Assembly: GCA_003696505.1 (NCBI GenBank)
Contig: RFHC01000074.1
Coordinates: 1 to 40,757, forward strand
Direction of reading: 5' to 3'
DNA: 40,757 nucleotides
From: Deltaproteobacteria bacterium
GTDB lineage: Bacteria; Desulfobacterota; Deferrimicrobia; J040
The notes under the pieces: generated by a model
Told to the model about the DNA's origin: nothing
Database searches by the model: none
Seen by the model: the letters and a program-made list of their open reading frames with translations, nothing else
Made by a program: the position numbers and the translations under genes
Part shown: piece after piece, positions 1 through 40,757 of the stretch
Layout: every line of letters starts with the position of its first letter
Position numbering within the stretch: the first letter of the stretch is position 1

Positions 1-1350
1 CGGATGCTGGAAGGGTACGGCCTGAAGAGGGAGCACCTGAAGCGTGCGAAGGAGAAGGGGGTCAGCCTGGTCGTCACCGTGGACTGCGGTATTTCAGACA
101 TCGATGAAGTGGAAGAGGCCACCTCTTACGGGCTCGACGTCATCGTCACCGACCACCACACGGTCAAGGGGGATATACCCCCCGCACACGCCGTTCTCAA
201 TCCAAAGAGGCCGGACTGTTCCTATCCGATGCGGGACCTGGCGGGGGTGGGAGTCGTCTTCGTCCTCGTCTGCGTTCTGAGAAGGATGATGAGGGAGAGA
301 GGGCTGTTCAGGGGGAAAAGCGAACCGAACCTTCTCAGGTACCTTGACCTCGTCGCTATAGGGACGGTGGCGGACATTGTTCCCCTGCTCGGGGATAACC
401 GGATTTACGTCAGGTATGGTCTGGAGGAGATAAGGAGAAATCCGAGGCCCGGGGTCAGCGCTCTCCTCGACGTGGCGGGGGTGAGGAGGGAGTATTTCGA
501 CGAGGTGGACATCGGTTTTCGCCTCGGCCCCCGGCTCAACGCGGCGGGGCGGATGGGGAACTCCTTTCTCTCCTCCCTCATCCTTGTGGAGGAGTCTCCC
601 CTCCGGGCCATGGAGATGGCGAGACTGCTGGCGGAACAGAACACCGAAAGGCAGAGCGTGGAGGGGGCGATTCTCAGGGAGGCTGAAAGAGCCCTGGAGA
701 GAATTGAACTGGAAGACAGGAGGACAATCGTCCTCTGGCAGGAGGGGTGGCATCCGGGAGTAATCGGTATCGTGGCATCCCGAATTCTCGAGCGATACGG
801 GAGACCGACAATTATCTTCTCCCTCGAGGGGGCCGAAGCCAGGGGCTCGGCGAGAAGCCTCCCCGGGGTCAACATCATGGAGCTTTTGAAGCGGTGCGAG
901 AGGTGGATTGAGACCTATGGGGGACATGCCCAGGCGGCGGGCCTCGTCGTGAGGAGGAGCAACCTGGAGAGTTTCGCCCGGGCCCTCGAAGAAGAGGCAC
1001 GGGGAATCGTGCGGGGGGAAGACCTGGAGAGAGAGATTTGTATTGACGGGGAGGTAACACTGGATGAATTAACGGAAAGGTTTTTCTCTGAAGTGAGTCT
1101 TCTCGCTCCCTTCGGAGAGGGGAATCAGGAACCTCTCTTTCTCGCGAGGGGTGCAAAAATCGTGAATTACGAAAAGAAGAGGAATTATACTTCCTTCAGG
1201 GTTTCTCAGAACGGGGTCGTCCAGGACGTGATTTCCTCTTTCCTCCCTGATGGGATTTCCGCGGGTGATAGAGTGGACATCCTCTTTTCTCCCCGGGAAA
1301 GTGGGCGAGGGAGAGGGAAGCTTTTCCTGAGGGACCTGACGCCATCGTGA
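1..1350 (+). CDS. recJ: Single-stranded-DNA-specific exonuclease RecJ, 5' end truncated by window
   Basis: DHH-family motifs VTVDCGISD and VTDHHTV, then GTVADIVPL, RLGPRLNAAGRM and YGGHAQAAGL (DHHA1); frame open at left edge. Confidence 0.93.
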   Translation, partial: RMLEGYGLKREHLKRAKEKGVSLVVTVDCGISDIDEVEEATSYGLDVIVTDHHTVKGDIPPAHAVLNPKRPDCSYPMRDLAGVGVVFVLVCVLRRMMRERGLFRGKSEPNLLRYLDLVAIGTVADIVPLLGDNRIYVRYGLEEIRRNPRPGVSALLDVAGVRREYFDEVDIGFRLGPRLNAAGRMGNSFLSSLILVEESPLRAMEMARLLAEQNTERQSVEGAILREAERALERIELEDRRTIVLWQEGWHPGVIGIVASRILERYGRPTIIFSLEGAEARGSARSLPGVNIMELLKRCERWIETYGGHAQAAGLVVRRSNLESFARALEEEARGIVRGEDLEREICIDGEVTLDELTERFFSEVSLLAPFGEGNQEPLFLARGAKIVNYEKKRNYTSFRVSQNGVVQDVISSFLPDGISAGDRVDILFSPRESGRGRGKLFLRDLTPS

Positions 1351-1360
1351 GAGATGAGAA

Positions 1361-1813
1361 ATGGCGGGGTTTCAAAAGTTAAAGGATTACATAAAAAAAA
1401 CAATGGAACAGGAGGGTGATGAAAGGAGAATAGCGTTTGGTTTTGCACTCGGAGTTTTCATCAGCTTCACCCCCTTTTTCTCCCTGCACACGATACTCGC
1501 CCTCGTTTTCGCCTTTCTCCTCAGGCTGAACAAAATCGCCACCGTTGCAGGCGCATGGGTTAACAACCCCTATACGGTCCCCTTTATCTACTACCTGTCG
1601 TACAAACTGGGGGCATACCTGATGGGCTGGAGGGTCCCGCCTCCAGACTTCCACAACTTTTCATTCAAGGTTTTTACCCACTACCTGAAGTTTTACGGAG
1701 TGCCGCTGCTCCTCGGGACGTCCATAGCCGGCGCCGTTGCTTCTCTCGTTTCCTTCTATGTTATGTTATATTCAATTCGCGCTCTCCGGCGGAGGAAGAG
1801 GAGGAAGGAGTGA
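1361..1813 (+). CDS. DUF2062 domain-containing small membrane protein
   Basis: RIAFGFALGVFISFTPFFSLHTILALVFAFLLRLNKIATVAGAWVNNPYTVPFIYY is typical of DUF2062. Confidence 0.8.
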   Translation: MAGFQKLKDYIKKTMEQEGDERRIAFGFALGVFISFTPFFSLHTILALVFAFLLRLNKIATVAGAWVNNPYTVPFIYYLSYKLGAYLMGWRVPPPDFHNFSFKVFTHYLKFYGVPLLLGTSIAGAVASLVSFYVMLYSIRALRRRKRRKE

Positions 1814-2694
1814 AAGAACTTCACATCAATTTCGGAGCCATTCCGGAAAGGTATTCCGCCTGGAAAACGGCGAGATTCGTCGTGATTCCCGTCCCCTACG
1901 ACGCGACGACGACCTACGTGAGTGGGGCCCGCAACGGTCCCGTGGCGATTCTCAACGCCTCTGCAAATATCGAGCTTTTCGATGACGAGATGAAGCTCGA
2001 GCCTTACCGGGAGGGAATCTTCACCGCCCCCTTCGTCGAGGCAAATCTCTCCTCTGTGGAGACGATGATAAAGGATATCGAAAAGGCCGTCGAGCGTCCC
2101 GTAAAGGCCGGGAAATTTCCCATTATCCTGGGAGGGGAGCACACCGTGACACTGGGGGCTCTCCAGCCGCTTCGGGAGAAGTACGGGGAATTTTCGGTGC
2201 TCGTCCTCGACGCGCACGGAGACCTGAGGGACGAGTATCTGGGGACGAAGTGGAACCACGCCTGCACGACGAGGAGGATTTTCGACATGGGGTTTCCTCT
2301 CGTCCAGGCAGGGGTGAGGAGCCTCTCGGAGGAAGAGGACAGGTTCATCCGGAGGAATGCCCTGAAGACCTATTACGCCCACGAGTTGAAGTTCAACACG
2401 AAGGACGTCATCAACGCCATCATCGCCAACCTGACAGAAAGGGTGTACGTTTCCATTGACCTCGACTTTTTTGACCCGAGCGAGATGCCGGCCGTGGGGA
2501 CGCCTGAGCCCGGCGGGCTCGACTGGTATACGGGTCTCGAGGTTCTCCACGAGGTCTTCAGGAAAAAGGAAGTCATCGGGTTTGACGTGGTGGAGTTGAG
2601 CCCTATTCCCGGGATGGTGGCCCCGGACTTTTTCGCGGCGAAACTCATCTACCGGCTCATGGGATATGCCATCTCATACTCACGAGGAAAGTGA
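1810..2694 (+). CDS. speB: Agmatinase (ureohydrolase family)
   Basis: GGEHTVTLG, DAHGDLRDEY, SIDLDFFDPSEMPAVGTPEPGGL metal-binding motifs; GTG start overlapping the upstream stop. Confidence 0.9.
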   Translation: MKELHINFGAIPERYSAWKTARFVVIPVPYDATTTYVSGARNGPVAILNASANIELFDDEMKLEPYREGIFTAPFVEANLSSVETMIKDIEKAVERPVKAGKFPIILGGEHTVTLGALQPLREKYGEFSVLVLDAHGDLRDEYLGTKWNHACTTRRIFDMGFPLVQAGVRSLSEEEDRFIRRNALKTYYAHELKFNTKDVINAIIANLTERVYVSIDLDFFDPSEMPAVGTPEPGGLDWYTGLEVLHEVFRKKEVIGFDVVELSPIPGMVAPDFFAAKLIYRLMGYAISYSRGK

Positions 2695-2709
2695 CGAGCG
2701 GAGGATGCG

Positions 2710-3252
2710 GTGATGTTTGTTCCCACCAAGGTGTTCTTCACGAAAGGGGTTGGACGGCACAGAGAGGAACTTCAGTCTTTCGAACTCGCTCTCAGGGACG
2801 CGGGAATTGAGAAGTTCAACCTCGTTTCCGTGTCGAGCATCTTTCCACCCGGATGTGAAATCATTTCAAAAAACGAGGGCTTGAAACTCCTCAAGCCGGG
2901 ACAGATTGTCTTCGTCGTCCTCTCCCGGCTGACGAGCGACGAACCGAGGAGGCTTATCGCCGCGTCGGTGGGATGCGCCATTCCCGCAGACAGGAGTTCT
3001 TACGGGTATCTGAGCGAACATCACGCCTTCGGACAGTCGGAGAAGGTGGCCGGAGATTACGCCGAGGACATGGCGGCTGCCATGCTCGCTTCCACCCTCG
3101 GTATCGAGTTCGACGAAGATAAATCGTGGGACGAGAAGAAGGAAGTCTGGAAAATAAGCGGGAAGATTTACAAATCTTTCAACGTCACTCAATCGGCAAT
3201 CGTGAAGAACGAGTACACCACCGTCATCGCGGCCGCCGTGTTCGTCCCCTGA
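2710..3252 (+). CDS. pdaD: Pyruvoyl-dependent arginine decarboxylase
   Basis: [15 protein letters not shown] self-cleavage region and overall PvlArgDC pattern; adjacent to agmatinase. Confidence 0.9.
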
Positions 3253-3273
3253 TAGGGGAGAAGGGAGTGAAAA

Positions 3274-4266
3274 ATGAGAGGTGCCAGGATAATCGGGACG
3301 GGAAGATACCTCCCCTCGAGGGTGGTGCCCAACGTGGAACTGGAAAATTACATGGACACCTCAGACGAGTGGATACAGCAGAGGACAGGGATAAAGGAAA
3401 GGCGTTACGTCCAGGAAGGGGAATCGTCCGCCACCATGGGCGCGGAAGCCGCGAGAAAAGCACTGGAAAAGGCCGGTCTTTCGCCTGAAGACGTCGATTT
3501 CGTCGTTTTCGCGACGCTCTCACCCGACTACTTCTTCCCCGGGTGCGGGGTCCTCGTCCAGGATATGCTCGGCCTGAGAGAGGTGGGCGCCCTTGACGTG
3601 AGGAACCAGTGCTCGGGTTTCATCTACGCGCTTCAGGTGGCGGAGTCTCTCGTGAAGGTGGGGAGGTACGACCACGTCCTCGTCATCGGCGCAGAGGTCC
3701 ACAGCACGGGTCTCGATTTCTCGACAGAGGGGCGGGATGTAACCGTCATATTTGGCGATGGTGCAGGGGCGGTCGTCGTCGGACCTTCAGACCCGGGGGA
3801 GGGTATCCTGGGGACCTGGACTCATTCTGAAGGGAAGTACGCGAAGCAGCTCTGGTGCGAGGCTCCATCGAGCGCCTGCAACCCGAGAATATCCGAGGAG
3901 ATGCTGAGAGAGCGCCGCCACTTCCCCTACATGAACGGCAGATACGTCTTCACCCACGCGGTGAAGAGGTTTTCTGAAGTCATTTCCGAGGCCCTGGAGG
4001 AGTGCGGATACGCTCTGGAGGACCTGGACCTTCTCATCCCTCACCAGGCGAACCTTCGCATCAGTCAGGCTGTGGCGAAAAACCTGGGGTTATCTGAAGA
4101 GAAGGTTTTCAGCAATATTCAGAAGTACGGAAACACAACGGCGGCATCGATTCCCATCGCTCTCGACGAGTGTGTCGAGGAGGGGAGAGTTTCCCGGGGA
4201 GACCTGGTCTGCCTGGCTTCTTTCGGTTCAGGTTTTACCTGGGCGTCCGCGCTCGTCCGATGGTGA
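3274..4266 (+). CDS. fabH: 3-oxoacyl-ACP synthase III (KAS III)
   Basis: RNQCSGFIYAL active-site Cys, LLIPHQANLRI, KYGNTTAASIPIAL; complete. Confidence 0.93.
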   Translation: MRGARIIGTGRYLPSRVVPNVELENYMDTSDEWIQQRTGIKERRYVQEGESSATMGAEAARKALEKAGLSPEDVDFVVFATLSPDYFFPGCGVLVQDMLGLREVGALDVRNQCSGFIYALQVAESLVKVGRYDHVLVIGAEVHSTGLDFSTEGRDVTVIFGDGAGAVVVGPSDPGEGILGTWTHSEGKYAKQLWCEAPSSACNPRISEEMLRERRHFPYMNGRYVFTHAVKRFSEVISEALEECGYALEDLDLLIPHQANLRISQAVAKNLGLSEEKVFSNIQKYGNTTAASIPIALDECVEEGRVSRGDLVCLASFGSGFTWASALVRW

Positions 4267-4721
4267 AAGGGATTTCCCTTCGCCGAATGAGACACGGGGA
4301 CGTCCCCGGAGTAATGGATATCGAAAAGAGAAGTTTTACCTCCCCGTGGGGCGCGCACCTTTTTCACGAAGAGGTGGACCGCGACTTCTCTCATCCCGTC
4401 GTGGCGGTTGACGAGGAAACGGGACGCGTCGTCGGGTACATCATCTTCTGGGTCGTCTACGACGAGTGCCACATTCTCAACATCGCCGTGGACCCGGAAA
4501 GGCGGAGGCAGGGAATCGGTGAAGCGTTGATGAGACATTGCGAGGAGGTGGCGCGGGCAAAGAGAGTTCCTTACATCTACCTGGAGGTGAGGGAGAGCAA
4601 CAGACCCGCCATATCTCTTTATAAAAAACTGGGGTACAGGTTTTTCGGTCTGCGCAGGGGATATTATACGGACACGAAGGAAGACGCCCTCGTGATGGCC
4701 AAGTTTCTCCGGAGGGAGTGA
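4260..4721 (+). CDS. rimI: GNAT acetyltransferase, ribosomal-protein-alanine N-acetyltransferase-like
   Basis: ILNIAVDPERRRQGIGEALM acetyl-CoA loop and YLEVRESNRPAISLYKKLGY; ATG at 4260 overlaps fabH stop. Confidence 0.85.
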   Translation: MVKGISLRRMRHGDVPGVMDIEKRSFTSPWGAHLFHEEVDRDFSHPVVAVDEETGRVVGYIIFWVVYDECHILNIAVDPERRRQGIGEALMRHCEEVARAKRVPYIYLEVRESNRPAISLYKKLGYRFFGLRRGYYTDTKEDALVMAKFLRRE

Positions 4722-4722
4722 C

Positions 4723-5526
4723 GTGGACTTTTTTACCGGCACCGTCGTTTCGAACAGAGTCATCTCCGAGAAGTGTCACCTCATGAAGGTTGAGACGGAG
4801 AAGGTCCTCGACTACAAACCGGGTCAATTCATCATGGTGAGGGGGTGGAAGGGATTCGACCCTCTTCTCCCGAGACCATTTGCGATATACAACTGGAGGG
4901 AAGAAGAGGGAAGGCCGATTCTCTCTTTCGTCTTCAAGGTCGTCGGTCGGGGGACGTCGATTCTCTCGGGTCTGAGGGAGGGGGACAGGGTCCAGGTAAA
5001 CGGCCCTCTCGGAAACGGTTTTTCCCCGCCTGAGGGGAAGGAGAGGTTCATCCTGGCAGGTGGGGGAATCGGTTTCAGCGCCGTCCTTCCCGTTGCCCGG
5101 AGCCTCGTCGATTCCGGGAAGGATGTGAGAGTCCTCCTCGGGGCGAGGACGGCCGGGGAAATTCCGCGAATCGGGTACGTGGAGGAGGCAGACCGGGACC
5201 ACCTCCTCATCACCACCGACGATGGGAGTTTCGGAGAAAAGGGAATCGTCACCGACTTCCTGGAGAGGGAGCTTGAGGAGGTCGGGGAGAAGGAGAGGAC
5301 CCTCCTCTTCGCGTGTGGCCCTCCCCGGATGCTGAAGAAAGTTCAGGAACTGGCGGAGAGGTTCGGTATCGAAACCTACCTTTCTCTCGAGAATTACATG
5401 GCCTGCGGTTTCGGCGTTTGCCTGGGGTGTGTCGTAGACAGGAGGACTGAGGAGGGAATCATCCGCGTCAGGGTCTGCAGGGAGGGACCCATCTTCCGGA
5501 GCAGCGAGGTGGAGATTTATGATTGA
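4723..5526 (+). CDS. pyrK: Dihydroorotate dehydrogenase B electron-transfer subunit
   Basis: FAD/NAD-binding fold (LAGGGIGFSAVLPVA, FACGPPRML) and CGFGVCLGCVV [2Fe-2S] site; overlaps pyrD. Confidence 0.9.
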   Translation: MDFFTGTVVSNRVISEKCHLMKVETEKVLDYKPGQFIMVRGWKGFDPLLPRPFAIYNWREEEGRPILSFVFKVVGRGTSILSGLREGDRVQVNGPLGNGFSPPEGKERFILAGGGIGFSAVLPVARSLVDSGKDVRVLLGARTAGEIPRIGYVEEADRDHLLITTDDGSFGEKGIVTDFLERELEEVGEKERTLLFACGPPRMLKKVQELAERFGIETYLSLENYMACGFGVCLGCVVDRRTEEGIIRVRVCREGPIFRSSEVEIYD

Positions 5527-6439
5527 CCTTTCTGTCCAGATAGGAAAGAGCAGGTTCAAAAATCCCGTGTTCACCGCTTCGGGAACCTTCGGCTATGGAC
5601 TGGAGTTTTCCGTTTTTTACGACATATCTCAACTCGGCGCGGTAACGGTTAAGGGCCTCTCCCTCGAACCCGTGCCGGGGAATCCGGGCCCGCGTATTTT
5701 CGAGACTCCTTCGGGAATGCTCAACGCCATCGGGCTTCAGAACGTTGGCGTCCGGGAATTCGTCCGCTCTTACCTTCCCCGATTGAGAGAACTGGGGGCA
5801 ACGGTGATTGCGAACGTCTACGGGAAGACGGAGGAGGAGTATGCATCCGTTGCTGCCATTCTGGACGAGGCCGAGGGGGTGGAGGCTGTTGAACTGAACA
5901 TATCCTGTCCCAACGTGAAGGAGGGAGGGATTGCCTTCGGGGCAAACCCTCTCCTCGCGCACAATGTCGTCTCGGCGGTGCGAAAGGCGACGGAAAAAAC
6001 CCTCATCGTGAAGCTCTCTCCCAATGTGACGGACATAACGGAGATTGCCGTGGCCGTTGAGGAAGCCGGGGCCGATTCCGTATCTCTCATCAACACCCTT
6101 CTGGGAATGGTCATCGACGTGGAGAGGAAAAGGGCGGTGCTGGGAAGCACGACGGGGGGGCTTTCCGGTCCCGCCATCAAGCCGGTGGCATTGAGGATGG
6201 TTTACCAGGTTTCGAAAAAGGTGAAAATTCCCGTCATCGGTATCGGGGGAATAATGACGTACCGGGACGCCCTCGAATTCTTCCTTGCAGGGGCCACGGC
6301 TATTCAGGTGGGGACAGCAAATTTCGTCAACCCCCTCTCTGCGCTCAATATCCTGAAGGATTTGGAAAAATACTTTGAGGACGAAGGGATAGAATCTCTC
6401 TCCCAGTACGTTGGGTCCCTCGCCGAGGTCGAGTCCTGA
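5519..6439 (+). CDS. pyrD: Dihydroorotate dehydrogenase B catalytic subunit
   Basis: NPVFTASGTFGYG, ELNISCPNVKEGG, NTLLGM, GIGGIMTYRDALEFFLAGATAIQVGTANF. Confidence 0.94.
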   Translation: MIDLSVQIGKSRFKNPVFTASGTFGYGLEFSVFYDISQLGAVTVKGLSLEPVPGNPGPRIFETPSGMLNAIGLQNVGVREFVRSYLPRLRELGATVIANVYGKTEEEYASVAAILDEAEGVEAVELNISCPNVKEGGIAFGANPLLAHNVVSAVRKATEKTLIVKLSPNVTDITEIAVAVEEAGADSVSLINTLLGMVIDVERKRAVLGSTTGGLSGPAIKPVALRMVYQVSKKVKIPVIGIGGIMTYRDALEFFLAGATAIQVGTANFVNPLSALNILKDLEKYFEDEGIESLSQYVGSLAEVES

Positions 6440-6465
6440 ATCCCTGAAATAGGGGAAATGTCCTC

Positions 6466-6494
6466 TTGATATCCTGGGGGAAAAGGTGTAATAT
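6466..6494 (+). promoter_or_regulatory. Sigma70-type promoter for rimP-nusA-infB cluster
   Basis: TTGATA (6466-6471), 17-bp spacer, TAATAT (6489-6494); predicted TSS about 6501. Confidence 0.75.
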
Positions 6495-6508
6495 TTAATC
6501 AGTTCTCG

Positions 6509-6537
6509 AAAGTGGGCGAAAAGCCCACTTTTTTTTT
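6509..6537 (+). terminator. rimP leader hairpin followed by T-tract (intrinsic terminator/attenuator-like)
   Basis: AAAGTGGGC-gaaaa-GCCCACTTT stem with 9 consecutive T at 6529-6537, just after the predicted TSS and before the rimP start. Confidence 0.75.
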
Positions 6538-6568
6538 GATGTTCCTCGCAGGGAGTGCGGACGAACGG

Positions 6569-7015
6569 ATGAGAGAAAAGGTGTGGAAAATAACGGAACC
6601 TCTGGCACAGCAGGAGGGATACGAGCTCGTGGACGTGGAAGTCGTCGGGGCGCCGGGAAATTACATCGTGCGCGTCTACATTGACAGGGAAGGCGGCGTT
6701 ACGATGGGGGACTGCGTTTCCTTCAGCCGCCTCCTGGGGACCGTTTTCGACGTGGAGGACCCCATTCCCACCCGGTACACGCTGGAGGTTTCCTCCCCTG
6801 GCGTCAACAGGGTTTTGAGGAAACCGGAGCATTTTCGGAGGGTTACGGGTCAAAGAGTTCTTATCCGACTCGAGGCACCCGTCGGTGGAAAGAGGCGGGT
6901 GAAGGGGGTGCTCCTTGATGCGACAGACCGGGAGGTCCGGGTGGAAGAAGATGGAGACGAGTTTATTATCGAATATGAAAATATAAAAAAGGCAAATCTC
7001 GTAGTATATGAATAA
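6569..7015 (+). CDS. rimP: Ribosome maturation factor RimP
   Basis: MREKVWKITEPLAQQEGYELVDVEVVG... YTLEVSSPGVNRVLRKPEHF; ATG 6569 preferred over the GTG inside the hairpin. Confidence 0.88.
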   Translation: MREKVWKITEPLAQQEGYELVDVEVVGAPGNYIVRVYIDREGGVTMGDCVSFSRLLGTVFDVEDPIPTRYTLEVSSPGVNRVLRKPEHFRRVTGQRVLIRLEAPVGGKRRVKGVLLDATDREVRVEEDGDEFIIEYENIKKANLVVYE

Positions 7016-7036
7016 AAAAGAGCGGGAGAGTTAAAA

Positions 7037-8446
7037 ATGAAAGCCGACCTCAGTCAGATAATCAATTATCTGGGCAAGGAAAAGGGAATCAAGCGGGAGG
7101 TCATCATCGATGCCATCAGAGAGGCCCTCATCCACGCTGCCAAGAAAAGGTACGGAGTTGACCACGAATTCGAGGTGGAGTTCGACGAGGAGACGTCGGA
7201 GTTTCAGGTCTTGAAGATGATAGAAGTGGTGGACGAAGTGAGGGACCCGGAGTTCGAAATGAGCATCGATGAGGCGAGGGAATATGACCCTGACGCGCAG
7301 GTGGGAGACCTCCTCGGCTTCCAGATTAAAACGGAGGAGCTCGGGAGGATAGCAGCCCAGACGGCGAAGCAGATCATATTTCAGAAGATAAGAGACGCCG
7401 AGCGGGAAGTTATCTACGAAGAGTTCAAGGACAAGAAGGGGGATATCGTCAACGGAATCGTCCAGCGAGTGGAAAGGGAATACATGATTATCGACCTCGG
7501 GCGAACAGAGGCCATCATGCCCTACAGGGAACAGGTGAAGAAGGAGAGGTATCGCCAGGGAGACAGGCTCCGGGCTTACGTGAAAGACGTCCAGCTCACC
7601 CAGAGAGGGCCGGAGATAATCCTCTCGCGGACGGACCCCCGTTTCGTCATGAAGCTCTTCGAAATGGAAGTTCCCGAAATTTACGAGGGAATCGTCTCCA
7701 TCGTTTCCATCGCCCGCGAACCGGGTTCCCGGACGAAAGTGGCGGTGAAATCCCGGGACAAGGACGTCGACCCTGTGGGTGCGTGCGTCGGCCTTCGGGG
7801 CACCCGCGTCCAGAAGGTGGTGGAAGAGCTGAAAGGGGAGAAAATCGACATCGTTCAGTGGGACGAAGACCCGGCGAAGTTCGCCTGCAACGCCCTCTCT
7901 CCGGCTGAAATCATCCGCGTTCTCGTGAACGAGTCGGAGAAGACGATGGAAGTTATCGTGCCGCCTGACCAGCTCCAGATAGCGATCGGGAGAAGGGGCC
8001 AGAACGTGAAGCTGGCGTCGAAATTGATCGGGTGGGAAATCAACGTGAGAGAAGAGGGCAGAGCGGAAGAAGCTCTGAAGATGGCAGAAGCCCTTTTCAG
8101 CGGGATAAAGAAGAGCAGCGACGCTCCAGATGAGGAGGCTCCGGCAGAGGAGAGCGAAGTTGCAGAGACTGAACCCTCCACTGAGGAGGCCTCTCAGGGA
8201 GAGGAGCACCTGAATACTCAGGATGAAACCGCTGAGGTGGAGGAAACCGGAGAGCCTTCTGAGACGCTCGAAGCGGAAGGAGAATCGCGGGAAGAGGCGC
8301 TGGCTTCTGCCGAAACTGAGGAAGTTCTCCAGCCCGAAGAGACCGAGGAAAGTTCGTCGGAGGGTGGAGAAGAGGGGGAAGGTGATGCTCCCGCAGAAAC
8401 TTCTCAGACAGAGGAAGGGGGAGAGACGGAGAAGGAGGAAGGGTGA
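7037..8446 (+). CDS. nusA: Transcription termination/antitermination protein NusA with long acidic C-terminal tail
   Basis: S1 (GDIVNGIVQRVEREYMIIDLG) and KH (DPVGACVGLRGTRVQKVVEEL; IAIGRRGQNVKLASKL) domains. Confidence 0.95.
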   Translation: MKADLSQIINYLGKEKGIKREVIIDAIREALIHAAKKRYGVDHEFEVEFDEETSEFQVLKMIEVVDEVRDPEFEMSIDEAREYDPDAQVGDLLGFQIKTEELGRIAAQTAKQIIFQKIRDAEREVIYEEFKDKKGDIVNGIVQRVEREYMIIDLGRTEAIMPYREQVKKERYRQGDRLRAYVKDVQLTQRGPEIILSRTDPRFVMKLFEMEVPEIYEGIVSIVSIAREPGSRTKVAVKSRDKDVDPVGACVGLRGTRVQKVVEELKGEKIDIVQWDEDPAKFACNALSPAEIIRVLVNESEKTMEVIVPPDQLQIAIGRRGQNVKLASKLIGWEINVREEGRAEEALKMAEALFSGIKKSSDAPDEEAPAEESEVAETEPSTEEASQGEEHLNTQDETAEVEETGEPSETLEAEGESREEALASAETEEVLQPEETEESSSEGGEEGEGDAPAETSQTEEGGETEKEEG

Positions 8447-8763
8447 AGAAACGGCACGTGCCTGAAAGGTCCTGTGCCGGTTGTGGAGCGAAGAAAGAGA
8501 AGGGGAAGCTCCTTCGTTTCGCAATTAAAAGAAAGGAAGGGAGAATCCTCTTCGACGAGAGGCAGAAGATCGAGGGAAGGGGAATCTACTCTTGCCCCGA
8601 CCCGAAGTGCCTCGGAGACCTCGAAAAGAGGGCGAGGAAAAAAAAGGTGAAGCAGATAAGAGGCATCCCTCTGGATGCGGTCCTCGAAGCGCTGGCCGAT
8701 GCGAAGCGTCACGCTGGCGGAGAGGACGGGAAAAGACTTACAGAGAGAGAAGGGGGTTCCTGA
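8443..8763 (+). CDS. rnpM: YlxR/DUF448 family RNA-binding protein (RnpM)
   Basis: [20 protein letters not shown] and [13 protein letters not shown]; located between nusA and infB. Confidence 0.88.
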
Positions 8764-11354
8764 TGGCGAAAATCAGGGTTCGAGACCTCGCGAAGGAACT
8801 GGATGTGAAAAATGCATATCTCATCCAGATTCTCGAGGAGAAGTTCGGACTGTACAACCTGAAGCCGGCGAGCGGGGTCGAAGAGGACATTGCCAATAAA
8901 TTGAGGGACCATGTCATCCGGGAGAAGGATAAGGGGTCTGAGGCGAAAGTCATAAAGAAGGAAGACGGCACCGTCATCAGGAAACACAAAACCTTCGTTC
9001 TGAAAAAGAGGAGACGGGTCCAGAAGGAGGAGGCTCCCGCTGGGGAGGGGGCAGCCGAGGAACCGGCAAAAGAGATTTCAGAGGAAGGTGTGGCCCGGGA
9101 AGAAAAGGTGGCGAAAGAGGAAACCGCCCCGCCTGCCGTTGAAGAGGCGGGAGGTAAGGAGGAGGCACCGGCAGTTGAGAAGAAGAAGGCTAAGAAGGCC
9201 ATCTCCGTGAAGAAACCTGCCCTTTCCCCTGAAGAAGAGGAAGTTGCAAAGGTACAGATCACGAAGGAAACACTCACAGGCGCCTCGGTGAAGGAGGAAG
9301 CGGAAAAGGAGGAACCCGCCGTTTCTCAGCCGGTGGCCACAGCAAAGGTTGTCGACATAGAAGAGAGAAAGAAGGCGAAGAAAAAGCCGAAGCCGGAGAA
9401 GAAAGCCCACAAGGGCGTGCTGAAGAAGAAGGCCCTGGAAGAACTCATCGAAGAAGAGGAGATAAAGGAAGAGGCGGAAAAGCCAGAGGAAGAAAAGAAG
9501 GGCGAAGTGGTGGAGAGGGTCTTCGAGCCCGGTCGGTACCCCCGCAGGCGGAAAGTGGTGGAAAGGGAGAAAAAGGGGCCGGCCACTCTTCCGCCAAAGG
9601 AAAGGAAGAAGGTCATAAAGGTGGAAGAGAAAATCTCCGTCATGGAACTTTCGAGGACGATGGGTGTTAAGGTCGTGGAGTTGATGAAGAAATTCCGCGA
9701 CCTGGGAGTCCAGGTGGAGGCAACCGACCCGGTCGATGCCGAAACGGCAGCTCTCGTTGCGGAGGATTTCGGATACAGGGTGGAAAACGTGGCGCCCGAA
9801 TATGAGAAGCTCTTCGAGGAAACAGAAGACCGGGAAGAGGACCTCGTCCCTCGTCCGCCCATCGTGACGGTTATGGGGCACGTCGACCACGGCAAGACGA
9901 CGCTCCTCGACGCAATCAGGAAGACAAACGTGGCGGAAGGAGAAGCCGGGGGAATTACTCAGTCGGTGGGCGCCTCTGAGGTCGAGGTCAACGGGAAGAA
10001 AATCACCTTCATCGACACGCCGGGGCACGAGGCATTCACGCAGATGCGGGCCCGGGGCGGGAAAGCGGCGGACATCGTCATTCTCGTGGTCGCGGCAGAC
10101 GACGGAGTTATGCCTCAGACAATCGAGGCAATCGACCACGCCAGGGCCGCAAACATCCCCATCGTCGTTGCAATTAACAAAATAGACAAGCCAAACGCCA
10201 ATCCCGACCGTGTGAAGAACGAACTGGCGGAACACGGGCTCATCCCTGAAGAGTGGGGAGGTGACGTCCTCTACGCTCACATATCGGCTCTGAAGAAGGA
10301 AGGTCTGGATGAACTCCTGGAGATGGTTCTCCTCCAGGCGGAGATTCTCGACCTGAAGGCAAACCCGAAGAAAAAGGCGAGGGGCGTCATAATCGAAACG
10401 GGCACGGAAAAAGGGAAGGGAAACGCCGCCACTGCGGTCATCAAGGAGGGGACCCTCCGGGTAGGAGACGCAGTCATTGCGGGCACGAGTTTCGGCAGGG
10501 TGAGAGCCCTCATCGACCACAAGGGGAAGAGAATAAAAGAAGCAGGTCCTTCGAAGCCTGTTGAGATACTCGGATTTAACACGGTTCCCACTCCGGGAGA
10601 GATTCTCATTGCCCTCGACGACGAAAAAGTCGCCCGCGAGGTCGCCCTGAAGAGGCTGGAAAAGGAAAAGGAGAAGGAGACCGCAAAGGCACCGAAGATT
10701 TCCCTCGAAGACCTCTACGCGAAAATACAGGAAGGTGAGCTGAAGGAGTTGAACGTGATTGTCAAAGCTGACGTCCAGGGAAGCGTAGACGCGGTGAAGG
10801 GCGTTCTCGAGAAGGTGGGCACGGAGCAGGTGAAAGTAAATGTCATTCACGCTGCCGTGGGAGGGATAACAGAGAGCGACGTCAACCTGGCTTCGGCATC
10901 GGAGGCAATTGTCCTCGGGTTCAGAGTGAGGCCGGACGGGAAGGCGAAGAAAGCGGCAGAGCGGGAGAAGGTAGAGGTGAAAACCTATGACGTCATCTAC
11001 GACCTGATAGACGACGTGAAAAAGGCGATGGTCGGTCTCCTCGAGCCGGAGTACAGGGAAGTTGTTCAGGGAACAGCAGAAGTGAGGGAGACCTTCAACA
11101 TCCCGAAGGTGGGGACAGTTGCGGGCTGTTACGTGACGGAGGGGAAGATTCTCCGAAATGCGAAGGCCCGTGTCCTCAGGGACAGCGTCGTCATTTTCAC
11201 GGGGAACATCGCTTCGCTGAAAAGGTTTAAGGACGACGTCCGGGAAGTCCAGCAGGGTTATGAGTGCGGAATCGGCCTGGAGAACTTCAACGACGTCAAG
11301 CCGGGAGATATCATCGAATGCTTCATTCTCGAAGAAGTGGCTCCTGAACTCTGA
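8763..11354 (+). CDS. infB: Translation initiation factor IF-2
   Basis: [16 protein letters not shown]-terminus, [43 protein letters not shown]; starts at ATG 8763 overlapping ylxR stop. Confidence 0.96.
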
Positions 11355-11356
11355 TA

Positions 11357-11644
11357 ATGGTCGTCGGCATCGTCAGTTACGATATTGTCCTCCAGGGGAC
11401 GTCGAATCTGAAGGAGAAGAGGAGCGCTGTGAGAAAGCTGGTGGAACGCATTCGCAACAGGTTCCCCGTTTCCGTGGCTGAGGTGGGTTGCCAGGACCTC
11501 TGGCAGAGGACGGTGATCGGGGTCGCCGTCGTCGGGAACGACCCCGTGGTGATACAGGGAGTTATCGACAGGATTTCTGATTTCATCGATTCGGGGGGAG
11601 AGTACGAGGTCCTCGACAGGGTGGTGGACCTGGTGAGGTACTGA
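11357..11644 (+). CDS. DUF503 domain-containing protein (YlxP-like)
   Basis: VVGIVSYDIVLQGTSNLKEKRSAVRKLVERIRNRFPVSVAEVGCQDLWQR is typical of DUF503, between infB and rbfA. Confidence 0.85.
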   Translation: MVVGIVSYDIVLQGTSNLKEKRSAVRKLVERIRNRFPVSVAEVGCQDLWQRTVIGVAVVGNDPVVIQGVIDRISDFIDSGGEYEVLDRVVDLVRY

Positions 11645-11645
11645 T

Positions 11646-12008
11646 ATGGTGCACAAGTTCGACAGGCACGTGAGGGTCGCTAACCTCATCAGGGAGGAAA
11701 TCGCCCTTCTCCTCTCGCGGGAGGTGAAGGACCCGAAACTCCAGACTGTGACCATTACGCACGTGAAGGTGAGCAGGGACCTGAGGAGGGCTCAGGTCTT
11801 CTTCTCATTGATGGGAACTCTCAAAGAGAGAGAGGAGGCGGCGTCGTCGCTCAAACGAGCGGAAGGGTTTATCAGGAGGGAACTGGGGAGGTCACTCCAC
11901 CTGAAGAGGATTCCGGCTCTCACGTTTGAATACGACGATTCATACGAAAAGGGGATGAAGATAGACGCGCTGTTGAAGAAGTTGAAAGAGGGCGGCGAAG
12001 ATGAGTGA
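11646..12008 (+). CDS. rbfA: Ribosome-binding factor A
   Basis: RVANLIREEIALLLSREVKDPKLQTVTITHVKVSRDLRRAQVFFS. Confidence 0.92.
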   Translation: MVHKFDRHVRVANLIREEIALLLSREVKDPKLQTVTITHVKVSRDLRRAQVFFSLMGTLKEREEAASSLKRAEGFIRRELGRSLHLKRIPALTFEYDDSYEKGMKIDALLKKLKEGGEDE

Positions 12009-12963
12009 GATGACGGAAAAACTCCTTTCTGTGATAAGGGAAGGGACATCTTTTCTCGTTTCAACCCACGTAAACCCTGAGGGAGACGCGATTGGCTCGG
12101 AAATCGCCTTTGCCCTGGGTTTGAGGAAAATGGGGAAGATGGTGTACGTGTACAATCAGGACCCTGTCCCGTACTATCTCAGATTCCTCGAAGGAGCCGA
12201 CCTCATTCACACGGAACCACCCGACACGGATTTCGAGGTGGGGGTCCTGCTCGACTGCGCGTCACCGGAGAGGACGGGGACCGCAGGGGAGGCCGTGGAT
12301 TCCTGCGAAACCCTCATTTGCATTGACCATCACATCACGAACGGGGGGTATGGAGACGCCTACCTGATTGACCCGGCTGCGTCTTCGACGGGGGAACTCG
12401 TTTTTACGGTCCTCGAGAGGCTTGGAGTGGAGATAGACCTCCCCATCGGGAACGCTCTCTGGGTTTCCATTGCGACGGATACGGGGTGGTTTCGCTATTC
12501 CAACACGACGGAAAAAAGCCTCGAGATTGCCCGCACCTTGCTCTCGCTCGGCGTGAAACCGTGGGTCCTCTCGGAGGAGTTGTACGGTTGCGACCCCCCC
12601 GAGAGGTACTACCTCCTCTCCCGCCTTCTCCACAGGATGGAGGTGGACGACGGTGTCGCATCCATGACGGTTTTCAAGAGGGACATGGAGGACTTCGGCG
12701 CCACGAAGGACTTCCTCGAGGGTTTTATAAATTATCCGCGCTCCCTGAAAGGAGTAAAGGTTGCGGTCCTTTACAGGGAAGAGGACGGTAAAGTGAAGGT
12801 TTCCCTCAGGGCGCGGGGTGACGTGAACGTGGACGGGTTCGCCCGCTCCTTCGGAGGAGGAGGGCACGAAAAAGCCGCGGGTTTTACCCTCACCGGGTCG
12901 GTGGAGGAAGTGAAAAGCTTGGTACACGGAAAACTGAAGGAGTTCCTCAAGGAATATGCGTAA
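12001..12963 (+). CDS. nrnA: DHH/DHHA1 family bifunctional oligoribonuclease/PAP phosphatase (NrnA-like)
   Basis: STHVNPEGDAIGSE, LICIDHHITN, FARSFGGGGHEKAAGFTL; between rbfA and truB. Confidence 0.88.
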   Translation: MSEMTEKLLSVIREGTSFLVSTHVNPEGDAIGSEIAFALGLRKMGKMVYVYNQDPVPYYLRFLEGADLIHTEPPDTDFEVGVLLDCASPERTGTAGEAVDSCETLICIDHHITNGGYGDAYLIDPAASSTGELVFTVLERLGVEIDLPIGNALWVSIATDTGWFRYSNTTEKSLEIARTLLSLGVKPWVLSEELYGCDPPERYYLLSRLLHRMEVDDGVASMTVFKRDMEDFGATKDFLEGFINYPRSLKGVKVAVLYREEDGKVKVSLRARGDVNVDGFARSFGGGGHEKAAGFTLTGSVEEVKSLVHGKLKEFLKEYA

Positions 12964-13855
12964 TCAGATAAGCGGAGTCGTCAACCTGTACAAGGAGAAA
13001 GGATACACCTCCTTTGCTGCGACGGAAAAGGTGAAGAGGCTTTTCCGGGCGAGAAAGGCAGGTCACGGAGGGACCCTCGACCCGGAGGCGGAGGGCGTCC
13101 TCCCCATCCTCCTGGGAAAGGCGACGAAGATATCCACCCTCTTTCTCAACGCGGACAAGAGTTACCGGATGAAAATTCTCTTCGGAGTGGAGACGGATAC
13201 CCACGACCTGACCGGTCAGGTCCTGAGGAGGGTCGAGGATTTTCACCTCGACGAGGAAAGGGTGAGGGAGGCGCTCGAGAAATTCGTCGGGACTTACGAG
13301 CAGGTACCGCCGAGGTTTTCCGCCGTCAAGGTGGATGGGAAGAGGGCTTACGACCTCGCCCGGAAAGGAATTGACTTCGACCTTCCCGCGAAGGTCGTCA
13401 CCTGTCACGAAGCGACGCTCGTTTCGTTCGATGGGAAGGAGGCCGAGGTATTCGTCCGTTGTAAGGCAGGTTTCTACCTCAGGGCGATGGTGAGAGACCT
13501 GGGCGAAGCCGTAGGTGTCCCCGCCGTGGCGTCTCACATCCGAAGGGAAGAGGCGGGTTTCATGACGGTGGATACGTCCCTGAAGATATCCGAACTCTCG
13601 GAGATGAAGAGGGAGGGCAGGCTTGAGGAAGCCGTCAGGTCGATAGACGAAGCCCTCTCTCACTATCCCTCCATCAGGGTCCCCGATTTCGTGAAAAAGA
13701 GGGTTCTCGTCGGATGTCCCCCGGAAGAATACATGCCCCTTTCGCCTCCAGAGGGAATTTACAAAATCAAGGACGAGGAAGAGAACGTCATCGCCCTCGT
13801 GAAAAGGACGGGGGAGGGGAGGTTCGAATACGTGTGCGTCCTCGGAGAGTCGTGA
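12956..13855 (+). CDS. truB: tRNA pseudouridine(55) synthase
   Basis: GVVNLYKEKGYTSF, KAGHGGTLDPEAEGVLPILLGKATK, RKAYD-like motif, CKAGFYLRAMVRDLG. Confidence 0.94.
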   Translation: MRNQISGVVNLYKEKGYTSFAATEKVKRLFRARKAGHGGTLDPEAEGVLPILLGKATKISTLFLNADKSYRMKILFGVETDTHDLTGQVLRRVEDFHLDEERVREALEKFVGTYEQVPPRFSAVKVDGKRAYDLARKGIDFDLPAKVVTCHEATLVSFDGKEAEVFVRCKAGFYLRAMVRDLGEAVGVPAVASHIRREEAGFMTVDTSLKISELSEMKREGRLEEAVRSIDEALSHYPSIRVPDFVKKRVLVGCPPEEYMPLSPPEGIYKIKDEEENVIALVKRTGEGRFEYVCVLGES

Positions 13856-13891
13856 AACAGGTTTAAGAAAAAAGAGATTTGATATAGAATA

Positions 13892-13917
13892 AACCGTTCC
13901 ACTCAGAAAGGGAGGTT
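13892..13917 (+). promoter_or_regulatory. Possible SD-sequestering hairpin in rpsO 5' leader
   Basis: AACC(gt)TCC 13892-13900 can pair with GGAGGTT 13911-13917, the predicted Shine-Dalgarno of rpsO. Confidence 0.35.
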
Positions 13918-13922
13918 AGAAC

Positions 13923-14192
13923 ATGGCACTGACACCTGAGAAGAAGAGGGAGATCATCGAAAAGTTCAAAACCCATGAAGGCGACACCGGATCTCCCGAA
14001 GTGCAAATTGCTCTCCTCACAGCACGGATCAACGAAATAACGGAGCATCTGAAGGTCCACAAGAAGGATTTCAGTTCGAGGCGGGGACTTCTCAAGCTCG
14101 TCAGCCAGAGGAGGAGGCTCCTCGATTACCTCAAGGACAGGGACAGCGAAAGATACCGCCGGATCATCGAGGCCCTCGGACTGAGGAAGTAA
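13923..14192 (+). CDS. rpsO: 30S ribosomal protein S15
   Basis: [53 protein letters not shown]. Confidence 0.97.
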
Positions 14193-14219
14193 CGAAACTA
14201 CAGCAGTTCAGGAGAAGAA

Positions 14220-16373
14220 ATGGAAAAGAGATACGTCGTCCCTGTTGACGGGAAAGAAATCATCATCGAGACCGGCCGTCTGGCGAAGCAGGCGGGCGGG
14301 AGCGTCGTGGTGAGGATGGGAGATTCGGTCGTCCTCGTCACGGCCTGCGTCTCTGAAAAACCGAGGGAGGGGGTCGACTTTCTCCCCCTCGTCGTTGATT
14401 ACCAGGAAAAGACCTTTGCGGCCGGGAGGATTCCCGGCGGGTTTTTCAAGAGGGAGGGGAGGCCCTCTGAACACGAGATTCTCGTCTCGCGGCTCATCGA
14501 CAGGCCGATAAGGCCCCTCTTCCCCGATAACTTCTTCTACGATACCCAGATAATCGCGACGGTCCTCTCCATGGATTACGACAACCCCCCCGAAGCGCTC
14601 GCAATCGTGGGAGCTTCCTGCGCTCTCACGCTCTCGGAAGCCCCCTTCCAGGGGCCCATAGCGGCAGTCCGCGTGTCGAGGAAGGACGGGAAGTTTGTGG
14701 TGAATCCTCCCATCTCGGTCATTGAGGAGTCGGACCTGGACATCATCGTTGCCGGGAGTCGTGGTGGCGTAACCATGGTCGAAGGAGAGGCAGCTGAGGT
14801 CCCGGAGGAAGAAGTCCTCGATGCCATACTCTACGGGTGGGAGGCCCTTCAACCCCTCATCGACGTCCAGGAGCAGATGCTCCATGAAATCGGAAAGAAA
14901 ACCGTGGACTTCGACATTCCCACTCTCGACGACGAAACGAGAGAAAAAATAGATTCCATGGCTCGCGCAAAACTGGAAGAAGCGTTTCTCATTCCCGACA
15001 AGCTGGCCAGGCGGGAGAGGGTTGCCGAAATTTGGGAGGAAGTTAGGGATTCCTTCAGCGAAGAAGAGATTCTCGAAAAGGGTGTCGTCATCGCCTCAGC
15101 CTTCAAAGAGTTGGAAAAAGAGGTGGTCAGAAAGAGGATTCTCGAACAGGGTCTTCGAATTGACGGGAGAAGACCCGAGGATATCAGGCCGATATGGTGC
15201 GAGGCCGGAGTCCTCCCCCGCACTCACGGGTCTGCCATCTTCACCCGGGGAGAGACTCAGGTCCTCGTTACGACGACTCTCGGCACAGCGGAGGATGAAC
15301 AGATAATTGACGACTTCTCCGGGGAGACGTCGAAGAGATTCATGCTCCACTACAACTTCCCCCCGTACTCCGTCGGGGAGGTGAGGATGCTCCGCGCGCC
15401 GGCGCGGCGGGAAATCGGGCACGGAGCGCTTGCCGAGAGGGCAGTGGAGAGACTCCTCCCTCCTGAGGAGGAGTTTCCCTACACGATACGCGTCGTCTCA
15501 GAGGTCCTGGAGTCGAACGGTTCTTCGTCGATGGCAACCGTCTGCGGTGCATCCCTTTCACTCATGGACGCGGGAGTCCCCCTGAAGGCCGCTGTAGGCG
15601 GAATTGCCATGGGGCTCATCATCGAAGGGGACAGGGCGGTAATTCTCTCCGACATACTTGGCGACGAAGACCACCTGGGGGACATGGATTTCAAGGTGGC
15701 GGGGACGAGGAAGGGTGTTACCGCCATCCAGATGGACATCAAGGTAGAACGGGTCCAGCGCGAAGTTCTCCAGAGAGCCCTCGTTCAGGCGAGAGAGGGG
15801 AGATTACACATCCTCGATAAGATGGACGAGGTCCTGGACAAACCGAGGCCTGAGCTTTCTCCCTACGCGCCCCGCTTCGAAGTGGTGGAGGTGAAACCGG
15901 AGAAGATTAGAGACATTATCGGGCCCGGTGGAAAGACGATTCGGGGAATCATCGAGAAGACGGGTGTGAAGATAGATATAGAAGAGAACGGAATCGTTCG
16001 CATATACTCTCCCGATAAAAACGCCGTCGAGGAGGCGGTGAAAATCGTCAAGGAACTGACGAGGGAAGCGGAGCTCGGCCGCTCATACGTGGGGAAGGTG
16101 AAGAGGATAACCGACTTCGGGGCTTTCGTCGAGATATTCCCCGGGACGGAGGGGCTCCTCCACATTTCCCAGATTTCGCACCAGCGGATTCGGTCCGTTT
16201 CCGACATCCTCAAAGAGGGAGACGAGGTCCTCGTCAAAGTCATAGAGATAGACAGCGACGGGAAGATAAGGCTCAGCAGGAAAGAACTGATCAAGGACGA
16301 CAGACCTCCGGAGAGGCCGAGGCACCACTCCAGGAGACCGGCGCCGAGAGGAAAGCCCACCCCGAGGAAATAG
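14220..16373 (+). CDS. pnp: Polyribonucleotide nucleotidyltransferase
   Basis: Two RNase PH domains (LVSRLIDRPIRPLFP; FTRGETQVLVTTTLGT), KH (IIGPGGKTIRGIIEKTGVKIDIE) and S1 domains. Confidence 0.97.
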   Translation: MEKRYVVPVDGKEIIIETGRLAKQAGGSVVVRMGDSVVLVTACVSEKPREGVDFLPLVVDYQEKTFAAGRIPGGFFKREGRPSEHEILVSRLIDRPIRPLFPDNFFYDTQIIATVLSMDYDNPPEALAIVGASCALTLSEAPFQGPIAAVRVSRKDGKFVVNPPISVIEESDLDIIVAGSRGGVTMVEGEAAEVPEEEVLDAILYGWEALQPLIDVQEQMLHEIGKKTVDFDIPTLDDETREKIDSMARAKLEEAFLIPDKLARRERVAEIWEEVRDSFSEEEILEKGVVIASAFKELEKEVVRKRILEQGLRIDGRRPEDIRPIWCEAGVLPRTHGSAIFTRGETQVLVTTTLGTAEDEQIIDDFSGETSKRFMLHYNFPPYSVGEVRMLRAPARREIGHGALAERAVERLLPPEEEFPYTIRVVSEVLESNGSSSMATVCGASLSLMDAGVPLKAAVGGIAMGLIIEGDRAVILSDILGDEDHLGDMDFKVAGTRKGVTAIQMDIKVERVQREVLQRALVQAREGRLHILDKMDEVLDKPRPELSPYAPRFEVVEVKPEKIRDIIGPGGKTIRGIIEKTGVKIDIEENGIVRIYSPDKNAVEEAVKIVKELTREAELGRSYVGKVKRITDFGAFVEIFPGTEGLLHISQISHQRIRSVSDILKEGDEVLVKVIEIDSDGKIRLSRKELIKDDRPPERPRHHSRRPAPRGKPTPRK

Positions 16374-16379
16374 CGCTGA

Positions 16380-17633
16380 ATGTTTGAAAAATCCGTTCTC
16401 CCAGGCGGAATATCCATACTGACGGAGCGTCTCGACCACGTCCCTTCGGTTTCCCTTGGAATCTGGGTGAGGGGAGGGTCCCGGCACGAGCCGGAAAACC
16501 TCTGTGGCATCACCCACTTCATTGAGCACATGCTCTTCAAGGGGACGGAGAAGAGGACTCCCTTCATGATTTCCAGCGAAATCGAGTCCGTGGGAGGTGT
16601 CCTCAACGCCTTTACGAGCAAGGAATACACCTTCTTCTATTCCAAGGTCTTGAAGGAACACCTCCCCCTGGCGGCAGATATTCTCATTGACATTTTCACG
16701 TCATCCACTTTCGACGGGGATGAACTGGAGAGGGAGAAGCAGGTCGTCAACCAGGAAATTCTCATGATAGAGGACAACCCTGAAGACTACGTCCATGACT
16801 TCCTCTTCGAAAAGTTCTACCCCCTATCCCCTCTCGGGAGACCGGTGCAGGGTTACAGTCAAACGGTCCTTTCGCTGAACAGGGAGGAAGTGGTTCGCTA
16901 CTTTTCCGAGACGTTTTCAAAGCTCGGCGTGATGGTCGTGGCCGTGGGGAACCTGCACCATCAGGAAGTGGTGGACCTCTTTGCCCCCGCACTATCGGGG
17001 GAGAGATTCAGGGAGAAACCCCCACGGTCAGAGAGGCCCAGGGCGAACAGAGGAGTGTTTGTCTCGCAGAGGGACATCGAGCAGGTTCACCTCTGCGTCG
17101 CCTTTCCCGCTCCGTCGAAAAAGGACCCGGCCAGGAGGGCGGCGAAGGTTCTCAGAACCATAGCCGGCGGAGGGATGTCGAGCCGCCTCTTTCAGGAGGT
17201 GAGGGAGAAGAGGGGACTGGCATACTCCATTCACTCTTCCCTCTCCACTTTCTCCGACGCGGGGATGTTTCGCGTGTACGGGGGAACGACTCCCGAAAAG
17301 GTTCCGGAACTTCTTCAGGTGACGCTCAGCGTTCTCCGGGAAATGAGAGACGGAGGAATTACGGACGAGGAGTTAAGCCGGGGAAAGGAACAGTTGAAGG
17401 GTCATCTCCTCCTCAATTACGAGAGCACCGATTACCGCCTCATTCAACTTGCGACGAACGAGATGTACTACGGAAAGTATATGACACCGGAGGAAATCGC
17501 CCGGGAAATAGACCTTGTGGAGAAGAAAGACCTGATGGGTTACATGGAAGAACACTTCCGCGAGGAAGAACTCGTCGTTGCGGCCGTTGGGGCCGTTGAC
17601 GCGAAAGACCTCTCCGTAGGGCAGGTGTTGTGA
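16380..17633 (+). CDS. M16 family zinc metallopeptidase
   Basis: HFIEHMLFKGTEKRTPFMISSEIESVGG (HxxEH) and GGGMSSRLFQEVREKRGLAYSIHS. Confidence 0.92.
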   Translation: MFEKSVLPGGISILTERLDHVPSVSLGIWVRGGSRHEPENLCGITHFIEHMLFKGTEKRTPFMISSEIESVGGVLNAFTSKEYTFFYSKVLKEHLPLAADILIDIFTSSTFDGDELEREKQVVNQEILMIEDNPEDYVHDFLFEKFYPLSPLGRPVQGYSQTVLSLNREEVVRYFSETFSKLGVMVVAVGNLHHQEVVDLFAPALSGERFREKPPRSERPRANRGVFVSQRDIEQVHLCVAFPAPSKKDPARRAAKVLRTIAGGGMSSRLFQEVREKRGLAYSIHSSLSTFSDAGMFRVYGGTTPEKVPELLQVTLSVLREMRDGGITDEELSRGKEQLKGHLLLNYESTDYRLIQLATNEMYYGKYMTPEEIAREIDLVEKKDLMGYMEEHFREEELVVAAVGAVDAKDLSVGQVL

Positions 17634-18079
17634 GCGAGTGGAAGGTGAAGGTAAAACTCGTGGGAGATGCGGACCCCTCCTTTATCCCGGAAAGGAAGAC
17701 GGATGGAGCAGTCGGTTTCGACCTGAGGGCCCGCGTCGACGGTGAGCTGGTCCTGAAGCCTTTCGAGAGGGCTCTCATTCCGACGGGAATTGCCATCTCC
17801 ATGCCCCCCTGGATGGAGGCTCAGGTCCGGCCCCGGTCAGGGCTTGCCGCAAAACACGGCGTGACCCTCCTCAATTCGCCCGGGACGGTTGACCCTGACT
17901 ATCGGGGGGAGATAAAGGTGATTGCCATCAACCTCGGAAGTGACGAGTTCCGGGTCCGCAGGGGGGACAGAATCGCTCAGCTCGTTTTCTCCCGAACCAT
18001 TCCCGTCTCTCTCGAAACCGTCGACGAGCTGGACGAAACTGCCCGGGGGAAGGGCGGGTTCGGCAGCACGGGGAAATAG
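17630..18079 (+). CDS. dut: Deoxyuridine 5'-triphosphate nucleotidohydrolase
   Basis: AVGFDLRA, RPRSGLAAKHGVTLLNSPGTVDPDYRGEI, RGDRIAQLVF, KGGFGSTGK motifs. Confidence 0.94.
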   Translation: MSEWKVKVKLVGDADPSFIPERKTDGAVGFDLRARVDGELVLKPFERALIPTGIAISMPPWMEAQVRPRSGLAAKHGVTLLNSPGTVDPDYRGEIKVIAINLGSDEFRVRRGDRIAQLVFSRTIPVSLETVDELDETARGKGGFGSTGK

Positions 18080-18092
18080 AGGAGGTCTCACA

Positions 18093-19406
18093 GTGATTGA
18101 GAGATATACACGCCGGGAAATGGCAGAAATCTGGGAACCGGAAAACAGGTTCAGAATCTGGCTCGCCATCGAGATATACGCTGCTGAGGCGATGAGCCAC
18201 CTCGGGCTCGTCCCGCAGGATGCCCTCATCCGGATAAAGAGGAGGGCGAATTTCGACGTGCAGAAGATAGACGAATACGAGCAGGTGGTGAAGCACGACG
18301 TCATCGCCTTCCTCACTTCCGTGGCGGACTACATCGGGGAAGACTCTGCGTATCTCCACATGGGTCTCACGTCGTCCGACATCCTGGATACGGCCTTCGC
18401 CGTGCAGTTGAAACAGGCGACGGACATTCTCATAGAGGACGTGAAGGAAATCATCGCCGTTCTCCAGGAGAAGGCGGAAAGGTACCGGGACGTCCCGGTC
18501 ATGGGGAGAACCCACGGGGTTCACGCAGAGCCCGTTACTTTCGGCCTCAAGTTTCTCTCTTGGCTGGAAGAGATGAAGCGCAACCTGAAGAGGCTGAGGG
18601 AGGCGAGGAGAGAAGTTGCTGTTGGAAAGCTGAGCGGGGCGGTCGGGACCTTCGCGAACGTGGACCCGTACGTGGAAGAGTACGTGATGAGAAAACTCGG
18701 CCTGAAACCGGAGCCTGTTTCCACACAGATTGTCCCCCGTGACAGGCACGCACGGTACTTCACCACGCTTGCTGTTATCGGTTCATCAATAGAGAGGTTT
18801 GCCGTTGAAATACGCCACCTCCAGAGGACAGAAGTCAGGGAGGCCGAAGAGTTCTTCTCAAAGGGGCAGAAGGGGTCATCCGCCATGCCTCACAAGAGAA
18901 ACCCGATACTGTCGGAAAACCTCTCCGGCCTCGCCCGACTCCTCAGAGGTTATGCCCTCTCGTCCATGGAAAACGTTGCTCTCTGGCACGAAAGGGACAT
19001 ATCCCACTCGTCCGTCGAACGGGTCATCGGTCCCGATGCTACCATCGTCCTCGACTTCATGCTCCGCCGGTTTCTCGGAGTGTTGAAGAACCTCGTCGTT
19101 TACCCGGAGAAGGCGGCGGAGAACATAGAGAAGAGTTATAACCTTTTCTTTTCCCAGAGGCTTATGCTGGAGCTCGCGAAGAAGGGCCTCCCGAGGAACA
19201 GGGCATATGAAATAGTCCAGGAAATCGCCATGCGCTCGTGGGAGAAGGGGAGAGACTTCAAGAAGCTCGTCCTCTCCTCCCGGAAGGTCCAGAAGTACCT
19301 GACGAGAGAGGAGATGGAATCGATTTTCGATATCCGGTATTATTTCAGAAACGTCGGTTACATCTACGGCAGGTGTTTGAAGGAAAAAAGAGGGGAAAAG
19401 GAGTAG
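18093..19406 (+). CDS. purB: Adenylosuccinate lyase
   Basis: GRTHGVHAEPVTFGLK, SSAMPHKRNPILSENLSGLAR signature; GTG 18093 preceded by GGAGGT. Confidence 0.95.
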   Translation: MIERYTRREMAEIWEPENRFRIWLAIEIYAAEAMSHLGLVPQDALIRIKRRANFDVQKIDEYEQVVKHDVIAFLTSVADYIGEDSAYLHMGLTSSDILDTAFAVQLKQATDILIEDVKEIIAVLQEKAERYRDVPVMGRTHGVHAEPVTFGLKFLSWLEEMKRNLKRLREARREVAVGKLSGAVGTFANVDPYVEEYVMRKLGLKPEPVSTQIVPRDRHARYFTTLAVIGSSIERFAVEIRHLQRTEVREAEEFFSKGQKGSSAMPHKRNPILSENLSGLARLLRGYALSSMENVALWHERDISHSSVERVIGPDATIVLDFMLRRFLGVLKNLVVYPEKAAENIEKSYNLFFSQRLMLELAKKGLPRNRAYEIVQEIAMRSWEKGRDFKKLVLSSRKVQKYLTREEMESIFDIRYYFRNVGYIYGRCLKEKRGEKE

Positions 19407-19407
19407 T

Positions 19408-19656
19408 GTGGTGAAGGCTCACGTCTACGTCACGATGAGGAGGGGAGTCCTTGAGCCCCAGGGGAGGGCCGTCCAGAAGTCTCTCGAGAATCTCGGATAC
19501 ACGCAAGTGAAGGGAGTGAGGATAGGGAAGTTCATCGAGGTAGAACTGGATGGAGTTTCCCGGCAGGAGGCTGAGAATATCCTGGAGGAAATCTGCAGGA
19601 AACTCCTCGCTAACCCCGTCATCGAGGATTTCCGCTTCGAAATCGTCGAGGAGTGA
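19408..19656 (+). CDS. purS: Phosphoribosylformylglycinamidine synthase subunit PurS
   Basis: KAHVYVTMRRGVLEPQGRAVQKSLENLGYTQVKGVRIGKFIEVEL; upstream of purQ/purL. Confidence 0.92.
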   Translation: MVKAHVYVTMRRGVLEPQGRAVQKSLENLGYTQVKGVRIGKFIEVELDGVSRQEAENILEEICRKLLANPVIEDFRFEIVEE

Positions 19657-19659
19657 CTC

Positions 19660-20352
19660 ATGAAGGCCGCCGTCTGCGTTTTCCCCGGTTCAAACTGCGA
19701 CCACGACTGTTATCACGTCCTGAAGCACGTGATGGGACTGGACACGGAATTCGTCTGGCACCGGGAAAGGGACCTTTCCCGGTTCGACATCATCGTCGTC
19801 CCGGGCGGTTTTACGTACGGGGACTACCTGAGGACGGGCGCGATGGCCAAGCTCTCTCCCATAATGGAGGGGATAACGGAGGAGGCGAAGAAGGGAAAGC
19901 CGGTCATCGGAATCTGCAACGGCTTTCAGATACTCATCGAGGGAGGACTCCTTCCGGGGGCCCTCATCGCCAACAGGTCGCTCAAGTTCATCTGCTCCTA
20001 CGTTTACCTGAGGACGGAAACGTCGAACACGCCCTTCACGGCCGGGATAGAGAAAGGGCGGGTCCTGAAGATTCCCATCGCACACTATCAGGGGAACTAT
20101 TTCGCACATCCCGACCTCTTGAAAGAACTGAACGACAACGACCAGGTGGTCTTCCGTTACTGTTCTCCCGAGGGGGAAGTGACGGATGAGGCGAATCCGA
20201 ACGGCTCCCTGGAGAACATTGCGGGTGTCTGCAACCGGGAGAGGAACGTCGTCGGGATGATGCCCCACCCGGAGAGGTGCGCCGAGAGGGAACTGGGCTC
20301 GGTGGACGGTCGCCTCCTTTTCGAATCGGTCGTGAATTACGTGGCAGGGTGA
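19660..20352 (+). CDS. purQ: Phosphoribosylformylglycinamidine synthase subunit PurQ (glutaminase)
   Basis: [26 protein letters not shown] nucleophile elbow, MMPHPERC. Confidence 0.95.
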
Positions 20353-20356
20353 GGAG

Positions 20357-22579
20357 ATGCGGGAAGAGGTGAAAATCACGCCGGAACTCATCAGGGAACA
20401 CAATTTGACGGATGAGGAGTACGAGAGGATTCTCCAGATTCTCGGGAGGGAACCGACCCTGACTGAACTGGGAATCTTCTCGGTGATGTGGAGCGAACAC
20501 TGCAGTTACAAATCATCGAAGGTTCACCTGAAAAAGTTTCCCACAAAAGGACCCTATGTCATACAGGGGCCGGGGGAAAACGCCGGCGTTATTGACATAG
20601 GACACGGGCTCGCCGCCGTTTTCAAGATGGAGTCCCACAATCACCCATCATTCATCGAGCCCTACCAGGGCGCAGCCACCGGGGTTGGGGGAATTCTCCG
20701 GGACGTTTTCACGATGGGCGCCAGGCCGATAGCTCTCCTCGACTCTCTCCGCTTCGGAAATCCCTCTGAGCCGAGGACGAGGTTCCTCGTGGACGGGGTC
20801 GTTGCGGGGATTGCCGGATACGGCAACTGCATCGGAATTCCCACCGTGGGCGGGGAGGTCTACTTCGAGGATTGTTACAACGGGAACATCCTGGTGAACG
20901 TCTTCACCGTCGGAATTGCCAGGAAAGAGAGAATTTTCAAGGGGGTTGCCGAGGGAGTGGGGAATCCCGTCATCTACGTCGGGGCGAAAACGGGGAGAGA
21001 CGGGATTCACGGTGCGACGATGGCTTCAGAGGAGTTCGACGAAGAGTCTGAAGAGAAGCGCCCGACCGTCCAGGTGGGTGACCCATTCATGGAAAAACTC
21101 CTCCTGGAAGCCTGCCTCGAACTGATGAAGAGGGATGTCATCGTCGGTATTCAGGACATGGGTGCGGCAGGACTGACGAGTTCATCCTTCGAAATGGCGG
21201 GAAGGGCCGGAAACGGGATTGAACTCGACCTTGACAGGGTCCCTCTTCGGGAAGAGGGGATGACGCCATACGAGATTATGCTCTCCGAATCGCAGGAGAG
21301 GATGCTCCTCGTTGCGAAGAAGGGGAGAGAAGACGAGGTCATAGAGGTTTTCAAAAAGTGGGACCTGGACGCCGTCGTCGTCGGCAGGGTCACCGACGAC
21401 GGTTACGTCCGCGTCAGGCAGGGGGGAAAGGTCGTGGCCGAGCTTCCCGTCGCTCCTCTGACGACGGATGCTCCCGTTTACGACCGGCCGTGGAAGAGGC
21501 CCGCAGACCAGGACGAACTGCAGAAGCTCGACCTCTCCTCTGTCCCTGTCCCGGAAGACCTGGGAGAGGTCTGGAAGAGACTCCTCGGTTCCCTCGAGGT
21601 CTGCGACAGGTCGTGGATATACCGTCAGTACGACCACATGATCCGGACGAACACGGTTGTGCTTCCCGGCTCTGACAGCGCCGTCCTTCGGGTGAAGGGG
21701 ACTCCTCTGGGGCTCGCAATTTCCGTCGACTGCAACCCCCGTTACTGCTACCTGGACCCCCGCCTAGGGGCTCAGATAGCCGTCGCTGAGTCCGCGAGAA
21801 ACGTGGCCGTCGCCGGCGCCAAACCCCTGGCCATAACGGACTGCCTCAATTTCGGAAATCCCGAAAAGCCGGAAGTGATGTGGCAGTTCAAGGAAGCTGT
21901 GGAGGGAATGGCACACGCCTGCAGTGTCCTCGAGACGCCGGTCGTTTCCGGAAACGTCAGCTTCTACAACGAGACGATGGGGAAAGGAATCTATCCCACG
22001 CCAACGGTTGCGATGGTGGGAGTCATATCCGATTACCTCAACGCCGTCACCCAATACTTCAAGGGAGAGGGGCACTTCATTTACCTGGCCGGTCCGGACC
22101 CGTCTGGAGAGGACCTGGGCGGGTCCCTTTACCTCAAGGAGATTCACGGAATGGTCAGAGGAATCCCCCCCTCTCTGGACCTGGCATTTGAGAAAAAGCT
22201 TCACAAATTCCTCGTGGAGGGGGCAAAGAGGTTTTACTTCTCTTCTGCCCACGACGTGTCGGAAGGGGGGATAGCCGTTGCTCTGGCGGAGTGCTGCTTC
22301 ACGGACGAGGGACCGGTCTGCGGGTTTCGCGTTTCTCTCCCGTGGAAGGGAAGGGAAGACGCACTCCTCTTCGGGGAAACACAGGGGCGTGTTATAATAA
22401 CCGTAACTTCCGAAAGGGAGGACGATTTCCTTAAGTTTTCCGAGGAGATGGGCATTCCCGTCCGAAAGATCGGGATTACCGGCGGAAATGAACTCCACAT
22501 CGAGGGACTCGCCTCTTTGAGCCTCCAGGAAGGTTATGAAATCTGGAAGAGGGCTTTTCGGGAAAAACTGGGTCTGTAA
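20357..22579 (+). CDS. purL: Phosphoribosylformylglycinamidine synthase subunit PurL
   Basis: [66 protein letters not shown]. Confidence 0.96.
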
Positions 22580-22593
22580 AGGAAGCTGGTGAG

Positions 22594-24021
22594 ATGGCGT
22601 TCGAGCTGAGGGAAGAATGCGGGATATTCGGGGTCTTCGGCCATCCCGAGTCGTCAAAGCTCACCTACCTGGGGCTCCACGCACTCCAGCACAGGGGTCA
22701 GGAGTCGGCGGGAATCGCTTCCTCGGACGGTGAATGCATATTCTTCCACAAAGAGATGGGCCTGGTGGCCGATATCTTCGACGAGGAGACCCTGGAAAAG
22801 CTCCCCGGACATCTGGCTATCGGCCACGTCCGGTATTCGACGACGGGGACTTCGGAGCTGAAAAACGCCCAGCCCATCGTCGTCGACTTCGAGCAGGGCT
22901 CTCTCGCAGTGGCTCACAACGGCAACCTCGTGAATGCCCACGTCCTGAGGAGGGAGCTCGAGAGGGAGGGCTCCATATTCCAGTCCTCCATGGATACGGA
23001 GGTTATCGTCCACCTCATCGCGCGCTCGAAGGAGGAACTCCTCGAGAACCGGATCGTCGACGCCCTTGAGAAGGTCAAGGGAGCCTATTCCCTCATCTTT
23101 CTCACGAGCGACAGGATGATCGGAGTCAGGGACCCTCACGGTTTCCGGCCCCTCGTCCTGGGAAAGGTGAAAAACGGGTGGGTTCTCAGTTCCGAGTCGT
23201 GCGCTCTCGACCTGATCGAAGGGGAGCTCGTGAGGGAGGTTGACCCGGGGGAGATGGTCATCATCGACGAGCGGGGAGTCACCTCTGTCAGGCCCTTTCT
23301 CCCTGCGCCCCAGAGGTTCTGCATCTTCGAGTTCGTCTACTTCTCCCGACCGGACAGCATCTTCATGGGAACGAGCGTGTACAACATCAGGAAGGAGATG
23401 GGGCGACAGCTGGCGAGAGAGCAGGGGGTGGATGCTGATATCGTCATTCCGGTCCCGGACTCGGGCCTTCCCGCAGCACTCGGATACTCGGAGGAGAGCG
23501 GCATCCCCTTCATGATGGGTCTTATCCGAAATCACTACGTAGGGAGGACTTTCATCGAGCCTCAGCAGTCGATTCGTCACTTCGGGGTCAAGCTCAAACT
23601 CAACGCAATCCGGGACGTCATCCAGGGGAAGAGGGTCATCGTCATCGATGATTCCATCGTGAGGGGGACGACGGGGAGAAAGATAATAAAGATGATTCGG
23701 GCGGCCGGAGCGAAGGAAGTCCACTTCAGAATCAGTTCTCCTCCTACCGAATATCCCTGCTACTACGGCATTGATACACCCATCAGGAGGGACCTCATCG
23801 CTGCCACTCACTCGATCGAGGAAATTAACAGATACCTTACTTCCGACACCCTCGGGTATCTCTCGGTCAGGGGACTTCACAGATGCTGTCCCGGACAGGG
23901 AGCGGACATTTACTGCGACGCCTGCTTCACGGGGAAGTATCCCGTCACCTTCGATTTCGCCGAGCAGGAGCAGCTGCACCTGTTCCGTTCACAACCGAGC
24001 GTGAAAATAAAGACCAGGTGA
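22594..24021 (+). CDS. purF: Amidophosphoribosyltransferase
   Basis: Propeptide then [25 protein letters not shown] motif [37 protein letters not shown]. Confidence 0.95.
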
Positions 24022-24030
24022 GGGAGAAAG

Positions 24031-24588
24031 ATGGGGGAAAGGGAGAGATTGAGGAAACTCATCCAGGAACTCGCTTACGAGAAGGGAGAGGTGATTCTCG
24101 CCTCAGGGAAGAAGAGCGACTTTTACGTCGACTGCCGACAGGTGACCCTCCATTCGGAGGGGGGGTACCTGGTGGGGTCCGTTATTCTCGATATGCTGAC
24201 GAAGGGAGGAGAGCCCGTTGAGGCCGTCGGAGGGCTCACCATGGGAGCGGACCCCATGGTTACCTCCGTGAGCGTCCTCTCCCACATACGGGGAGTCCCC
24301 CTCCACGCCTTCATCGTCAGGAAAGAGGCGAAGAAACACGGGAAGGGGGCGTGGATCGAGGGGACGAAGAACTTGAGAGAAGGGATGAAGGTTGCGATAC
24401 TGGAGGACGTGGTCACGACGGGGGGCTCGACTCTCAAAGCGGTGGAGAAGGCGGAGGAGTTCGGACTGAAGGTTGAGAGAATCATCTGCCTCGTCGACAG
24501 GGAAGAAGGGGGAAGGGAGAACATCGAAAAGGCGGGATACCGGCTCGAATCGGTCTTCACGAGGAAGGAGATTACCGGTGAGGAGTGA
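24031..24588 (+). CDS. pyrE: Orotate phosphoribosyltransferase
   Basis: SGKKSDFYVDCRQ, VKVAILEDVVTTGGSTLKAVEK-type PRPP site. Confidence 0.92.
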   Translation: MGERERLRKLIQELAYEKGEVILASGKKSDFYVDCRQVTLHSEGGYLVGSVILDMLTKGGEPVEAVGGLTMGADPMVTSVSVLSHIRGVPLHAFIVRKEAKKHGKGAWIEGTKNLREGMKVAILEDVVTTGGSTLKAVEKAEEFGLKVERIICLVDREEGGRENIEKAGYRLESVFTRKEITGEE

Positions 24589-25189
24589 GGGCGCCTTCTG
24601 GCTTCGCATTTCCGTTTTCATGCTCATTTTCACACTCGTCGCCGGATGTTCCCCGAAGAAAATCTCCCTTTACGAGAAGTTCCAGAGCTCGCGGGCATAC
24701 AAAAACGCCTACAGAAAAGCCACAAAGACGAAGAGGGTTTATTCAGGCCTCCAGACGGGATTCATTGTGTCGGTCACGAGACTGACTCCTGAATACAGGG
24801 AGGCCCTTCTCCGGGAAATTTACCGGATGTACTACCTGGACGAGGAGAGAAAGGAAAAATTCAGGAAATACGTGCTCGACGAGGGGAAGGGGAAGGAGAG
24901 GTTTTTCATCGCTCTCTACACCCCTGACGAAAATCTCAACGACCTCGATAAGGAAAACGGGCACTGGTCTATCCGACTCGTGACGGAGGACGACAGGGCT
25001 CTTCCCCCTCTCTCCGTAGAGAAAATCAAGTTTTCCCCCGAAGAGGTGAGCAGGCTATTCCCCCTCGAGGATACCAGGTGGTTCAGATTCTACGACGTCA
25101 CGTTTGATGCGGCATCGGGTGGGGATAAGCTGAAAGTTGTCCTCCTCTCGCCGGTTGGAAGGGCGGCCCTCGTTTACACTCCCGAATAG
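24578..25189 (+). CDS. Predicted lipoprotein of unknown function
   Basis: GTG start gives WLRISVFMLIFTLVAGC signal with lipobox LVAGC; no recognised domain; overlaps pyrE end. Confidence 0.7.
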   Translation: MRSEGAFWLRISVFMLIFTLVAGCSPKKISLYEKFQSSRAYKNAYRKATKTKRVYSGLQTGFIVSVTRLTPEYREALLREIYRMYYLDEERKEKFRKYVLDEGKGKERFFIALYTPDENLNDLDKENGHWSIRLVTEDDRALPPLSVEKIKFSPEEVSRLFPLEDTRWFRFYDVTFDAASGGDKLKVVLLSPVGRAALVYTPE

Positions 25190-26796
25190 CGTTCGAGGCG
25201 AATCACTGTATCCTTCCGCATATTCTCGTCATCCCGGTAGGGGTAATCGATGTTGTAGTGGAGCCCCCGGCTTTCCTTCCGGGATATGGCGGACCGGATG
25301 ATGATGTCGGCCACGGTGGCGATGTTTCTCAGTTCGAGGAGGTCCGTGTTCAGGATGAAGTTCCAGTAATATTCCGATATTTCCCTCTTGATGAGGTCAA
25401 TCCGCTCCTTTGCCCTGTGGAGCCTCTTGTCTGACCGGACAATGCCCACGTAGTTCCACATGAGCCTGCGAATTTCGTCCCACGTGTGAGAGATGACGAC
25501 GAGCTCATCCGGGTCGATGGCGTTTCCCGGGTCCCACTTCGGCACCTGGATGTCCGTGACCTTTTTCCCGAGGTAGGTGCTCACCGCCTTCTCACACGCT
25601 CTTTTTGAGAAGACGAGGGCTTCCAGCAGGGAGTTGGAGGCGAGACGGTTTGCGCCGTGCAGGCCTGTGCAGGCCGTTTCTCCCACGGCGAAGAGCCTCT
25701 TCACCTCCGATTCGCCGTTTAAGTCCGTGAGGACTCCGCCGCACTGGTAGTGGGCGGCGGGGACAACGGGAATCGGTTCCTTCGTCATGTCGTACCCGAA
25801 CTGAAGGCATTTCTCGTAAATGTTCGGAAAACGGGACCTGATGAAGTCAGGATCTTTGAAGGAAATGTCCAGGAGGACGTAGTCGTCGCCCGTCTTTTTC
25901 AGTTCCGAATCGATGGCGCGCGCGACGATGTCCCGCGGAGCCAGTTCGGCCATCTCGTGGTAAGCCGGCATGAACCGCGTCCCGTCCTTTCTCAAAAGGA
26001 TGGCGCCTTCTCCCCTCACAGCTTCGGAGATGAGGAAGGACTTCGCCTGGGGGTGGTAGAGGCAGGTCGGGTGAAACTGGACGAATTCCATGTTTGCCAC
26101 TGCAGCCCCGGCCCTGTACGCCATGGCGACCCCGTCTCCGGTGGCGATGTCCGGGTTGCTCGTGTAGAGGTATACTTTTCCCGACCCCCCCGTGGCCAGG
26201 ACCGTCGCGTCTGCCAGGAAGGTGTGAATTTCGCCCGTTTCATTCTCCAGGACGTATGCGCCGAGGCATTCGTCGGGTCTGTACCGGTCAAACGACTGGA
26301 ACCTGTTCAGGGTAATCAGGTTAATGGCCGTGTGGTGTTCGAACACGTGGACCCTCGGGTGGGAGAGAGCTTTTTCCACCAGGACCCTCTCCACCTCTCT
26401 CCCCGTCAGGTCGGCAGCGTGGAAGATTCTCCTGTGGGAATGGCCCCCCTCCCTTCCCAGGTCGAAGTCCTCTCCGTTTTCCCCCTCCCTCTTCGTGAAT
26501 CGGACTCCCCAGTCGAGGAGCTCTTTTATCCTGTTTGGTCCGTCCCTGACGACCATTTCCACCACGTCTCTGTGGCAGAGCCCTGCCCCTGCAGTGATCG
26601 TGTCGCGGATGTGGTTGTCGAAACTGTCTTTTTCGTCCCACACCGTTGCTATCCCCCCCTGGGCGACGTTCGTGCTCGATTCCGTTATCCCCCTCTTCGT
26701 GATGATGTGGACTTCTCCGTGTTCTGCCGCCCGGAGGGCAAAGCTGAGTCCTGCGACTCCGCTGCCGATGACGAGAAAAGATGACCTGTACTCCAT
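25174..26796 (-). CDS. nadB: L-aspartate oxidase
   Basis: VIGSGVAGLSFALRAAEHG FAD site, ESSTNVAQGGIATVW, ATGGSGKVYLYTSNPDIATGDGVAMAYRAGA, GETACTGLHGANRLASNSLLEALVF. Confidence 0.95.
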   Translation of the reverse strand: MEYRSSFLVIGSGVAGLSFALRAAEHGEVHIITKRGITESSTNVAQGGIATVWDEKDSFDNHIRDTITAGAGLCHRDVVEMVVRDGPNRIKELLDWGVRFTKREGENGEDFDLGREGGHSHRRIFHAADLTGREVERVLVEKALSHPRVHVFEHHTAINLITLNRFQSFDRYRPDECLGAYVLENETGEIHTFLADATVLATGGSGKVYLYTSNPDIATGDGVAMAYRAGAAVANMEFVQFHPTCLYHPQAKSFLISEAVRGEGAILLRKDGTRFMPAYHEMAELAPRDIVARAIDSELKKTGDDYVLLDISFKDPDFIRSRFPNIYEKCLQFGYDMTKEPIPVVPAAHYQCGGVLTDLNGESEVKRLFAVGETACTGLHGANRLASNSLLEALVFSKRACEKAVSTYLGKKVTDIQVPKWDPGNAIDPDELVVISHTWDEIRRLMWNYVGIVRSDKRLHRAKERIDLIKREISEYYWNFILNTDLLELRNIATVADIIIRSAISRKESRGLHYNIDYPYRDDENMRKDTVIRLERYSGV

Positions 26797-26821
26797 CTCA
26801 CGCTCCGATATTGGCTTTGTG

Positions 26822-26853
26822 TTGACAGGGGAAGAGCCCGTCTATTAGATAAT
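26822..26853 (+). promoter_or_regulatory. Candidate promoter for lytic transglycosylase gene
   Basis: Perfect TTGACA at 26822-26827; AT-rich TATTAGATAAT -10 region at 26843-26853, with no single hexamer at ideal spacing. Confidence 0.5.
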
Positions 26854-27450
26854 ATGTCTATGAAGACCACATTACAAGCTTGCCTCGTTTTTATCCTTAC
26901 AGGTTGTTTCTTCCTTTCTCTTTCACATTCAGATATTTACAGATTTGTCGATGAGAAGGGGATTGTCCACTACTCGGACTATCCGAAACATTCCGGATAC
27001 CGTCTCTACATGAAGACAGAAGAGGGGAAAGAGAGGGGGGATTCCTTTTCCCCGGACCGTTCCTGGCTGGTCAAGTACGCGGAAAGGGTGGCAGTGAGAG
27101 AGGGGGTAGACCCGAACCTCGTTCGAGCCGTCATGGTGGCGGAATCACAACTGCGGCACCAGGCGGTATCTGCGAAAGGTGCCGTGGGGGTGATGCAACT
27201 TCTTCCTTCATCTTTTCCCGGAGTCTCCCGGGAGGACCTTCTCGACCCGGTGAGAAACGTCTCCCTCGGGGTGAAACACCTGAAGAGGCTGCTCGATAAG
27301 TTCGGGGGGGATGTGAGGCTCGCCGTTGCAGCCTACAATGCGGGGGAGGGCGCCGTGGAGAAGTACGGGGGAATACCCCCTTTTGACGAAACACGGGCAT
27401 ATGTCGAACGGGTCATGACCCTTTACGTGAAGTACCGGAGCGGCCGATGA
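26854..27450 (+). CDS. Secreted lytic transglycosylase (SLT domain) with N-terminal DUF4124-like segment
   Basis: Signal peptide; DIYRFVDEKGIVHYSDYP (DUF4124-like); VMVAESQLRHQAVSAKGAVGVMQLLPS and AAYNAGEGAVEKYGGIPPFDETRAYVERV (SLT). Confidence 0.9.
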   Translation: MSMKTTLQACLVFILTGCFFLSLSHSDIYRFVDEKGIVHYSDYPKHSGYRLYMKTEEGKERGDSFSPDRSWLVKYAERVAVREGVDPNLVRAVMVAESQLRHQAVSAKGAVGVMQLLPSSFPGVSREDLLDPVRNVSLGVKHLKRLLDKFGGDVRLAVAAYNAGEGAVEKYGGIPPFDETRAYVERVMTLYVKYRSGR

Positions 27451-27998
27451 GAGGGGGGAAGAACTTAAATCCGGCGAACCTCCTCACTCTGGTGAGGATT
27501 GTCATCATCCCCATCGTGGTGGTGCTCCTCCTCTTCCCGGGGAAGAAAGAGAGCCTGGCTGCAGGGGTCCTCTTCCTCGTTGCCTTCCTGACGGACGCCA
27601 TAGACGGGATGATAGCGCGGAGGTTCGAGATGGTAACGGACCTGGGGAAACTCCTCGACCCCCTGGCGGACAAGCTCCTCGTTTCCTCCTCGCTCATCAT
27701 GCTCATCCCCCATGGACGGGTCCCTGCGTGGATTGTGGCCATCATCGTTGCCCGGGAAATCGGCGTCACAGCCCTTAGGGGTATGGCGTCAGCCGACGGG
27801 AAGGTCATCTCTGCCTCTTCCCTGGGGAAGGTGAAGACCACGCTTCAGGCTGCGGGGACTTTCTGCCTCATCGTAAATTACCGGTACATGGGTATCGACT
27901 TTCACACGGCAGGGATGGTCCTCATCGTTCCTGCCCTCGTTCTGACCGCATGGTCCGGTGTCGACTACTTCGTCCGCTACTTGAGAGAGGTTTTCTGA
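27447..27998 (+). CDS. pgsA: CDP-diacylglycerol--glycerol-3-phosphate 3-phosphatidyltransferase
   Basis: CDP-alcohol phosphatidyltransferase motif DGMIARRFEMVTDLGKLLDPLAD; multiple TM segments. Confidence 0.9.
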   Translation: MRGGKNLNPANLLTLVRIVIIPIVVVLLLFPGKKESLAAGVLFLVAFLTDAIDGMIARRFEMVTDLGKLLDPLADKLLVSSSLIMLIPHGRVPAWIVAIIVAREIGVTALRGMASADGKVISASSLGKVKTTLQAAGTFCLIVNYRYMGIDFHTAGMVLIVPALVLTAWSGVDYFVRYLREVF

Positions 27999-28180
27999 GT
28001 TTACGATTGTGTAATTATCTTTACCCAGAGGTGACAGGTTCGCATTTTTCGAAACACCCCTTTCCTTCCTCTCTCCTCCCTCAATCGTGACTCATTCTTT
28101 GTGATTCAACCCTTTCCGGAGATTTTCCCTTTTCCGATAATACTGGCACGCTCCCTGATATCCGTTTCCCCGGAGGGACC

Positions 28181-29008
28181 ATGTCAGGGAAGTGGGGATT
28201 CATCGACTGCAGGGGGAAGGTCGTCATTTTCCCCCGTTTTCGAGAGGCCGGGGATTTCTCCGCAGGGCTTGCCCGGGTTAGGGAAAACAGCCTGTGGGGA
28301 TACATCGACCGGAGGGGAGAGTACGCAATCCCCCCGGAATTTGAGGATGCTCTCGACTTCAGCGAGGGACTTGCCAGCGTCCAGGTCGGCGGAAAGTGGG
28401 GGTACATCGACAGTTCGGGCGAATTCCGCATCGACCCCCGGTTCGATTTCGCGGGGCGTTTCTCTGAAGGCCTGGCGCCGGTCCTGTCAGGAGGGGTCTG
28501 GTTTTTCGTTACCCCCCGGGGGGAAAGGTACAACCACATGCAGTTTGCCAATCTCTGGGGATTCTCTGAGGGGCTTGCGCCCGTCTCCATACGGGGTAAG
28601 TGGGGATACGTGGACAGGCGGGGCAAGTTGAAAATCAGACCCGTCTTCGAGGACGCCCGGAGTTTTCGTGAAGGTCTGGCGCGTGTCCGGGTCGGAAACA
28701 GGTGGGGTTTCATCACGGCGGCGGGGAAATTCGCAATCACTCCCGTGTTTGAAGATGCCGGGGACTTCTCTTCCTCGGTTGCGCCGGTCCGGGAGAGGGA
28801 GAGGTGGGGATTCATCACCCGCGAGGGGAGATACGTCATTACGCCCGGTTTCGAGTGCGCCGGGTCGCTGAAGGAGGGGAGAATCGCCATATCGTTTCGG
28901 GGGAAGTGGGGATACATCGACAGGGGGGGTGACATTCTCATTTCTCCCAGATATCTCTTCTGCGGAGACTTTTCGGAAGGCCTGGCCCGTGTCTGGGTGG
29001 GAGAGTAG
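28181..29008 (+). CDS. WG-repeat protein (eight 34-aa repeats)
   Basis: GKWGFID, LWGYID, KWGYID, VWFFVT, KWGYVD, RWGFIT, RWGFIT, KWGYID at a 34-residue spacing. Confidence 0.88.
   Translation: MSGKWGFIDCRGKVVIFPRFREAGDFSAGLARVRENSLWGYIDRRGEYAIPPEFEDALDFSEGLASVQVGGKWGYIDSSGEFRIDPRFDFAGRFSEGLAPVLSGGVWFFVTPRGERYNHMQFANLWGFSEGLAPVSIRGKWGYVDRRGKLKIRPVFEDARSFREGLARVRVGNRWGFITAAGKFAITPVFEDAGDFSSSVAPVRERERWGFITREGRYVITPGFECAGSLKEGRIAISFRGKWGYIDRGGDILISPRYLFCGDFSEGLARVWVGE
28187..29008 (+). repeat. Eight in-frame approximately 102-bp coding repeats (WG repeats)
   Basis: 3 + 8x34 = 275 aa, exactly the ORF length; (K/R)WG(F/Y)(I/V)(D/T)..G....P.F..A..F.EGLA.V consensus. Confidence 0.85.
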
Positions 29009-29078
29009 ACGAAGGACCGGCACGGGGTTGACCCTTTTTCCCTATAGGACCGTTATTTCGGGAGAGAGAAAAAAAGAA

Positions 29079-29153
29079 TGGAGCGGGCGACGGGATTTGA
29101 ACCCGCGACTTCGACCTTGGCAAGGTCGCACTCTACCGCTGAGTTACGCCCGC
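29079..29153 (-). tRNA. tRNA-Gly (anticodon GCC), CCA encoded
   Basis: Reverse complement GCGGGCGTAACTCAGCGGTAGAGTGCGACCTTGCCAAGGTCGAAGTCGCGGGTTCAAATCCCGTCGCCCGCTCCA folds as a cloverleaf; GCC anticodon, GGTTCAAATCC T-loop. Confidence 0.96.
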
Positions 29154-29168
29154 TTTTCGTGATTTTTA

Positions 29169-29197
29169 TATTTATTCCATCTCACTCCTTTTGTCAA
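29169..29197 (-). promoter_or_regulatory. Promoter for tRNA-Gly
   Basis: Minus strand TTGACA (29197-29192), 17-bp spacer, TAAATA (29174-29169); predicted TSS about 10 nt before tRNA 5' end. Confidence 0.65.
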
Positions 29198-29266
29198 CTC
29201 TTCAGGAGGAACTTCCTCAAGTTTTCTCAGGCGGGTCCGAAAATATTGTTGTAAACAGGAGAGATA

Positions 29267-31204
29267 ATGGAGAAAGTGGAGAAGAAAGAGGTTTTCTCCC
29301 TCGTCGTCGGTCCGTGTGAAAGGGAGTTGTCATCTCTTTCCCCGAGGGCGGAAGAGGGGGGCACGGGTATCGACCTGTTTGCCGTGAAACAGGCAGTAAA
29401 TGGCGGGTCCCTCAAAGTCGTGTTTCAATCCCGGGAAAAAGAGAGGGTCCGGGATGCGAGAAAACTCCTCGAGGAGAAGGGCATTCCCGCCGCTGTCGTG
29501 TCTACCGGGGAAATGAAGGAGGTGAGATTCCTTTTCCCGGCCTTTTCCTGGAAAGAGGGGGGGAAAGAAATCCTCTTCTCCGACAGGACGGGGAAAAATG
29601 TCTCCTTCAGGAAGGACGAGAAGGTTCTCGTCACGCTGACCTCAAAGGACGGAATGTTCGTCTCCCGGAAAAAGGCGGCTCGCCTTCTTTCCGCTGCCGG
29701 AGAGGAGGTGTCTGCCGGGGAAGTCCTCTCCCACGTGTTTATCGAGGGAGGGTTTATCGGCGTTTTCTCGCTGGATGAACCGAAGGGAATCGTCGTCGAC
29801 ACGAATCGCTTCGACTACTCATTCCTCGGGGAGCAAAGGAGCCTTTCCCGGAACGTCAACGCGAGGGCGCTTTTCAGGAAAATCATCGCTTCTTTTCCCG
29901 CTCCCGTGGTGGATGCCAATTTCGGACCGGGTGCTCTCCCGTCAATCGGGGATGGGGACCTGAAACCGGAAAAAATCCTCAGGACTTTCGCATACTACTC
30001 GGTTTTTATCTCGCGTGCCCTGAGAAACGGACTCCTTGAAAAGAGCGACCTCCCCCGGGTGAAGACTGAAGGAGAGGGTGGAGAGTTTTACTGGGTGGGG
30101 AAGCCCGGAAGGGCAGGGAAACAGAGAGTCGCAGGGGAATCTGGAGAGGCTTCTTCAACCTCTCTCTCCCCTCCCCCCGTCCCTCCCAGGTCCTTCCGCC
30201 CGAGGAGGATTTTCCTCGGACTCAGGCCGGGAATCTTCGATGACTTCAAACGCGGCTGGGGATTAGAGGGTCTCCCCTTCATCCTCCGGGTGGTGCTGGG
30301 TCCTCTTTCTCTCGTTTTCATTTTTCTCGCTTATGCCTCGAGGAGTCCCGTCCTTCTCGCCGCAGGTCTGGCTTCCTTTTCCGTCGTTTCCTTTGCCCTT
30401 TCCTTCATCCTCCTCAAGCAGAAGCGGGAGGTGGAAAACGTCCCCACGGCAAAACTCCGGTCCCTCCCCATGGGTCTCGTTGAAGTAACCGGGCGGTGCA
30501 GGAGGAAGCATTTTCTCGTTTCTCCCGTCAGTTCAATTCCCTGCGTGTATTACTCTTACGTGATTTTAGAGAGGGTATACCGGACGGGGAAGTCGAGGGT
30601 GGTAGTGAGGGAGTGGGGGGACAGCGGTCCTGTCCCTTTCATTCTGGAAGACGAAACGGGACGGGTCACCGTAGACCCGAAAAACGCCTCGATAATCGGC
30701 GGGAGGACCCAGACGTTTTCCGGAAGGGAAAAACCGTCCATTTCCCCCGGGGGTGTTTTCCTCGGAGAAAACGTGACGGTAAAGGAGAACATAATCCCCG
30801 AAGGGGAGCAACTCTACGTGCTGGGATACGCGTCTCCCGCAAGGAGCCTTGCCGAGGACCGGGAGAAAAAAATCAGGGAGCGGATAAAGAATTTAAAGAA
30901 AAACGCCGATAAATTAAAGGAATTTGACGAAGATGGAGATGGCCAGATAGACTCTTTCGAGTGGGAGAAGGCAAGGCGAGCGGTGGAAATGGAGGTCCTC
31001 CTCGAGAAGGATTCGGGAGAGAGTGAAATCGTCATTACCCGGCCCCCGGAAGGAGGTGTCTTCATTATTTCCGACAGGTCCGAAAGAGGGCTCGTGAGGA
31101 AACTGGCCTTTCGGTCTGCCCTCACGTTTGGCCTTTCCATCGCGTCGGCTGCCCTCGCCGTTTTCCTGATTACGGGCATTTTCGCCCGAGGAGGTGGACC
31201 ATGA
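29267..31204 (+). CDS. Membrane protein with unknown N-terminal region, GIDE-like domain, EF-hand loop and C-terminal TM
   Basis: CVYYSYVILERVYRTGKSRVVVREWGDSGPVPFILEDETGRVTVDPKNASI ... GEQLYVLGYA resembles GIDE family; TM hairpin about residues 340-390, EF-hand DEDGDGQIDSFE, C-terminal TM; followed by lemA. Confidence 0.75.
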   Translation: MEKVEKKEVFSLVVGPCERELSSLSPRAEEGGTGIDLFAVKQAVNGGSLKVVFQSREKERVRDARKLLEEKGIPAAVVSTGEMKEVRFLFPAFSWKEGGKEILFSDRTGKNVSFRKDEKVLVTLTSKDGMFVSRKKAARLLSAAGEEVSAGEVLSHVFIEGGFIGVFSLDEPKGIVVDTNRFDYSFLGEQRSLSRNVNARALFRKIIASFPAPVVDANFGPGALPSIGDGDLKPEKILRTFAYYSVFISRALRNGLLEKSDLPRVKTEGEGGEFYWVGKPGRAGKQRVAGESGEASSTSLSPPPVPPRSFRPRRIFLGLRPGIFDDFKRGWGLEGLPFILRVVLGPLSLVFIFLAYASRSPVLLAAGLASFSVVSFALSFILLKQKREVENVPTAKLRSLPMGLVEVTGRCRRKHFLVSPVSSIPCVYYSYVILERVYRTGKSRVVVREWGDSGPVPFILEDETGRVTVDPKNASIIGGRTQTFSGREKPSISPGGVFLGENVTVKENIIPEGEQLYVLGYASPARSLAEDREKKIRERIKNLKKNADKLKEFDEDGDGQIDSFEWEKARRAVEMEVLLEKDSGESEIVITRPPEGGVFIISDRSERGLVRKLAFRSALTFGLSIASAALAVFLITGIFARGGGP

Positions 31205-31767
31205 CCGGTGCTGTCGTCATCGTCGTCCTGGGACTCCTTATCCTGGGATGTATTTTTTACGGAGTGTCCATTTACAACGGACTCGTCACGGTGAAGAACA
31301 ACATCGACAAGTCGTGGAGCAACGTGGAAGTTCTCCTCAAGCAGAGGCACGACGAGTTGCCGAAACTCGTGAAAGTCTGCGAGAGGTATATGAAGCACGA
31401 GAGGGAAACCCTGGAAAGAGTCATCAGGGCGAGAAATTTTTCTGAGTCGGCTTCAACTCCCGAGGAGAGGGGAAAGGCCGACGGGATGGTCGCAGAGGCC
31501 CTCAAATCGCTCTTCGCCGTTGCAGAGAGATATCCTGAACTGAAGGCGGACGAGCAGTTTTCCCACCTCCAGGAGAGGATTTCCCGGCTCGAAAACGAGA
31601 TTGCCGACAGGAGAGAACTCTACAACGAGTCGGTGAACATCTACAACATCAGGATTGAGAGGATACCGGACGTCTTCATCGCCCGCGCCATGGGTTTCGA
31701 GAAGAGACCCCTCTGGCATGCTCCTGCGTCAGACCTGAAGGACGTGGAGATAACTTTCAGTTCTTAA
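31201..31767 (+). CDS. lemA: LemA family protein
   Basis: N-terminal TM, IYNGLVTVKNNIDKSWSNVEVLLKQRHDELPKLV, RRELYNESVNIYNIRIERIPDVFIARAMGFEKRPLW. Confidence 0.92.
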   Translation: MTGAVVIVVLGLLILGCIFYGVSIYNGLVTVKNNIDKSWSNVEVLLKQRHDELPKLVKVCERYMKHERETLERVIRARNFSESASTPEERGKADGMVAEALKSLFAVAERYPELKADEQFSHLQERISRLENEIADRRELYNESVNIYNIRIERIPDVFIARAMGFEKRPLWHAPASDLKDVEITFSS

Positions 31768-31776
31768 GAGAGTCCC

Positions 31777-32247
31777 TCACAGAGGGTCGAGGGACTTGAG
31801 GGCTTTTTCCACCTCTTCGACGGTGAAACGGATGTGGGAGAGGACGACGAACGTTGCCGTCCCGTAGGCGACGAGTTCCCCATCTTCCCGCCTCACCTCA
31901 GCCCTCGTGACGGCGAGCCTCTTCCCTCTGTGGATGACCCATCCCTCTGAGTAGATGTTCTGACGGGCGGGGGTCTTTATCAGGTACGTGTGAAATTCCG
32001 TCGTCGTGATCCACACGTTGGGGTACATGGCCGCGGCGGTAAACCAGGTGGCGTTGTCCACCATCGCGCCGATGATTCCTCCATGGATGTCTCCCAGGGC
32101 GTGGCAGACGCCGGGGTGAAACTGGAGGGAGAAGTGTGCGCGTCCCTCGTCGTCGAAACTGATGTCGCTTTTCAAAGTTCGGCTGATGGGCGCTTTCCTG
32201 TAAATCATCTCGAGAGTGTCGAGCCATTCCCTGTCGAGCTTCCTCAT
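31777..32247 (-). CDS. PaaI-like hotdog-fold thioesterase
   Basis: HPGVCHALGDIHGGIIGAMVDNATWFTAAAMYP and TTEFHTYLIKTPARQNIYSEGWVIHRGKRLAVTRAEVRREDGELVAYGTATFVVL. Confidence 0.85.
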   Translation of the reverse strand: MRKLDREWLDTLEMIYRKAPISRTLKSDISFDDEGRAHFSLQFHPGVCHALGDIHGGIIGAMVDNATWFTAAAMYPNVWITTTEFHTYLIKTPARQNIYSEGWVIHRGKRLAVTRAEVRREDGELVAYGTATFVVLSHIRFTVEEVEKALKSLDPL

Positions 32248-32297
32248 TCGAGGTCCCCCTTCTTTTTCCTGATATTATAAAAATTGATGGAGGAGAG

Positions 32298-33392
32298 ATG
32301 AAAGGACCACGGTCGGTTACGAGGAGAAAAAGCGCGGTCGTTTTCGCTCTTTTTCTCTCCCTCACCCTGTTTCTTCCCCTCGCCGGGGCTTTCCTCACCG
32401 GTTTCGACCTCTCCTCCCTATCCACTTTCCCGCCCGAAGGAAACTTTCAGGGAAATGGGGGGGTGAGCATTCCCTTCACGCTCTTCGCCTTCGCTGTGGG
32501 AACAACTCTCCTCCTCGTATTCATCCTCACGTACATCCGGGGATATGAGGGAAGGGCACGGGAGAGGAATAGATTCCCCCGATGGGGATGGGGAGGCGTC
32601 CTTTTCCTCCTCGGCGCATGGGTCCTCGCCTGGACCCGATTTGACTGGTTTGCCCCATTACAAAGGCACACTTTCACACCTCTCTGGCTCGGATACATCT
32701 GTGTGGCCACAGCCCTCTCAGAGAAACTTCACGGAACCTCTCCTGCCCGGGAGGACCCTCTCTTCTTCATCTCCCTCTTCCCGGCCTCTTCGCTTTTCTG
32801 GTGGATTTTCGAGTTCCTCAACCGCTTCGTGGGAAACTGGGAATACCGCGGGCTGGGGACAATCACGGCGGGGGAATACGTCGCCCTGGCAAGCGTTTCC
32901 TTCTCCACCGTCCTCCCCGCAGTGGAGACGACCTCATTCCTCTTCAGGGGTTATCTCGGAGAGGAGAGGGTGAGGAATTCGGGGGTCGTGAAAGAGGCGG
33001 TGCTCCCTTCCCGGAGATGGATGACCTACATCCTCCTCTTTTCTGGAGCGGTGACGCTCTTCCTCATTCCTGTCTTCCCACAGTTTCTCTACCCCTTTCT
33101 CTGGATATCTCCGGTGCTCATCGTCGGTCCCCTCACCTCCATCGCAGGACTTTCTCCTGACGAAGGAGACCCCGTCATTGCTTCTTACGGCCTTGCAGCT
33201 CTCGTGTGCGGGTTTTTCTGGGAGACGTGGAACTGGAAAAGCCTTGCTCACTGGGTTTACCACGTCCCCCTCGTGCCTTCCTTGAAGCTCTTCGAGATGC
33301 CCCTTCCCGGATACTTCGGGTACCTTCCATTCGGGGTGGAGTGCTTTCTTTTCATCGTTCTCGTGAAGTATCTCGTGAGAGGTGACCTGTGA
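32298..33392 (+). CDS. Uncharacterised polytopic membrane protein
   Basis: Many hydrophobic segments rich in W/F; AGGAG SD just upstream of the ATG; no recognised family. Confidence 0.75.
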   Translation: MKGPRSVTRRKSAVVFALFLSLTLFLPLAGAFLTGFDLSSLSTFPPEGNFQGNGGVSIPFTLFAFAVGTTLLLVFILTYIRGYEGRARERNRFPRWGWGGVLFLLGAWVLAWTRFDWFAPLQRHTFTPLWLGYICVATALSEKLHGTSPAREDPLFFISLFPASSLFWWIFEFLNRFVGNWEYRGLGTITAGEYVALASVSFSTVLPAVETTSFLFRGYLGEERVRNSGVVKEAVLPSRRWMTYILLFSGAVTLFLIPVFPQFLYPFLWISPVLIVGPLTSIAGLSPDEGDPVIASYGLAALVCGFFWETWNWKSLAHWVYHVPLVPSLKLFEMPLPGYFGYLPFGVECFLFIVLVKYLVRGDL

Positions 33393-34480
33393 AGAGGACG
33401 GGAACGACGGACCTTCCCCTCCACGGGGGAAAAGCTCCCCGGTGGCTCTTTGAGAGGATGTCTCTCCTGGCGGGTGAAATCGTGTCCGCCATCGCTCTTG
33501 AATTCGGCCCCGTCGAGGTGCTCCGACGGCTTTCGGACCCGGCATGGTTTCAGGCATTCGGGTGCGTCCTCGGCTTCGACTGGCACTCTTCCGGGGTCAC
33601 GACGACGGTGACCGGAGCGATAAAGGAAGGGTTGAAGGGGAGAGAGGAGGAAGTCGGAATTTTCCCCTGCGGGGGAAAAGGGGGAGCGTCGAGAAAGACC
33701 CCCGGAGAAATTCTCACTTTTTCCGATAGGGTGGGGACCGATGGGGATTCCCTCGTCTACGCGAGCAGAATCTCTGCCAAGGTGGACAGTGCGGCCGTCC
33801 AGGACGGGTATCAGATTTATCACCACGCCTTCTTCTTCACGAGGGAAGGGGAGTGGGCAGTGGTTCAACAGGGGATGAACGAGGAGAGGAGGAGGGCACG
33901 GAGGTACCACTGGATATCAGAGTCTGTGAGAGATTTCGTCGAAGAGCCGCACGCTGCCGTCTGCTGCGACGGCAGGGAGAAGGTCCTGAACCTGGTGGCG
34001 AAAGAGAGCTCCTCCACCCGGTCGATAATCGCAGAGCTGTCAAGAATGGATCCGGAGAAGGTGGTGAAGCTCGTTGCCCGGGCCAACGAGGGGAGGGGGA
34101 GGCATCTGGAAATGCCGGTGAGGCATCCTGTCAGGGGTGAAGATATCCGGCCGGAAAACCTGAGGAGGATACTTCTCGACACGTACGAGAAGCAGCCGGA
34201 GGACTTCGAGACGCTCCTCGGAGTGAAGGGAGTGGGGCCGAAGACTCTCCGCGCTCTCTCCCTGGTCTCTGAGGTCATTTACGGAGCTCCTCCCAGTTTC
34301 CGGGACCCGGCGCGCTTTTCCTTCGCTCACGGGGGAAAGGACGGGACTCCCTACCCCGTCAACAGGGCGGAATACGACAGGACCATCGACGTGATGAGGG
34401 GGGCCGTGGAGAAAGCAAAAATCGGGAGGAAGGAGAAGATGGAAGCGCTGAAGAGGCTCTCCTTCCTCTTCCCCTCGTGA
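33389..34480 (+). CDS. DUF763 domain-containing protein with helix-hairpin-helix motif
   Basis: MKRTGTTDLPLHGGKAPRWLFERM N-terminus and FGCVLGFDWHSSGVTTTVTGAIKEGL typical of DUF763; LLGVKGVGPKTLRALSLVSEVIYG HhH. Confidence 0.85.
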   Translation: MKRTGTTDLPLHGGKAPRWLFERMSLLAGEIVSAIALEFGPVEVLRRLSDPAWFQAFGCVLGFDWHSSGVTTTVTGAIKEGLKGREEEVGIFPCGGKGGASRKTPGEILTFSDRVGTDGDSLVYASRISAKVDSAAVQDGYQIYHHAFFFTREGEWAVVQQGMNEERRRARRYHWISESVRDFVEEPHAAVCCDGREKVLNLVAKESSSTRSIIAELSRMDPEKVVKLVARANEGRGRHLEMPVRHPVRGEDIRPENLRRILLDTYEKQPEDFETLLGVKGVGPKTLRALSLVSEVIYGAPPSFRDPARFSFAHGGKDGTPYPVNRAEYDRTIDVMRGAVEKAKIGRKEKMEALKRLSFLFPS

Positions 34481-34498
34481 GGGGCCTCCATCGAGGGG

Positions 34499-34507
34499 TG
34501 GTATAAT
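34499..34507 (+). promoter_or_regulatory. Extended -10 promoter for the glutamate-synthase operon
   Basis: TGGTATAAT (extended -10, perfect TATAAT) 37 bp upstream of the operon's first ATG; no good -35. Confidence 0.6.
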
Positions 34508-34543
34508 TAACCTCTCATTTCCAGAGAGAAAGGGACCTCCGCT

Positions 34544-36244
34544 ATGACCACCTATTATCCCATCTACTATACGAGGAGAAGCCCCTGCTCGACGAGGGAC
34601 CACCTGGGAAATGGTGGGTGTCCGGCGAGGAACGACATTCCACGGTTTCTCTTTTCCATCTGGAAGGGTGACTTCGAGCTTGCCTTCCGCATCCTGAAGA
34701 GGACGAACCCCTTCTCCGGGGGTTGCGGGAGATTCTGCGACCACCCCTGCGAAAAAGCGTGCAACAGGGAGAAGTTTGATGAACCCGTCGACATCATGGC
34801 GCTTGAAAGGGTGGCGGCTGACGAGGGATTCCGGAAGGGAATTTTCCCATCCCCGCCGGAGAGGAGGACGGGGAAGCGCGTTTACGTCGTCGGGGGAGGC
34901 CCGGCTGGACTCACTTCGGCCTATTTCCTCGCGCGCCTCGGACACGAGGTTGTGGTTTTCGAGGCGGAGAAGAAGGCCGGGGGACTCATGAGGTTTGGAA
35001 TTCCCCGCTACAGATATCCCGAAGACGTTGCCGACTACGAGGTGGAATACATCGAGAAAACAGGCGTCCGGATAGAGACGAATGCCCGCATCTATCCGGG
35101 CGACATTCCCCGCCTCCTGGAGGAGTCGGACGCCCTCATCGTCGCGACGGGAGCGCTCAAAGGGAAGAGAATAGGGTGCCCCGGCGACGACCTGCCCGGT
35201 GTCTGGCAGGGCGTCCCCTTTCTCAGGGACGTGAATCTTTCCCCGGAAATATCGCGGGGGGACATAGAGGCTCTCTCGGAGAGAATTTCGGTGGGGAAGG
35301 AAGTGGCAGTAATCGGCGGTGGATACACCGCCTTCGACGTCGCGCGGACGGCTGTCAGGCTCGGATGTTCCGTCACTGTCTACTACCGGAGGACAGAGTC
35401 CCAGATGACCGCTCACCCGGGTGAGGTGAGGGAGGCGGAAAAGGAGGGAATCCGCTTCGTCTTCCTCTCCATTCCCAGGAAGATAGAGCATGCTGAAAAC
35501 GGCAGGTACAGAATCACCTTTGAAAAGGCCAGGCTCGGGGAGCCTGACGAATCGGGAAGGGAGAGGCCGATCCCCACAGGAGAACTCTTCACGGCGGAGG
35601 TTGACCGGGTGATCACTGCAATAGGGGAGGATTCCACTCTTCCTGAAGTCCTTCCTGAGGGAGTGCCCTCAACTGCCGAAGAAATGGTAACTTTCCCGGG
35701 AGGGAAGAAGAGGGTTTTCCTCGCGGGAGACGTGCGAAAAGGGTTCTCCCCCAACGTGGGAATGGTGGTGAGGGCAATCGGGTCAGGCCAGGATGCTGCC
35801 GCAAAGGTCCACGAGTATCTGACGGGTGAGCGGCTTTCTCTGCTCCCGGAGAAAGAAATTGCTTTCTACGAAACGATAAAGGTGAGGTATTTCGAGGAAA
35901 GGGCGCGTGCACGCCTCCCGAAGATTCCCGTCGAGGAGAGGAGGGGGAATTTCCGAGAAACGGTGCTTTCCCTCCCGCGCGATGTGGCGCGGGAAATGGC
36001 GGGACGCTGCTTTTTCTGCGGGATATGCATCCAGTGCGACTGGTGTTACGACTACGGACGCGGGGCAATCGCGAAGAGGGAGATTCCCTGGTCGCCGGAT
36101 GAGGATGCGTTCTTCTACCGCTTCATCAGAGAGAGGGTGACGGCGAAGACGGAGGAGGCTGTGGAGGCGTGTCCCCGCTGCACGATGAAGATGGTCCCCG
36201 ATAAGGGGGAATGGAAAAAGGCGATAGACGAGCAGTACATTTGA
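34544..36244 (+). CDS. NAD(P)-binding FAD/Fe-S oxidoreductase, glutamate synthase small-subunit (GltD)-like
   Basis: N-terminal Cys-rich Fer4_20-type region, VVGGGPAGLTSAYFLARLGHEVVVFEAEKKAGGLMRFGIPRYRYP, AVIGGGYTAFDVARTAVRLG, FLAGDVRKG; upstream of GltB-like genes. Confidence 0.88.
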   Translation: MTTYYPIYYTRRSPCSTRDHLGNGGCPARNDIPRFLFSIWKGDFELAFRILKRTNPFSGGCGRFCDHPCEKACNREKFDEPVDIMALERVAADEGFRKGIFPSPPERRTGKRVYVVGGGPAGLTSAYFLARLGHEVVVFEAEKKAGGLMRFGIPRYRYPEDVADYEVEYIEKTGVRIETNARIYPGDIPRLLEESDALIVATGALKGKRIGCPGDDLPGVWQGVPFLRDVNLSPEISRGDIEALSERISVGKEVAVIGGGYTAFDVARTAVRLGCSVTVYYRRTESQMTAHPGEVREAEKEGIRFVFLSIPRKIEHAENGRYRITFEKARLGEPDESGRERPIPTGELFTAEVDRVITAIGEDSTLPEVLPEGVPSTAEEMVTFPGGKKRVFLAGDVRKGFSPNVGMVVRAIGSGQDAAAKVHEYLTGERLSLLPEKEIAFYETIKVRYFEERARARLPKIPVEERRGNFRETVLSLPRDVAREMAGRCFFCGICIQCDWCYDYGRGAIAKREIPWSPDEDAFFYRFIRERVTAKTEEAVEACPRCTMKMVPDKGEWKKAIDEQYI

Positions 36245-36263
36245 GGGGAAAGGATAAGGACAG

Positions 36264-37451
36264 ATGGTGACGGCGCGAGAAATTTCGGTTGAAGCTTTCT
36301 CAGGCGGAGAGAGGGGCATCCCGGGAGGTGCCTGCGGGCTCCTGGCCGCTGCGGGAAACATAGAACTTCTTCCCCTCATATCCTCTGCCGGATGCCTTCA
36401 GTATCGGGCGCGGACGGGGGCCGGAGTGACGCTCAAGGGAATATACAGGGACCAGCCCTTCTACATTTTCCACGTCATGTTCCGCACCGAGGGAAAGAGG
36501 AAGGAACTGGAGGCGTGGTTCACTTCCTACGGCATCCACCTGCTGGAGCGGGAGGAGATGGTGAAGAGGAAGTTCTATTACGAATACGACATGCCCCGGA
36601 TGGTGAAATACACCGTCTCCCCCCCGAGCAGGGAAGAAATGCTTGAAATCGCCAAGCACGACGACCCGGACAGGTACGTGACGGAAAGGGTAATGGAATT
36701 CAACTCCCGTTTCCGGGACGACGCCCGCATCTTTTCCTCTTCACGGGATTCGGGCACATTCCTCACCGCCTTCGAGCTGGCTGACACGATAAAGATATTT
36801 GAAATCGAAAAGTACAGCTCGGAATCCATCGACGCCCTTCAGGTCCACGTCCGCTGGCCCACGAGCGCGGGGAGGGGACTCTGGTGGGGTCCCCAGCCGA
36901 TTGCCCTTTTCAACATCTCGGGGATTCACAACGGGCACCTCTCCTCGGACCGGGCAAACGCGAGGGCCCTCGAGCAGCTCGGAATCCGGATGCAGGTGGG
37001 GACAGATTCGGAGGCGATTTTCCTCGAGGTCGCGCATCTCGTTCAGGAGGGCTACTCCCTTCAGGAAATCGAGTGGATTATGGCGCAGAAGTTTCCCGAG
37101 GAACTTTTATCTATGGACGAGGAGGAGAGGAAGCGTTACGAGGAACTGACGAGGCACCCCATTTACTCTCAGTTTAAAATGAGCGGTCCTTCCACGGCGA
37201 TCGTCCTCGTCGATGACATCCTTGTGGGGATTACGGACCGGGATCACCTGAGGCCTTTCGCCGTCGGAGAAGGTGAGGACTTCGTCATCCTCGCCAGCGA
37301 GGAAAGGGCCGTCATTTCCGGAGCCTATTACATGGGAAAAGACGTTTCCCTCTTCACGCCGGAAGCGGGGAAGGTGGTGGGATACAGGATAAAGGAGGGG
37401 GTGGTGGAGAGACTCCCCCTCTCGTGGAGGAGAGGCTATGGCCACCCGTGA
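36264..37451 (+). CDS. Class II glutamine amidotransferase subunit of split glutamate synthase
   Basis: GGACGLLAAAG (candidate catalytic Cys24), QVHVRWPTSAGRGLWWGPQPIALFNISGIHNGHLSSDRANARALEQLG, TDSEAIF. Confidence 0.85.
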   Translation: MVTAREISVEAFSGGERGIPGGACGLLAAAGNIELLPLISSAGCLQYRARTGAGVTLKGIYRDQPFYIFHVMFRTEGKRKELEAWFTSYGIHLLEREEMVKRKFYYEYDMPRMVKYTVSPPSREEMLEIAKHDDPDRYVTERVMEFNSRFRDDARIFSSSRDSGTFLTAFELADTIKIFEIEKYSSESIDALQVHVRWPTSAGRGLWWGPQPIALFNISGIHNGHLSSDRANARALEQLGIRMQVGTDSEAIFLEVAHLVQEGYSLQEIEWIMAQKFPEELLSMDEEERKRYEELTRHPIYSQFKMSGPSTAIVLVDDILVGITDRDHLRPFAVGEGEDFVILASEERAVISGAYYMGKDVSLFTPEAGKVVGYRIKEGVVERLPLSWRRGYGHP

Positions 37452-40167
37452 GAAGGTGAAGATTATTAGACAGACCCGCATCGTCTACGACCCTCCGAAA
37501 GAACTGGGACTCTACAACTACTCTCCGAAGTTTCGCGTCGTCGTCACCTCTGAAGAAGAGGAACCGGGTCACGGATGCGTTTTCTGCGGCACCTGCGTCC
37601 GGGAGTGCACCCACAACCTCAGACACCCGGAGCTTCCCGGGGGGGTCTTCTGGATGGAGGAAATCCCCGTCGACGAGAAGGGGAACCGCATCGAGGAGCC
37701 CGATTCCGGGGTAGTCCTCGTGGACAAAATTCTCCACATCGTGGAGGAGGAGTGCTGTAACTGCAAGAGATGCGTCAAATACTGCCCCCAGAGGTCGATT
37801 AAGGTTTTCAAAAACCCGGACCACTTTGACATCGGAAACGAGGTGACCAATTCGGAGGTCATCGACCTGAACCTGGCCCGCTCGAGGGGGGAGAGGCTCA
37901 TCGGGTCCGCCCACCGGGGGACGGTGAGGACGGGAATGCGGGATTACTGGATGATTGACGCGGCGGAGATTCTCAGCCCCCAGAGAGACCACAGGTTTGA
38001 ATTCGCCGGGCGCCTCCGGACCGCCACTCTCGGGAAGAGGGTGGCCCGCTATCCCGTCAAAATCCCCATCTTCGACTGCAACATGAGTTACGGGTCGAAC
38101 GCCCACGAGACAGTCCTGGCGCGTCTCATCGCTTCAATCGAACTGGGCAGGCCTTTCTTCAGCGGAGAGGGGTACATCCACCCCGACATGATGCCGGCGG
38201 CCAGACACATTATTCTTCAATTCGGGTCGGGAGGATTTGGCCCCTGGGTCGACCTGGAGAAGTTCGCCGGATTTTCGATGAAGTACGGCCAGGACGCGAA
38301 GAAGGGGAAGGGAGGGCACCTCCCCGGCGTGAAGAACGACCTGGAAATCGCCTTGATACGCTGTGTCGAAGCGCTGAGGCCTCTCACTTCTCCGAATCCC
38401 CAGCACCTCCAGTACTCCATTGAGGAACTCCCCATGAGGGTGGAGACCCTCCGGGCGCTCCTCGGGGACGAGAAACTCATCGGGGCCGACGCCTACGGCA
38501 CGGCGTGGAATTTCCCGGAAATCGTCGTGGCGCTGGCACGAGCGGGATTCGATTACATCACGATCAAGGCGGGCGACGGCTCCACCGGCGCCGCCCACCT
38601 GACAGACCTGAAGAACCGGGGCCTCAACGTCGTTTACCTGGCCCACATTGCCGACCTGGCTCTCCGGGAAGCGGGACTGAGGGACCGGGTCTCGCTCATA
38701 GCCGAGGGGGGCGTGAAGGACGGCTTTGAGGCGATGCTCGTCCTCCTGGCGGGTGCGGATTTCGTGGGGATTGGCATGGCCCAGTTCATCCCCCTGGGGT
38801 GCACTCTCTGCGAGAGGTGCCACACGGACCAGTGCGCCTGGGGCATCACGACGAGGAGGTACGGTCACAGAATTGACCCCTTCGTGGGGGCGAAGAGAAT
38901 CGTTGAGATGAACAGGGCGTGGCTGACGGAAATGGAGGGACTTGCCGCCGGCCTGGGGATGAGCACCCATCAGGACGTCGTTGGCGCCCGGAGATTCCGC
39001 TATCACGGACCCGACCCCCTTCTCTACGAGACCTTCGGGAAGGGAGAGATTTCGGGGCAGGTGGAGAAGTCGCCTCTCTCCCGGGCCCAGGCCTTTTACC
39101 TGGCTCCCCTCTCCGAGAAGAGGGAAGAACTGAAGGGCTTCATCGAGAGAGTTCTCGAAAACGTGTGCGGTGACGAGCTTCATATTGACGTGGACGTTGA
39201 ACTCGGGTCTCTCCCCCTCAACCTGGCGATGAAAGAAGCCGCAGAGCGGGGGGTGAGAAAGTTTCACCTCCACCGGGTCTGCGGGCAGAGGTACATCGGC
39301 GTGGGAGTGAAAGCTGAGGAGATTCACGTCCACGGTCTCTCAGGAAACAACTCCTTCGCCTTCACCCGGGGTGTCAGGGTCTTCACATACCCCGACAGGG
39401 CGGGGAAAACCCTCATCCCCGGCGACGCTCAGGTGGCCGTTGCCAATACGTCGAACCCGAAGGAGATAAACATCGCGGGACGGGTGAACGACCTCTTCGC
39501 ATCTTACGCCGTCTCGGGACGATTCAGGGTTGCCAAGGGAGGGGGAGTGAGGAATCTCCTCCTTTTCAAGGCGGGCCTCCCGGAGGTGTGGGTAAGGGAG
39601 TGCGAAAAGGATTACTCCCGGCTGAGCGACGAAGAGGTTGTGGAAGAACTTCTCAGGAGGTATCAGGAGAGGAAAGCATTCCTGGAAGAGCACGGCTTTG
39701 ACAAGTACATAGAAAGGTATCGGAAAGACCTGGAAGAGCGCGTTCCTCCCGTGGGGATTTTCGGCCTCGGGCCCGACAGGGGAATGGGGGATTACTTCAT
39801 GGAGTACGCTCAGGGAGGAATCGGTATCCTCCTCAACATTTTCGACCTGGAAAGCCCCGTCGGTTACTACCTTTGCTCGGGACTCTCCGCCGGGTGCGCC
39901 TACATCCGGGGGAAGGTCCGGGAGGAGCAGCTCGGCATTGGAGTTAAACTCGTCCGTGAAGTTCGTGATTCTAACGAGAGAAAATTCCTCGAAAAAGAGA
40001 TTGCAGACTTTATCCGTGTCTTTGAAAAGGCGGGCATGGACGAGGAGTACATGCGGGGTTTTGACAGGTTTGCTGAACGCTTCGCCGCAAAGCCTGAGGA
40101 GATTTTGGACGAATTTGTCAAAGTCGTCCCCCTCGACCTGGAGACGGTGAGGGTCCCCATAGCCTGA
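37438..40167 (+). CDS. Glutamate synthase FMN-binding/central domain with N-terminal 2[4Fe-4S] and C-terminal GXGXG domain
   Basis: CVFCGTCVREC and CCNCKRCVKYCP; KAGDGSTGAAHLTDLKNRG, GADFVGIGMAQFIPLGCTLCERCHTDQCAWGI; GGIGILLNIF...GYYLCSGLSAGCAYIRGKV. Confidence 0.9.
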   Translation: MATREKVKIIRQTRIVYDPPKELGLYNYSPKFRVVVTSEEEEPGHGCVFCGTCVRECTHNLRHPELPGGVFWMEEIPVDEKGNRIEEPDSGVVLVDKILHIVEEECCNCKRCVKYCPQRSIKVFKNPDHFDIGNEVTNSEVIDLNLARSRGERLIGSAHRGTVRTGMRDYWMIDAAEILSPQRDHRFEFAGRLRTATLGKRVARYPVKIPIFDCNMSYGSNAHETVLARLIASIELGRPFFSGEGYIHPDMMPAARHIILQFGSGGFGPWVDLEKFAGFSMKYGQDAKKGKGGHLPGVKNDLEIALIRCVEALRPLTSPNPQHLQYSIEELPMRVETLRALLGDEKLIGADAYGTAWNFPEIVVALARAGFDYITIKAGDGSTGAAHLTDLKNRGLNVVYLAHIADLALREAGLRDRVSLIAEGGVKDGFEAMLVLLAGADFVGIGMAQFIPLGCTLCERCHTDQCAWGITTRRYGHRIDPFVGAKRIVEMNRAWLTEMEGLAAGLGMSTHQDVVGARRFRYHGPDPLLYETFGKGEISGQVEKSPLSRAQAFYLAPLSEKREELKGFIERVLENVCGDELHIDVDVELGSLPLNLAMKEAAERGVRKFHLHRVCGQRYIGVGVKAEEIHVHGLSGNNSFAFTRGVRVFTYPDRAGKTLIPGDAQVAVANTSNPKEINIAGRVNDLFASYAVSGRFRVAKGGGVRNLLLFKAGLPEVWVRECEKDYSRLSDEEVVEELLRRYQERKAFLEEHGFDKYIERYRKDLEERVPPVGIFGLGPDRGMGDYFMEYAQGGIGILLNIFDLESPVGYYLCSGLSAGCAYIRGKVREEQLGIGVKLVREVRDSNERKFLEKEIADFIRVFEKAGMDEEYMRGFDRFAERFAAKPEEILDEFVKVVPLDLETVRVPIA

Positions 40168-40204
40168 AGTAATCCAAATGCCGCGTCTTTGAAATGAGGA
40201 GGGA

Positions 40205-40231
40205 GGACCGCCCCCGTGAGGGGGGCGGTCC
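40205..40231. terminator. Strong GC-rich hairpin between convergent genes
   Basis: GGACCGCCCCC-gtgag-GGGGGCGGTCC, perfect 11-bp stem; no T-tract on either side. Confidence 0.5.
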
Positions 40232-40247
40232 CGGAGGGAGTAAGGCG

Positions 40248-40757
40248 TCAGGGGATGGGGGTTATCTCTCTCCAGTAGGGCGTGTGGAGGAGGTTCTGGT
40301 CTCCAGGTCCGGCGTTCGTCGTCCCTAACTCAGAGAGGTCTTTCAGGTATATCTGAGTGCTCGCCACGACGCCCATCACGTCCTGCTCACCTTTCAGCGC
40401 GGTGAAGTAGATTCTGTCTCCTTCCACCTCGGCAGAGGAGCGGACCTTTCCGACGTTCTCCAGCTTTGTCACCAGTTCGCCTCCCAGAGAGAGGGCGTAG
40501 AAGTTGCCCGAGTTCGTCGCGTTCGTGTCGGGGATGTCCGCCGTGGGATCTATCGATTCGAGGGACCCGAAGGACGTGCCGAAGTAGATGTAGTCGCTCA
40601 CCTTCAGGATTGAGGCGTAGACCTTCTCTCCCGGAGCCAGCGTGTAGGACCAGAGCTCAAGGCCCGCACCCGTGTCGAAGGAGGGCACAGAATTCTGCAC
40701 GGTGGCGTCGTAACAGTAAACGCCGTAGGTGTTCGTCTCGGGAGCCCAGTCCTGGCC
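40248..40757 (-). CDS. C-terminal part of a beta-propeller protein, possibly PilY1-like, truncated by window end
   Basis: Frame open to window end: GQDWAPETNTYGVYCYDATVQNSV...LWSYTLAPGEKVYASILKVSDYIYFGTSFG...NFYALSLGGELV; PQQ/beta-propeller-like blades. Confidence 0.55.
   Translation of the reverse strand, partial: GQDWAPETNTYGVYCYDATVQNSVPSFDTGAGLELWSYTLAPGEKVYASILKVSDYIYFGTSFGSLESIDPTADIPDTNATNSGNFYALSLGGELVTKLENVGKVRSSAEVEGDRIYFTALKGEQDVMGVVASTQIYLKDLSELGTTNAGPGDQNLLHTPYWREITPIP

Follow-up and report, generated by a model that had tools for sequence, protein, structure and literature searches.

Does a bacterial membrane protein that carries a GIDE domain and an EF-hand form a functional unit with the LemA protein encoded immediately behind it, and what might such a pair do? 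To our knowledge, LemA has no agreed function. BAM proteins occur in both bacteria and archaea, and what the BAM/GIDE domain did ancestrally has been stated to be an open question (PMC4457424). We addressed this question through two overlapping genes in a 40,757-nucleotide contig of a deltaproteobacterium (this whole stretch of analyzed DNA is referred to as the window), combining profile searches, structure prediction, comparison of loci across genomes and phylogenetic trees.

Architecture of the Gene Pair

Both genes lie on the plus strand. The first (29267..31204, ATG start), preceded by a likely ribosome-binding site AGGAGA (29257..29262), encodes the 645-aa GIDE/EF-hand membrane protein; the second, lemA (31201..31767, 188 aa), begins inside it, the stop of one and the start of the other overlapping in ATGA just as originally predicted, and its ribosome-binding site GAGGAGG (31188..31194) is located within the 3' end of the GIDE gene. 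The second gene clearly encodes a LemA (Pfam PF04011, E = 1.3e-47, 161.8 bits vs. a cut-off of 26.2) with a hydrophobic N-terminus. A scan for promoters and terminators yielded signals no more than expected by chance. The surrounding genes in the window include one for a 275-aa protein with at least seven WG repeats (28181-29008, plus strand; Pfam 6.5e-83), a tRNA-Gly gene just downstream of it (29079-29153, minus strand) and one for a DUF763 protein (33389-34480, plus strand; Pfam 2.6e-137).

A GIDE-like domain had been proposed for residues ~400–540, and Pfam indeed places one there with a score above threshold (PF12483, E = 3.8e-12, 46.4 bits vs. 23.6), while no NCBIfam family covers this protein. 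The Pfam alignment is split into two stretches, residues 456–522 (profile positions 29–104), within a beta-rich part spanning residues 403–524 (30473..30838), and residues 584–632 (profile 108–157; 31016..31162). Thus, the EF-hand helix-loop-helix found between them (residues 525–583; 30839..31015) interrupts the GIDE domain between profile positions 104 and 108 and is not, as had been assumed, a module following it, and the last transmembrane segment forms part of the GIDE model. The profile position at which the first stretch stops is ~104–115 in most relatives.

The EF-hand itself stands as predicted. Its 12-residue loop, DEDGDGQIDSFE (residues 554–565; 30926..30961), is canonical, with ligands at positions 1, 3, 5, and 12 and Gly at position 6, and is flanked by helices in the AlphaFold model; Pfam EF-hand models score below cut-off on this protein (E = 0.0056). 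It is retained by every homologue extending to the C-terminus (81 of 81), short forms from other phyla among them, and across 63 aligned sequences positions 1, 6, and 12 are invariant and positions 3 and 5 are always Asp or Asn. One of the two patterns in the scan of 84,980 species described below was an EF-hand peptide, which biases it toward this feature; the loop is also present in all 11 proteins recovered with the Pfam GIDE model alone, a set that was not selected for the EF-hand.

Hydropathy analysis reveals three hydrophobic segments, namely a hairpin of TM1 (residues ~336–354; 30272..30328; AlphaFold helix 338–358) and TM2 (363–381; 30353..30409) and a C-terminal TM3 (621–639; 31127..31183), all matched by AlphaFold helices, so that the hairpin and the C-terminal segment of the original prediction are both supported. 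TM2 of the window protein is followed by a positive flank, KQKRE, and in homologues the 16 residues after TM2 contain on average 4.4 Lys/Arg vs. 1.0 Asp/Glu, with the hairpin loop and the C-terminal tail nearly free of charge. From this positive charge, together with the absence of a visible signal peptide at the protein start, we infer that the N-terminal domain, GIDE and the EF-hand are cytoplasmic. The BAM domain of MAPL resides in the intermembrane space (PMC4457424), whereas the charge distribution here suggests the cytoplasm, and the two orientations may be different.

The N-Terminal Region

The first ~300 residues had been regarded as unrecognized. This remains correct with respect to family databases (no Pfam or NCBIfam match to residues 1–300 of the window protein, and no convincing one to the N-terminal region of 22 family members) and no longer applies to the fold of the first ~80 residues. 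Confident AlphaFold models were obtained for the window protein (pLDDT 84.2, pTM 0.63) and for its homologue from Pelovirga terrestris (L069; pLDDT 89.4, pTM 0.87). The region comprises a beta-alpha-alpha-beta-alpha-beta unit (residues 1–80; 29267..29506), an alpha/beta part without a known relative, which contains the family-invariant Asn198 (residues 81–260; 29507..30046), and a Pro-rich linker modeled with low confidence (residues 261–335; 30047..30271).

Foldseek searches with the first ~80 residues returned ClpS and the L7/L12 C-terminal domain (CTD) with probabilities up to 1.00, at E-values of only 0.05–0.6 and with best TM-scores of 0.64–0.69 by target length; the L7/L12-CTD structures 2zjq_5, 6gb2_BL, and 1ctf were matched with probabilities of 0.87–0.99 (E = 0.1–0.6). 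A search of predicted viral structures again recovered ClpS and L7/L12 CTD (best E = 0.006). The remaining ~180 residues had no PDB match, and the whole model gave nothing significant; hits to the OB-fold protein PriB, with a Foldseek probability of about 0.15, were set aside.

Profile comparison by hhalign helped to discriminate between these two families of the same fold. The score against L7/L12 (PF00542), 21.9 over 49 co-linear positions, exceeded the maximum of 17.6 obtained in 150 column shuffles, with no Pfam sequence match to PF00542 alongside, and the score against ClpS (PF02617), 13.8, fell inside the shuffle range. Furthermore, at the place of the ClpS N-degron loop (Asn-Asp-Asp after strand 1), where the compared ClpS sequences carry NDDYT, the N-domain alignment shows no conserved Asn or Asp. 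The first ~80 residues are thus predicted to have an L7/L12-CTD/ClpS-type fold, the profile score favoring L7/L12. A ClpS-type N-degron adaptor was rejected: the fold agrees with it; the pocket loop and the profile score do not. The window protein also departs from L7/L12 in lacking the N-terminal dimer domain, and from both L7/L12 and ClpS in carrying this fold as one part of a larger membrane protein, together with a new alpha/beta domain. As a separate observation, no ClpS gene was found in the window's genome, and across the phylum just 7 of 39 sampled genomes contain such a gene.

The N-terminal unit represents a domain family absent from Pfam, and it also occurs as a free protein of ~270 aa in four genomes that have no GIDE match (one copy being truncated to 215 aa). 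A SPOR domain in the free protein was discounted (a single weak Pfam match, E = 0.0017, with 19.1 bits where 21 are required), and a candidate split form with the N-domain and GIDE in two overlapping frames (L036) was left uncounted, a frameshift being its most likely origin. One free copy, the only one located near a lemA among those examined, is convergent to a TPM-lemA pair (L131:5540-8314), possibly by chance.

Distribution and Forms of the Family

Pfam GIDE matches are found in 14 of 395 genomes of the phylum, most of them in frames of 619–687 aa, and a profile of the N-terminal region detects 13 strong long-form genes in the same genome set. The distribution is patchy, as within the window's own class a relative is present in only one of 26 genomes, that of the window itself. 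The scan of 84,980 species yielded 251 relatives, from which 80 loci were kept; these belong mostly to Desulfuromonadales and other Desulfobacterota, with a few labeled as Zixibacteria, Nitrospirae, Omnitrophota, Myxococcota, Elusimicrobia, and Edwardsbacteria, and the relatives share ~23–32% identity with the window protein. None were found in viral contigs and plasmids. The pair is widespread in sulfur- and metal-reducing bacteria plus some relatives, and its domain composition, which had appeared unusual, turns out to be the normal form among Desulfobacterota relatives of many genera.

Some genuine family members are missed or under-scored by the Pfam GIDE model (e.g., L133:1541-3664 and the P. 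terrestris protein, L069:4876-6909, with 20.9 bits vs. 23.6 required), and the GIDE/EF-hand family is for this reason probably under-counted by databases. One long-form relative of 580 aa (L132; genome G168, contig C92) is missing the EF-hand end, with no lemA lying within 9 kb, which may reflect either a loss of both or a frameshift.

A short GIDE-EF-hand form without the N-domains (305–346 aa) is present in six lineages, which group together in the GIDE-core tree (support 96/91) and indicate that the GIDE-LemA core does not require the N-domains. L022, placed inside the long-form group, has probably lost its N-domains, and the label "short" given to L043 in this tree is a contig-end artefact. 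Judging from this unrooted tree, one event, either a fusion or a loss, is sufficient to account for the remaining forms.

Linkage to a Distinct LemA Clade

A lemA gene is positioned directly downstream and on the same strand in 74 of 74 relatives with enough sequence, as well as in the window (in the other six of the 80 loci, the contig ends within 277 bases), the median gap in the relatives' loci being 34 bp. The same order is observed in loci of Elusimicrobiota, Omnitrophota, Nitrospirota, Myxococcota, and Edwardsbacteria, and no other gene was found to recur in most GIDE-lemA loci. In a group of Desulfuromonadales loci, lemA is followed by a gene for a small J-domain protein (L069:7567-8109 and seven others) with the conserved tail FNFxYxxAxEKxKxxYxRGxDGVFRK.

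LemA proteins are encoded in 79 of 118 sampled Desulfobacterota genomes. Among 106 LemAs placed in a tree, a branch with support of 100/100 separates the 76 GIDE-linked sequences, that of the window among them, from 30 GIDE-free ones (the best Pfam scorers of the same phylum). When 19 low-scoring unlinked LemAs, none with a GIDE gene nearby, were added, the linked group remained intact (98/86) and was recovered in all bootstrap trees. The window's genome encodes a second LemA, which adjoins a TPM-domain protein (Pfam 3.8e-39) on contig C4 (L217:654-2164, minus strand), the TPM frame preceding and slightly overlapping that of LemA. Hence, this genome carries two separate LemA systems, and the GIDE-linked LemA differs from the TPM-linked one both in its clade and in its neighbor.

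Taken together, the fixed adjacency, the separate LemA clade and the presence of two LemA systems in one genome provide good support, at the level of genomic context, for viewing the GIDE protein and its own LemA as a dedicated, co-inherited module and putative functional partners. The partnership suggested by the original prediction has thereby been strengthened.

Discussion

The window protein shares with GIDE/BAM proteins (PF12483, including eukaryotic MAPL/MULAN/MUL1) a GIDE domain scoring above cut-off and located beside membrane segments. It is distinguished from MAPL/MULAN/MUL1 by the lack of a RING, by the EF-hand inserted in the domain, by the extra N-terminal domains and by the LemA partner; furthermore, a TM hairpin precedes GIDE here, whereas MAPL has one TM on each side of BAM. 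The likeness to MULAN/MAPL emphasized earlier does not extend to E3-ligase activity: no RING is detected by Pfam, and the protein has only three Cys in all (17, 411, and 426), none of them C-terminal. Bacterial GIDE proteins as such were already known. Although the architecture described here occurs in many taxa, we found no characterization of it in the literature searched on GIDE with LemA or EF-hand (mostly outside subscription journals), and that literature likewise yielded no account of the inserted EF-hand, the LemA clade or the N-domain.

As to function, we tentatively lean toward a Ca2+-responsive, cytoplasm-facing membrane adaptor or scaffold working with its own LemA, a reading that we consider plausible while stopping short of calling it probable. 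The soluble parts would be directed toward the cytoplasm, and GIDE would lie on the membrane surface and bind LemA, itself helical and anchored in the membrane; Ca2+ bound by the EF-hand, situated within the GIDE fold and adjoining the last TM, would alter GIDE-LemA packing, and the N-terminal domains, which elsewhere exist as a free protein, would bring in a partner from the cytosol. A strict need for the EF-hand and lemA is made doubtful by L132, which may itself be frameshifted.

A single EF-hand can instead be structural. Free Ca2+ in the cytoplasm, the predicted location of this one, is normally low, and the motif is unpaired and below the Pfam cut-offs, which would fit a constitutive envelope protein without Ca2+ signaling whose EF-hand is structural or serves another cation; we regard this as somewhat unlikely, given that the Ca-ligand positions are kept in every homologue reaching the C-terminus, across several phyla, despite the low overall identity.

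It is also unlikely, and slightly more so, that GIDE and LemA act as a membrane-shaping pair, bending or organizing the membrane with the EF-hand merely tuning or stabilizing them. The analogy is drawn from MAPL, proposed to act in mitochondrial vesicles, and from MamQ, a LemA relative of magnetosome membranes that has LemA homology in common with the protein studied here. A link between MAPL vesicles and outer-membrane vesicles has been discussed (PMC4457424). The MamQ model (NF040966) does match this LemA weakly (75.5 bits), but the NCBIfam equivalog cut-off of 250 bits excludes its identification as MamQ, and genes for vesicle or coat proteins are not among recurrent neighbors.

Protein quality control, with the ClpS-type N-terminal fold bringing clients to a GIDE-LemA membrane platform, appears improbable: ClpS is among the top structural matches, and the J-domain gene (Pfam DnaJ 7.7e-24) after lemA in eight distinct Desulfuromonadales loci offers a local hint, but the profile comparison favors L7/L12 and leaves ClpS within the shuffles, the NDD loop is absent and the window lemA has no adjoining J-domain gene. 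Finally, that the adjacency is inherited gene order only, the two proteins not working together, is hardly credible, since, even with one phylum supplying most loci, the arrangement holds in the loci from Elusimicrobiota to Edwardsbacteria listed above while other neighbors do not recur, and the GIDE-linked LemAs form a clade of their own.

Returning to the adaptor reading, a broader and considerably more speculative extension, which we rate as quite unlikely, is that the GIDE/BAM domain with its inserted EF-hand and own LemA clade would be a Ca2+-gated adaptor of ancient bacterial origin, showing the role of the MAPL BAM domain before the RING was acquired, namely that of a membrane-surface scaffold with a LemA-type helical partner. 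Overall, the fixed GIDE-EF-hand/LemA pair, in a branch that includes a named isolate, P. terrestris, provides the GIDE and LemA families with a common partner and a candidate ligand.
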